Shown here: piece after piece, positions 1 to 64,000 of the stretch
Numbering within the stretch: position 1 is the stretch's first letter
How the letters are laid out: each line of letters opens with the position of its first letter
NCBI RefSeq assembly: GCF_000004075.3
Contig: NC_026659.2
Coordinates: 2,976,001 to 3,040,000, forward strand
Source of the DNA: Cucumis sativus
Lineage: Eukaryota; Streptophyta; Magnoliopsida; Cucurbitales; Cucurbitaceae
DNA length: 64,000 bases
Direction: 5' to 3'
The notes under the pieces: generated by a model
Told to the model about the DNA's origin: nothing
Seen by the model: only the letters and a program-made list of their open reading frames with translations
Databases searched by the model: none
Program-made: the position numbers and the translations under genes

Positions 1-2
1 TC

Positions 3-1712
3 AACAGCGTCGAAGCAGCTCAGAGAATTGAAGGGAATTTTCTTGATGCCATAAGTAAGGATCTGAAAACGTTGAAGTTCCGGATCCCTTCTTACCACAA
101 ATTTTCGGTTCCAGCCCGTTTGATTGATAGGGGGAGTGACACGCCAGGGCAGAGTGAATTCAAGTTGCCAAATTTGCATGACGACGAGGTGTTTGATGAA
201 AGTCCTGCTTTTATAGAAATTCAGGAAATCTATAATGGCTTTACTGATGATCTTTTTAAAAAGTGTTTTTTGTATTTTGCTGTGTTTCCTGACAATGTTG
301 TGTTAAAGAAGCGGTTTCTTACACATTGGTGGATTGGGGAAGGCCTACTGGACTCTTTAGATAATGGGGATGAAACGCCTGAAGTTCTTGCTGGTAAGAT
401 TCTTAAGGAATTTGCAGAGAAGGGTTTGATTGTGCCAGTGATAGAAAAAGAAAAGAAGGTCAAAAGGAGATTTAGAATTCCCCCTCTTGTGCGTTCTGCT
501 GCAATTAAACTGGCCAAACAAAAGGAGTTTTTAGATTATGATATTGGGGACAACCCAACTGGGAAATCTTCCGACTGTGATAGGATTTTTCTAGTGAAGG
601 GGGGAGGCTCTCACCCACCGAAAGCCCCAACGAAGGACCGGAATTTGGAAAAAACAATGGAAGTAATCTTCAATGTTAGCCAACCTTTCCCTGATTCTGC
701 ATTGGAGTGGTTAGCGAAGGAAGGGGAAGTAGACATGAGAACTGCCAAAGTTGTGGAATGGTTGCGAAGGCTGAGAAACCTAAAGGTTCTTTACTTGGGG
801 AGATGGCAGAGTGCAGTTGATGAGCAGCATATCGAAGTTGAAAGCCTTGAGTTCTTAAAAGGTTTGAAGAAAATGAAAAAACTAAGGCTTTTGAGCCTCC
901 AAGGGATATCCTGGATCAATAAGCTTCCAAAGTCCATAAGAACATTGAGTGATCTCAGGGTTTTGGACTTGAAATCTTGTTTCAATCTTGAGAAAATTCC
1001 TCATAGCATAGGATCTCTCAAAATGCTTACACATCTAGATGTCTCTGGGTGCTATATGCTCAATGGGATGCCCAAGAGTATATCTGCACTAACTGAATTG
1101 AGAGTCTTGAAGGGGTTTGTCACAGGAAAGTCAAATCTTAATGATCTAAAAGGCTTAAAGAAGCTGAGAAAGTTAAGCATCAACACAAGCAGACAAGATT
1201 TTCCTAATGAAACCGATCTATGTGTTCTCCAAGGACTTGGGGAGCACGGTAAGCTTCGAAATCTGACAATCTCATGGGGGGCAGAAGACGTGAAGCAACA
1301 ATCTTCGAGCGAACGGAACATTATACGACAGGTATCTAAGAAGTTAAGCAAACAATTATCCAAGACATTGACCAAACAAAGGAGTCAGTTTGGCTATGAG
1401 ATCGTAGAATTGCCAAAAGAGCTAGAGAAGCTTGAGATGGAATGTCTTCCAAAGGAAGAGCTACCCCCATGGCTAAATCCTTCAAAATTGACAAACCTGA
1501 AGAGACTCTACATTAGAGGAGGGAAACTAGCAGGGCTCGGGAACGAGACGTGGAATGCGGAGGTTGTTCGTCTGAAATACATGGCAGATCTGAAGATAGA
1601 TTGGAGAGAACTTCAGAAAATTCTTCCAAATTTGAGTTACTTCCAGAGGGTAAAATGTCCAAGAGTTACTTTTTGTCCCTGTGATGCGAATGGAGTTTGG
1701 ATGAAGCCATAA
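3..1712 (+). CDS. WHD-LRR resistance-like protein without NB domain (RPP13-like 4 type), 5' partial
   Basis: The reading frame is open to the left edge of the window and stops with TAA at 1710-1712, so the start is outside. The visible protein has a winged-helix region around KKCFLYFAVFP, typical of the ARC2/WHD part of plant NLRs. It continues into a site equivalent to MHD that reads IPPLVR, then leucine-rich repeats (LRVLDLKSC, LTHLDVSGC) and a conserved end in GVWMKP. No P-loop, kinase-2 or GLPL motif is present. Its closest relative here is the gene at 8802-10862, roughly three quarters identical by eye; the similarity runs on into the 3' UTR, so they are tandem paralogues. An AATAAA about 80 bases past the stop may be the poly(A) signal. 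Immune function is inferred from family resemblance. Confidence 0.85.
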   Translation, partial: NSVEAAQRIEGNFLDAISKDLKTLKFRIPSYHKFSVPARLIDRGSDTPGQSEFKLPNLHDDEVFDESPAFIEIQEIYNGFTDDLFKKCFLYFAVFPDNVVLKKRFLTHWWIGEGLLDSLDNGDETPEVLAGKILKEFAEKGLIVPVIEKEKKVKRRFRIPPLVRSAAIKLAKQKEFLDYDIGDNPTGKSSDCDRIFLVKGGGSHPPKAPTKDRNLEKTMEVIFNVSQPFPDSALEWLAKEGEVDMRTAKVVEWLRRLRNLKVLYLGRWQSAVDEQHIEVESLEFLKGLKKMKKLRLLSLQGISWINKLPKSIRTLSDLRVLDLKSCFNLEKIPHSIGSLKMLTHLDVSGCYMLNGMPKSISALTELRVLKGFVTGKSNLNDLKGLKKLRKLSINTSRQDFPNETDLCVLQGLGEHGKLRNLTISWGAEDVKQQSSSERNIIRQVSKKLSKQLSKTLTKQRSQFGYEIVELPKELEKLEMECLPKEELPPWLNPSKLTNLKRLYIRGGKLAGLGNETWNAEVVRLKYMADLKIDWRELQKILPNLSYFQRVKCPRVTFCPCDANGVWMKP

Positions 1713-2599
1713 CATTAGTGTTAAAAACAATGGTGGTATTGCGAAACAGCAACCTAGAAGAGCTGCTTGTGCTATATTTTTAGTTGGTACTAAATAAATT
1801 TCTATATTCAATGTAAAATTAAACTTATTAACTGCCCATAGAGTCATGACTTACTATGTCCTCTCTTTCTTGAATCCATTGTTGTAGTTTGTATTTTCCT
1901 AAGCCTACAGACTTGATAAAAATTAAATAAAAAATGTGAAGTTTTGGTTAGACATAAAATTCAAATTTTATATTAATTAGTTTATTTAAAAAAGATTGAA
2001 ATTAATATTAGAAAATTCTTTTGACTTCTTTATGCATTATTGAGACAACTAAGCAATAGAAGTTTTACACAACTCATTGTTGAAATTTTGAAAAAAAAGC
2101 AAAAGAAAAAAAGAAGAAAAAGACTCAATTCAACGCCATAAACACATATATACAAGCAATCATTTACCACTCGACTCAATTCTGGATGAGAAACACCTAA
2201 AAAATGAAAGTAAGCTTAACATAATTAACCCACTCCTAATGGAGAGAGAGTATACTTCCTTTGTTGGGCGGAAAATGAGGGAGAGAATGGAGAAAAGCAT
2301 TCCTCACAAGTCGAGGGAACCCACCCTCACGCTCATCTCATTTGATATAGCAAAAGTATCTTTGGGCGGATGGAGTAATCGATACGTTGATCTAAGAGTC
2401 AAGTCTTGGTAATAAAAGAAATGAAAGTTAAAGTCCAAAATCAAGTCTCGTCCTTTGAGTTAACCTTCCAATTCGTGGTTGGATGGGACCCATATTTTCT
2501 TCTTTTTCTTTTTGATTCTTCTTCTTCTTCGTCTGCTTCAGCTTTAACGACCAATTTAACATGAACCCATTTCTCCATTGAGCTCGAAAACCACCTCCT
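1713..2599. other. Intergenic spacer, 3' flank of the LRR gene and promoter side of the DUF4220 gene
   Basis: No gene is seen. The first 100 bases are the 3' UTR of the preceding LRR gene. The rest is AT-rich. A purine-rich stretch lies near 2085-2130 and a pyrimidine-rich leader (TTCTTCTTCTTC) at about 2515-2530, just upstream of the next start codon. Confidence 0.6.
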
Positions 2600-4873
2600 A
2601 TGGCTTTGCTGAGTGAAAATTTCCCAACACCCACTTTACATCTTCAAACCCCACCTTCAAATGACCAAACTTTCGATTTAATTCCACCACATGTCAAAGA
2701 ACTCTGGGAAAGATGGAACACCAGAGGCTTAATTCTCTTCAGTCTCTCTTTACAAACGTTCCTAATCCTCTGTGCTCCTCTCAGAAAACGAACCTCAAGA
2801 AAATTCCCCATCTTCCTCATTTGGTCCGCCTATCTCCTCGCCGATTGGACCGCCAGTTTCATTGTTGGTTTAATTTCCAGCAACCAGAGCAAATCCGACG
2901 CCAATGTCTACCTTCTCGCTTTCTGGGCTCCTTTTCTTCTCATCCATCTTGGCGGCCCCGACACCATTACCGCTTTCGCTCTCGAAGACAACGCTCTTTG
3001 GCTTCGCCATTTGATCGGATTGCTTTTTCAGGTCGTTGCTACTGTTTATGTCTTCATTCAAACTATTCCTCAAAACAAGCTCCGGGTTCCTGCAATTTTG
3101 ATGTTTCTTGCAGGGATTATTAAGTATGCGGAACGAACTAGGGCTTTGTATTTAGCGAGTTTGGGGAGTTTTAGAGCTTCCATGCTTAAAGAACCCGACC
3201 CAGGGCCTGATTATGCTAAATTAATGGAGGAATTTACTTGCAAGAAAGATGCCCATTTGCCTACTACCATTCAACTTGTGAATGAGCCTAATCAAGAATG
3301 GAGTCCTTTTACTAGCACTGCAAAAGCGGGTGATCTGAATCAGCTTGAGGTTGTTCAATATGCTTTTCTTTACTTTAACAAATTCAAGGGTTTGATTGTT
3401 GATTTGATTTTTAGCTTTAAGGAGAGAAATGAAAGCAGGGATTTCTTTTTGAAGAGAACCCCAAGTGATGCTCTTAAGGTGATTGAGGTTGAGCTTAACT
3501 TCATATATGAAGTTCTCTTCACTAAAGTAGTGGTTATTCATAATATATTTGGGTCGATTTTTAGATTCATTTCTTCGTGTTCTGTGACTGTGGCTTTGGT
3601 ACTGTTTAGCAGATTGGATAAAACTGATTTTAGGAAACTTGATGTAAGGATTACTTATGCTTTGCTTGTAGGAGCCTTGGCTCTAGATTTTGTATCCTTT
3701 TCCATGACCGTCTTCTCTGATTGGACTATAGCTACTCTTATAAAGGATGATTCAATTTTGGCCACTTTCTTTGAATACCTTCTCTGGCTCAAAAGAAAGA
3801 GAGTGTCTGTGCATAAGAAGTCTCCATTTTCAGGCCTTAAGAAGCTGGACACTCCACGGATATTCCGCCGGTGGCGCGAGTCGGTGTCTCAGTTCAATTT
3901 GATAGCATATTGCCTTAGTGAACGAATCCCAACGGATGATTCAAGAAACACATCAGTCTGTTGTGGCTGCTCTTTTGCTTGGAATAAAACAGTTCGTCTT
4001 CTTCGTCGTATAAAAGATTTTGTCATCGATTATTTAGGTGCTAAAGAGTTCTTCGATGATTGGAAATATGTCTCCAGGCAACCAGTTTTTGAGAAGCTTT
4101 GGGATTTGATCTTTGAGGAGATGCTTGAAAAGTCCAAAGCAGCAGAAACTGTGGAAATTACTGAAGAAATATGTTCATCTAGAGGCTCCTACGTACTGAA
4201 ATCAATGGACCTTCCATCAGAAATCGATATCGGTGAGTTAATATCCGACATTGATGAAGTAGCTTTTGATGAGAGCCTTATGCTATGGCACATAGCAACA
4301 GAACTTTGTTATAGAGACGAACAAAATACCAACACAAACGTAAACGACACTGGTACTAGTTATCGCGAATTCAGCAAGGTCTTATCAGATTACATGCTTT
4401 ACCTCCTGGTGATGCTTCCCTCAATGATGTCGGCCGTGGCTGGAATTGGGGAAATAAGGTTCAGGGATACTTGTGCCGAGGCAAAGAAGTTCTTTGACCG
4501 AAGACGATTCAGTTGTACCTTAGATGAAACTATAATCATGAAGGGTTGTCGAGAAATACTAGCCGTGAATGTTACCGATGCAAATCCTGTGGAAGTAAAA
4601 GGAGATAAAAGCAAATCTGTATTGTTTAATGGTTCGTTACTTGCCAAGAAGTTAAAGAAGTATAATGAGAAATGGGAGATAATGAGTAAAGTTTGGATTG
4701 AAATGTTGGGATATGCAGCCAGCCATTGTAGACCAGACCAACATGCTCAGCAAGTTAGCAAAGGAGGAGAACTCATCACTGTGGTTTGGTTATTAATGGC
4801 ACATTTTGGGCTTGGAGAACAGTTTCAAATCAGTGAAGGCCATGCCAGAGCAAAACTCAGAGTTCATAAGTAG
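2600..4873 (+). CDS. DUF4220/DUF594 multi-pass membrane protein, 757 aa
   Basis: This is a single-exon gene starting at the first ATG after the pyrimidine-rich leader. The N-terminal half carries several hydrophobic segments (around LILFSLSLQTFLILC, FLIWSAYLLADW, LLAFWAPFLLIHLGG, LFQVVATVYVFI). Two more follow near residues 320-370 (FISSCSVTVALVLF, ALLVGALALDFVSF). The C-terminus contains the DUF594 signature ELITVVWLLMAHFGLG followed by SEGHARAKL. That order, DUF4220 membrane domain then DUF594, defines a large plant-specific family of unknown biochemical function. Length and both domains look complete. It lies inside the NLR-fragment cluster, on the same strand as the LRR paralogues; nothing in the sequence shows whether it works with them. 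Confidence 0.93.
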   Translation: MALLSENFPTPTLHLQTPPSNDQTFDLIPPHVKELWERWNTRGLILFSLSLQTFLILCAPLRKRTSRKFPIFLIWSAYLLADWTASFIVGLISSNQSKSDANVYLLAFWAPFLLIHLGGPDTITAFALEDNALWLRHLIGLLFQVVATVYVFIQTIPQNKLRVPAILMFLAGIIKYAERTRALYLASLGSFRASMLKEPDPGPDYAKLMEEFTCKKDAHLPTTIQLVNEPNQEWSPFTSTAKAGDLNQLEVVQYAFLYFNKFKGLIVDLIFSFKERNESRDFFLKRTPSDALKVIEVELNFIYEVLFTKVVVIHNIFGSIFRFISSCSVTVALVLFSRLDKTDFRKLDVRITYALLVGALALDFVSFSMTVFSDWTIATLIKDDSILATFFEYLLWLKRKRVSVHKKSPFSGLKKLDTPRIFRRWRESVSQFNLIAYCLSERIPTDDSRNTSVCCGCSFAWNKTVRLLRRIKDFVIDYLGAKEFFDDWKYVSRQPVFEKLWDLIFEEMLEKSKAAETVEITEEICSSRGSYVLKSMDLPSEIDIGELISDIDEVAFDESLMLWHIATELCYRDEQNTNTNVNDTGTSYREFSKVLSDYMLYLLVMLPSMMSAVAGIGEIRFRDTCAEAKKFFDRRRFSCTLDETIIMKGCREILAVNVTDANPVEVKGDKSKSVLFNGSLLAKKLKKYNEKWEIMSKVWIEMLGYAASHCRPDQHAQQVSKGGELITVVWLLMAHFGLGEQFQISEGHARAKLRVHK

Positions 4874-6305
4874 CTGAGAGATTTTTCTATAATGGGTTTG
4901 TTCTTTTTCCCTTTGGATTTCAAGTGTTATGATATGAATCCTTCTTTGAGATGTGTTGTACAAAATCATCCATCCATTGGTATATTGTTGTATTAAGGAG
5001 TGAGCATCGATTTAACGGGGCTAGTTTTCCAACTAAACTGCCACCGAACCAACTATTGTCATTCAAGTAAATGTTCAAATCGGCCGTGATCATAAAGTAG
5101 TACAAACCAACCATTAGTGAAACTTTTGAAAAGTATTGTTAGTTTGAATTTTTTCCAAGTTGATTCCGATCAATCTAGACTCTTCCTTGTCCTTTCAACT
5201 ACATTCGCTTGTAGTTTCGATCAGTTCACGCTCATCCATATTAGTTGAGATATAGAAGCATGTAATGTGATAAATTTTTGTAACGGAAGACAATTGCCAA
5301 TGTGAATTTAGTTTTCCTTATGAACTATAATATCTCCAAACTATCAAATTGTGTCGTAGTTTTTAATCATGTCTTTACAACAAAAAGCTTTATATTGAGA
5401 GCTATAAATTTTAATATACATAATCTTAAAGATTCTGAGAGAAAAATAAAATAAAATAAAGGCTTGAAAAGAGTGAGTGTTACTCATGAGCATCTCTCTC
5501 CTTTATTTTCTTTTAGCCAATTTTACTTTTCCTTTTATTTTTTAAACCTTACTTTTTCTTTTTAAAGCATATAGATTTGCTTACAAAATAATAAATAAAT
5601 AAAAGAAAATTTGTCAAAAAAAAAACTATTTATAAAATATAGCAAAATTTTTAAATGAGTGAGTTTTAATAAATTTTAAGTTTGATTGAATAGGAATGTA
5701 AGAATTCAAACAAATATTCAATCTAAAAACAAAAATCGAAATCTGCAGAACCAAAATAATGAATCTAATGAGAAACATTTTATTGGACATGTTGTCATTT
5801 TTGTATTAAAAACCTATTGCAATAATGAATCTAGTGAGAAACATTTGATTGGACATGTTGTCATTTTTGTATTAAAAACCTATTGCAATCTCGTATTTAT
5901 AAGATTGAACTATTTATCTTCTTATCAATTAATTTCGATATAAACTTTCATGTTATTTAATATAATTAATTGAATTATATTATAGTTTTTTGCTTTATCT
6001 TTCTATCAAGCATCTTACATTATAATATTATTGCCCATATGCCTTTTCTTATATTCAATGTGTGAAACCAAATTTACATTATAGTTTTACTATTTTGAGT
6101 ATTAAATTTATGTATTTATTTTTCACCAAAATCATTATTATTAATTATTTAAGATTTATGATTCATTAACAACAAATTATCATTTGGTTAAGAAATCTTT
6201 AATCAAACTAACAACAACAGAGGGAAAGTGGTAGTTTAAGAAACATACAAACATGAAAAATTTTAGTTCAACAAAGATATAAAAGAAATTGATTGCTAAT
6301 TTTAA
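4874..6305. other. AT-rich intergenic spacer between convergent genes
   Basis: Apart from a 66-bp tandem duplication (5755-5886), I see no gene here. The DUF4220 gene and the NB-only gene both end toward this spacer, so it holds their 3' flanks. Confidence 0.6.
5755..5886. repeat. Two-copy 66-bp tandem duplication
   Basis: Copies at 5755-5820 and 5821-5886 differ at only a few positions (CTAATGAG against CTAGTGAG, TTTATTGG against TTGATTGG). The unit is a multiple of three, which keeps a short reading frame open, but that frame has no recognisable protein features. Confidence 0.95.
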
Positions 6306-7187
6306 TCATCGATCTTCTTCTTCTCGTCGTTGTTGTTCTGTATTTTTCTTCTTTTCTAGTTCTTTTTTGAATTGAATCTCTCCCATCATCTTAGCGATCA
6401 ACGGAAGTCCACCACATTTCTTCAGCAATTTCACTTTCAATTCCTTGAAGTTCAGGATTTCATCAGGGATCGAAATTCCATCTTTCACAACTTCTTGCCG
6501 GAAAATTTCCCAGAAACTTTCTGGGTCTTTATGAGGAACCAAACACCTCAAATTTCCCTCTCCTACCATAGCTTTTGCAGCTTTCTCACTTCTACTCGTC
6601 AAAATCACAGCTCCTCCATTCCCTTTCGGAAACCCATCTCTTAATTTCTCCCCATTTTTCTCACAAGAATTCAAATCCCAGTACCAATCATTCTGTTCTT
6701 CCTCTGTTTTAAACTCTTGAACATCATCCAGTACAATCAGATACCGTTTCCCTCTCAGTTGAAGTCGGAGAGCGTAGAGGAGGCTGCCGAGTGTTTCGCC
6801 ACCGGGAAACTTCGTGTCAACTCCGAGAGAGATTAGGATTCTCTTCAGAAGAGCGATTTTGGGATCGGCGTCTTCTGTGAAATTTTCCGACATTGAGATC
6901 CAAATTCTGGGGAGGAACTTGGATTTTACTTCTGGGTTTTGGAGAAAGGCTCGAGAAATTGTTGACTTTCCGATACCTCGTACTCCGATGATTCCGATTG
7001 CTCTGAAGCCGTTTCCGCCGCCGCTGATAGGTGGTATGTCGAGCATTTTCTGTAGAACTAGAAGCTCGTTTTCGACGCCGTGGACGGTGGATCCGTCGAC
7101 GGTTTGTGTAACCCATTCGGAGATTCGTGTTCTTGTTTCGGCGGGCGCGGTGGGTTGGGTCTCGGAATTTTGGAGTAGGCTGTTCAT
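6306..7187 (-). CDS. NB-ARC-only protein (At5g45490-like), 293 aa
   Basis: This single-exon gene begins at the first ATG of a frame whose upstream in-frame stop is at 7260-7262. Plant NB-ARC motifs appear in order: P-loop GVRGIGKS (68-75), an RNBS-A-like segment FLPRIWISMSENF (about 91-103), kinase-2 LIVLDDV (150-156), RNBS-B GGAVILTSR (191-199) and CGGLPL (258-263). It ends about 30 residues later in a charged Lys/Glu/Arg tail. There is no coiled-coil or TIR domain in front and no WHD or LRR behind. P-loop lysine and kinase-2 aspartates are intact, so nucleotide binding is plausible. It is divergent from the WHD-LRR gene at 8802, which begins where this one ends in NLR domain order. Similar stand-alone NB proteins exist in Arabidopsis (At5g45440, At5g45490, from memory), so simple truncation is not the only reading. 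Confidence 0.88.
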   Translation of the reverse strand: MNSLLQNSETQPTAPAETRTRISEWVTQTVDGSTVHGVENELLVLQKMLDIPPISGGGNGFRAIGIIGVRGIGKSTISRAFLQNPEVKSKFLPRIWISMSENFTEDADPKIALLKRILISLGVDTKFPGGETLGSLLYALRLQLRGKRYLIVLDDVQEFKTEEEQNDWYWDLNSCEKNGEKLRDGFPKGNGGAVILTSRSEKAAKAMVGEGNLRCLVPHKDPESFWEIFRQEVVKDGISIPDEILNFKELKVKLLKKCGGLPLIAKMMGEIQFKKELEKKKNTEQQRREEEDR

Positions 7188-7384
7188 GTCTCCGGTGGAC
7201 GTGGGTTTGGGGATTTGAGGTGCTTTGATGGCGGAATGAGTGGTTAGTTGATTTGGAGTTTATCCCTCATATGGAAAACGACGCATCTCTTTCATTGGAC
7301 TTTTGAGTTTGAAAGTGTCCCTCCCTTCAAAACATGCAACTTTTCAACTACCTTACCGTGGATAGTTAGGCATTTGATATTAAG

Positions 7385-7550
7385 TATAGCAAAATTAGGA
7401 CGAGTATGTTAGTGATAGATTAATATTTGCAATATAGTCTATCATTGATAGAATTTGACAATTTTGGCTATATTTACAAATTTTTTTTTAAAAATGTTGC
7501 TATATAGTTAATTATTTTGAATCTAATAGCTAAATTTGCAATTATCCATT
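7385..7550. repeat. AT-rich interspersed repeat, copy 1
   Basis: Contains the block TCTATCATTGATAGAATTTG followed by GGCTATATTTACAAATTTT and TGTTGCTATATAG. The same order of elements recurs at 8105-8285 and 54710-54845. I remember closely similar repeats as abundant in cucumber and melon intergenic DNA. A MITE-like origin is possible, but no clear ends are visible. Confidence 0.6.
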
Positions 7551-8104
7551 TAGTAAAATACTTTGGTTTGGATGTCAAGGGAATTTATAGGTTCCATTTT
7601 GGTAATTACTTTAGTTAAATTCCAATTTCGTTTAGGGGTCAAGGAAACTAGTAGAGATTTTTTTTTTTTTTTACTACTGGGTTAACGGACGATGAATAAC
7701 TAGATGAATATATATCCATATGTTGTTTTCTTCTTTCAACAAAGTTTGTAATGTGCAACAAATAATCATGTCTGATTGGGTAGAGACATATCTTTTTCCC
7801 TTTTTTCTTCTTCTTGTAATTTTCTTATCACTTTCCCCTTTTAATATTACTCTTGTTTCCTTCATTCTCCTTTACCTCTTTTCCTCTTCTATGCTTGTTG
7901 GGGCAATCATGGAAGAATAATGAGAATGAGGAGGAGGATGAGTAAAGGTTATCATAGGAAGATGAAGGGGAAAAAGATTTAAGATAAAAAAGAAGTTACA
8001 ATGTTTTCTTTTATCTAAAAAAAATGTCATTGAGAGGACTAAATAAATAAATATACATATTTATGGTTATTTTTTAAAATAAAAAATAAATTAAAATATA
8101 TACG

Positions 8105-8285
8105 AGTTATAACAAATTTTTTGAATTCTATAGAAACGGATAAACTTTTATCATTGTGTATAGTGGCACTGATTGAAAGATATTAGTGTCTATTAAATGT
8201 TTGTTATTGATAGAATATGAAATTTTGCTATAGCTCGTAAATATTTCGTCAAATTTACTATTTTTGACAATTTTTCTATATCATT
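8105..8285. repeat. AT-rich interspersed repeat, copy 2
   Basis: Shares TTGATAGAATATGAAATTTT, GCTATAGCTCGTAAATATTT and CTATTTTTGACAATTTTTC with the copy at 54710-54845, and more distantly with 7385-7550. It is part of the same degenerate family. Confidence 0.6.
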
Positions 8286-8801
8286 CTTGCATGTTTTTCA
8301 ATTGTTGTAATTGTAATAAGATTCTATTGATTGATTGGATTTAAATTGTAAATGCACTTATAATTTTGAAGCTGTCACATCTGCCTTTACTATTACATTT
8401 GATTCTAATAAGATTGTGCATTTGATTAACGATTTGGATGTGACCTCCATTCGTTTATTATGATTATGGAACACAAGTAAATAACAACAAACGTGATTAG
8501 CTAGGGTTTTACGTGAATAAAACTGATCTTATAGTTGAAAAAGATTTATTGAAATTTAAAAATATTAAAATGAGCTAACATCATATACTTTTCAAAGAAT
8601 TTATATACTTTTCTTATTTTCTTCTTTTTTGGGCTAAAATGAAGCGAATATAACTTAAAAGCACCCAAATGGTAAGTAACCTTCAATGTTACATTTTCGT
8701 TTTTTAATTTTCTTCTTCAAAGTTCCAACGAACAAATAACCCATTTTATATTTGCTAACTTCTCCGTTTCATTTCACTTCACAAAGCTTTCTCTTCCAGC
8801 C

Positions 8802-10862
8802 ATGGCTTCCCCTTCTCTGATCCTCCATCCTCAAAACTCAACCCCAATTCCAACAATTCCTCAAATGATCGAAACCCTTTCAGATTTATACAAAAAACTC
8901 TCCACAGCTCTCCAAAAACATACCACCCAGGCCGAACCCAACAAACCAACACAACAAATACCGGGAATTAGTGGCACCATCGACAACGATAAAGACCCCA
9001 AAGTTTTGAAATTGCAGAGCAACATCATGCTTTTGATGGAGGCGTTGGAGACGATGATCAATAATCGCGACAAAAAGCTCAATGTGCCGATACAGAGCAT
9101 AGAAACCAATCTTGATATAGTTATCAAAAGGGTCAATGATGCCCCTCCTGGTTCTCCACTGACCCAGAAAATCGGAGAGGACTATCTCGACGCCATTATC
9201 CAGGATGTAAGAACGTTGAAGTTCCGCATTCCTTCGTACCGCAAGTTGTCTTTGGCCAAAACCGTCGCCCATTCAGGTGGCAGGGGAAGTCATGCACTGA
9301 CGCCGATTGAGTTTGTGTTGCCTAATTTGCAAGGTGATGAGGTGTTCGACGAGAGTCCTGCTTTCAAAGAAGTTCAGAAAATTTACTATGAGTTTAATGA
9401 TGATATTTTTAGGAAATGCTTTTTGTATTTTGCTGTGTTTCCTGAAAATGTAGTGTTAAAGAAGCAGTTTCTTACCTATTGGTGGATTGGAGAAGGAATA
9501 TTAGACGTTAAAGGTACTGGAGATTCAAATCTAGAGGATGAGGCTGGTGGAATTCTTCTGAAATTTGTAGAGAAGGGTTTGATCGTGCCAGTGAAGGAAG
9601 AACAGAAGAAGGTCAAAAAGAAATTTAGAATGCCCCCACTTGTGCGTTTTGCTTCCATTAAACTGGCCATTGAAAACAAGTTTTTGAATTTTGATGATTG
9701 GGGTAACCCAACTTATAGATCATTCGGCTGTGACAGAATTTTACTGGTGAAGGGAGGAGGCTTTCATCCCCCGGAAGCACCGACGAAGTATCAGAATTTG
9801 GAAGAAAAGATGGTAACAATCTTCAATGTTAGCCAGCCTTTCCCCGATTCTGCATTGGAGTGGTTGGCTAAGAAAGGGGATGTAGACATGAGAACTACCA
9901 AAGTTGTGGAATGGTTGCTAAAGCTGGAACACCTTAAAGTTCTTTACTTGGGGAGGTGGCAAAGTGAAGTTGATGATGAGGAGCATGTGATTGAGGTTTT
10001 AAGCCTTGAGTTTTTAGAAGGATTGAGGAAAATGAAAAAACTGAGGCTTTTGAGCCTTCAGGGGATCTTTTGGATCAATGAGCTTCCAAATTCCATAAAT
10101 ATGCTCTGTGATCTCAGGGTTTTAGACTTGAAATGTTGCTACAATTTGGAGAAACTGCCTGGCGGTATAGGATCTCTCAAGAGCCTTACACATTTAGATG
10201 TCACTGGCTGTTATATGCTCAATGGAATGCCAAAGAGCATATCTAGACTCACTCAACTTAGAGTCTTGAAGGGGTTTGTTACAGGGAAGTCAAGTCTTAA
10301 TGATCTAAAAGGCTTAAAGAAACTGAGGAAGTTGAGCATCAACACAAACAGCCCAGGTTTTCCGGATGCCAAAGATCTACGTGTTCTTCGAGAACTTGGG
10401 GAGCACGGTGAACTTCGAAATCTCTCGATTATGTGGGCAGCTGAAGGGTTGAAGTTCGATCAACCACCTTCCAAGACAGAAAAAGGAACGTTTATACGAG
10501 AACTAACCAAACAAATTAGCAAACTAACCGCACAACCTAACGATGAAACCTCAGAATTGCCAAAGAACTTAGAGAAGCTGGAACTCGAATGTCTACGGGA
10601 GAAAAATCTACCCAACTGGCTAAATCCTGATAACTTGACAAGCTTGAAGAAACTCTACATTAGAGGGGGGAGCCTAGAAACGCTCGGGAATAAAAAGTGG
10701 GAGGCGGCCGAGGTTGTTCGGCTCAAATACATGACGGAATTAAAGATAAAATGGAGAGAACTTCAAAACAATTTTCCAAAGCTGAGTTACTTGCAGAAAG
10801 TAAAATGTCCAAGAGTTACTCTCTTCCCCTGTGATGCCAGTGGAGTTTGGATAAAGCCATAA
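8802..10862 (+). CDS. WHD-LRR resistance-like protein without NB domain (RPP13-like 4 type), 686 aa
   Basis: This is a single-exon gene with a strong start context (CCATGG). Residues 20-140 are largely helical in composition. The winged-helix region runs from about 190 to 290 (CFLYFAVFP at 206-214, WWIGEG at 227-232). The MHD-equivalent site at 277-279 reads MPP rather than MHD. LRRs follow from about 365 (LRVLDLKCC, LTHLDVTGC), ending in GVWIKP. No P-loop, kinase-2 or GLPL exists anywhere in the chain. It is a tandem paralogue of the partial gene at the left edge and head-to-head with the NB-only gene at 6306-7187. Family knowledge suggests a role in immune signalling; losing the His and Asp that sense ADP in ordinary NLRs implies any regulation is non-canonical. 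It could also be an NLR decaying by domain loss, but two paralogues have kept the same architecture. Confidence 0.9.
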   Translation: MASPSLILHPQNSTPIPTIPQMIETLSDLYKKLSTALQKHTTQAEPNKPTQQIPGISGTIDNDKDPKVLKLQSNIMLLMEALETMINNRDKKLNVPIQSIETNLDIVIKRVNDAPPGSPLTQKIGEDYLDAIIQDVRTLKFRIPSYRKLSLAKTVAHSGGRGSHALTPIEFVLPNLQGDEVFDESPAFKEVQKIYYEFNDDIFRKCFLYFAVFPENVVLKKQFLTYWWIGEGILDVKGTGDSNLEDEAGGILLKFVEKGLIVPVKEEQKKVKKKFRMPPLVRFASIKLAIENKFLNFDDWGNPTYRSFGCDRILLVKGGGFHPPEAPTKYQNLEEKMVTIFNVSQPFPDSALEWLAKKGDVDMRTTKVVEWLLKLEHLKVLYLGRWQSEVDDEEHVIEVLSLEFLEGLRKMKKLRLLSLQGIFWINELPNSINMLCDLRVLDLKCCYNLEKLPGGIGSLKSLTHLDVTGCYMLNGMPKSISRLTQLRVLKGFVTGKSSLNDLKGLKKLRKLSINTNSPGFPDAKDLRVLRELGEHGELRNLSIMWAAEGLKFDQPPSKTEKGTFIRELTKQISKLTAQPNDETSELPKNLEKLELECLREKNLPNWLNPDNLTSLKKLYIRGGSLETLGNKKWEAAEVVRLKYMTELKIKWRELQNNFPKLSYLQKVKCPRVTLFPCDASGVWIKP

Positions 10863-11499
10863 TGACAGTAGTGATCAAAACAATGGTGCCATTGACAAGC
10901 AGAAACCTAGAAGTGTAGCTGCTCTGCTTGTGATGATATTCTTGGCTCTCTCTTATGATAGAAGTTGTATCTTCATCTTTTCCTTTTGAATCTATATTCA
11001 TTTTAGTATGTTGTTTCTCTGTTTAAGTTTCATCTTGTTGCAACATGTATAGTTATATTTGAATTTGTGTTTGGTGAATATTTGCTCATGAATTGGGATT
11101 GAAATTGAAATATAACTGAGTTTTCTTGGAATTAGATTTGGATGTCATTGTGAATGTACTTCGTGAAAAATGTCTTATCAAACACTAGAAATTTTGTAAA
11201 AATAAACACTTTGAACCATCAATTCAAACACATGTTATTACAAGTTTCAGAGTAGTTTTTGAATTTTTTTTAAACCCAAGGTAAATTACTTATATACATA
11301 TGGGAAATATGGATTTGGAAAAATGTCTTCTAACGAAAATAGGTAAGTTGGTATGGAAGGAATTTGACCTGCAGGATAGGAAGTATGCCCACTTTAGTGG
11401 TTCGATTCTTACATTACACGTCTCAATGCTTGACTCAAGGAGTTAATAAGTTCAAACAATTAAGCATTCCACGGTCTTCTTTCTAGTGCTATAATTGTT

Positions 11500-11830
11500 G
11501 GAAATGTAACTAAAGTCACACATCGGTTAGATAAAAGGATGATCATGTATATATAACTAAGGATAATTATCTTTGTTGGTATGAATAGTTAACCTAGATA
11601 AAAGTTAGTACTTTGTTCGAGAGGAAGGTTGTTCAAAATGCAGTAAAAGTCTCACATTGGTTATGATAAGGGAATGATTATAAGTATATTAGTGAAAAGA
11701 ACTATCCTCATTAGTTTGAGACCTTTTAAAAAAACAAATTCATGAAGGTCAATGTCAAAAGTGGACAATATCATATAATTGTGGAGATATGATGATGGTT
11801 GTTCTCACTGATAACAATGATGTATTTATA
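11500..11830. repeat. Degenerate repeat, two related units
   Basis: Two units (about 11505-11600 and 11640-11740) share an AGTC.CACAT.GGTTA start, a GATGAT/AATGAT.AT segment and an ATTATC/ACTATC...TT.GT.TGA segment. The second continues into GTGGACAATATCATA and TTGTGGAGAT. I recognise this combination as part of a high-copy plant repeat, possibly derived from an old LTR-type element; the family is not certain. Confidence 0.45.
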
Positions 11831-11949
11831 GGTATAGTTGACTTCGATTATCCTAAATGAGGGTTTTAGAATTGTATTAGAATAATCCTTTATCTCAACG
11901 TGTCGAGACATGAAGAGTGTGTATCGTGTTTAACATTTTTTAGGGTCGG

Positions 11950-13060
11950 CCTCAACCTAGGATTTCACATCTTCTTCTAGGTTCAATTTTGTCGTAAGTT
12001 GACGGTTTTGGGTTGAGGAATCTGTGGGGCATGTCCCATTAAATATTTTGTTAAGCTCGATGTTAGAACTTGATTCAAGTTTGTTATTGGATTTTACACG
12101 TTTATTCCTTGATTTTGTAGTTATTGAGCAACTAAGAGGTAGAATAGACCACTCAAGTCGAAACAAAAAATGAATCAAAATGGAGCTTCGAAGCATCAAC
12201 CATGGAAAAGAATGGAAATTGACTGAAGGTGTCTTTGGGCAAGTGCAATAACCCTTCGTGGTGCTGCGCTCAACCCTTGGCAATAACAACGTGTGAATCG
12301 GGAAGAGTTGTAATGCTACCCTGAAGCGTTGCGCTCTTGAAACCATCACCATTTCAGTAGTCTCTTCTTCTATTTTCTTTCTAATTTATCATTGTCAGAT
12401 TATATTTTCATTTATTCCAACATATGTAACTCATCTTGCCACATTATAAATGGCTAAAGTACGTTATTTCTAGCTTAGGATAGGGTTGAAAATCATCAAA
12501 TCTTGGTTGTGTCACACTCATTTTAATTTCTTGTTTCTGTTGTATTTTATTTGTTTTGAACTATTATAAATTATATGCTTAGAAACATTGATGATTTGAT
12601 CCCATTATATTTTCCTTTGATGACAAGAAAGGGATCATGAATCTCAATAGGGCATAGGTTGAATCATGTTTGGAGATTTTATCACGTTGAATCGAATTAG
12701 TAGTTAAGACTTCTCAAATTGCTATAAATGCATATGCCAAGTTAATATGGACCATTCGAATCTAATTAATTGAACATATAGACTAATTAAGAAATTAATA
12801 AATGCATTTGGACATTTTATCAAGTGAACGAACCAATAATAAAATCAAGCAAGCAATGACCTCTTACGTGTTCTATCAGCAACCAAGTAGATGAGCAAAT
12901 TTCGATTTCCTAGACTAGATCCCCTTAATCGAATTGAGTTCCCTTTTAACTAAGTTCTTACATTCTAGTCATTTAAATTCCATTACAATTAAAACTACAC
13001 AACTTCGGTTGTTTGTTCGATTTCAATCTTAGCAAAATTTATAAGATTTGTTGTGGAGAT
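11950..13060. mobile_element. Possible fossil of a retroelement non-coding part
   Basis: The segment has a base composition unlike the flanks, with GC-richer stretches near 12230-12350 and pyrimidine tracts ending in CAACTTCGGTTGTTTGTTCGA near 13000-13020. Such text is familiar from untranslated parts of plant LTR retroelements. It has no intact coding domain and looks old and broken. The call rests on resemblance only. Confidence 0.25.
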
Positions 13061-14040
13061 GGTCATGTCTTGGGTCTGAAGTCACCAACAATATGTTATA
13101 TATTCTCTCATCATACATGAGATATCTAATTATAGAAGAAGAAGCAAGCAAGGTATTTGGTATTTACCTTTATCAATGGCTTGTTTTTCAAGAGAATTTG
13201 ATCTTTATCTAATTATATGATATATTTGTTAGGTTTCGTAACAAAAGTGTATAAAATATTAGAAATGTGGTTGTTTTCAAGTCGTGGAATCTTTTTTCTT
13301 TTACTTATAATAATAATAATAAAAAATTTAAATAATAAAACTACTAAAAATATTTTCAAAATTTAATACAATTTTAAGTTATATTAATAAAAATTTTGCT
13401 ATATTTAAAAATACTCGAATGTATGTATGCCTTACCAAGAGAACCATCTTTTAGACGGTATGATGAAATAAAAGATTTATATGCTATTATATCTTCGTGA
13501 CACAGCCTATTTTTAAATGCTTAGACAATCAATATAGAAATGAAATAAGTGAATGTCCCAACAATGAATTAGTAATACTATGTTATCCCCTTTAATACAA
13601 AGTATTCACTTTTGGTATTGTCTAAAATTAATTTCTCGATTCTATCACCAAAATTAATAAAAAATAAATTTTTTATTATCTATTTTTTAAATCTAACATT
13701 AATGATTTGAAAAAAAAATTATGAATACCTCTTTTATTTATATTAGTCTATCACATATAGGTTGAAATATCTTAAAAATTGTATAAATTCAAACATTTTT
13801 TATAAAAAATATCTTAACTAATTAATAAATTATTTAGATCTAATAACTTTCACCTAATTGAATGTTTTAGTTTTTAATTTCTCCCGAACCAACCTATTAT
13901 ATATATATATAAAGTTATATTTGGGTGAATTTTAATGTTAAATGGTAAGTGAAATAGATACTTAGGAAATAATTGAAGCAAAATAAATAGCTTAGTGCGA
14001 TTGAGCGTTGGCATGGATCACGTTCATCTACATTTTTATT

Positions 14041-14152
14041 TCCAAGTCTCCAATGGGGAAAGTCCTCTAAGCTCTAATCTCTAATCTCTAATCTCTAAGT
14101 TCCGTTGTTGAAGACAACAACTCAAGGCTCTGTGATAACCCAATCTCTACAG
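14041..14152 (+). other. 5'-UTR exon of the large LRR gene
   Basis: The segment ends in CTCTACAG followed by a donor GTAATTTCC at 14153. The matching acceptor is TTTGTTTCAG at 15151-15160, two bases before the start codon of the LRR gene. It carries a short (CTCTAAT)n run at 14073-14096. The left end of the exon is approximate. Confidence 0.6.
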
Positions 14153-15162
14153 GTAATTTCCTTTCTATAAGCTTCTGCTATGGATATTTATCTATAATTT
14201 TTATCTCTGTTTTTTCTTCCAAACAATGATGCTTTCTTGTGTATGCTCATATTCATTTCTACGCTGAACTGATGATGAAACCAAACCCTTGAAAACCCTA
14301 AGTTTTTCTGTAGTTGACCCCTTTTCTTTGTTTCTTGTAATTGTTACCTTAAAATGAATCTTTAAGTCTAGGGATCTCTTATCAACTCTATAGGGACTGG
14401 AGAATGGAAGCTAGCTACATAGATTTATCTGTTTGTTATTTGCTATAATCTTCAAATAGCTCAGGCTCCGGCATTTCATTTTTCGTTTTTTAAATTTGAA
14501 AATTAAATCTATTTCTTCTCATTTCTTACTATGGTTTGTGTTTGTACTAAGTACAAGTGTTACTTTTTAGTACAACAAATGAAACGTTTGACGTAAGCAT
14601 ATTTGATAAATATAAGAATTGAATTATTAATAAAATTTTAGAAACAAAAATAACTTTTAAAAAAGTTATTTCTTAGGTCCTCTCACTAATAACCATTTGA
14701 TTTTTTGTTTTTGAAAAATAAGTTTATAAACACTTTTTTTTGGGTATAAATTTCTCTCGTTCTTATCTACTTTTTACCAATGTTTTCAAAAAAACCAATT
14801 CGAGTTTTGTTGGAAACTATAAAAAGTAGTTTTCTAAAACTTGTTTTTGTTTTTTTTGTAATTTGGGTTAGAATTTATTTATTTTATCTAAGAAAATGAA
14901 AACTACTTAAAGAAATGGTGAGAAAGTAGACATAATTCTCGAAAACGAAAAACTTAATGGTTGCTAAATTGAGTGTAAGTTTTTCAAATTTGATTTGGCT
15001 TTTAAAAATATTGGTAAAAATAAAATAATAAAGCATGCAATTTGAGATTAGAAAAGGTGTTTACAGGCTTAATTCTAAAAAATAAAAACAAAAAACCAAA
15101 TGGTTACTGTCATAGAAAACCATACTTTTCGTCCTAATTTTAAAACGGTATTTGTTTCAGCT

Positions 15163-18100
15163 ATGGACTCAGAGGCAGGGCAACTTCGGGCACCCACCTT
15201 GACTCAACTGAGTCACTTGGTGGCAGATGATGTTAGGAGCAATCCAAAGTTTCAGGGAACGGCAGAAAAAATTATACAAAATTGTGGTGACAATCCTACT
15301 CTAAATAGGATCATTGCTGAAGCCTTGAATCATATCGCAAAGCACAATGGAGATAATTGGAGAGTAGAAAGAGCTTTGGAAGAAATGGATAGCCGTTGTT
15401 CCACAGGCAAAACATCAAAGAGTAAACAAATATCACTGATGCGGTATGGGTTCGACATGTTGCCAAGAAGTGACTTGGCAATGATTAATTGTTGCTGGCA
15501 CAGCAGACAATTTTTCCGCAACAACGGTGGAGTTCATTACAATGTGTTGATTACAAACTGGATATTAGAAGAATGTTTTGGCCTTGTTGATAATTTTGAC
15601 AAGGCATATCATCAGGGACATGAAGTTTTAATGAACCTCATAGAGCATGACCTACTCAAAACTGAAAAAGATAATGATAATGTCGTCATTATAGAGGAAT
15701 TGGTACGCGACATTCCTGATACTCGATATACTGGTTTCGTTTGGAAGCCTACTTTAGGATTGAGTGGGGTGTATGAGGATAAAAAGTGGCTAGGTCTTGA
15801 CAGTGTTGGGCCTGCTGATGGAATGACCAGAACAAGTGAGAAGGACTGGAAAGATGTTTCAGTACTGTTGGTTGATGGATATCATCTTTGCCAGGAGGTT
15901 ATCGAAACATATTTTACGACCCTGAAGAATCTCCAAGTTCTTGCCATTTTCAGACCCAGGATCAAAGCACTGCCCGTCAGTTTATCCATGTTGGGAAACC
16001 TTCATTTCCTTGTGCTTAAAGACTGTGATCTGCTGGAGAAGATTGATGACCTTGTGAATCTGAAGGCATTAACAGTTCTAGAGATATCAAATGCTAAAAA
16101 CGTTAAGCATATCCCAGAGAACTTATTTGAGTGTTTATCTAAGCTCCGAAGCCTTAACTTATCTAAAACTGGAATTGAAAAACTTCCTTCTTCTCTGTCA
16201 AAGCTTGATGAACTCCGATCCATCAACTTTCGGGGGTGTCACTGCCTAAAGGTCTTGCCAATCTTAAAAGGACTCGTGAAGCTGCAGTTGCTTGATGTTT
16301 CTGGTGCAACTTCACTGGAACGTCTTGGAGATAAAAGCATAAATACCCTTCAAGATCTTCAACAACTTGACCTTTCTCAAACTCAGATTGTACATGTTCC
16401 ATTTCTTAAGAAAATGAAGCAGCTTTCTCGTTTATCATATCGAGATTGCAAAGAACTGATTAGACTGCCAAACCTTCGAGGGTTGAGCGGGCTTCAAGTT
16501 CTTGATCTCTCTGGCGCTCTAAAGCTAAAGGAAATTCAGGATGACACCTTTTCAGAAGATAATGACCTAAAAATGCTTGATCTCTCCAAAACTGCAGTCA
16601 GTTGTTTGCCTTGCACCATCCGTTATCTTTCAAATCTTGAGCTGCTCAATCTCTCTGAGATGTCAAAATTGGTTGAACTTGAAGATGACACCTTCAATAA
16701 TATGGCATGCCTTCGTCATCTCAATCTCTCAAAATCTCTAGTTGAGAAACTACCTTCACTCAATGGGCTTATTAATATACAAGAACTTAAACTACAAGAA
16801 TGCAGCAAACTGCAGGAGTTACCAAGTCTCACTGCTCTGAAGAAATTGGAAGTCCTTGATTTATCAGGTTGTGTTTCCTTTAAGGAATTTAAAGAAGGCG
16901 AATCCTTTATCCACATGACTTATCTCCAGCGCCTCGACCTGTCAGAAACTAAAATTAAAAATTTGCCTGACCTATCTGGTCTTCATAACCTCTCTCATCT
17001 TCTACTAAGGAATTGCGTCAATCTTACAAAACTTCCATGTATAAGCTCATTTAAACTTAAAGAGCTCAATGTCTGTGGTGCGGAAAATTTGAGAGATTGG
17101 GAAGCTGAATTACCTGATAATATGAATCAGTTGGAAATCCTCAACCTATCAGAAACACAACTAAGATCTGTACCCTTGAACAATTATACCAACCTTAGGG
17201 AGCTTTCTCTAAGAGGTTGTGAATTGCAGACGACAGTACTATTGGATAAACTCACAAACCTTGAGGTCTTGGATTTGTCGAGGACACTGATCAATTCTTT
17301 ACAAATACAAACAATCACAAATCTTACCAACCTTAGACAACTTCTACTAACAGATTGTTCAGAACTACAAGAGATTCCTACTCTAGAACCACTTGTGAAG
17401 TTAGAGGCTCTTCATTTAAAGGGGACAAAAGTCAAGAAGTTCCCTTGTCAGATGGCTAAGGTAACTCGACTAATGCATCTAGACTTGCCAGCCTCTGCAG
17501 ACACTCTTGAACTCAATTGGACAGGTATAAAATCACTTCCTGGAGAGCTAAACTGGGACCTAATTGGTATGCCGTCTGAACTTAAGAATATTACAACTAA
17601 GCCTTCCATGATTGTGAGAAATATGAATTCTTTCGAAACTATGAAGGCGATACCTGACGTATGGAACTCATGCTTCAATAAATTTTTCATCTCTGTATGC
17701 CCTTTAAAAACAGGTGAGGAGGATGAAGAAATCTGTGTACATGAAGATGGGACTAGCTTTCAAGATATCTACTTTCATTTCATGTCTTATCGACACGAGT
17801 ATTCCCCGTTTTTGGAAATTCGCAGATTTGAGAGCTTTCCAACTGGCCTTGAGGATGCTCTTATGAAAGTTGAATATGTTTCTTTAGTTGAAAATGGGTT
17901 TATTAGAAGCTTATCTGAATTGGGTAATGCAAATAATTTAAAAGGCTGTTGGATTTGGAGTTGTACCAACCTGGAGAGTCTAATGAAGAAAGACAAGGAT
18001 AACGATAATCTCACTTTATTGAACAATCTAAAGATCCTATGGATATCCAACCTTCCTATCTTGAAAAATGTGCATTCTACAGGCCTTCAATTCGAGAGCA

Positions 18101-18399
18101 TCACAAACCTCACACAGCTGTATATAGATTCTTGCCCACAGCTTGAGACTCTGTTTAAGTCCTCTCATCTCTCAAAAAGCCTCGAGATTCTCCACGTTAA
18201 GTTTTGTGATAGATTGAAGTTTATATGTGAATCTAAAGAAGAGTGTATTTTAGAGAAGTTGCACTCCTTGAATCTGGTAGAGTTGCCTGAGTTGACAGAC
18301 ATTGGCTTGAAACTTCCATCCTTGAGAACAGCTAATATTAGGAACTGTCCTAAACTTGAAAGGGACCTGATTTGTGAGCAATGGGACGAAGTCAGATAA
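15163..18399 (+). CDS. Large LRR resistance-like protein starting in ARC1 (At4g19050-like), 1078 aa
   Basis: I chose the ATG at 15163 because it follows a good intron acceptor (CAG at 15158-15160). The frame is open further upstream to 15100, but that part would be intron. Residues 33-55 (AEKIIQNCGDNPTLNRIIAEAL) look like the end of an NLR ARC1 domain with GLPL decayed to GDNPTL. Residues 88-190 resemble a winged helix (GFDMLPRSDLAMINCCW, LITNWILEECF, GHEVLMNLIEHDLL) ending in IEELVRDIP where MHDVVRDMA is expected. From about residue 205 there are more than 20 LRRs, many with the LxxLxLSxT pattern. P-loop and kinase-2 are absent. A possible 3'-UTR intron runs from 18493 to 19184. Function in immunity is inferred from the family. 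Confidence 0.87.
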   Translation: MDSEAGQLRAPTLTQLSHLVADDVRSNPKFQGTAEKIIQNCGDNPTLNRIIAEALNHIAKHNGDNWRVERALEEMDSRCSTGKTSKSKQISLMRYGFDMLPRSDLAMINCCWHSRQFFRNNGGVHYNVLITNWILEECFGLVDNFDKAYHQGHEVLMNLIEHDLLKTEKDNDNVVIIEELVRDIPDTRYTGFVWKPTLGLSGVYEDKKWLGLDSVGPADGMTRTSEKDWKDVSVLLVDGYHLCQEVIETYFTTLKNLQVLAIFRPRIKALPVSLSMLGNLHFLVLKDCDLLEKIDDLVNLKALTVLEISNAKNVKHIPENLFECLSKLRSLNLSKTGIEKLPSSLSKLDELRSINFRGCHCLKVLPILKGLVKLQLLDVSGATSLERLGDKSINTLQDLQQLDLSQTQIVHVPFLKKMKQLSRLSYRDCKELIRLPNLRGLSGLQVLDLSGALKLKEIQDDTFSEDNDLKMLDLSKTAVSCLPCTIRYLSNLELLNLSEMSKLVELEDDTFNNMACLRHLNLSKSLVEKLPSLNGLINIQELKLQECSKLQELPSLTALKKLEVLDLSGCVSFKEFKEGESFIHMTYLQRLDLSETKIKNLPDLSGLHNLSHLLLRNCVNLTKLPCISSFKLKELNVCGAENLRDWEAELPDNMNQLEILNLSETQLRSVPLNNYTNLRELSLRGCELQTTVLLDKLTNLEVLDLSRTLINSLQIQTITNLTNLRQLLLTDCSELQEIPTLEPLVKLEALHLKGTKVKKFPCQMAKVTRLMHLDLPASADTLELNWTGIKSLPGELNWDLIGMPSELKNITTKPSMIVRNMNSFETMKAIPDVWNSCFNKFFISVCPLKTGEEDEEICVHEDGTSFQDIYFHFMSYRHEYSPFLEIRRFESFPTGLEDALMKVEYVSLVENGFIRSLSELGNANNLKGCWIWSCTNLESLMKKDKDNDNLTLLNNLKILWISNLPILKNVHSTGLQFESITNLTQLYIDSCPQLETLFKSSHLSKSLEILHVKFCDRLKFICESKEECILEKLHSLNLVELPELTDIGLKLPSLRTANIRNCPKLERDLICEQWDEVR

Positions 18400-20211
18400 A
18401 TTGAAATGGGGAAGCAACATCTGTCAGATCATGGTGATGATCAACTTTTAGCATCAAAGATACTGTGGAGGAACATTTTGCTGCCACTGCAGGTTAGCTC
18501 TGTGTTTATATGTTTGATATTTTAATTTTTCTTAGAACAATTCATGTTGTGCCTTTGACTAAAGCCTGATCTGGAAAAGTTGAGAAAAGAGTGAATTGCT
18601 TACAGCCCTAAAAACACACACACACACATGCCCCAAAATGAGCATCACAGATACTTCTTGGTGCCTAAACTTTAGAGAGCTAACAATTTAGTCACTTTTT
18701 TTTTTGAAATAGTAACAATTTAGTTCCTAGGTTTTAGCGAGTATTAATTTAGTCCATGTATTTTACTACATGTAACAATTCATGTATGCTTAAGTTTTTT
18801 ACACACTTAACAATTTTTTACACAAGTAACAAATTGATTTGAGATTAAATTTATTTATAAACTACAAAGAGTAAGTTTGATTTTGAAGAAATTTTTCATC
18901 GTTGAGACTAAATTATTACAAACTTGAAAGCATACAGACTAAATCATTACTAACTTCAAGTTTACGAAGTAAATTATAACTTCAATAAAATTCAAGGACC
19001 AAAAAGTGTTATTTTGCTTTAGATATATAAAGATATATTACGACCATCTTGATAGTTAAATGATTATTAGAACTAAACATGTTATTACTGTTTTGATAAC
19101 TAGTCACCCTGTTGTACTAAAAAGAAAAAAAGAGTAAATATCTGACCAACTCTATTAAGTTGTTATATCACTGTTATTTTACAGGTGAGGTTTTTAGAGA
19201 TTACCATCTTGAAGCAAAACTATCTTGAGTTACTCGCCGTCTCCTTCTAAGTTGACGGTTTGAATCGTTGGAGATGGACGGTAATTAGCTTCACTTTATA
19301 GTGATAATATTTTTTTTGGGGGGGGGTGATAGATGTAGAAGCAGCAAATAGTTGAAAACAACGCTGGATGTGTATTCCCTACGACAAACACTTTCCTTCT
19401 TTAATGTAAACTTCAGTTATATTATAGTAAATTTAAGTGGTAAATCACACTTTTACTTACTCAATTTGGTAGAAGCCTCAAAGTGAGTTATTAAGAACTC
19501 AATGTTTAGTAACATTTTACTTGTTTTTAAAAATTGAACTTTTAAACATTGGTCCTCCCACCTATTCATTTCCTTGATTTGTAATACAAATCTACTTTGT
19601 TGGGATGCTTTGAGAAAACAAACTAAGTTTTGAAAATTATTAATTAGAATGATAAAATCTATGACAAAGACATCGTAAGAAAATAAGTATAGTTTTTTTA
19701 AAAACCAAGATAGAAAATAATCGGAGGTTTTAATTTTATGAAATGTATACTGAAAGAGCCAAAAAAAGAAAGAAAAAAAAGGTCTTCTGATTTAAACAAG
19801 TTATCATGTTAATTATTCGTTATTATATTTACATTAATGAAATTTTATATAGAAGGATTATGTTAAAACCTATAAAAATTAAATATAATACTCTAGCCAT
19901 TTTGTCACAAGTCGTCCTGTGACACGAATGTGAATAAAAATTCATGCAGTAAGAGCATAGTACAAACTTGGTGATCAAATCTGTAGATATTTTACATATA
20001 TGATAATCTTGGTGCTATGTTTTTTCACCTTTAACAATCTCTGAATGATACTCATATCATATAACTCTAAGCTATTATCATCGTATCACTTAAAATGTTG
20101 GGATCTCAAGTAGTTTGGCCTTATCAAATGATACATTCAATACTACATTTCACAAATACAAACAATATAGTGATTCATGGCAAAGAAGTTGGGAACCAAA
20201 GAGCAAATGAA
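18400..20211. other. Spacer between convergent LRR and deSI-like genes
   Basis: Contains the 3' UTR of the LRR gene and a degenerate repeat at 18655-19015. A G-run follows at about 19317-19327, then AT-rich DNA. No further gene is supported. Confidence 0.55.
18655..19015. repeat. Degenerate ACTAAAT/TTTAGTCC-type repeat
   Basis: Repeated pieces such as AACAATTTAGT, AATTTAGTCCATGTA, GAGACTAAATTATTACAAAC and GACTAAATCATTACTAAC form a loosely inverted arrangement. A comparable arrangement is found at 45930-46170 in the P450 intron. It looks like an old high-copy element with no coding content. Confidence 0.5.
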
Positions 20212-22737
20212 TTAAACAGGTTCTCTAGCTATCTTCACTGGTTTCTCTTTTAAAAATGCTACATCACCATTGGGACTCATCAGTAAGTGATGATCCGATT
20301 CCTCATCTTCGCTCCTTGCGGATGTAGAAGATGCAAGAGATTCTGACCCGTCATCGTCATCGTCATCTGAATTATGGCATACCAGACCACAGAGAATAAT
20401 TAAACAGGACGACGAGAACAAACGTCAGAGCAGGTTTAATGTTTATTTATATCCCATTACCATCACCATTATGTTCATCCCGAATGTAAATTGAGGTAAA
20501 ACGACGCCGAGTTAATAATCATAAATAGATGCTTTGTCATGACTCATGATAGATAGTTTCATTAAGTTATTGAAACGCCAAAGGAAAAAGCACTACTAAA
20601 TTGAAGAATGCATATGATAAAATATTGAGAAACATACCAGAATAGGCCGGATGATCGGGAAGGTGTCTCACTGCTGAAATCTGAATGCTTTCTGGAAGAA
20701 GACAATTGCAGAATGAGCCTGAAACTCAAAATAACAGTGTGATAAGGTGAAAGAACTATGCAACCATCAAGAACACTCAGCAAAATACAAGAATATATAC
20801 TAGTAGTTGATGTTCTACGAAACACCTTTCTACACAAGACTCTAATGCTTCTGGAGGACGAAGAATCAAAGTTAGCGTTAAGAGCATATGAGGTAAACAA
20901 ACCATTTTCCCCATTCATCACTAAACTACATGAATCAAAATCAAAGTAGTAACGTATCTGATGATTTATAGGTGCTGTCAGGCAGATCACAGAGCCTCTA
21001 AGATGGGAATCAAATACAAGGGAATCCTAAAATCTCACAGGGTTAGGATAAATCAAGAACTATAGATGAATTAAAGAACAAAACTAGAAGTTATTCATTT
21101 TATAGACATTTTTGTTTATCCGTTTTATCAAAGTTCACACCATAAAAATATGTCATTTTGTATAGAATTGTCATACAACTCTTATTCAACCCAAATTTGT
21201 AAATCTTTAGATAGGCAACAATATGGTAAATGCCAATGAAATGAAGGATCAAACTAGAACAGTGGAAGATGTAAAGATTAGAAATGAAAGTTAAGTAAAA
21301 ATTCTAGAGACAAAATAAACATTTAAACCTAGGTTTATAGCATGAGGTGGCTTGAGAACATATAACTCAGTTATTCTATCTACGAGGAGGTTCTGCAGTA
21401 GACACCGTTATTCATTTAAACATTTAAGGATAATAGCGTGATTCAAAATTGCATGCTGAGGAAGAAAAGATTTCTTACCTAATCTAGCAAGTCTATTCAC
21501 CCATCCAGGAATGGACTTCCCAGTTAGCCGCATGCTGACTTCCTCTGTAAAATGGTTGCAATTTTTGGCAATCAAATGATATGTGTCACCGTGGTACTCT
21601 GAAGAAAGGTGCTCCATAAACAAACGAAATTCTGCACGAGATAAATCAGTGCTTCCCAATAATACAGACCTTCGGAAAATAAATCCAGGGCAACTTTTTG
21701 GCTCTACCTCGAACACCCCACTGGTAGGATATTCATGTGCTCCAAAGCCATACTCCATACCATGGACTGAGCATCAAATCAAGTAAAAACAATTTGTTAG
21801 GATACTTCCTAACAAGAATAAGTATATTTCATATATTGAGAATTAACTACGAACTACAATATGATCCAAGTTTATGGTACTTGGGACCCTCTCTCTTGAA
21901 AATACTACTCAAGATCTATCTACTCAACAACTCCCACTTTTTCACTCACGAACTTCTTATCTATAACCACTACTCTCCGCCTAAATATTTAATCACCCTT
22001 CTACCCCTAACCCTATACTAATCTCAGTATCTAACACAATTTTATACCAGGATAAGATGCAAACAGAACAGCACATCAAGATCAGAAATGAATTTTCAAA
22101 TGGAATCATGTATCAACAATTATGTTACTATGACACTGTTGGTGATCATAAATTAAATATTACAAAAGCCTACTGTCCCCAACATTCATCAATATATTTC
22201 AAGAAAAAGCTCAATATCTCTGAAAGAGAAGTTCCAATAGACCATACTCTGAAATTCTTGATGCTCAGATATCCCATCAGTCAAGTCAGGAAAGCATAAA
22301 TATACAACTGCATGCTAGTACTACCTCAGATAATGAGTGAGCTTAAACATATGCCCCTAATAACTCTCCAAGTTCAACTAATTCCAGCTCCCCCCAATCC
22401 AATACAACTAAAATATACCATTTAGATATCCATGCTTCATATATTTATCTCAGGATAACCAATTTACCACCATTGCAAACAGAACTTCCCAGTCGCCAAT
22501 AACAGTGATAATAAACAAATGAATCTATAATAAGGAACACAAGAACAGTTCTATCGTAAAGAAGTATATAACTTACATACCTTCAATACCCGAATGAAAT
22601 ATTCCGAGTCCAACCCAATAGAGATAGTTATTAATAGGAGTAAGATCATAGACATTAAGATATAGCAAAGCATGACCGCTGCCCTGCTCCTTGTCCTCGG
22701 TAAAATCCGGGCTAGATCCCACTGGAAACAGACGCAT
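20212..22737 (-). CDS. deSI-like PPPDE-domain cysteine isopeptidase, 226 aa
   Basis: Four coding exons join in phase: 22581-22737, 21479-21766, 20638-20718 and 20212-20366, all with GT-AG borders, giving 681 bases with stop. The PPPDE fold is clear: LYLNVYDLTP near residues 25-34, then GIFHSGIEVHG with the predicted catalytic His at 48, then HLIAKNCNHFTEE with the predicted catalytic Cys at 122. The tail SPNGDVAFLKEKP follows an acidic stretch and resembles other plant members. Family members are thiol peptidases related to animal DeSI desumoylating enzymes; the substrate of plant members is not shown by sequence. Six Asp residues are coded across the last splice junction. A 5'-UTR exon lies upstream (22939 to about 23110), with an intron at 22761-22938. 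Confidence 0.93.
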
Positions 22738-22938
22738 TGTGTCTAATAGCCAGCCCGGTTCTAAGAAAAAACGCCAAAATTTACAGACTAATCATCTTCG
22801 TAAGTTACCCTTCAAGAAACCTGATGAAAATTCAAAGGAGTAGTAGCTACAGAATTAGTAGGTTTCTATAAACGACAATCACAAAAACTAAAATCCTGTT
22901 AACTGAAGCAAATTTTCAAAAGGGAAAAAAAGAAAAAC

Positions 22939-23110
22939 CTTGAGCGTCAGTCCAGCTGCTGAGAAAGTTGAGATAAACAACGGAAAGATCCCAATTTTTG
23001 CGAGAAAAAACCTGGAGAAACAAAGCTGCAAATCCAAAATTTGCACAAACGAAGAGAGGATTTGAAAATTGAACTAACATTCAAAGGGTAAACCCTAAAA
23101 ACATCGAATC
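22939..23110 (-). other. 5'-UTR exon and promoter-proximal region of the deSI-like gene
   Basis: On the minus strand this segment ends in GACGCTCAAG followed by donor GTTTTTC. The acceptor TTTTTCTTAG at 22770-22761 places the second UTR part just before the start codon. An AAACCCTAA-like telobox lies near 23088-23098, a motif common near the 5' ends of housekeeping plant genes. The right-hand limit is approximate. Confidence 0.55.
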
Positions 23111-26100
23111 CGAGAGACAATGAGGAAGAGCAGAAAGAGATCGAAGAAAGAAAACAGCGATCTTGATCCCTTCAACGTTATGAGAGAAATGAAAATGAGA
23201 CCAAAAGGAAAAATTAAAAAGGATCAAACGAAATCTGGGGTTTCAAGAACACAATCAATCAATCAATCAATCATGGGGAAAAAAGAAAGCCCTAAATTTC
23301 TATGATTTGATCACCAACTTTGCCTAAATATCCATTGTCTCCTTCAACTTCAACCTCCATTACCTTTGTGTTTTTTTTTCAAACGTTTAGAAATATTTAC
23401 TCTCAATTTTACGTTTTTACTTTTTTTCTTTTTCTTTTTTTGATATTCATTGTTTTTGGTTTTGAAAACTTTTTACCTTTTAGTTTTCATATTTAATTTT
23501 TTAAAGTTTGAAAAAGCAAGTTAAATTTTGGAAGACCAAATTTGATGCTTGATTTGAGCTTGGAACAAAGTGTCACATGGTCCCTAATATGTTTTTAAAA
23601 TGATATTATATACTATTCTTTTTAACCTATAGTTGTGCCTTACATTGTTTACTATACAATGTTATATTATTTTGGTATTGAAGGATGGTTTAAAAATTAC
23701 ACAAATGAATTGGTTGATTCCCTTTCCAAATAATAATGTGAACAAAATGACAAATGAGAAGTAATTGAAAAGAAAAGGTGAGGGACCCCAATGTGTCATT
23801 TTCAAAATGTTTATAGGTTTCTTCTCATCTTCTAAATTGTCTATTAGCCTTTGAACACATGGGGTGGGGAGAGGTCTTGGCTGTCTCCCTCTTGTCTTCC
23901 TACATATTAAAGCCATTAAAGATAGTGAAAAGTTACCGCTTCTAACATTTGAGTTGAGATTAACTATGTTATATAACGAACTTTGACAATTGTCTTCTAT
24001 CAATCTCAACTATAAATAGAATTGAGTCGTTAGTTAAATTGATCTGAACTATAAAATTTACTGAATTCAAACTGTATTTACCACAACTATGTTTTAAGAG
24101 TTTGAAAACTAAGATTGTGTTTGAAATATATTTTTAAAAAATCTAGATGGCTTGAATACTGTTCGTTGAAATTTTAATTTTGTATTTGTATTAAAATTGT
24201 GCACATTTAAAAGTACAAGACGAACTACACCCTAAAAAAAACCATTTTATCCGTTCAATCTTGATACCTAATTAAAGGGTCTATATTCAACATAGTTTAT
24301 AATGTGTATTGTTGAAGGAAAAAAAAATGCATGAACTAAGTGATAAAGACAGAGAGTTGTATCAATCACACATTTCAAAGAAGTCTTAGGTATATATTGA
24401 CCATTAGCTCATCTTAATTTACTATTCTATATATTATTGCTTTTGTCTATTTATTTATTTTTCCTCCTCCACATGTTTTAATTGTTACCATTCTCATCAT
24501 TTTACATGTGTTAGTATATAAATACATTAATTATTAGTTTCAAAAACGTTAATTTTTATTGTTTATTTATTTAATTTCTAATTTTCTAATTTTCTAATTT
24601 TATAAATTATAATGTTACCCTTGATCGATAATGTTGTGAGTGTTTTTTAGACTAGAAGATACATTCAACATTTAACAAACAACAAAGATATAACATAGTG
24701 TATAGCATATAGTTCAAGCCAAAAGTTGCAACTTAGGGTTAATATAATTAAGCTTAAAGAAAGAGGGTTTGACTTGGGTCAAAAACCCAAACCATCATGC
24801 TCGGTCTCAATTGTTAAGGTTTGAGGTAGAGTCTAACTAAATCTAATAGGGCATATCTCACTAATGTCTTGACCTAATGGATCATCTTAGTTAATTAATC
24901 CAAAATATGCATGCTAAGTGAAGGTACTCGATAATTTAAATAACGACAATTCTAATGCAACTCTGAAACCTTATATACAGAAAGGCTAAAGCTTAACTGA
25001 AGCACACCTATAAAGATATCATTAAAACTCTAAAGAGAGATAAGAATCATTAGTCTTTTTATTTGCTACACATTTTATATTTTCTAACTTAAACATCAAA
25101 AGCTTGAACGGTAAGCACCATACTAATGCGCAAATCCTTCCATCTTACGAGGTCATGTATTATTCCTTAAATCCTTCCATACTATTTTTTTTTCTACTCA
25201 AATAATGATGGAATTAAAAAGACAAATAAAAATATATATATTCCGATAAATTTTAAAGGATGACTGCATTTGATGAATAAATTATATGGTAGAGAATTAG
25301 AATATTTATAAATATCATATGGCTTCTTGCCTCAATTTTATTTTTTAAAAAAGAACATTCCATTTAAAAATGGCAACTTTGGGAAAATTCAACATGTGTT
25401 ACTCAAAAGAAATAAAATAAACAAAAAAAAAAAAAAAAAGAAAGAAACTATTGAGTCAAATGAATTGATTGACCTAATTTTTGTATATAATTCAATATCT
25501 ACCCTCAAAGATGAAGACAATTTTAAATTTGCAAGCAATTATTACTTTATTTATTGAAATATTAAATTGAAATGAAGAGATGAGAAATCCAATTGGTCAA
25601 TTTTATTATAATTATCCAAATTACATAATTTTCAAACCAAGAAAGTCCCTCTCACCTTCCTATTCCAACATGTGCAAATTAAAAACCCTATATTTTTCTC
25701 TTATTAATTCTTTACTTACATTTTTTTAAAAAAAATTACTATCCCTTTCCTTTCATCATTTAATTTATATTTGTTTCATTAAATATTTAATCAAAGTTTA
25801 GGATAAACTATTTATCAAATTTTTAATAAAGAAATGAAGTCGATTAGTTATATATATAAAAAAAAACCAAGCCATATTTGATTTGTTTGTGAAAAATATG
25901 CATTTTAATGGGTTAAGTAGTAGTAGTGTTATTTATTTATAATAGGCCATTTTATATAATTTTTTAAATATTATCATTTTTTTAAAACAAAGGTATGACT
26001 TTATTAACCTAATGGGTTAACTTAATGCCAAAATTTGAAAATAATGTTAATGAAAAAGAATTAAATAATGTGTAAAATTTGAAATAATGTTGAAATTGTT

Positions 26101-28120
26101 AAATTGGTCCAAAATTAGAGCTAAAAAATATTCACGAAATAATTCAACAATTCGTTAAAACATTAAAATTATGAAAAAATAACAAAATGAACCAAACATT
26201 ATTAGAAATTCTTTTTTCTATTATTATTTTTAAAAAAAGCCCTTTATAAAATATAGAAAAGTTTATTTTAAACCCTAAACCCTAAAAAATGTATTGTAAA
26301 TAAATTAAATTGTAATATTCATATTGTAAAAAAATAAAAAAAATTTGTTGAGGGAGAAAAAGAAAAGGAAAAGGAAATGAATGAATATATGAAATAGGAT
26401 TGGAAATTGAATTTGAAAAATTGAGTGGAAGAAAAAGGCTGCATAACGGCGCACGTGCGGTGCAGACCAGATGGAGGCTCTTTGACTATAAAAGGAAACC
26501 CTACTTGTTAGTTGTTTTCCTCTTAATCAAATATGACGGGTGGGGGTATTTTCGTCATTTCACGCTCTCTTTCCACCACCAATAATCTTGTCGACCATTC
26601 TAATCCCCTTTTTAGCCTCCTCCTAAACCAAATACTTCAAATGTTTAATATTTATTTATGTTCAGAAGAAATATTAATCAAGTTTCATACATGTTAATGA
26701 AAATTTAGAATATTTTGTTGTTTATATTTGAAGTGGTTTTTTATTGTCTAATATTTAATTATGTAGCATCCAATTTGTTTTTCATATTTTTGCATTAATG
26801 AACATTTTTTTATGCATCTAAACAACATTTTATTATATTATTCAATTGTGATAGTTGAAAATTTTAAAAAAATTATCAAAATAAACATAGTTTAACCTTT
26901 AGTATTTGTACTATCAACAAAAATTATTTTTATTTGGTTCATCACCTTGCATAAACTAATCACAAATTGCATAAACGATGATGGGAAGAAAGTGATAGGC
27001 TCACATGAAGTGGCAAAATCATCACATAAAACAGCCAATAGCTCCAAAAAGGGAAGAGTGAAAATAAATTAAAATGGTACTTTTTAGGGTTTCTAAATGG
27101 ATAAAATTTTGCATATTTCTTGGTAGGTTCCAATATATATAATATATAAACTTAAAAAAAGTGGTATTTGATATTTTTAACCCATGGGACGATCTTCCAA
27201 GAATTTTGATGATATTGTTAGTGGGTAGCTTTGAGTGGGAGAGAGCTTAGGGTTTTAGTGGCCATTGGGTTTGTGGAAGAAAATGCAAAATATGCAATGA
27301 TGCCTTTGTATATTATACTTATATACAAAGTTCATTCATGATGTCACACAACAAAAAGAAAAAAAAAATCATCTAAAATTTTAAATATAGGAAAATAAAT
27401 CAAAATACTTACGGTACTTCTCATATGGAATAAATATCATCAATATACTATATAAGAAGTAGTAAGCATGATGGACCAAGAAACCAAATTGACCTACATA
27501 ATATCGGTCGGCTGAGACCGATTCCGAAAAGCTTCAAATCGAAAATTTAAAAAAAAAAAACTGATCGACCGACCTTACTCATTAATGTTGAAATTAGTTT
27601 AGACAAAAAATCGATCACGAACCGATGGATGATCATTGGTAGCATATATGTTTCTCCTCTGTCTCTCGGGTACTTTTATAATCCAAATTGAGTGGTTTCA
27701 ATTAAATGCCATTTCCAAAAGCACTAATTCTCTATTCTCAAATGAACAAAAGCCAAACCATCTACATGAAGAGGAAGAAGAAAGAAAAGGAGAGCCAGGA
27801 GGTCGACGAAAAAGAAAAGACAAAAAGATTCCTAGAAAGGAAATCAACAACTGATGAAGGGCAAAAACGTCATTTCGTATTAAAACTTTTTAACCTAATA
27901 CCTGTCTTCCACTTTCTACCACCCTCCCAAGTTGCTCTTTCCCCTTCTTCTAAAGAACCTTCTCAGAAACCTCATTCACCAAATAAATATACAAATAAAT
28001 CTTTAGAATTTTCAACCAAACAGATAAAATAATATTGAAAGAAAGAGGGGAAAAAAAAAGACTGCTTTTTTTAATTTTCAAACTTCAAACCTTCAAATCC
28101 CATGTGCATAAATCTATTCC
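23111..28120. other. 5-kb AT-rich intergenic region
   Basis: I find no supported protein gene. Short frames exist but lack family features. Noteworthy points are a small GC-richer promoter-like island at 26440-26500, a telomere-type AAACCCTAAACCCTAAA at about 26270-26287, and a segment of repeated CGGTC/GACCG words at 27500-27625. Confidence 0.5.
26452..26494 (+). promoter_or_regulatory. Orphan promoter-like motif group (G-box core plus TATA)
   Basis: A CACGTG core inside GGCGCACGTGCGG (26452-26457) is followed about 30 bases later by TTTGAC and TATAAAAG (26487-26494). No recognisable coding sequence follows within the next kilobase. It may drive a non-coding transcript, or it may be chance. 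Confidence 0.3.
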
Positions 28121-28123
28121 TCC

Positions 28124-28130
28124 TATATAA
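28124..28130 (+). promoter_or_regulatory. TATA box of the ERF gene
   Basis: TATATAA lies 115 bases upstream of the ERF start codon, followed by a pyrimidine-rich leader, the usual layout of a plant core promoter. Confidence 0.7.
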
Positions 28131-28244
28131 AACCTCTCCAATTCACCAAACTCCGATCAGTTTCTCATCTTTCTTCTATTTATCTCTCTAAATTTTACTT
28201 TCAAATCCAAATTTGAATCTGGGTTTTGAAGATTCAGGGGAATT

Positions 28245-28997
28245 ATGTACCACACCACTAAATCAGAGTCCGATTTTTGTTTCCTAGACCCAATTCGCCG
28301 CCACTTATTAGGTGAATCGGATATTTCCGCCGCCGCCGCCGCTCCCCTCGGCAGACCCACTCCCGTTTTCACTCGGAGTGGTAGTTTTAGTAGCTTAATT
28401 CCATGTCTTGAAGACAATTGGGGTGATTTGCCTCTCAAGGTTGACGACTCCGAAGATATGATGCTCGCCGCCGTTCTACGGGACGCCGTCGGTGTTGGAT
28501 GGGTTCCATCGCTAGGAAGTTGTGATTTTGGGTTTTCTGAGGTGAAATCAGAGCCGGAGGTGATTCCATTGAGTTTCCCCGCGGTGTTACCGAATGTGAC
28601 GATGAAGCCGACCGTGGTACCAGAGAAAGGGAAGCATTATAGAGGAGTGCGACAACGGCCATGGGGGAAATTCGCGGCGGAGATTCGAGACCCAGCGAAA
28701 AATGGAGCAAGAGTTTGGCTTGGAACGTACGAGACGGCAGAGGATGCGGCGTTGGCTTATGATCGAGCGGCTTACCGAATGCGAGGATCAAGGGCTTTGC
28801 TTAATTTCCCCCTCCGTGTCAACTCCGGCGAGCCGGAACCAGTTCGGGTGACATCAAAGCGATCGTCGCCGGAGGTATCTTCGTCGCCGAAGCGAAGAAA
28901 GAAAGTTGGGTCCGCTGTGGAGAGTGTAGGAGTACAAGTGGAGCAACAAGTGGCAAGCTTTACACATGGAGGACAGCTGTTTGTTAGCCAATGCTAA
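28245..28997 (+). CDS. AP2/ERF transcription factor, group IX type, 250 aa
   Basis: This is a single-exon gene. One AP2/ERF domain spans residues 131-189 ([19 protein letters not shown] at its start, [16 protein letters not shown] at its end). The Ala and Asp of AAEIRD at the diagnostic positions mark the ERF rather than the DREB subfamily. The wording of the domain fits group IX, the ERF1A/ERF2-like ethylene and defence factors that bind the GCC box. A basic KRRKK at 216-220 is a probable nuclear localisation signal. A short Ala run (about residues 29-33) is coded by a GCC triplet repeat. No EAR repressor motif is seen, so activation is the more likely role. Confidence 0.95.
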
Positions 28998-30237
28998 CAA
29001 TTTTAGCCCATAGATATCAAAATCTCTTCAATTGTTAATTTTATTTTTTTAATGAAAAAAAGTTTTAGAAAGATATTGTGAAGAGGGAATGTTTTTTGTT
29101 TTGTTTGAATTTGTGGATATATAATTTGTCAATATTAATATATTTTGGAGAATGTTCTTTCGAAAAGGTTTCTTGTAATGTGTCATTATGAATATAAGTT
29201 CTTAAATTCACGTCTGCTTTTAGAATCAATGTCAAAGCTATTATATTTTAGTTAATAATTAGTGCCTAATAACAACCCAAAGGTATGTAGTTAAGAAAAT
29301 TTCTTAGGTTTACGTAAAAATTTAACAACTTATAAACTATTGTGATCTGGTTCTACAATAACTATTTATAGAATCAACAAAAATCATAAGTTGTTGAGTA
29401 GCTTCAAAAGATGGCTACCAATTAGAGTAACTGTTTCAAAAGCATTTTACTTTACAATCCCTCCTATCGCATCAGACCAACCACACTAGTCAAATCAAAA
29501 TTTATAACAGCTTACTCATTAGACATCCAGTAGGTGATCATTTTGTTTAATTTGATAATATATATAGACTTCATCTCCAAGTTTCAGATAGCATGTTTGC
29601 AAAAGAATGACAAAAGATAATATGGATTTTGTTTCACTAGCTTTCAGAATCAAATTATATGTTGAATATTAATACGTAAATTGGTCACCACAAATAGGAT
29701 TCCATATTGCAATCCACAAGATCGGAAATCCTTCAAACTTCCAAGAAAAATGTAGCCCATTTTCATCCCCTATCATAAACACCATTACATTTAAATACAA
29801 CAAATTCTTTGATATATGATATGAACCAAAAATGCAATCAAATTATTTTATTGTTGTACTACGTTGCATTAGGATTTCTACTGGAGGAGACTATTTAATA
29901 AACGTACTTTCAAATTTAACGAAATGTTTTTTGAAATTTGTTCTTTGATCTCGAAATATTTGATATGAGTAGTCGAATCACGATAAGATAACGCAAACTT
30001 GCTAAAGAATGGACCATTCGTTATAGTTCAATCTAACTCGAAAGTGATCATTTGAGCCCCAAAGTAAATGAGAAGCCTCACCATAAAAAATCCTGGTCAA
30101 TTAATTAGTTCTTTAATTACTAAAGCATTCCAAGGACATGGTGACCAAGTATTACCTCTCAAACGGCCACAACCTATAATGTAGCATTTATCTACACATG
30201 GCATGACACCCGCCAAGCAAGTTTCGATCTAAACTAC
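28998..30237. other. Intergenic spacer upstream of the KIN-type gene
   Basis: Holds the 3' flank of the ERF gene and the upstream region of the stress gene. No further gene, RNA gene or clear repeat is seen. Confidence 0.55.
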
Positions 30238-30245
30238 TATATAAA
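30238..30245 (+). promoter_or_regulatory. TATA box of KIN-type gene A
   Basis: TATATAAA lies about 120 bases upstream of the start codon, inside a 20-base block (30231-30250) that recurs exactly in the promoter of the paralogue on the other strand (33399-33418). Confidence 0.8.
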
Positions 30246-30364
30246 TCACATGCATGATTTCTCAATTTTAACACAAACAAATTTATTCTGATCTAAAATT
30301 CCTTGTAAGTTCTAAGTTCTAAGCTCTCATCTTTGTGTTTTTGGAATTTCTCTATAAAAAGAAA

Positions 30365-30797
30365 ATGGCAGACAACTCTGAGAAGATGAGCTACCACATT
30401 GGAGAAGCCAAGGGCCAAGCCCAGGTTCACTATACCCTTCCTACTTTTCAATACTTTATTAAACTTCACATATTTGGCTCGACTAGTTATTTTGTCTCTG
30501 AAATATGTTATAAAATTTAAAATAAAAAATAATTAATAACTAGACAATCCAACCCATTCTAAAAACACCCTGATCAACTCAACTTATAGAACACCGTATT
30601 TGAAATCAAGAATTGATTGGTAATATAATGATTTATATTACGTGATATTGTAGGAGAAGGCAAGCAACCTGATGGACAAGGCAGGTGATACAGCCCAATC
30701 AGCAAAAGAGTCGATGCAAGAGGCAGGACAGCAGATGAAAGCTAAGGCACAAGGTGCAGCCGATGCAGTCAAAGATGCCACTGGCATGAACAAATGA
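30365..30797 (+). CDS. KIN/LEA-type stress-induced protein A, 67 aa
   Basis: Two exons, 30365-30424 and 30654-30797, join in phase 0 with a GTTCAC donor and a TTGTAG acceptor. The product is a small, hydrophilic, Ala/Lys/Gln-rich protein starting MADNSEKMSYHIGEAKG and ending AVKDATGMNK. It matches the plant KIN1/COR6.6/At3g02480-type family of short LEA-like proteins induced by cold, drought or ABA. Such proteins are disordered in solution and thought to protect membranes or proteins. It is a tail-to-tail paralogue of the gene at 32923-33294, with the same exon structure. Unlike that copy, its immediate promoter shows no ACGTG core. Confidence 0.92.
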
Positions 30798-32922
30798 TAT
30801 TTGTTTTATTGATCAGCCCATTTTTTGAGTTCTGTTATCAGTGACTTTTTCGTTTTTGTTCTGTTTTTGGCTAAAGCTCCAAAAGGCCTTTGAGCCTCAT
30901 TCTTCATAATTTGTGTGGAAAAGATCAAAGTGCTAATAATAATTGAGTGTAGAGCCAAAATATTTTGCTTCTTTTCTGTATCACCTAAAAAGTTTAGTAA
31001 AGAATATATCACATTATTCTATTTCATCCTCTTTTTTTCAATAATAATCTTTTAACCTGTATGTGTTTGAATTAGTGGATACTGTATGTTTCTTGAAGTG
31101 GAAGGGAGAAACGAGGAGGAGGCCAAAGAATAAGGAAAAAGATAAGAAAAAAGAAAGGAGAAGAAGATAAAAAGGAAGAAAAACTGTGGCAACAACGACT
31201 GACACAGGCAGCTAGTGGAAACCATGCCCACCACGTTCGATAAATGTCACATCAGTTTTCCTTTTCTATTAGGATTTAGTGAGAAACTGACTGAACTGAT
31301 AATTCTACCAAATAATGTAAACACAACCTCACGAGTAAAATTGTCGAGTTTTACAAAAGCTCAATGACTCCAAATATGGCGTAAACCAAAATCTTAAGAA
31401 TCTGTTTATATCTTCTTATACAGTGGACCAAAAAAGTTGGAAAATTTGAATTTGATCTCTTCCAACAGTTTCTTTTCAATAACAATTTGTATCTACATAT
31501 TGACATACAAAATTCTAAAATATTAATTTATCTATTGAATAGTATAAATTTTAATCATCTTTAATATAAAAACTTAAAACCTCTCTTGGTTCCATTTCAC
31601 ACTTTTTTATTTCATCAAGAGGTTTATTTTGTATTTTGAATCCAAACCCTCGTTAAATTATTGTATATATCAATAAATGGTGGATGAAATTTTATATGAC
31701 ACCAGACTAAGCTTTTATAGAAAGACAATGTCTAAAACATTTATTATAATTTGATAAAGAAAGACTAGCAATTTTTTAAAATATAAATGTGAGTTTTAAT
31801 TACATCATAAACAATAAGGGAAAAAAAGAAAGAATAATACAATAATACATTTTTTTTTCTGTTGTTGTGACAGTGGAAATTTATATCTTATTCCTTTCTT
31901 AAAATATTATTTTTATGAAATTATCGAAATTTATCAATAAAATTCACATTTTGAAGTCTCTTGCCCTTTAATTCTGAAATAAAATATAATGAATATATTA
32001 ACTATAGAGCAAATACGTGAATTTAAAAATTGAGGGTTGTCTTTTTAAAAAATGGTCTTAGAAAATGATGTTTGGAATAAAATCTATTTGATATAAATAT
32101 TTGAAAAAAAATTAAAGAAAATTTGATATTTGGAAAAAGAAAACTATTGATAAGTGAATTTAAGTTAAAATAAAGCACTAATAAATACAAAAATCAATAA
32201 TGAAAAAAAGTGTCATCTCGCCATTTGCTTGCGGAATTTTGTGAGTTTAATGCTTGCAATTAGTTTGATGGGACTTTTGTGAGGTAATTTAATTATTAGG
32301 ACTAAATATTTGCTTACCATGATCTAATTTACTAATTTTATATATATCTTTACATTTTACAAGGATCAAACAAGACATTCTAAAGAATTTATCAATTATT
32401 ATTAATATTTTTGTGTTTCTTTTTAATTTAATGTAAACCCATCAAACCAAGTTTTGAAAAAAAAAATGTTTTTGCTTATAATTTGACTAAAGAATTGAAG
32501 TGTTTTTTTAATTAATAAAGATGATAAAACTATACAACATTTTAGCAAAAAAAAGATTGACATAGTCTTTCTCCTTGATCTAAATCACACATTTTTTTTC
32601 ACATCTTAATTAAAGGGTAATTAATATTTTTATTATGGTGTCCAACAAATTGAACATATAAACCTATTCACCTAATAATGATTGATAAAAAAGAAAGTAT
32701 CATCCTTGACAGCATAAGTTGAACCTTCTTCAATTATCTTTTATTCTTATTGAGAGGAGAACACAAGAAATAGCTATAATATAGCTCAAGGAAAACCTAA
32801 AATGAAGGAAGCAATAAGGAGCTTCAAACGGGAAAGTGAAAATAAAACGCTATAGAAAGTCTATACGATAGCATTTTGTTTTTGTAAAGCTATCATATGT
32901 GATATTCATAGTAGTGGCTTGT
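30798..32922. other. Spacer between convergent KIN-type paralogues
   Basis: AT-rich DNA with a purine-rich run at 31095-31190. No gene is supported. The spacer is about 2.1 kb, so the duplication was followed by inversion or insertion. Confidence 0.5.
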
Positions 32923-33294
32923 TCATTTGTTCATTCCGGTGGCATCCTTGACAGCATCAGCTGCACCTTGTGCTTTGGCCTTCATCTGCTGTCCTCCTTC
33001 TTGTATTGATTCTTTAGCTGATTGAGCTGCATCACTCGCCTTCTCCATCATATTGCTTGCTTTCTCCTATACATTATCACCCATAATTCAACATGTCTCG
33101 ATCAAATAACTCCTTAATCTTCTTAAGAAGACAAAAAATAAGTGTGTCTAGAAACTTGTTTTTATATTATGATAATCATTTTAAGTTTTTGTGGCTAAAT
33201 ATAAAGAACGATGAGATAAGATGAGGTAGTGAACCTGTGCTTGACCCTTGGCTTCTCCAATCTGGTAGCTCATGTTCTGGGAGTTATCTGCCAT
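32923..33294 (-). CDS. KIN/LEA-type stress-induced protein B, 67 aa
   Basis: Two exons, 33235-33294 and 32923-33066, join in phase 0 with a GTTCACTACC donor and a GTATAG acceptor. The protein starts MADNSQNMSYQIGEAKG and ends AVKDATGMNK, differing from paralogue A at few positions (for example MMEKASDAAQ against LMDKAGDTAQ, IQEGGQ against MQEAGQ). It belongs to the same small LEA-like family with probable protective roles in cold or water stress. Its promoter carries three ACGTG-type elements within about 215 bases of the ATG, which supports ABA- or drought-responsive expression. Length and intron position equal those of paralogue A. Confidence 0.93.
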
Positions 33295-33398
33295 TCTTTC
33301 AAAAGAAGAATTTTAATTTAGAAAGAAATTGAGAACTTGAAGGGATTTTTTAAAACTACAATTGTGTAATTAGGTTGTTGATTTAGAATTCAATTGCT

Positions 33399-33418
33399 TG
33401 TGATTTATATAGTAGTTT
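33399..33418 (-). promoter_or_regulatory. Core promoter (TATA) of KIN-type gene B
   Basis: On the minus strand this is identical over 20 bases to 30231-30250 of paralogue A and contains TATATAAA about 110 bases before the ATG. Such conservation between paralogues in AT-rich flanks supports a functional core promoter. Confidence 0.8.
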
Positions 33419-33438
33419 AGAATGGAAATGTTGCTTGA

Positions 33439-33507
33439 CACGTGTACCCCAATAGTAGGTTGCATGACACGTGGTACATTTTAATTTGATAAGTTGTGAG
33501 ACGTGTC
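33439..33507 (-). promoter_or_regulatory. Cluster of three ABRE-like ACGTG elements
   Basis: GACACGTGT (CACGTG at 33439-33444), GACACGTGG (33468-33473) and GACGTGTC (ACGTGTC at 33501-33507) lie 145-215 bases upstream of KIN-type gene B. ACGTG[G/T] repeats are the established binding sites of ABF/AREB bZIP factors, and multiple copies are usually required for ABA response. Confidence 0.75.
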
Positions 33508-34058
33508 ATAATGCTATTGGGAAAGTAGGTCTATTTTAGAGGCCCCTTGACTTCAGTTTTAGTTGAGGAAACAACGTTTCATATTGACCATATAATTGTT
33601 TGTGCAAATTCCACCCTTTAATTTCATTTACAAGATTTATTCATTGAAATTCTTAAAAGGGTGTGTCTGGGATTAAATATCAAATAATAGTCAACAATTC
33701 ATTTTGGAGTGAAATATATATTTTAAATTTTTTAAATTTACATTTAAATATGTGGAATTAGACCTTAGGTTTAGTTTTTTAACAATAAAGAACGTGACAA
33801 AAATAATTTTAACTATTTACGAATTACTTTCAAACACGTTATGGAAATATAAACCATAAAATACATTAAGAAAACGGGGAAGGAAAAAAATGCAACAAGT
33901 TAACAAGCAAGACCATAATATTAATCCAAACTTATAAATCAAACCCCATCAATATTTTCAAACCAAACCAAATTTTATTAGTTGATATATATATGCATTA
34001 AACTTTATCTATATATTATTTGTGACTTACAAAACAGTAATTGTTGTATAATCTCAAG

Positions 34059-34097
<39 letters not shown>

Positions 34098-35261
34098 AGT
34101 TTAGTTTAGTAAAAATTGTAATGATCTCTTATCTAAAAAGTTGAAGGTTTAATCTCGGTCTTTCTCATAATTGTTGTATATTAAAAGAATATATCAACTT
34201 GCTTAATTATTTTTTAGAAAAATAATTGATTTGTTTATCTTTTCATTATGAAATTCTCAACCTATTTGAAACAAGATGTTGCATCTGAAAACTCGGTAAC
34301 CATTGAAATAGTTCATTATCTATATATCTTAATAAAGAATTTTAGTGTTTATTTTGGCTTCACCTTTTTTTAGTTGTAATTTTTTTACTAGGTGTGAGTG
34401 GAAGAATTATTTTTTAAACTTAATAAAAATCTAGATTTTTTTTGTTGGTTAATCTAATTGATTTTAAATTTTATATCTTCTCAACTATATAAAATGTATT
34501 TTTTTCTCATTTAGATTAGTATTTATAAATTTATAAAATTAAAAGTTTACTTGGTATCAAATTTACTATAAAGTATATATTTCATCAAATTAACCGATAG
34601 ATTCCTTTCTCTATCTTTGATGAAAGTCATGTGAATATGTTATTCATTAGCAATTGTTTTGGAATGATTAACTAGAGGGTAAAAACAGTAACATTATTTA
34701 AAATCATTTAAAGTTATTTAAGGTAAAATATATATATATTACAACTCTTTGATAAAATTTAGCGCGCAAATTAATGAAATTAAAAAGTCGATAGGTGAGA
34801 AAAGTCGATACACATTGATAACGGTTTGATATATAAACTAATATAAACATGTATCAATGCATTGAATTAGATGGTTTTTCATATATATTGCCTTCTTGAA
34901 TGATGATTAGTTATAACAATTAAACTCCATTTTACTCGTATATAAAAATTTCTAAATCGATATGGTATGACTAATAATGGTTTGTTGTTGATTATTTGAT
35001 GAGGTAAGAGATTAGTACAAAGTACAAAATGAGGAAAGAATATAATTAAGAAGTTTGGAAATACATTGGCATGTGAAATGCTACACGTACACATTTGAGT
35101 AAAAAAGAAAAAAAGAAAAAGAAAATTACAAAAGCTTCTCTCTATATATAAAATGTGTAGTTTTGTTGGAGATGAACAAAAGAGAACACATTTCAATATA
35201 ATTTAGAGGAAAATGAAGAACAAAATGATTAGATATATATTTGTTGTGTGCATTAATTAAT
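33508..35261. other. AT-rich spacer with a TA microsatellite
   Basis: Contains a (TA)16 run at 34061-34092 and otherwise featureless AT-rich DNA. No gene is seen before the end of the ADF gene. Confidence 0.5.
34061..34092. repeat. (TA)16 microsatellite
   Basis: An uninterrupted dinucleotide run, likely polymorphic between accessions. Confidence 0.95.
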
Positions 35262-36007
35262 CTAAAATGCACGTGCCTTGACAATGTCAAAGCTCATCTC
35301 ACTTGGATCTGTTGCTTGTAACTCAAACTGAATTCCATCTAATTCTCTTTTGAATCTATCCTTCGAGCTTGCATACACCATTTTACTTCTCACCTTTGAA
35401 ATATCTGGTGACCTATATATGTTTCTCAACGTAACAACATTTAGATCAACATTTTCATATATGTATATATCAAAATATACTTAACTATATATGTTTGGAT
35501 TGAGAGTGTAGTTAGATAATGTACCATGCAATGAAGAAAATCTTGCTCTTCTGACAATTCTCATCAGTAATGAAATCAAAATCGAAGACAGCGTAGCGAC
35601 ACTCATCTGCAGGGAGAGATCCAGTGAAATCCTCATATGTTTCATCTGGTTGTCCCAACTTCTCTACAACAACTTCTTGTTGTTCAATCTTGAAAATGAT
35701 GAATCTGTAGTTTCTCTTTGCTTTTAGCTCCAAAAACTTCAATTTACATTCATCTCGCACAGCCATTCCAGACGCCGCGTTCGCCTATAGTAATCATCAT
35801 GAATTATAAACAAACCAATTCATGTTAATCATCATTGATCATTGAACTACGTGAATAAACGTAATACAAAAGATAAGACATTTGTAAACAATGAAATGAC
35901 ATGAAAACCAAAGAACACATAATCTGCCTCCCAAACAAATGTAAAACTAAAAGAATCTAAATGGTTAGGAAAACCAGAGATTGGGATGAGAAACAATAAC
36001 ATACCAT
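35262..36007 (-). CDS. ADF: Actin-depolymerizing factor (ADF/cofilin), 137 aa
   Basis: Three coding exons: 36005-36007 (the ATG alone, followed by donor GTATG), 35525-35784 and 35262-35412, giving 414 bases with stop. The protein starts [10 protein letters not shown], continues [17 protein letters not shown] and [12 protein letters not shown], and ends IVKARAF. It includes the actin-binding long-helix region around [22 protein letters not shown]. Ser6, the site phosphorylated in plant ADFs, is present. ADFs bind G- and F-actin, sever filaments and promote turnover in the cytoplasm. A first intron directly after the ATG is a known hallmark of plant ADF genes, and such introns often enhance expression. 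The length is exactly typical; which ADF subclass it belongs to is not decided here. Confidence 0.95.
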
Positions 36008-37830
36008 TGTTTAATTTGTTGGGGAGTAAGGAGAAAGAAAGGGTTGTTAGTATGGGAAAAGGGAAAGGGAAGAAGAAAGAGAGAAATAGAGAAGAAAAAA
36101 GAGAATGGAGAAGAGAGATCCTTAATTTTTGGGATGAAATGAGAGGTGAGAAGAAGAAAGAGGTTTAAGGAAACAAAAGCAAAGGTTGAGAATTGTCTAA
36201 AATGGCTCATCCAATCCATGATTTCCACAATTTTTTATCTCATTAATTAATTATAATACATTTTCCACATTAAGCTTTTATCCTTTCAATCACCAATTTC
36301 AATTTATCCTATTTTCACTCATCAAACCCCTAATTTACACTTTCTAATTGCCATCTTTCCCTCAACAAAAAGTTGATGAAGTTTGAATCCTATTTCGGTT
36401 GTTGAGAATAATCCTTCATTTTATTCTATTTCCATTTCAAATTTTTTAATTTTCTTTCTTAAAAAATAATTTTATTAACTTTTTTATATATATAAAAAAT
36501 TTAATGAGTGCATGTTTGTTTCATACTAATTTCTAATAAAAACGATAAATTATAATCAGTTGTATCATTTTCGTGTCTAGATTTTAAATTAAGGAATATC
36601 TTTTAACGCTTTTGAAATCACATTATTAAATATAATCAAATTAAAGTCAATTTTTAGTGTTAATTTACATATATTAAATAATCAACAAAACTTTCAATTT
36701 CTCTTTTCATATTTTGACTTGTACTTCTAAAGGTGCATTTATTTGTAAAATAATTTATATTTGCTTCTAATCTAAAATCATATATTAAAAATTTTCATAT
36801 CCCACCAATTGAAATGACTTTGGTAAGGTTACAGAGAATAAATTTTCAAAAAGACTATCCTAAGGAATCTGTTCTTAAATTGAAAAACCACATTTTAATA
36901 AAAATAAAAAAAAAAAGTTGATCGAAAATATTAATCATCCATAGATATCTTCGTACTCTTTTATAGATATAATAATTATTAATTATGTGCATATATTAAT
37001 AACTAACCATAATGTTAAAATTCTAATAGACCTTTACTTAAAAATGTCACAACATAAACTATATGCATACGGGATTGTACACTATCTCTCATACAATACT
37101 AAATATTAAAATTATTCGACAATTTAGTACGATTACAAGTTTATTTTTTGTACTATGTTAAAGAATAATGTTTATGAAAAAAAATTGATAATATGAAAAC
37201 ATTAAACGAAAAATGGTTACATTAGCTAACTTCTAAAATCAAATCAAAACTATATAATACTAATTCATTTTCATTAAAAGCTAAAAAGAGTATAATATTT
37301 TAAATTTTAAGTAAACAATAAAAATGTTGAAGAGGCATTTAGTTCCCAATTTCCCCTTTTTCAAAAGGTGTGGCATTTTGTCCTTTATTTGGATTTTAAT
37401 ACAAAACCTAGGCACCATCTTTCAACCTTATATCTCTAGTTTATAGTTGATTTTTTCAAACTTTTTAGCTATTAGAGGAATTTATTAATAACTAAAATAG
37501 TCAATGATAAAATATTAAATGATGCACATTAGTCACATTAATGATAATATTTCCATCAAAATTTTGAGCAGTTCATTTTAACGCATTAACTATCATGACA
37601 TGCATTTAAATAAAAAAAAAAATATTGATATAGTTGATAAAGTTTACAATCAAAGTTTCATAAAACTTCATAAACACGAGACCTCATAGTTCAATGACTA
37701 TGAATATTTCTAACTCATGACTATATAACTTTATTCTGAATTAAGAATCCAGGAATAATAAATCCTACGATCTGCTCTTTGATATATTGAGAACGAAAAT
37801 AACTCTAATTAAAGGTTGAGGTTGATGTTA
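36008..37830. other. Intergenic region upstream of ADF
   Basis: Holds the ADF leader and promoter, with a purine-rich tract at 36025-36165, followed by AT-rich DNA. No gene is supported. Confidence 0.5.
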
Positions 37831-39760
37831 TCAGGAATCTTGGTGAAGGAAATGAGCGGCTACGATTCGACGTTGTATTTTGCCAGAAGCAGTTTTGGGG
37901 AGTGAATCCGTAAGAAACACTTTCTTGGGGACTTTGAAAGCAGCCAAATTGTTCTTGCAAAAACTCATTACATCTTCCTCTCCAATCTTTGATCCTTCTC
38001 TTGGAATTATTGCACAATTTATCTAACACACAAACAAACAAAATTACCATTATTTTATGTTTTTTATTTTCACCTCAAAATACGTTAAAACTAATTAAAT
38101 AATTAACTGTGTTGAAAAAGTATTTATACAAACAAATTGTTCTGACAAGAAATTTAATTAAAATTAATCTCAAGTAAACATGCATGCAGTAATTGACAAA
38201 ATATATATTAAAATAGAAAGAGATAAAAATAAAAGAAAAAATTTACCTCCTCCCCATACTTATCGTCAGGAACTCCAAATGCGACAGCTTGGGCCACGTC
38301 CGGATGAGCCAACAACACTGCGTCCACTTCAATCGGCGATATCTTTTCCCCTTTTTTCATTTTTTTTATTTAATCAAAAACATATACCAATGAATAAAGA
38401 TATTGATATAATTTTGGAATTTACCTCCACGGTTGATCAATTCCTTGATCCGACCAACAAGATGCAAATACCCATCGGAATCAAAGTACCCAATATCTCC
38501 GGTGTGGAACCATCCGTAACGGAAAGCTTCCTCATTCGCCACCGGATTACTTTTGTACCCCTTCGTCACATTCGAACCTTTGATACAAACTTCTCCTTTC
38601 ACATTCGCTTCCTGAACGATGCCGTTCTCGTCCAGTATCACCATTTCTTGACCCACCGGTTTCCCCACTGACCCAGCCTTGTGCGGACCGTTTTCCGGCA
38701 ATGGGTTCGTCGACATCAGATGTGTCGCTTCCGTCATCGCGTACGCCTCCAGAACCGGCGCCCCAAACGCCTCCTCCATCCGGTTCATGATACTTGGAGC
38801 TAATGATGCACTGCAGCTTCTAATGAACCGGAGCTTCGGGTAAACCTTTTCTGGTTTGTTCGAGTGCCGGTCTAGTATGATTTGATGGATTGTAGGTACG
38901 GCAGTGTACCACGTGGCGTTGTATTGGATCATGTCGGCCCAGAATGTCGACGCCGAGAATCTCCCGGCTGCTGGTAAAGCAACGGCGGCTCCGGCAGCTA
39001 GTGAGCTTAGTAATCCAGCCATTAAACCGTGGACGTGGAATAATGGAAGGACAATAACGGTGGAGTCGGACTCAGTGAGTTGGTAAACCGATTTAATATT
39101 GTTAACCGACGAGGCCAAATTGAACTGAGTCAATGGAACGCCTTTGGGACGGCTGGTGGTGCCTGACGTGTGAAGGAATAACGCCACGTCGGATCCTTCA
39201 TTGAGGATTTCAAGAACTGAGCCATACTCGGAACCATTCGAGTTGGACGGAGTCAAAGAGAGAACCAACTCGGCACCTGCATCGGGAAGTGAAGCGGTCA
39301 CGTGCTTGATTTTGAGTTTAGACGCGGCCGTCTCGGCCGGGCTGTTGCCTTCTATAGACGTAACCAAGAGCTTTGATTCAGAGTCCGATAAGTAAAATTC
39401 GAACTCCTCAGCCGTGTAGGCGGCGTTGAGTGGCGCCGCAGTGGCTCGAGCACGGATCACAGCTAAAAACATGATAACAAACTACAAAACCAAACAATCA
39501 AAATCAAAAGTTTTAATCCGATGGGTGGTTCTATTCTATTGAAACTAATATAATACCTCGACGGTGTTAGGGAAAACAAGGGCAACGACATCGCCGGGCT
39601 CGATACCGCCGGCGACGAGTTTAGAGGCGGCGGAATCAACGAGGTGTTGAAGACGGGAATGTGAGAGATCGAACTTTCCGGATACGGATAAGGCTCTCCT
39701 GTCAGGAAAGGTTCCGGCGACGGATTGCAATAATCCGGAGAGAGTAATTGGAAACCCCAT
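37831..39760 (-). CDS. AAE3: Oxalate--CoA ligase / acyl-activating enzyme 3 type, 518 aa
   Basis: Four exons, 39557-39760, 38425-39481, 38247-38350 and 37831-38022, join in phase (1557 bases with stop). It is a member of the ANL adenylating superfamily: AMP-binding motif HTSGTTSRPKG at residues 172-182, YAMTEATH, WFHTGDIGYFDSDGYLHLVGRIKE, and the C-terminal PKTASGKIQRR with the catalytic Lys at about 503. Length and the start MGFPITLSGLLQ fit AAE3, which converts oxalate to oxalyl-CoA with ATP and CoA. That is the first step of the CoA-dependent oxalate degradation pathway used in defence against oxalate-secreting fungi and in mineral homeostasis. The C-terminus (HQDS) is not a peroxisomal SKL signal, consistent with a cytosolic location. 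Related 4-coumarate-CoA-ligase-like enzymes are the main alternative. Confidence 0.93.
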
Positions 39761-39838
39761 TTGGGTTGAGAGAAGAAATGATGAAAATGATAAGAGTGAA
39801 TAAAGTGATGGATGAGGAAGAAGGGAGTTTTTGGGGAA

Positions 39839-39844
39839 TATATA
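39839..39844 (-). promoter_or_regulatory. Probable TATA box of the AAE3-type gene
   Basis: TATATA lies about 80 bases upstream of the start codon on the minus strand, in an otherwise GC-richer local context. Confidence 0.45.
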
Positions 39845-42345
39845 CAAAAATAGTGATAGAGGATGAATAGGGGCGCCTTATTATACTATTCCATGTGGCG
39901 GTTTATGGTTCGGTTGTTGTGTGCGGAGTCTTGCTGTTGTTTGAGCATGTTGGCTAACCAGCAATGCACCGGCGGATCCACCTACGGGTCCTACAAAAAA
40001 AAAAAGATGAAACTATTTATAATATATAGAAAAAATTGGTTATTTAGGGTGGTAGTATTTTTAGTTTTCATACTGATTTAAAATCAGGTAATGAATCATA
40101 ATACTATATTTATGGTTAATACTTTAATTTTATGTTCATATAGATAAATATTTTAAAAGATACTTTGGAGTGACAGCTTAAATAGGAAAAAGAAACATAC
40201 ATTTGATTCTAGTAAATCTTATACAAGATTTAGGAAAACAATCTAAACTAAATTATTTCCTATTAACACAACTTTAAATTATATATGATATAGCAATTAA
40301 TTTAACATTTTCATATATATATAAGAGAAGTATTTAGATATATAGAAACAAGTTTAGAAGTACCTGACTTAAACTTGGAAGCAAAAGAGGGAAAGAGAAT
40401 GAATGGAAGAATGGAAGAAGATATAGAAGAAGATAAAATGTGATGAGTTTGAAGAGAGAGAGAGATGGAAAATGAAAAGGAAAAGGGAAAGGGTATGTGG
40501 AAAGGAGAAAAGGAGTCTTTAAAATGTTTGTCGTCTGGGTGGACATTTTTGGATAATTATTACCTATCATTATTGGTACCCTTTTGGATTTATATTAAAT
40601 ACTAAAAACATTTTCATACAATAAAACTATTAACAAATACAAAAATTATTATAAACCACAAAATAAAATAATATCTAAAATTGATAAAAAGGATCGCTTT
40701 TTGTTGAAAATTAAGAATCAAATGGTGTATTGAATCATTGATTTATTAACTAAGAATAAAATGGTGTATTAAATTACGGATTTATCAAGATAATATCTTC
40801 TCCACGTTATCGATTTTTTTATTTTAATATTAATTTTAAAGTATCGAATTAATATATATAAACAAACAACAATGAAATGAATTAAAAGTATATCACTAAA
40901 ATGAATTAAAAGTTAGATCAAAATAGTATTAAAATCTTGATGTTTATCATTGTTATTATTTATTTAGCGAATAAATGTTCTTAACAGTTAATGAGTTGAG
41001 TTATGGTTGGTTTTTGAAAATTTATTATTCTATAATACATATTTAATTGGTGAAAAATATTTAGTTTAGGTTTATTATATTCTAATCTCTTAGCTTTCAA
41101 AGTATTCCATTAATAATACTTAAGTTTTATATTCCATATTCTAATTTTTAACTTTTAAGAAACAATAATATAATTCTTTTACTTCTCAATTTTATTTCAA
41201 TTATGGGCCTTGTTAACAAATGACAATACTTTTTCATTTTACTACTTTCTTATATTTAAAAATAGTTAAATATAAAAATATAATTGAAATATTGTAAAAA
41301 ATAGAATACGTGAAATAAATTTTGTCCTTTATTAGTTTTGTTCTATCGAGGGTAAATAATTAGTCAATTTTTTATATTTTTAGAAAATCTCCTATGTTTA
41401 TAATAGGGAGGCTATATATATATATGTTGATATTAGAAAGATTTAAAGCCTAATAATTCAAGAAAATTTAAATGATTGTTATTTAAAATAAAAAATTAGA
41501 ATAACTAAATGGATATTTTGAAATTTCATAAACCAAAATAAAATAAACTTAAAAATCAAAATAAATATTTTAAAACGAGGACAAAAGAATTTGTGACCAA
41601 AGACTAAAATGAGATAATATTAAGCTTTCGAGTTTTAAATTTGTTTATAAGTAATCGGTCCTTAAAATCACTTGTAGTATACTGAGATATGTTGTATATC
41701 AATTGAGTTATGAAAACACGTTTAATCATTTTAATGAAAAAAAAGTTATCACTAATGTTGTCAAATAACATATGAATAGTTCAATTAGCGACCGACTTTA
41801 ATTAGGAACCATATTATTAAACAATAGTGGTGTAAGAAATTATTGAATGTTATTCTCTTCATTTTTTTTAGACCAAAATATGCTTTTTTATGAAAATTTA
41901 ATTGATAATTTGTGAATCACATATATTTAATTAATAAAATAAAACTTTAATAAACTTATTTAAGTGATTGATGCTGGTTTTCAAATGTGTTTTAACCTTG
42001 AAATAAATGATTCGAAGTAACAATTATATATGAAGAAAATAAAAGTTAATTTAAAAAATGGTCAAAAATAGAACGTTTGAGAAAATATATACTTTATTTG
42101 TATATATATATTTATATATGAATTTATAAACAAGAGTAATAGTCTGTTTTTAATAAGAGTTTTTGAATAGAAAATGTGAAGGAGTAAATGTATTCATAAA
42201 GAAAAGAAAGGCTATGTATAAAGTTGTAGCCAACAATTATATATTAAACGTAACCTATTCTTCTTGTTAGTTCCATATATACCTTTCTCATTATACTTTT
42301 GTGAAGAAGGTTTAATTTTATTTTTCAACAATTTGAAACTTTATT

Positions 42346-42348
<3 letters not shown>

Positions 42349-42406
<58 letters not shown>
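42349..42406. repeat. (AT)29 microsatellite
   Basis: An uninterrupted 58-base AT run, one of the longest simple repeats in the window and likely hypervariable. AT runs of this length can extrude cruciforms. Confidence 0.95.
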
Positions 42407-42409
<3 letters not shown>

Positions 42410-43944
42410 GAACCAAGAATGCGCAACACATTAAAATACAACTATGCATATTGCTACTTTATTAACTATATTGTTACTTTATTCTTTGCCTTTGACTACA
42501 CATTTTTCTTTCTTTATGTGCTATTGGTTTGAGTTTCAAATAAAGAAAAGGAAGATGATATAACTAAAAGGGGAAAACAGAAAACACATTTTTGTAGGTT
42601 AGTCTTATCAATTTTACTCGAAAAACATTTGTATTTGTATTACATATCTTGGTTCGGTGGTTCTCAAGTCAAACTCAATTTAAAAAAAAAAACGAGCATT
42701 GTAGCAATGTGGTGATGACCTGTTCAACACGCATCATGTTGAAGTGAAAAAGTAAAAGTATTTAGCTGATTGAAGTGGGTTGGGTACTACAGGAGATAGA
42801 TATTAGCATTGAAAGTATATAGGATGTTCGTTTGATTTTATTACATCATGTTAGGTCTAGATAGCTAGATGGTGTCAGTTGAAGATCAGGGCTCGAGGAA
42901 TGTCCTCAGGTTTAATTTAACCATATAATAACTTTCAAGAGAATTATAGTTGTGAAAATTTTTTATAAACGTCATGAAATTTTAGTTTCCTAATTATAAT
43001 AATATATTGTTACACATATCTACTAATGCCAAAATTTAAATGGATAAAATGTACCGTTCATCTGACCTACACGTGATAACAACAGTAAATTTATATTTCA
43101 AGTAAGACATGACCAGCAAAAGAAAGAATATGGTCGCAATTACCACAAAACGTCACTAGCTAATTTTAGCTATAGCTTTTATGTTGAATGAAGTTAGAAA
43201 AAAGAGAGATTAATTAAGAGGTGAGAAGTTGTGGTTAGTGAAAGTAATTAAGATTCCAAATTGATTGGCTAAGTGAGAAAGAAGATAAGGACACGTGTGA
43301 TGTGCGTTTTGTTAAACAAAGTTGACCAAACTTATATTTAGTCTGAAGGGATTATGAAATTTGTCAAATTTTGATTGGTCCGTTTCTTGCCCGTGTCCGC
43401 CCCACTTTTACTTCCGCTTCCCATTTGTCCCACGTGCCAATAATAAAACGTGCCGTACCACTACTTTTTATTACCATATTAAATATACAAAACTTTCCCC
43501 TTCTTATTACTTCCCTACAAACTCTACTTTTCTATTTATTCTCTCCCGGATTTATTAATAGTTTTACCACTCAACTAGCTATCGGGTATGGGATATCTAT
43601 ATATATATATATATAAAACATAAAGTTGAGCGGATTTGAGTCTATCAAACTTATAATAAATTGTTTTTAGATACTACTTAATTAATTTAAAGGATATTAT
43701 AGGTATAATTGGATCGTATATATATATATATACAACTTCACAATTATCTCAAGATATTTTAATATAACACGTCTAAAAACCTAATGCGGTAAGAGATGAA
43801 ATATTGCAAACTACTTGACACAATTCAACAAAAATTTTCTATGTTTTAAGTTTAGAGATTCAAATTCTTCTATCTCAAAGTGGAACAAATCGTCACCCCT
43901 TTATTCATTCACTAATAGAAATTTGGATCTTAACGATGCAAAAT

Positions 43945-44069
43945 TTGTGTCATAAAGAGTTTTAATGACACAACTTTGCGTTATTGAAGTCTTTGTCAAG
44001 AAAGGTTATTTGACGACACTTCGAAAAAATGTCGTTAAATATGCTTAGATGACACCAAGACTGTGTCAT
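43945..44069. repeat. Cluster of inverted TGACAC/GTGTCA words
   Basis: TTGTGTCAT (43945-43953) faces ATGACACAA (43965-43973), a perfect 9-base inverted repeat. ATGACAC (44049-44055) faces GTGTCAT (44063-44069), and GACGACAC plus ATGTCGTT lie between. Arrays of short direct and inverted words like this occur in subterminal regions of CACTA- or Mutator-like DNA transposons, but no transposase or clear terminal repeat is seen. Confidence 0.5.
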
Positions 44070-44926
44070 TAATACCCTTTACGTTGATTTCACTATTATC
44101 TATAACTCGATACTAATATATTGTCACCAAATACTCTTACGTTCAACAGAATAAAAGTTCATTTACCTTATGTCAAGAAGAATTTTGTATTTTTATTTTA
44201 ACGTACATTTTATTTCACCCCACCTTTTTTTCTTAATGAGTATTATTAAAACTTAAATTTCGAGTAGTAATTCGATTGCATTTGAGAAGAGAGATAATAA
44301 TAAAAATATTTTACATACGTACCAACCATTGAAAATCTTTTATTATATATACATGTGGAGCTATTTTTGCTTTAGAGAAGAAAAAAATATGTAGAATTTG
44401 AGTTAAACATATAGAGGACAAAATAGTCCTCAAAATTATTTAATTTTCAACTTTGAGGAACCAAGAAATTGACATTTAAAAATTAAGGTTGAATAATATA
44501 TTGTGTAGGGACTTTTAGACCTACAATTTAGACAATCTTAATTGGGTACATACATATATATATATAAGGTCAAACAAAAATGAAATAATGTATAATATAT
44601 GCTTTAAACTATATTATATGCATATATATAATGACAATAATCATATAAAATAAAGTTGAAATTAGGTAGGAATTGAAACTTTATACCCCAAAAAATAAAA
44701 AACTTTCACATATTTTCCCATTTTGGATATAATTTTTAAAAAAAGTTACAAATACGAGTAGGAACCACCATATGTATATATATATTCTTCTCCCCCACAA
44801 AAGGGTCAAAATGCTGGACTTGAAAATTTAAACAAGAAAAAGAATATGTTTGAAAATGTCTTCTTCAAATTTAAAAGTTCTCAACATATATTGTTTTTAA
44901 TTTTGATCTCAAAGTACATATGGTAC

Positions 44927-44934
44927 TATAAATA
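44927..44934 (+). promoter_or_regulatory. TATA box of the P450 gene
   Basis: TATAAATA about 100 bases upstream of the start codon, followed by a short leader ending in a GA repeat. Confidence 0.75.
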
Positions 44935-44999
44935 CCCTTAAAATTCCATTTCTTTTTCAAACATCAAACAAAGAGAATTTGAGATTTCATTTAGAGAAA

Positions 45000-45004
<5 letters not shown>

Positions 45005-45030
<26 letters not shown>
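45005..45030 (+). repeat. (GA)13 repeat abutting the P450 start codon
   Basis: The GA run in the 5' UTR extends into the A of the initiating ATG. GAGA-type runs near plant start sites can bind BPC proteins. Confidence 0.9.
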
Positions 45031-48000
45031 TGTTGGTTGAGATATTTGAAGGTATTGGGTTGGTGATTTTTTGTTTATTTATTTTGTTTGTTTTTAGGGT
45101 ATTGTTTTGTTGTTGGGTTTCACCATTTTTAGTACATAAAAAGCTTAAGAGAAATGGGTTTAGAGGTCCAACCCCATGTTTTCCTCTTGGAAATATCAGT
45201 GAAATGAAAAGGATGAATGCAAACAACCCTAATAGTACAGTTGAAGATTCCTCCTCTCATCATCAACTTACTCACGATATTCATTCCACTGTCTTCCCGT
45301 ATTTTGCAAGGTGGCAAACTACGTACGGTAAGCATTCTTATATATAAGAGAAACGACATTGTTATATGATTCATTCTTCTTCATTGATTTAATTTTAATT
45401 TCCCTCTTTAAATCTTTAGATTTTACTAATGTTTTTAGCATTTTCTTTATTGAATAGTTGGACTTCATGCATACGCAGAAGTTGATGTCAGCTGAGTTTA
45501 TACGTTCATGTCGGTGAATTGTTTTAAGTATTTTCTTATAGAGAAATATACGATTAGATCAGGGATGAATAATCATAATTAGTAGGGGGTGCAATGGAAC
45601 ACTTCAACTGGAATTTTAACGTTGATTGACGATGAATTGTGTATGTTATTGCAGGAAAAGTATTTACATATTGGTTGGGGACAGAGCCATTCTTGTATAT
45701 AGCAGAACCAGAATTAGTGAAGATATTATCAAAAGAAGTAAAAGCAAAGCATTGGGGAAAGCCATCAGTGTTCAAAAATGACAGAAAATCAATGTTTGGA
45801 AATGGTTTGGTAATGGCTGAAGGAGATGAATGGGTTCGCCAAAGACATATCATTACTCCTGCGTTTAATCCTTCCAACTTGAAGGTACGTTTTTCTTGAA
45901 AATCACTTTTGAGTCTTTAAATTTTCAAAGAACTTATAACCCTTTAGTTTCTACTTTTTCTTTAAATTGTGATATCTTAGTCCTACTAACAATTTAACCA
46001 TATCTATCTTTAAATTTAAAAAACAGTTTAGTTTTTATCTTCAAATTTAAGAATCTGTAACTAAAACTTATCCTCTAATTAATTTATTAAGTCTTAACAT
46101 TAAAAGTATAGAGACTAAATCGTTGTTAATTACACTTTAGAGATTAAATTGTTACGTTATAGAAAGTTCGACTAGTAAAATTTTGAAGACTATTATCATT
46201 TAAACAACACCTTTCTGTACTTTTTTGTTGTGGAGATGCTAAAAGGGCATTTTCAAAATTGTACACATCCACTTTTTGAAAATAAAATGTATTTGTCGGT
46301 TTTTTAATTTTTAAAGAGTTGTTTTTATATTTAACAAAATGACTAACTTACGGACAAAAAGTTATAATTAAAAACCTTTAAAACATGTCACATCCAAACG
46401 CACTTATAAGATACATACGTATATACGGATAAATGTTGTCGAATGTGTTCTATATTTTCTCAAGTTTTTTAACATTTCAAACACATTATTGAATAGTCGA
46501 AACATGCAAAATAAAAAATAATTAAATACATATCAATGCGTTTTAAGAAATTATAAATATAACAAAATCTATCGATATTGAACTTTATCGTGTTGGACTC
46601 TTATTCACTTATTCCTAAGAAAATTGTAATACTTTACATTTTACTAATATTTTGAGTTAAAACAGGCAATGGCAAGCTTAATGGTGGAGTCCGCCACCCA
46701 AATGGTGGAGAGATGGGCTAACCTTATCATCTCCGGCAACCCTCAAATCGAAGTCGAGCAGGAGATAACTTCCACCGCCGGCGAAATCATTGCCAAAACC
46801 AGCTTTGGATTCCATCATGAAAGCGGCCGACAAGTCTTCAACAAACTCCGCCAACTCCAATTCACTCTATTCAAAACCAACCGCCTTGTCGGCGTCCCCT
46901 TCGCGGGGCTTTTAAACGCCGCCAAGGCCCGGGAGGCGAAAGTCCTCGGGGAGGAGATCGACGAATTGTTTCGGTCGGTGATTGCGGAGAGGAGAGAAAA
47001 TGCGGTGGCGGAGACGACGAGGACGACGGAGCAGCAGAATGATCTTTTGAGTTTGCTTTTGAAAGAGAGTAGTAGTGGCGGTGGAGGAGGAGGAGAAGGG
47101 AGGAGGCTGAGTACGGCGGAGCTTATTGATGAATGTAAAACGTTCTTTTTCGGTGGACATGAAACGACGGCGTTGGCTTTGACGTGGACTTTGATGCTAT
47201 TGGCTGTTCATTCTGAATGGCAAACAATATTGAGAGAAGAAATTAAGGAAGTTTTTGGTCATAATTTACAAACTCAATTTGATTTCACTAACCTTTCTTC
47301 ACTCAAAAAGGTAACTAATTAAAAACTTCTCTAATTAATTCTCCTTTTAATCTTTCATTATTCTTTAATTCTAATTTAAAACATTTACTGATTTTTTAAC
47401 ATGTAATGCATTTTATGAAGTAAAAGATTTGAAATTAGAGGTTAGCTAAAATCTAAAATCTAAAAACAAAATAACAAGTTTTAAAAATTACTTAGATGAA
47501 TTTTAAAATTAAGTTTATAAGTTTAACGTTGAGTGTTATTCACTCTCTGTCAATTTTTTCAAAAGTTGAGAGAAATTTCAAAGTTTCTAAAATCACTTTT
47601 TTATTGTTATTTTTTTAGAATGCAGTTAGGAGTCTAAGTATTTCTTTTAAAATGTGATAGTCATATGAGGCTTTAAAATTTCATTAAACAAAAAATGATC
47701 TTTTCTTTCTCCTTTGAGGCTTTGATTTTTCAAAATTAGTTTTTAAATGAGAATAAGATTTACTTAACTTAATTAATGTTAACAAAGTCTAAATTGTTAA
47801 AAGTTATCTCTCTTAACTTATTTTCTTTCATAAGTAATTTAAAAAAAGAAATATGTTTGCAATAAAGACTTAAAAATATTCCAAGTCTTTTAAAAATTAT
47901 AATATTGTCAAAACTATTAGGACAAAAATTGGTTAGTGTCCCACAAAAGAAATACTATTATTAGAATAGGATTTGTTGTTGTTTTTGGTTGGGTAGTGGT

Positions 48001-48466
48001 AATAAATAATGAACCCTAAATTTTTTTGCAGATGGGATGGGTGATGAGTGAGGTCCTACGTCTATATCCATCAGCTCCAAATGTGCAAAGACAAGCAAGA
48101 AAAGACATTACGATTGATGGACTCACAATCCCAAATGGGACCAACATGTGGATTGATGTTGTATCCATGCACCATGACCAAGCTCTTTGGGGTCACCAAG
48201 TCAATGAATTTCACCCCGAGAGGTTCCGAAACGACACTGTTTCGGGAGGTTGCACACACAAGATGGGTTATTTGCCCTTCGGCTTTGGAGGAAGAATGTG
48301 TGTTGGTAGGCACTTGACCTTTATGGAGTATAAGATTGTTTTAACTCTTATTTTGTCTAGGTTTTCCTTCTCTTTGTCCTCAGATTATCAACATTCGCCT
48401 TCTATAATGCTCTCGTTACGACCTGCCCATGGTCTGCCTCTTGTTTTTCGACTACTCGAAGAATAA
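45030..48466 (+). CDS. Cytochrome P450, CYP72 clan (cytokinin-hydroxylase-like / CYP709-like), 535 aa
   Basis: Four exons, 45030-45327, 45655-45884, 46666-47310 and 48032-48466, join in phase (1608 bases with stop). The N-terminus has a membrane anchor ([16 protein letters not shown], about 11-26) and the proline-type hinge [11 protein letters not shown]. The I-helix FFFGGHETT is near residue 340, the ExxR motif EVLR at 398-401, PERF follows, and the haem-binding [10 protein letters not shown] has its Cys at about 481. All residues needed for a working monooxygenase are present, so it probably sits in the ER membrane with P450 reductase. The wording fits the CYP72 clan; CYP709, CYP714 and CYP735 relatives are hard to tell apart by eye, and the substrate is unknown. 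A Ser/Gly-rich insertion (about 311-325) is coded by triplet repeats. Exon 3 is GC-richer than its surroundings. Confidence 0.92.
45930..46170. repeat. Degenerate TTTAGTCC/ACTAAAT-type repeat in P450 intron 2
   Basis: Elements such as CTTTAGTTTCTACTTTT, ATCTTAGTCCTACTAACAAT, GAGACTAAATCGTTGTTAAT and GAGATTAAATTGTTACG echo the arrangement at 18655-19015. An old non-coding element is likely. Confidence 0.45.
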
Positions 48467-49777
48467 ATTTACGAGAATAAGAGTTGGTGGAGTAAGTGGT
48501 TTACTAATTATATTGTTAGATTTGAAATCATCAAATGCAGTTGCAGAAGTTTTATCCAACATGGTAAAATTAGCAATGATATTGTGGGAGTGACCTTATT
48601 CTTCCATTGTTTGGTCACGTAGATTAGTGGAGGTTTTTAGTCCTAACTTCTTCAAACTTCAAAGGCAAAAACGCCTTGTTACATTGAAATTAGAGAGCTA
48701 GGTAGAGCTAGGTTATGGTTAAATGACTTTGAGATTAGTTTTTTTCCCCTTTTGTTGTTGTATTTGTTATTTTTGTGCCAAATATGGGAATGCAATATTT
48801 CTTTATAGTTCAATAATTGTAGAGTAAAAGTTGAATTGTCAATCTTCATATATTTTTCCTCTCTATTGAAATAAGTTCAAATTTGCTATATCTATTTAAA
48901 TAAGTTTAGATTTGCTATAAACGTATGAGGAATAATGCAAGAAAAAAAAAATACTAACACACTTGAAAAATCAGGCATCCCATCGTTTACTTTATAAGCC
49001 TAAATTGTGTTGGAAAGTGGGTAAATATATCTTTGTTCTTTTTCAAAAAAATATTTTTATAGTAAAATATTTACAAAATATAATAATTTTAGATTCATAA
49101 ATGCTTATCGACATTGTAGACTTTCTATGAGTGTTATCCATAATAAAGATAAAAGTCTATTTGATAAAATCTAAAAATTTAGTAGTCTTTTACCCTTGTA
49201 ACATCCTAATTCCTAAAATTCAACTAACCTAAGTTTTGAGATTATTGAACAGTGGTGTATGATTTGGGAATATGAACATCAAATTAGTAGTTTTTAGATT
49301 ATTGAACAGTGGTGTATAATTAGGGAATATGAACATCAAATTAGATGGGTAGAAATCAAATTTTGCTTTTGCCTCTTTGATTCTTTGAGTTGGCTTTTCA
49401 ACTTTTCAATTTTCAACTTTGTTTAACGAATCAATGAAGCTTTGAATAACTTAGTGTTATATTTATATAACCTTTTTACTTTTATGTCTGATAATATCTC
49501 GGTACTTCTTCAACTATTGGGCACAAAAACTTGAAGGAAATTGGAACTAAGAAGACTTCTATGAGATTGAAAACCTAAACTGGAATACATCTTATACAAC
49601 ATTGTCATTTCATGAACGTTCAATAATATGGATTTTTATGCCATTTGCTTCACATCATAATCTTAAGGGACCCGACGTAAACGAGAGAAAAAAAAAGCAT
49701 TTATTTGGGGAATGAAACAAAAGATAGCAAATCCAATAACTTATTTGGGCAATGCAACTAAAAATTGGCCAAAGACT
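48467..49777. other. Spacer between convergent P450 and TPP2 genes
   Basis: Holds both 3' flanks and a 57-bp tandem duplication at 49238-49348. No further gene is seen. Confidence 0.55.
49238..49348. repeat. Two-copy 57-bp tandem duplication
   Basis: Both copies contain ATTATTGAACAGTGGTGTAT and GGGAATATGAACATCAAATT with a period of 57 bases and a few differences (GATTT against AATTA), so the duplication is young. Confidence 0.9.
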
Positions 49778-52700
49778 TTAAAATAGAGGAAGGCCTGAAG
49801 GAAAACGTACATGCATCCATTGCTTTTCATATGATACCAAATGAGACCAACCAATCTCTTCAAGCAAAGACAACTTCAGTTCATAGAGTTTCTTCTTGGG
49901 AGTTTCTCCATTGTTTTCAATAACGTCAGTAACTACCTGTTGTAACAGCTTAAGTTTAACATCAGTACAAATTCAACAAGCCTTATTATTATTCAACAAA
50001 GAAGAAAGCATGATAAAAATGAGACTCGACCCCGGCTGCAGCCATTAAGTGAAAAACAAACTGTCTAAGAATGTCCTCAATTTGATCGTAACCATTTGGT
50101 TCTTGGATTTTAGGTTTTGAAAAGTTAAGCCAATAATTTGTTAGCTACTTAAGCACCTTAGGGAGGGACAAAGGCATCTCATATTAACTTGCTATATTTA
50201 TCTATTCTCTACCGATACAAGATAAACTAAGTGTTCAATGTACTTGGACCCTCTCAGTCTTGAGATCACTCGGTAGCGCTATTCACTCAGTCTTCCCTAC
50301 TCACTGTATTAATAACCAAGCATCCCTAACAAACTACTTAAACTATTTACTACTATAAATATCCCTCTAATAACATTGCTATCAAAAACAAACCAAGCTT
50401 TAAAAAAAGTTTGGAATTTTAAAAATTTGTTTTTAGAATTTGGAATTTGACTTAGAACGACAACCTATTGTTAAAAGTTGAGAGAAAAACGAAAAACGAA
50501 ATACAAAAGCCGAAAAAACCCAGGGTTACCAAATGGAACCTAACAAGTAACGATTTACTCCAGCTGCAAATACTCTTGAATAGAGGAATATGGCCATTCC
50601 TACTTTGTGAGACAAGACCATAAAAAAATTCTTCAAACTTGGTTGAAATAAAGAGTTAGATATAAAATTCTGAAAACTAGAACCAAAGTACCTTCTATGT
50701 CTGAATCAAATAAAATTTAGTTAATTATTTTGATTATTTAAATATAAATTATTGATGGTATTAAGACTGCTTTTACAGGAGTGGAAATTCACCAAGATCA
50801 AAGTCCAAATAAGAGTTGGTTGAGACCTCATCCAAACACAATGTTACCAAAAGAAAAAGAGAAGAAAATAGCAAGAGGTAGTACCTTCAGCGCTGTACCT
50901 AGCCTCCCACAGCGCTTTTCACGCAACACTGCAAGAGTTCCAAACTTGGAAGACTTGACATCTACCCATTTCCTCAGTTCTTTGAAATTCTCTTCAAAAG
51001 AATCCTCAGACTTCCCAGCATCTTTTGCATCTTCTCGAACAAGTGTCGAAGTACTCTCAACCTCGCTCTGTCAAAGATAGAATCATTCCATTGTTCATCC
51101 CAGAAAACAAAGTAGGCTAGGTCGTTAACGTTACTTTCATATAGGTAATCAACCACACACATTTTGAAATTAAGCCACCTCAATCTTCAACGACTAAAAT
51201 TGTTAGGTTAAAGTTAAGTAGTTAACTGACTCATAAAATCTCTTTTCATGCTCCTATCGCATGTAATTTCAAAACATTGGTTGGATTCACATAATTACCT
51301 AATACATAAAATATTGATTATAAAATAAGGTGTAAACAAAAATACAGAAAATTGAAGTTATGATTTCCCATTTTTATGCCTAAAAAAATTTTAGTCCCCA
51401 AAATCACTAAGCTCTAACGGAGAATTGACACTCATTTGTCAATGATTATTCAAAGCCCATCAAATATAGCATAAGAAATAAATAAGAAGAAAATAAACTG
51501 TTAATATGCATGGTCAAAGATGACATATTATGGTTTTATAGAAATGGTTGAGGTAATTTTTCATTCTGAACGCAAAATAAATCACAGATGTAATCAAAGA
51601 TATCATGAGAACCTTGTGTTACTATTTATTAGAAAGAAAAAGTCACAATTTCAAACCTTTAAAGACTCAATTTCTGCCAAGGCTAGCCCTTTTTGGTATA
51701 GTGCCCCTGCCAATTGATCGCGGGTAGCCTCCATCTTCTTCTTGATTTTCTGTGATTAAGAGAAGGGAAGACAGTAGCGATTAATTTAGGAGCTCAAGAG
51801 AAAACCTAAATACTACTGCTTTTACTAAACTTCTTTTAAATGTAAATTAAATATGTAACAAAAAATTTTGGATAATCAACACCATTGTAGTAAAAGTGCA
51901 TTACCTCCACGTCTTCATCTTCGGGATCATTTTTCAGTGCAAAATACCTGGCCAGCTCATCTCTGTCTATGCTATCAACTACCTCGTTTGCAGCATCAAT
52001 GACCTATGAAAAGTACACATTTGTGAAAGATTGTGTCATTTTTTTAATACTATGTTATTTGTACAAAATTGTTTTGTATTCTAGTTGAGATTCTCCAGTG
52101 GCGATACATCAGTAATTCTATTTTAAGGGTAGTCGTTCAATTGTTTACTTATGTTTAAACTATCTAATAGTATAAATAGGTTCGGTCATTACATTGTGCA
52201 TCTATTATGAAGCATTTATCAAAAGAATTGTCAATCTCAATTTGCCCTTCCTCTAAATGTACGTGGGATATATCATAGCAACACCTCACAGGATTAGCTT
52301 CAAAACTTATCGAGATGGTGAAGTTAGGCTACACAATACGCAGAGTATCTCATATAAAAATTTGTACAACAGATATAAGAAAAAACAAGACAAAATCTAT
52401 TTCGGCGATATGTTAACTAATGTAGTAGGATAACGTGATTGGAAGAAATCAGCGTATGTTCTAGCCACTAGGATAGAAGACTTGACTCTTGACATCCTTT
52501 CCAAAAATGATATCGTAATTTTTTTGTTATCTTAAGCACCCAACGAGTCTTTTTTAGTGTTGATATAATATTAAATAGGTTGTTGATATAATATTAAATC
52601 GCCACAACCTATGAGCTTAAGCTTTTTGATTGATTGGTGATTTAAAATGGTATTAGAGCAAGAAATTTCGAGTTTGAACTCACATGGAGTTATTTCTTCC

Positions 52701-55700
52701 TTAATTAATATTAAATTCTATTTGTTGGCCCTTCAATAAATTTTCAACCCCACAAGTGAGAGGAAGTGATAGAGTACTGATATATTGTTAAATTTACCCT
52801 GTCTTAAGAGCTTAAGCTTTTGGCTGATTGGTGACTTGAAGAATTTCCTGTGCTCCCCCATTTTGTCTCTTGATTATTTTTTTTGCGTAAATTCTTTTTT
52901 CCAGGGTAAAACGTTTACTTCGTTAGTGAAATTATCATTTAAACACACACTCAAATAGGAAGATGCAACAAACGTCAATCTCACCTCTTATCACTATAGA
53001 GTTGCCAACAGAACAGATATGACACGACTTCAGTAAGATTTCCTGTTTTTTAAATCCTTTCTTTTTTCTAAAAGATCCAAATGATTTTTATTAAGATCCA
53101 CTAACCTCTTCGTCATGGCAGCTTCTGTCCTCAATATTTCTCTGAGAAATCAAACCTTCCAGTACTTTTGAAAGCAGCGGGGTGTAGTTTGGATATTCGC
53201 TCTAGCAAAAGTATAATATCAATATCGGTCAAAGATGTTAGTAACAAATATGTAGAAATCCAAACTGATTAATAAATCTACACGGATATTTTTTCATAAA
53301 TATCCTTGACATCATGTTGCATAAGATCAGTCCAAGCAAAAGATCATTGTAAAAGATGCTTCCTAACGAGTAGGATAAACCTTGTAAAAGATGCTTCCTA
53401 ACGAGTAGGATAAACCTAGTTATTACTCTAGACTAGCAGACATCGTCTTTTTAGGATGGGAAAGAGAACTTTTCATTGATTTAATGAAAAGAGTAATGCT
53501 CAAAAGTACAAGAAACTGAATATTTCAAAGAAAATATGAAGATACATAGATTAGCAAGGAGAGATGAAAGCATTCCAATTTAAGCATATCTCCCATATGG
53601 AGTAATCATAAAAAACTTTGGATCGAGAGCTCCATGATGAAAATTAATCATAAAAATCACTTAAAATTGAAGTTTTAATTTTCTGTCACTAATTATTTAA
53701 ATTTCACAATATATTTGTAATCCTCTAAATTACCTAATTTGTAATATTAAAAAAATAATCATTATTTGTACAATTTTCAATCACATTCTAAAAAGAGAAG
53801 TGGTAAATCTTACTATCATATCAATTATTAATTTAAACTTTAAAAGTTACTCGTAAGTCACTAGTCTTCTTACACAATAGACAAGCATAATTTCAAACAG
53901 AAAACACAGAACAATCCCCATGCTGAAAATATTTTAAATAAAATTGAAAAAACAAGTTTGAACCTTAAGGGATGAGCACAACTTCTTCCATTCTGAAAAC
54001 TCTTCATCGCTTTCAGGTTTTAGGCTTGAAAGAAATTTGATCTTTGCATCACGAACCTGACCAAGGGAAGGATAAAATACACCAATTACTTGTGGAAGAT
54101 AATTAAAATTATCACCAATCTCAAAAGCATTGTTAGAGGAAGATAAGAGGAAAGCTAAGACACGGAAAGGGAAAGCAATAAATCTCAAAATGGAAATACA
54201 AGAACCATGGAAACAGACTCAGAGAGGGAAAACCTTTTTTCCCCCACAAAAAAACGAAATACATACACACATAATGTATGTGTGTGTGTGTGTGTATAGC
54301 GTGTGTATATAGCATTTGTATGTGCGTGTGTATATGTATGTATAAGGAAACATAACTTTTCATTGAAATATTAAAATGAGACTAATTCAAAAGTACAGTG
54401 AACCAAAAGGAAAAATAGACAAAAAAAAGAAAACATTCTATAAAGGATAAATAAACATATTCCAATAACGACACAAGAAATCTGCAAAATGATTAAATAC
54501 ATCTATATAATAAAAAGGACAAGAAGCCTAAGGGGCTTGCCTTTTAATCTTGTCCAATGTATTTTATAATTTTAATGTGGGGGTAGGGGGGTCGTCTCAA
54601 CCCCTTGCCTTTAGGTTGTATTCCTCTTTTATCTTTGATTGGGATATTACTTTGTTTCAATGTTTCTTATCAAAATAATAATAACGATAATAATAATAAT
54701 TTTAAAGGTCATTTTCAAAGATAGCAAAATAAAACCAATATATTTAGAAAATATAGCAAAAATTTTATCAATTCTATCAATAATAGAATCTAAAATTTGC
54801 TATATTTTGTAAATATTTTCAGCAATTTGCTATTTATAATAATTTTCCTTATTTTAATGTATATCCGAGCATACCCAAGGTGTGTCATGGACACGTTCGA
54901 GAGAGAAAAAAAAAGTAATAACAAAATATTAGACATGTTTTCTTTCATATCAAACATGTTTCCAGAGCATGCCCCGATTAATGTGTGCCCGTGCTTCTTA
55001 GATAGAAATAAACAAAGTAGTTTTAGCACATTGCAGCAAAAAGAAAATCTTCTATTTACAAGGATGAGAGAAAATATTATTTAGTTGAAAACTGCCAGCT
55101 TGAAAGCCAAGAAAAAGGACAAAGTAGTCTATCAAAAGTTTAAAGAAAGAATAGTGAAGCTAGTTAAAAACAACTTTTTACTTATTTTATTGATTAGTAA
55201 AAGAATTATTTGCAAATGGATACTCAGCCTTCAGATATAGGCTTCTACCCAGCGTTTAGATATAGGCTTCCATAATTTAAGAGATTGATAGAATGAAAAT
55301 GTTGTTTCTAATGAAATCAAACAAAATGTCATACGGACAACCCCTAACCTCACCCATAGATAGGGTAGAATTCATCTCGAAAATGGTGGCATAAGATATA
55401 CGACAGATTATGGTGTTTTTTTCTTTTACATAAGTTTCTGGACCAGCTTACGCGTACCTCAACTAGTCTCACAAGGCAATCCACCTAACCCTATAACACT
55501 TGGGTATCAAGGAAACTCATAGGGAATTAATTACTAGATAGATGGTCACCATGGATCGAGTCCATGAACTCTTAGTTATTGAGACTATGTTCGACGGACT
55601 AGCGTTATATAATCTTTTGCATACCTCTTCTATTAGACGCTCAGAAATCGTCTTCGTCAAGGCTGGAGAAGATCCTTTACCCTTGTCTTCTTCAGGCTGC

Positions 55701-58700
55701 CAAAAAATACACAAATTTTTTTTAGGTTAAGTCCAGAGTTTGATTGAAGGGGACAAACATGCTACAGTAAAGCAAACAACCTTAGTTGGTGGCACTATGA
55801 AGGAGATTTGATAATATGCAGGCATCTTCCGTGAACTTTCCTTACTTGAATTAACAATACCTAGTTTTGCATATGAGATTGCTCCCGAGAGAACCGATCC
55901 TTGAGGAGAATTCTGAAATGAGTAAACTAATATTTTATTTACTTATTTCAGAAATTGGAACTGCAGGAACTAAAAATAAATAAAAAAGCCATTTGCTCTC
56001 TTCTTTTTTTCTTTTCTAATATATCAATGAGTGGGCCAGATTACGCACACCACCACTAGTCTCACAGGACAACACATCTAACCCTAAAACATTTGGGCTT
56101 CATCTGTACGATATTTACTCTTATGTCGGTGGCTACCATGAATTGAACTCACGGCCATTTGTTGTCTTCTATAGTTGGAATTTTCCTTCCGTATGCAATT
56201 ACTCTCTATGAAATCTTCCATACAAATGCCCCTCCAGCATATTCAGGGATTATAGGTATCCAACTCAACAGACTGATGCGAAGTATTCAGTACTTATCGA
56301 AAATAATGAAATGAAAAATATAAATTTACCTTAGGGAACTTATCTTTTGATGGTGGGCCTATAAAGAAGGCTTCCTTTTTCCTACCAAAGAAAATGCATC
56401 AAATTGAGTATTGAACTGAGCAATAGAACAAAGGGAAAGTTTCTCGACAACATACCCAGGAACTAAAACTGAGGATTTGTAAGCAGAATTCCCTATCATA
56501 GGACCATCGGGTTGAGAGAAAAAGTTCAATTTAATTGTATCCTATATGCAAGTCAAATAAGCATACAGTTCAGTGTAATAGCATTGAAGTAAATTTTCAT
56601 CTACATTAATATCAAGCAACAAGATTGCACAATAAACTAATATATACTAATAATACATGCCAATAGTTCATTGTTGGCTACAACTCAAACGAAGTTCAAA
56701 AGGCAAAGACGGTTATTCTATCTGATGACAAACAAAACCAACAATTTCCAAAAATTGGAGAGAGATAGCAGAAGGCACGAGTAACAGATAAGTGAAATTG
56801 TACTCCTACGGGAAGTTCTAACGGAAATTTCTCTGCTTTCTACAGAAAGACAGACATCAAAAATCAAGACGGCAATTTGTGGCATCCATATACAAACAAG
56901 CAAAAAAAAAGTTCTTAAAAACTTTTAACATGTTACCTTATCCTCCAATTTTCTTTCTATAAACACCACCAACTGCTTCATTTTTTCCAAACATTGCACA
57001 TCCTCGTGCCTGAAAATCAGGAGAAATTCTAAGAGAACATTGTAGGACTGCTACAGAATTGAACCATTAGCAAACTCTAAGCTTAGCATGAAGGAATTAA
57101 GTTCGATTTAAAAAAAAATAACATAGTGTTCTACTGTTCTTCACAAAGATTGGTGTTTAAAAAATGGGCACAAATTTGGATGGTATCAAATTTCTTCACT
57201 AGTAGTTATTTCTCAAAGTTCATGGCCATTTCCTATAATCTAGCCGAGATTTTCTTATAGACTAATGATTATACAGTGGTCATTCTTAAAGTATTCGAAC
57301 GACATCTTCTTTCTATGCCATAGCCAACAAAATCCTTCTATATCTTTTAAGTTTTCGAATCCCATTAATTTACTTAACTTTATATGTTTTTAGCCAAGTA
57401 TATTTTGCATTTGTGTTAAATTTACATATTCTGAAAAGAAAATTAAATAATAAAATAATTTGTGTGCCCAATATGCATGTTTGTGTTCTAGTCTTTTAGA
57501 AATTGGTGTGCCACGTATTTGTATCATGGCTCATGACATGTCCATGCTTCTTAGGTTGAATAGAATTCTCATTTGAATTGCATAAATTCTTTTGCACTTC
57601 GAAACAGTTAAATTTTTAAATAATTATATTATAATAAGTTATAAATTATCCATCAATATGAAAATAATTAAAATAATAAGAGTCTACTTTGGCTCATAGA
57701 ACTAAAAAGTAAAGTACATTAAAATTTACCAAACACTATTTTACTTTCCTTCTCAACTGATTTTTCTAAATGCACAACTACACGCTACAAAATCCCAAAC
57801 GAATCCTTAAATCAGCCACGTATGGTCCCCCCAACTTGATTTAGAGCATTAAAGTCACTTTCTTAAATTATCCCTTCTAATTCCCCATTATTTTCTTACC
57901 TTGTACATTTTTTCGTTTTACTGGAAGGATTCTCAACTCTCGTTTTTCCCATTCAATTGTTAGCATCAGTCCACTTTATTTGGAAGTGGTCCATTAAATG
58001 ATAAAATCATTCAAACTCTAAAAATGTGAAAAATGTGAAAGCTATTCTTTTTGCACAACTTCCCCGTTGTTTTCTTACTTTTTACATGTTTTCCTTTTAC
58101 TGGGAGGATTCTCAAGTCTCCTTTTCCCCATTCAATCGCTAATGTCCACTTTATTTGGAAGTAGTCCATTAAATTTTAAGATCATTCAAACACTAAGAAT
58201 GTCAAAAATGCAAAAGCTAGTATTGTTCAGAGAATTATCAACAAGATGTTCACAAAATCCACAATTGGGAGCAAAACAATGTCGTGGTATTTGCAGAACT
58301 TTATCACAAGCAAAGAGCCGAGTACAAAGCTCAATGGTAAAATACAATAATATGCCATGAAAAGAGATTCATACCTTATATGTAGCTGTAAATTATATTC
58401 TCCCTTGGGGAGTTTTTTGAACTTTGGGTATGCATCACCCATAGCAAAAATACGCTACATGAAACAAACAAAACAAGTAATTCAGATGATAAAAGTAAAA
58501 GAAATATTGCAACGCAATCCCATTTCGATATCTATACTTGCTCTGTCTTCTCTCTCTATTTGAAAAACCTAATACTTACTCTTATTCAATTTGGTTCGGT
58601 TAGATTTTCTTTATATTTTTGTAATACTAGTGGTGTGTTAGGAGTTTATATTTAGGGGAAAATGAGTTTAACACCAAAATTGGAAATTGTATCAATTAAA

Positions 58701-61700
58701 ACTTCAAGCTAACAATTATATTAATTGAAACCCTAAACTTTTATTAATGAATCAACTAAAACCCATTGCTAGTAATTCATAACTATTTTCAATTGATTCA
58801 GCTATAAATCAACACAATTTAAACTCTAAATTCTTTTCGGAAAATGCTACTAGAGTAGCAAGAAAAATTAGTATGGAAGAGAGAATGAAAACCAACTAAT
58901 TAAATTCTCCCTAATATTAGGATATTCCTACATTTACAGGAGTCCTATACACCAGCAAAAATGATCTATTAAGGGTTTTTTTCTTCATTTTCCATTTTTC
59001 TTTTTTCTTTTAGTTGTTATTTTTTTTAACAATCCACAAGGGTTTTAAAAGTGTGAAAGTGGAGAAAGTCAAACTATCTCAAGTATATTTGTGGACTAGG
59101 TGGAACTTTCACAAGCATGATTTTTTATCAAATGCAATTGATGAACGCAATGTGATATTTCACGTAACAAGGAAAATGGCGTCGAAGTACCTTATTTGTG
59201 TCAGAGATCATATAGAATTGAGACTCAAATTTATTGTCATATATACGGTCATTAAACAATGGAATAGTAGGTTTCACTTCAGCTCCATCTTCTAATTTGA
59301 ACTTGTAGCTACAAAATGAAAAAAAGTGCATGACATTTGTTTGGCACCAACAATATCTTTAATAAAGAAAAAAATAGCAATCATCACTGTTAACTCACGT
59401 CAGTGTCAGTGATAAAATCTGTTTCCCACAAGGCAATCTGTCACGATCCGTAGGAAGTGTGCAAAGTTTGGCTTCACATGGCCGATATGGAACTTTTATC
59501 TGCAAATTAGAATGAAGAGAAAAATCACAACATATAGAGCAATTTAATTACAACAACAAATAATTCACCTAACCTAATCATTTCGTTCCCTCACCTTGTT
59601 CAGGATGGCAGCAGGAGTAAGTTTTTCTGATGCCAACAAAGCTTCAGCATCAATTCTGACAGGCGCTTCACTTCCATCAAACACTATTTCATCTTTGTTG
59701 GTACTAACTCCATGAAATGTTAACTAAAAAATTCCATAAACTCAATGTTAATCTTCCCTAATAAGTTCCCTTTTTTTATGGTTAAGCTTGTGAGTTAGAT
59801 ATCGGTTAGCTTACACCAGAATAAATACTAATGCTTATTTGTAAAAGACAAGTAGCCAAAAGATTATCAATAAAACTTTCTTCCATTTGGTTTACACCAA
59901 TGATAGAAGAAATTGAGAAGACCTAATTTTCCCGTCTCAGTTTTTCCTTTTGTTTCAACAAGAGTAAGATATGGCAATGTAAAACTAGAAGTATTTTCAT
60001 ATCATGACTGATGAACTAGAAGCATAAAAATTCAGTCACATTACTTCTGGGTTCTATCATGAAAAAACAATCACAGATATAGTTAAACCTAAAAAATCAA
60101 ACCAAAAGTCGAGATTAGATGTTAAATTATTAATACAAACTCACTACCTCAAAATCTACAAGCGATGACTCCCTGCTTCCAATCCCACTTGACCAAAATT
60201 GAGCAATTGCCAGTTCCATAGTTTGACCACCCACAACAGGAAAACAAAAACTCTTGGAAGCAGGAGACGAGAATGTTACCACACTCTCCCACTTCAAAGG
60301 CCTTTTCAAGGGCAAAATCTGGAAAATGAAAATATTCATTATTTTGACTAGATACGTCCCTTGATATTGTGTATAGTCGCTCACACTCCACTTACCTGAA
60401 CTGTGTCAATAAAAAATTTCCTTGTCGTGTCAAATCCTATAGTTTGTATGGTTGCTTCAACCCAACTAGAACCATGTGGTATCTCTATGAACCTCCGCTC
60501 TATATGGCCTAAGGTGGCATATTGAAGAAAATACAGATAGATTCCATTAAAATATCTTTTTTACAGGAGGGTCTACAATTTACTCAAAGTATATAAATAT
60601 TGTCGGAAAAATTAACCTGGTAAAAATGACATTCTTGTAAAAGAAACTATTGGAGGGCGATCCACCACAACTACTGGCTTTGTTATAGTTACTGGGATTC
60701 TGAATAAAGGACCCCGCCATGGAGCCTTGCAATCAATGCCATAGAGTTCATAATAGTGCAGGCCATCACTAAGATTGGAAGGGTCAACCACTACGCTGAA
60801 AAGAACAATTAAGGCTTACAGTCTATCATGAACAAAACACCACTGAGTGGCCAAAAGTAGACTTGCTTAACCTTTTAAGTGCATTATCGTCCTTCAGAAA
60901 GAAAGGATGCCCATTTTAACAAGTAACTAAAAAGTAATCATCATTTTCTGCATTAAAAATAACTATCTTTTTGTTATTATAAATAGATTGATGTGATACA
61001 TAGGGCTAAACGAACTTCAACCAACCAATCAAAACAACGTCAGTCAATCACTTTAAGGGGAGAGCCGGTCGGTGTCGGTTTTCTGAAATTCAAAACCCAC
61101 CAGCTGGTTGTGTGAAGTAAGATGAAAATATGAAAAGAACGTATATAACTTTTTCAAATCTGAGAAACCCATGGGCATAAACCATGAAATAGAAATTTAA
61201 AATACTTGGTAAGCTGGGTAGAACCTATAACTGCAAATTACCATGTAATGTGACAGAAAAAAAAGGCCAAACAAATGAAAAAATGAATTTATTAAATTAC
61301 TCATTGACCCAAAAGCTTAAGTTGATGGATGAAGGTAAATTTATTATTATATTATTCTATCACTCTCCCAAAAGCTTGTGGATAAATATGTAAAAGATCC
61401 AAGTGAAAAATGAATATTAATGGAGAAGGAAATAACGTTGTAGGAGTTAGAACACAGGATTTCTTGAATCATCTACATGTTTAACCCAAAAGCTTAAGCA
61501 GATGGGTAAAAATAAATTTAATATTATATCATCCTAACATAAACGCAAATTAAGAAGATTCAAGCTGTGGCAAATGTTGAGAAATACAAAAGCACAGGAG
61601 AGTAAAGGCTTGAAAATTGTTAACTCACTTGAAGCTGCGTCCATTATGTGTGAGAAGCAAATAATCAGGAACAGTGACAACTGTTTTTTCACTGGAATGC

Positions 61701-63910
61701 AATGCGATACACTCCTCAAAAGGGACCAGCTCTTCTAAGTTATTCGCGTCTTCATGAAACTGGGGTTCAATTTGTACTGTCCACTGATAAAACATCACAT
61801 AATTTATATATTAATTACAAGTGGTAAGTTCAAAAGTCCGAGGTAAAAGTAGTGGGTATGATTTTACTTCTTAAAAGCAATACAAAAAGTCAATGACCAC
61901 ACCTCAGAAAGTTGACGGCAGGCACTAGCCTCTCTCAAGTAAATTCCTCGTGTTGTAGGAGCTAAAATTAAGACATGCAAACCGTAAATATTTAGAATAA
62001 AGAAATATAGAGAATCAAAAGTCATAGCCAAGAAGATAAAAAGTAGTTGTCAAAAGGATGATAATTGAGAGAAATATAAAAGAAAGCAGTAGGCCTGACC
62101 TTAGGAAGAAATATATGCTACAACAAAAATATATTACGTAATACTGTTAAGGAAGGTGACTAAAAAGTGTTTTTTATAAAATCAACTTCTATTGAGAAAA
62201 AATGAAAAAATATAAGAGCATACAAAAAACAAGCCCACAAAAATACCCCTTGAAAATAGGGTTTCCAACTCGTAAGATGATTAAATGATGTTTTTGAAAC
62301 AGCTACCAAGAGGATGATACATCCTCACAAACTATTCTTCTCTACCTTTGCTCCTCTCTTGTTTCATCTAGCTCTCAATATAGTATAATGAATATATTAC
62401 CAGATCGTGTCACAGAAAAAATGAGAAATGATATATGAGCAGAATAAACTTACATAATTTTCCAGATTGATTAATCTTCACTTTATACCAAACACAAGGA
62501 ACATTCTGGGACTGCCTAATATATTCATATGCCCTGAAAAATTGTAAATAATATATCAACTATAAATAGTGTTCTTCTCTTTATTTCTAGCAAATTAGAT
62601 GGCTGAGCTAGGGCACAAAATCTAACTTGTCAACTTGCATGAGCCCCTGTCCAGTGGATAATTTATCTTCTGGTAAGCAACCCACCGGAATGGTTGTATT
62701 CTCAAGAGCCTTCCTCACAAGATACGGGCTCACAGTAATGTTCTCAGCCTGCATGGACGACATTACTCAGTTATAAAGAAATAAATTTTGCCAAACATAA
62801 CAATTAAAAGATTGTTCACTATAATTTGCAAGGAAAGACCTTCATTGCACTAATGAGTAATGCAATGCCCCCACAGGCAGATGGAGATGCCATAGAGGTC
62901 CCATTCATAAGCATTCGTCTTTGTAGGGTCCATGTAGGAACGGGAGCAACAGCAGCACCAGGAGCACTTATACAAACACCAAGATCTCCATCTGCCGTTG
63001 GTCCACGACTTGACCTACATCCCACATTTGCCAGTTATGAATGAATCAAATACTGTTGAAGAGTAAAAAGTCCCCTGGTCAAGGAGTGCAACTCGTTCAA
63101 TTTTCAAAACACTATGTTCAAGAATATGGTTCAAATATAACAAATTATCCAGGTTATAGACATTAAAGTTTTGAATTTAAATTAAAATACTATATATACA
63201 ACAAAAGTAACATCTCAAAAAAAAAAAATCTAACTAAATAATCCACATGGCCCCACAAAAATCACAGCCACACACACCCAAAAGAAAAGATTAAAGCACA
63301 CCTTCCCTTATTCCTCAAATATTACTTTATTGGCACCCCTTTTCTCCCTTTCCTACATGTATAAAGCTTGGTGACTAGAAGTCCATAAACCCAGTTTTCC
63401 TTAGAAATATTGTTCAAATATACATTTTAAAGATTAATCTTTCAGATCCCATGTTTTATAGTCCATAAGCTAGATGTCAAGTTAAAAATCAGAGTGAAAA
63501 CTACCAAGTATATTCAAGCCCTTCACTGGGAGCTTCAACCACACAATGAGCACCAGCAGCCATCGACGGAGAGACATAGGCACCAACTCCTATAATACTT
63601 GAACTTGTACCACCAGGAGCACCAACAGTATTCAAAGCTGGCCCACTATTACCAGCACTGCTCACAAATATTAACCGGTACTTGTTTACCGCCTGCCATT
63701 AAGAATTAAAAAGATCTATAATGATTAAAATAGCATAAAACTGAAATGAGAGAACTGAAGTTATAATTGTATATTCAAAAAATCAGATGACTCATCAGCT
63801 TCAATCACTATGTTCAAAATAGTCACCTCATTAACAAGGTCAACAAAGCGACCATAGTCCGGAAGTAATGTTGGCTCACCATAACTCATATTTATGAGAT
63901 CACATTTATG
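49778..63910 (-). CDS. TPP2: Tripeptidyl peptidase II, 3' 25 coding exons (963 residues); 5' end outside
   Basis: Exons, 5' to 3': 63827-63910, 63505-63692, 62840-63014, 62627-62748, 62454-62533, 61903-61961, 61629-61783, 60617-60795, 60396-60508, 60148-60318, 59595-59723, 59399-59499, 59191-59308, 58375-58454, 56937-57009, 56456-56541, 56330-56381, 55781-55912, 55625-55696, 53964-54056, 53106-53201, 51905-52003, 51657-51749, 50885-51067, 49778-49936. All have GT-AG borders and consistent phase, and the frame stays open throughout. The subtilase core shows [13 protein letters not shown], the oxyanion-hole Asn in SSAGNSGPA and the catalytic Ser in MNGTSMASP. The long C-terminal region ends [18 protein letters not shown], as in plant TPP II. 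The catalytic Asp and His lie beyond the window. TPP II forms giant cytosolic complexes that release tripeptides from free N-termini downstream of the proteasome. Confidence 0.95.
52540..52860. mobile_element. Fossil LTR-related fragments in a TPP2 intron
   Basis: Two related units share GATATAATATTAAAT-like text and GAGCTTAAGCTTTT with GATTGGTGA. The first runs into TGGTATTAGAGCA (52648-52660), close to the primer-binding-site text of many plant LTR elements. No coding part is present. The fragments are short, old and broken. The same family appears in the opposite orientation at 61290-61540. Confidence 0.45.
53347..53416. repeat. Perfect two-copy 35-bp tandem duplication in a TPP2 intron
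   Basis: TTGTAAAAGATGCTTCC...AGGATAAACC is repeated with a period of 35 bases and no visible differences, indicating a very recent event. Confidence 0.95.
54277..54335. repeat. TG/TA microsatellite in a TPP2 intron
   Basis: A run of TG repeats interrupted by TATA and GCG words, on the plus strand of the intron between the exons at 55625-55696 and 53964-54056. Confidence 0.9.
54710..54845. repeat. AT-rich interspersed repeat, copy 3
   Basis: Matches the copy at 8105-8285 through TAGAATCTAAAATTTGCTAT, TTTTGTAAATATTTTCAGCA and ATTTGCTATTTATAATAATTT. It lies in a TPP2 intron. Confidence 0.6.
55433..55610 (-). mobile_element. Au-like SINE, copy 1, in a TPP2 intron
   Basis: On the minus strand it reads a B-box-like GACTCGATCCATGG, then the body with GAGTTTCCTTGATACCCAAG, TAGGGTTAGGTGG, TTGTGAGACTAGTTGAGG and ACGCGTAAGCTGGTCC. 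That order matches what I remember of the tRNA-derived Au SINE, about 180 bp. It starts within about 20 bases of the donor of the exon at 55625-55696. The ends are approximate. Confidence 0.65.
56026..56190 (-). mobile_element. Au-like SINE, copy 2, in a TPP2 intron
   Basis: The same element order as the copy at 55433-55610 but more diverged: minus-strand GTGAGTTCAATTCATGG, TAGCCACCGACAT, CCCAAATGTTTTAGGGTTAG, CTGTGAGACTAGTGG and GTAATCTGGCCCACTC. It lies in the intron between exons 56330-56381 and 55781-55912, in the same direction as TPP2 transcription. Confidence 0.6.
57885..58232. repeat. Imperfect tandem duplication, period 179 bp, in a TPP2 intron
   Basis: Two adjacent copies (about 57885-58053 and 58064-58232) share TTTACTGGAAGGATTCTCAA/TTTACTGGGAGGATTCTCAA, CCACTTTATTTGGAAGT.GTC and ATCATTCAAAC.CTAA. 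Differences are scattered, so it is older than the 35-bp repeat. Confidence 0.85.
61290..61540. mobile_element. Fossil LTR-related fragments in a TPP2 intron, inverted relative to 52540-52860
   Basis: Two units with CCCAAAAGCTTAAG..GATGG.T and AAATTTA.TATTATAT.AT are the reverse complement of the text at 52540-52860. They are short, old and without coding content; the family is not assigned. Confidence 0.4.
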
Positions 63911-64000
63911 CTGCAAAAATATGAATATTGGACATAATTAGAAAGATTAACTCAAACAAGAAGCTTGTCCTTCACAAATAAACAAATATTTCAGCATGGA

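Follow-up and report, generated by a model that had tools for sequence, protein, structure and literature searches.

Whether two neighbouring genes can together rebuild the switch of one NLR is the question raised by a locus of Cucumis sativus (GCF_000004075.3, NC_026659.2, forward strand 2,976,001-3,040,000; this stretch of 64,000 nt is the window). The locus holds no whole NLR in one polypeptide, with NB-ARC and LRR instead on separate genes of opposite strands, and the initial annotation read the two as halves of a single receptor. We found this pair to lie within a larger cluster, in which one free NB gene stands beside three NB-less NLR halves (LRR1, LRR2 and LRR3) and one DUF4220/DUF594 gene, all inside ~19 kb (Table 1). 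Long reading frames are intact in all five genes. The tandem LRR1 across the left window edge, LRR3, the DUF4220/DUF594 gene and the missing MHD motif had no place in the initial annotation.

Table 1. Positions of the cluster genes and their features in the window
Feature	Position	Strand	Details
LRR1, tandem paralogue of LRR2	1..1712	+	start just left of the window (L042:1751)
DUF4220 + DUF594 gene	2600..4873	+	757 aa, six hydrophobic 19-aa segments
NB-only gene (NB + most of ARC1)	6306..7187	-	293 aa, single open frame
Intergenic stretch, start codon to start codon	7188..8801	.	1,614 bp, 28.7% GC
Dispersed repeat copy in intergenic stretch	7409..7554	.	
Second dispersed repeat copy in intergenic stretch	8069..8272	.	
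LRR2, WHD-LRR gene without NB domain	8802..10862	+	686 aa, single open frame
WH_DRP match of LRR2, residues 212-281	9435..9644	+	Pfam, 27.9 bits
MHD motif position in LRR2	9630..9638	+	Met-Pro-Pro, by alignment with cucumber CNLs
LRR region of LRR2	9915..10859	+	Pfam LRR_14, 75.1 bits
LRR3, long LRR gene without NB-ARC	~15100..18399	+	start codon uncertain

Gene content of the cluster

The minus-strand gene had been described as an NB-ARC1-only gene ending about 30 residues past GLPL, and this was borne out. Its first in-frame ATG lies at 7187 and its TGA stop ends at 6306; the P-loop (GVRGIGKS) is at residue 68 and GLPL at residue 260, leaving exactly 30 residues to the end, and RNBS-A, Walker B and RNBS-B are readable as well. 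Against the Pfam NB-ARC profile the protein scored 82.7 bits (cut-off 23.5) over columns 17-213 of 248, so the match stops short of the profile end. Judged by its best sequence matches the gene is of the CNL type, and its top whole-protein PDB match by sequence was ZAR1 (78.2 bits). An AlphaFold2 model of the NB protein alone had a pLDDT of 36.7 and was set aside.

The description of the plus-strand gene, LRR2, as a WHD-LRR gene lacking the NB domain likewise held: Pfam detected no NB-ARC in it, and gave the LRR_14 match and a WH_DRP match barely above the cut-off of 27. LRR1, upstream of the NB/LRR2 pair, encodes 653 aa with 66% identity to LRR2, and its WH_DRP score of 24.3 bits falls below that cut-off. 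Approximately 187 residues precede the WHD in LRR2; residues 19-137 form four helices in a predicted model of low confidence, and this N-terminal part gave no significant Pfam or PDB match. Neither the NB protein nor LRR2 had a Pfam match to a CC, TIR or RPW8 domain. A CC profile built from 10 cucumber CNLs, which returned 208.9 bits in its only leave-one-out positive control (L011), ranked the LRR1 N-terminus 103rd of 5,204 reported rows, nearly all of them shuffles, and did not report LRR2. A CC origin of the LRR1/LRR2 N-terminus was thus not detected by this profile, and a diverged CC may still lie there.

The MHD motif closes the NLR switch on ADP. At its position LRR2 carries Met-Pro-Pro and LRR1 Ile-Pro-Pro; aligned cucumber CNLs carry MHD or IHD (15 of 16) or MHH (1 of 16). 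These CNLs came from 89 genome-wide NB-ARC matches, of which 20 loci were read and 16 CNLs used for the ARC1-WHD and MHD alignment.

We compared LRR1 and LRR2 over 649 codons and obtained dN/dS values of 0.229/0.672 (NG86), 0.247/0.53 (YN00) and 0.234/0.586 (ML), a ratio of 0.34-0.47 across the three methods. The ratio thus lies below 1 for this pair, with one segment, LRR2 residues 291-370, under weaker selection (0.196/0.283 by YN00).

The N-terminal part of LRR3 matched a degenerate ARC1 tail and WHD on our custom cucumber CNL profile only (19.3 bits; best of 5,000 shuffles, 8.1), and standard searches yielded no WHD there, one giving a sub-threshold AHH match (E 0.24) as its sole result and another no match at all. 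The DUF4220/DUF594 gene lies between LRR1 and the NB/LRR2 pair, and its hydrophobic segments suggest that the product is likely a membrane protein. Among the candidates scored across the genome, LRR1 is the single close copy of LRR2, and LRR3 has none; DUF594 occurs at two distant loci plus one short degenerate match, and the NB gene has a single further copy, which is broken and dispersed without an LRR gene.

The NB gene and LRR2 are divergent, as proposed, with start codons 1,614 bp apart. The accompanying claim of a shared divergent promoter found no clear support as worded, the stretch being 1.6 kb of 28.7% GC with two dispersed repeats. Inheritance of a promoter by duplication was also considered and rejected: the regions upstream of LRR1 and LRR2 share only short, chance-like matches, and just downstream 58 columns align at 79%.

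Domain borders and origin of the halves

To place the borders we used an ARC1-WHD profile of 191 columns built from the 16 cucumber CNLs of this same genome. The NB gene covers columns 7-65 and LRR2 covers columns 95-175, with no overlap, and ~25-30 columns at the ARC1/WHD junction are matched by neither. The complementary borders that had been proposed were therefore recovered for NB and LRR1/LRR2; on the same profile the start border of LRR3 differs from that of LRR1/LRR2. The further claim that each core NLR part occurs once was not borne out as worded, since no CC, TIR or RPW8 is recognisable, the MHD motif is lost and the NB-less candidates number three rather than one.

ZAR1 (RPP13-like protein 4, PDB 6j5t) was the best whole-protein structure match of both the NB protein and LRR2 (76.7 bits for LRR2, and 18.4 bits for the alignment of its final ~100 residues to the ZAR1 C-terminus). 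However, ZAR1 is one protein with these domains, while the cucumber locus has separate genes, no recognisable CC and a lost MHD. The WHD end of LRR2 alone is not closest to ZAR1: with the first 315 residues, NRC1, Sr35 and MLA13 scored slightly higher, and over LRR2 the cucumber CNL L027 (99.4 bits) outscored ZAR1. LRR2 was modelled in AlphaFold2 together with the portion of LRR1 that lies inside the window, at a mean pLDDT of 42.5; the Foldseek top match of the weak LRR2 model was again ZAR1, and this adds little since confidence exceeded 50 in parts of the LRR only.

The nearest cucumber CNLs are L011 and L006 for the NB gene and L027, L026 and L029 for LRR1/LRR2, on different branches of the NB tree. 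In our trees ZAR1 grouped with NB (85/81) and with LRR1/LRR2 (42/94), both placements lying on long branches. Constraining NB with L011 (p-AU 0.175) or NRC2a (0.218) was not rejected, nor was constraining LRR1/LRR2 with the L026/L027 group (0.48) or with L011+L006 (0.088). The sequence trees thus neither show nor reject a single origin of the NB and WHD-LRR halves.

Comparison with other loci and known NLR systems

The initial annotation had pointed to Arabidopsis At5g45440-At5g45520, and published domain descriptions support that lead. AT5G45440 is described with a single NB-ARC domain (PMC11752215), AT5G45470 with DUF594 (PMC12713574) and AT5G45490 with NBS (PMC4008172), the class of the last varying between papers (CN, CNL or NBS). 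AT5G45510 is described as having LRR and lacking NB-ARC, a lack from which its original misannotation was suggested (PMC5093994), and one of its isoforms is listed among membrane-fraction proteins (PMC5387099). AT5G45490 and AT5G45510 both belong to a set of 15 NBS-LRR-related genes that salicylic acid significantly induced in Col-0 at 4 h (PMC2175511), and for At5g45480 mutants one paper reports osmotic-stress sensitivity, not immunity (PMC9773991). In a table for Brassica oleracea, Bo2g127270 and Bo2g127290 (both AT5G45490-like) and Bo2g127320 (AT5G45510-like) are near one another by gene number (PMC7795555); each of the three is classed there as NLR, and absence of NB in Bo2g127320 does not follow from it.

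As described in these papers, the At5g45440-At5g45510 region resembles the cucumber locus in having NB-only, NB-less LRR and DUF594 genes near by gene number, a likeness taken from published descriptions. An equivalent cluster seems to exist in Arabidopsis, going by these papers, and the same unusual gene kinds described there make a long-standing linkage probable.

In RPS4/RRS1 and RGA4/RGA5 both members of the pair are complete NLRs, one with an integrated decoy domain. The cucumber pair shares with them the arrangement of divergent adjacent NLR-derived genes, and this part of the proposed analogy stands (1,614 bp). Its genes are fragments rather than full-length NLRs, with no extra integrated domain above the Pfam cut-off, so the analogy is weak.

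Among truncated NLRs (CN, TN and N classes) the cucumber NB gene belongs to the N class. A cucumber survey lists one N-only gene in 57, the intronless Cucsa.237530 without RNBS-D and MHD (PMC3599390). This may be the NB gene of the window, although the survey puts it in the TIR family and our gene is CC-type by its matches. Because such surveys begin from NB-containing genes, the NB-less WHD-LRR neighbours would be missed. Literature searches on split or bipartite NLRs, and on DUF594 with NB-ARC/LRR or disease resistance, gave no such cluster among the matches listed.

Possible roles of the half-genes

To read the locus as one receptor cleanly split over two genes is to oversimplify it. Domain content, orientation and borders give the idea of one rebuilt switch partial support; against it stand the lost MHD, the absence of a recognisable CC, TIR or RPW8, the differing nearest CNLs and the intergenic repeats. 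Our preferred reading, to which we give a probability of roughly 45%, sees here an old cluster of half-genes that derive from NLRs and have been retained, and in which the NB protein most likely serves as a trans subunit of one or more WHD-LRR proteins. For Rx, fragments expressed together regain function in trans. The NB protein, with its nucleotide-binding motifs kept, would be a separate subunit that joins one or more of the WHD-LRR proteins in a soluble NLR-like complex. As this complex would have neither a recognisable death-effector domain nor the MHD nucleotide sensor, we expect it to regulate other immune components, or to act as their sensor, rather than kill cells itself; both the physical association and the immune role are what we infer. 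In favour of our reading are the readable NB motifs, the complementary borders, the rarity of these genes among the scored candidates despite their lying within ~19 kb, the LRR1/LRR2 dN/dS below 1, the published Arabidopsis and B. oleracea descriptions with the salicylic acid induction, and ZAR1 as top whole-protein PDB match of both halves. Weighing against our reading are the low-confidence models of the NB and WHD-LRR proteins, the higher score of LRR2 with L027 than with ZAR1, three NB-less candidates for one NB, the MHD loss, the unlike nearest CNLs, the weaker selection in LRR2 291-370, the osmotic phenotype of At5g45480 and an Arabidopsis homology drawn from papers. A larger multi-subunit NLR, in which one NB-ARC1 is shared by three WHD-LRR subunits, possibly with the DUF4220/DUF594 protein as a tether, and linked since before the split of cucumber and Arabidopsis, appears unlikely.

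It is quite conceivable, if doubtful, that the genes are old NLR relics with separate jobs, such as modulators or decoys, linked from one ancestral cluster and with an NB protein that never contacts WHD-LRR. The differing nearest CNLs and MHD loss fit such relics, as do duplication of the LRR gene without a second adjacent NB, dispersal of an NB copy without an LRR gene, and an LRR3 border unlike that of LRR1/LRR2. Yet the genes are rare among the scored candidates and lie within ~19 kb, and the same gene kinds occur together in Arabidopsis according to the papers, which makes chance co-retention less likely, though possible. An inversion that broke one ordinary NLR into adjacent halves, which together restore a single switch, would account for the complementary borders, for ZAR1 as best solved-structure match of both halves and for their tree positions beside ZAR1 (85/81 and 42/94). 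We regard it as improbable given two further NB-less genes, one with a different border, the ~187 extra N-terminal residues of LRR2 that are not a recognisable CC, the different nearest cucumber CNLs, and long-branch placements whose alternatives were not rejected. Functionless decay of NLR fragments is very improbable: while the MHD and junction columns are missing, repeats lie nearby and the second NB copy is already broken, long frames are intact in 5/5 genes, NB motifs are readable, LRR1/LRR2 dN/dS is below 1 and the same gene kinds are apparently present in Arabidopsis.

Most work on plant NLRs has dealt with single proteins or with two full receptors acting as a pair. Surveys demanding NB-ARC would overlook the NB-less members of a cluster like this one. 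Separate NB and WHD/LRR genes, apparently kept across distant rosids, would offer a test of the NLR switch as subunits.

Gene content of the locus

We examined the head-to-head pair described in the initial annotation, an NB-ARC1-only gene (NB gene) and a WHD-LRR gene lacking an NB domain (LRR2), and found that its coordinates and domain reading were borne out by the reading frames, Pfam matches and readable NB motifs. The NB protein matched Pfam NB-ARC at 82.7 bits (profile positions 17-213 of 248), with a readable P-loop (GVRGIGKS, residue 68), RNBS-B and Walker B (LIVLDDV), and with GLPL at residue 260 followed by 30 residues to the end. Since its closest solved relatives were ZAR1 (78.2 bits) and then NRC2a (39), the NB gene is CC-type as judged from sequence. 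The only second NB copy in the genome (L043/L044, C5:13338559-13344214; 89% identical over 458 bp) contains stops, and its parts lie ~5 kb apart with intervening frames that, read by eye, resemble copia polymerase; no LRR2, LRR3 or DUF594 relatives were found in the 20 kb read around it.

Genes of the locus and ordinary neighbours (window positions, C5:2976001-3040000, unless C5 is stated; genome of 226.6 Mb in 88 contigs)
Feature	Position	Strand	Product	Remarks
LRR1	C5:2975754-2977709			Spans the window's left edge; 66% identical to LRR2 (genome search with LRR2)
DUF4220/DUF594 gene	2600-4873	plus	757 aa	Between LRR1 and NB gene; DUF4220 346 bits, DUF594 85 bits
NB gene	7187 (ATG) to 6306 (stop)	minus	293 aa
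LRR2	8802-10862	plus	686 aa
LRR3	~15100-18399	plus	~1,100 aa	LRR protein without NB-ARC, downstream of LRR2
PPPDE peptidase gene	21411-21773			Ordinary neighbour
AP2-domain gene	28230-28994			Ordinary neighbour
AMP-binding enzyme gene	38369-39481			Ordinary neighbour

In Pfam searches LRR2 showed LRR matches, a winged-helix match barely above cut-off (27.9 bits; cut-off 27) and no NB-ARC. Its best whole-protein solved relative was ZAR1 (76.7 bits over three stretches, the last extending to the C-terminus), and NRC1, Sr35 and MLA13 scored slightly above ZAR1 with the first 315 residues alone. The ~187 residues N-terminal to the WHD had no significant match in Pfam or PDB, nor did they stand out in a search with a profile of the CC domains of 10 cucumber CNLs. 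A genome search with LRR2 returned itself and one close copy, the tandem paralogue LRR1, further matches being local LRR similarities. Across 649 codons of this pair, dN was below dS by NG86 (0.229, 0.672), YN00 (0.247, 0.53) and ML (0.234, 0.586), which points to moderate purifying selection after duplication; by YN00, constraint was weaker in segment 291-370 (dN 0.196, dS 0.283). The DUF4220/DUF594 protein has six hydrophobic segments, and its family is found elsewhere in the genome at two distant loci and as one short degenerate match.

Domain borders and intergenic DNA

An ARC1-WHD profile of 191 columns was built from 16 cucumber CNLs, taken from 20 loci read among 89 NB-ARC matches in the genome. 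(Two other NLR genes ~750 kb apart, C5:7944028-7944717 and C5:8697398-8698087, share NB-ARC scores and frame lengths and represent either a recent duplication or an assembly duplication.) The NB gene covered profile columns 7-65, LRR2 95-175 and LRR1 90-186, a complementary arrangement with zero overlap and 25-30 junction columns unmatched by either half. At the MHD position of the WHD, LRR2 carries Met-Pro-Pro and LRR1 Ile-Pro-Pro, compared with MHD or IHD in 15 of the 16 cucumber CNLs and MHH in the remaining one. We found no close copy of LRR3, and standard searches of its 283-residue N-terminal stretch gave nothing significant; the profile matched this stretch over columns 19-167 (19.3 bits; best of 5,000 shuffles, 8.1). 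From the profile and domain matches of LRR1, LRR2 and LRR3, the locus therefore comprises a single NB-only gene together with three NLR-type genes that lack NB, among which two different borders occur.

The gap between the NB gene and LRR2 (1,614 bp, 28.7% GC) holds members of two dispersed repeat families. Among the genome candidates scored, the one at 7409-7554 has three further copies and the one at 8069-8272 has dozens, mostly 74-84% identical. DNA upstream of LRR2 showed only short matches to that upstream of LRR1, and nothing in this gap was found to support the proposed shared divergent promoter.

Origin of the halves and probable counterparts in Brassicaceae

The NB gene grouped with ZAR1 (85/81) on a very long branch, and a topology test did not reject grouping with L011 or NRC2a. 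ZAR1, whose row was only 35% filled, was also the nearest neighbour of LRR1/LRR2, but this placement was poorly supported (42/94), and grouping them with the CNLs L026/L027 was not rejected (p 0.48). Among cucumber CNLs, the NB gene scored best with L011 and L006, and LRR1/LRR2 with L027, L026 and L029 (L027 against LRR2, 99.4 bits, above ZAR1's score); these two sets occupy separate branches of the NB tree. A single origin of both halves is therefore possible, with the nearest-relative result arguing mildly against it.

In published descriptions, AT5G45510 has an LRR without NB-ARC (PMC5093994), AT5G45440 and AT4G19060 each have a single NB-ARC domain (PMC11752215), and AT5G45470 is DUF594 (PMC12713574). 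AT4G19060, AT5G45440 and AT5G45490 are treated together (PMC6312357). Class labels for AT5G45490 conflict, since it is CNL in PMC8116057 (AT4G19060 being NB only) and NBS in PMC4008172, as are its B. rapa and B. oleracea counterparts. Bo2g127270, Bo2g127290 (AT5G45490-like) and Bo2g127320 (AT5G45510-like), close by gene number, are all typed NLR (PMC7795555). At5g45490 and At5g45510 are within 15 induced genes of the NBS-LRR-related class after 4 h of salicylic acid in Col-0 (PMC2175511). From these published descriptions, rather than sequence alignment, linkage is likely conserved with the Arabidopsis and Brassica genes.

Candidate mode of action

Most likely, the NB protein would bind nucleotide and associate in trans with one or more WHD-LRR proteins. 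Lacking both a recognisable death-effector domain and the MHD histidine, the assembled unit would act as a regulator or sensor and not as a complete cell-death switch; contact between the proteins, nucleotide exchange and an immune role are all putative. Nearly as likely, these genes have separate functions and have been retained in one old cluster. Given the two additional NB-less genes at the locus, it is less likely that a single receptor was divided cleanly between the NB gene and LRR2, the strict form of the initial annotation.

The DUF4220/DUF594 gene adjoins NLR fragments, and AT5G45470 is likewise described as DUF594; whatever functional connection this family may have with NLR-type genes would merit attention.
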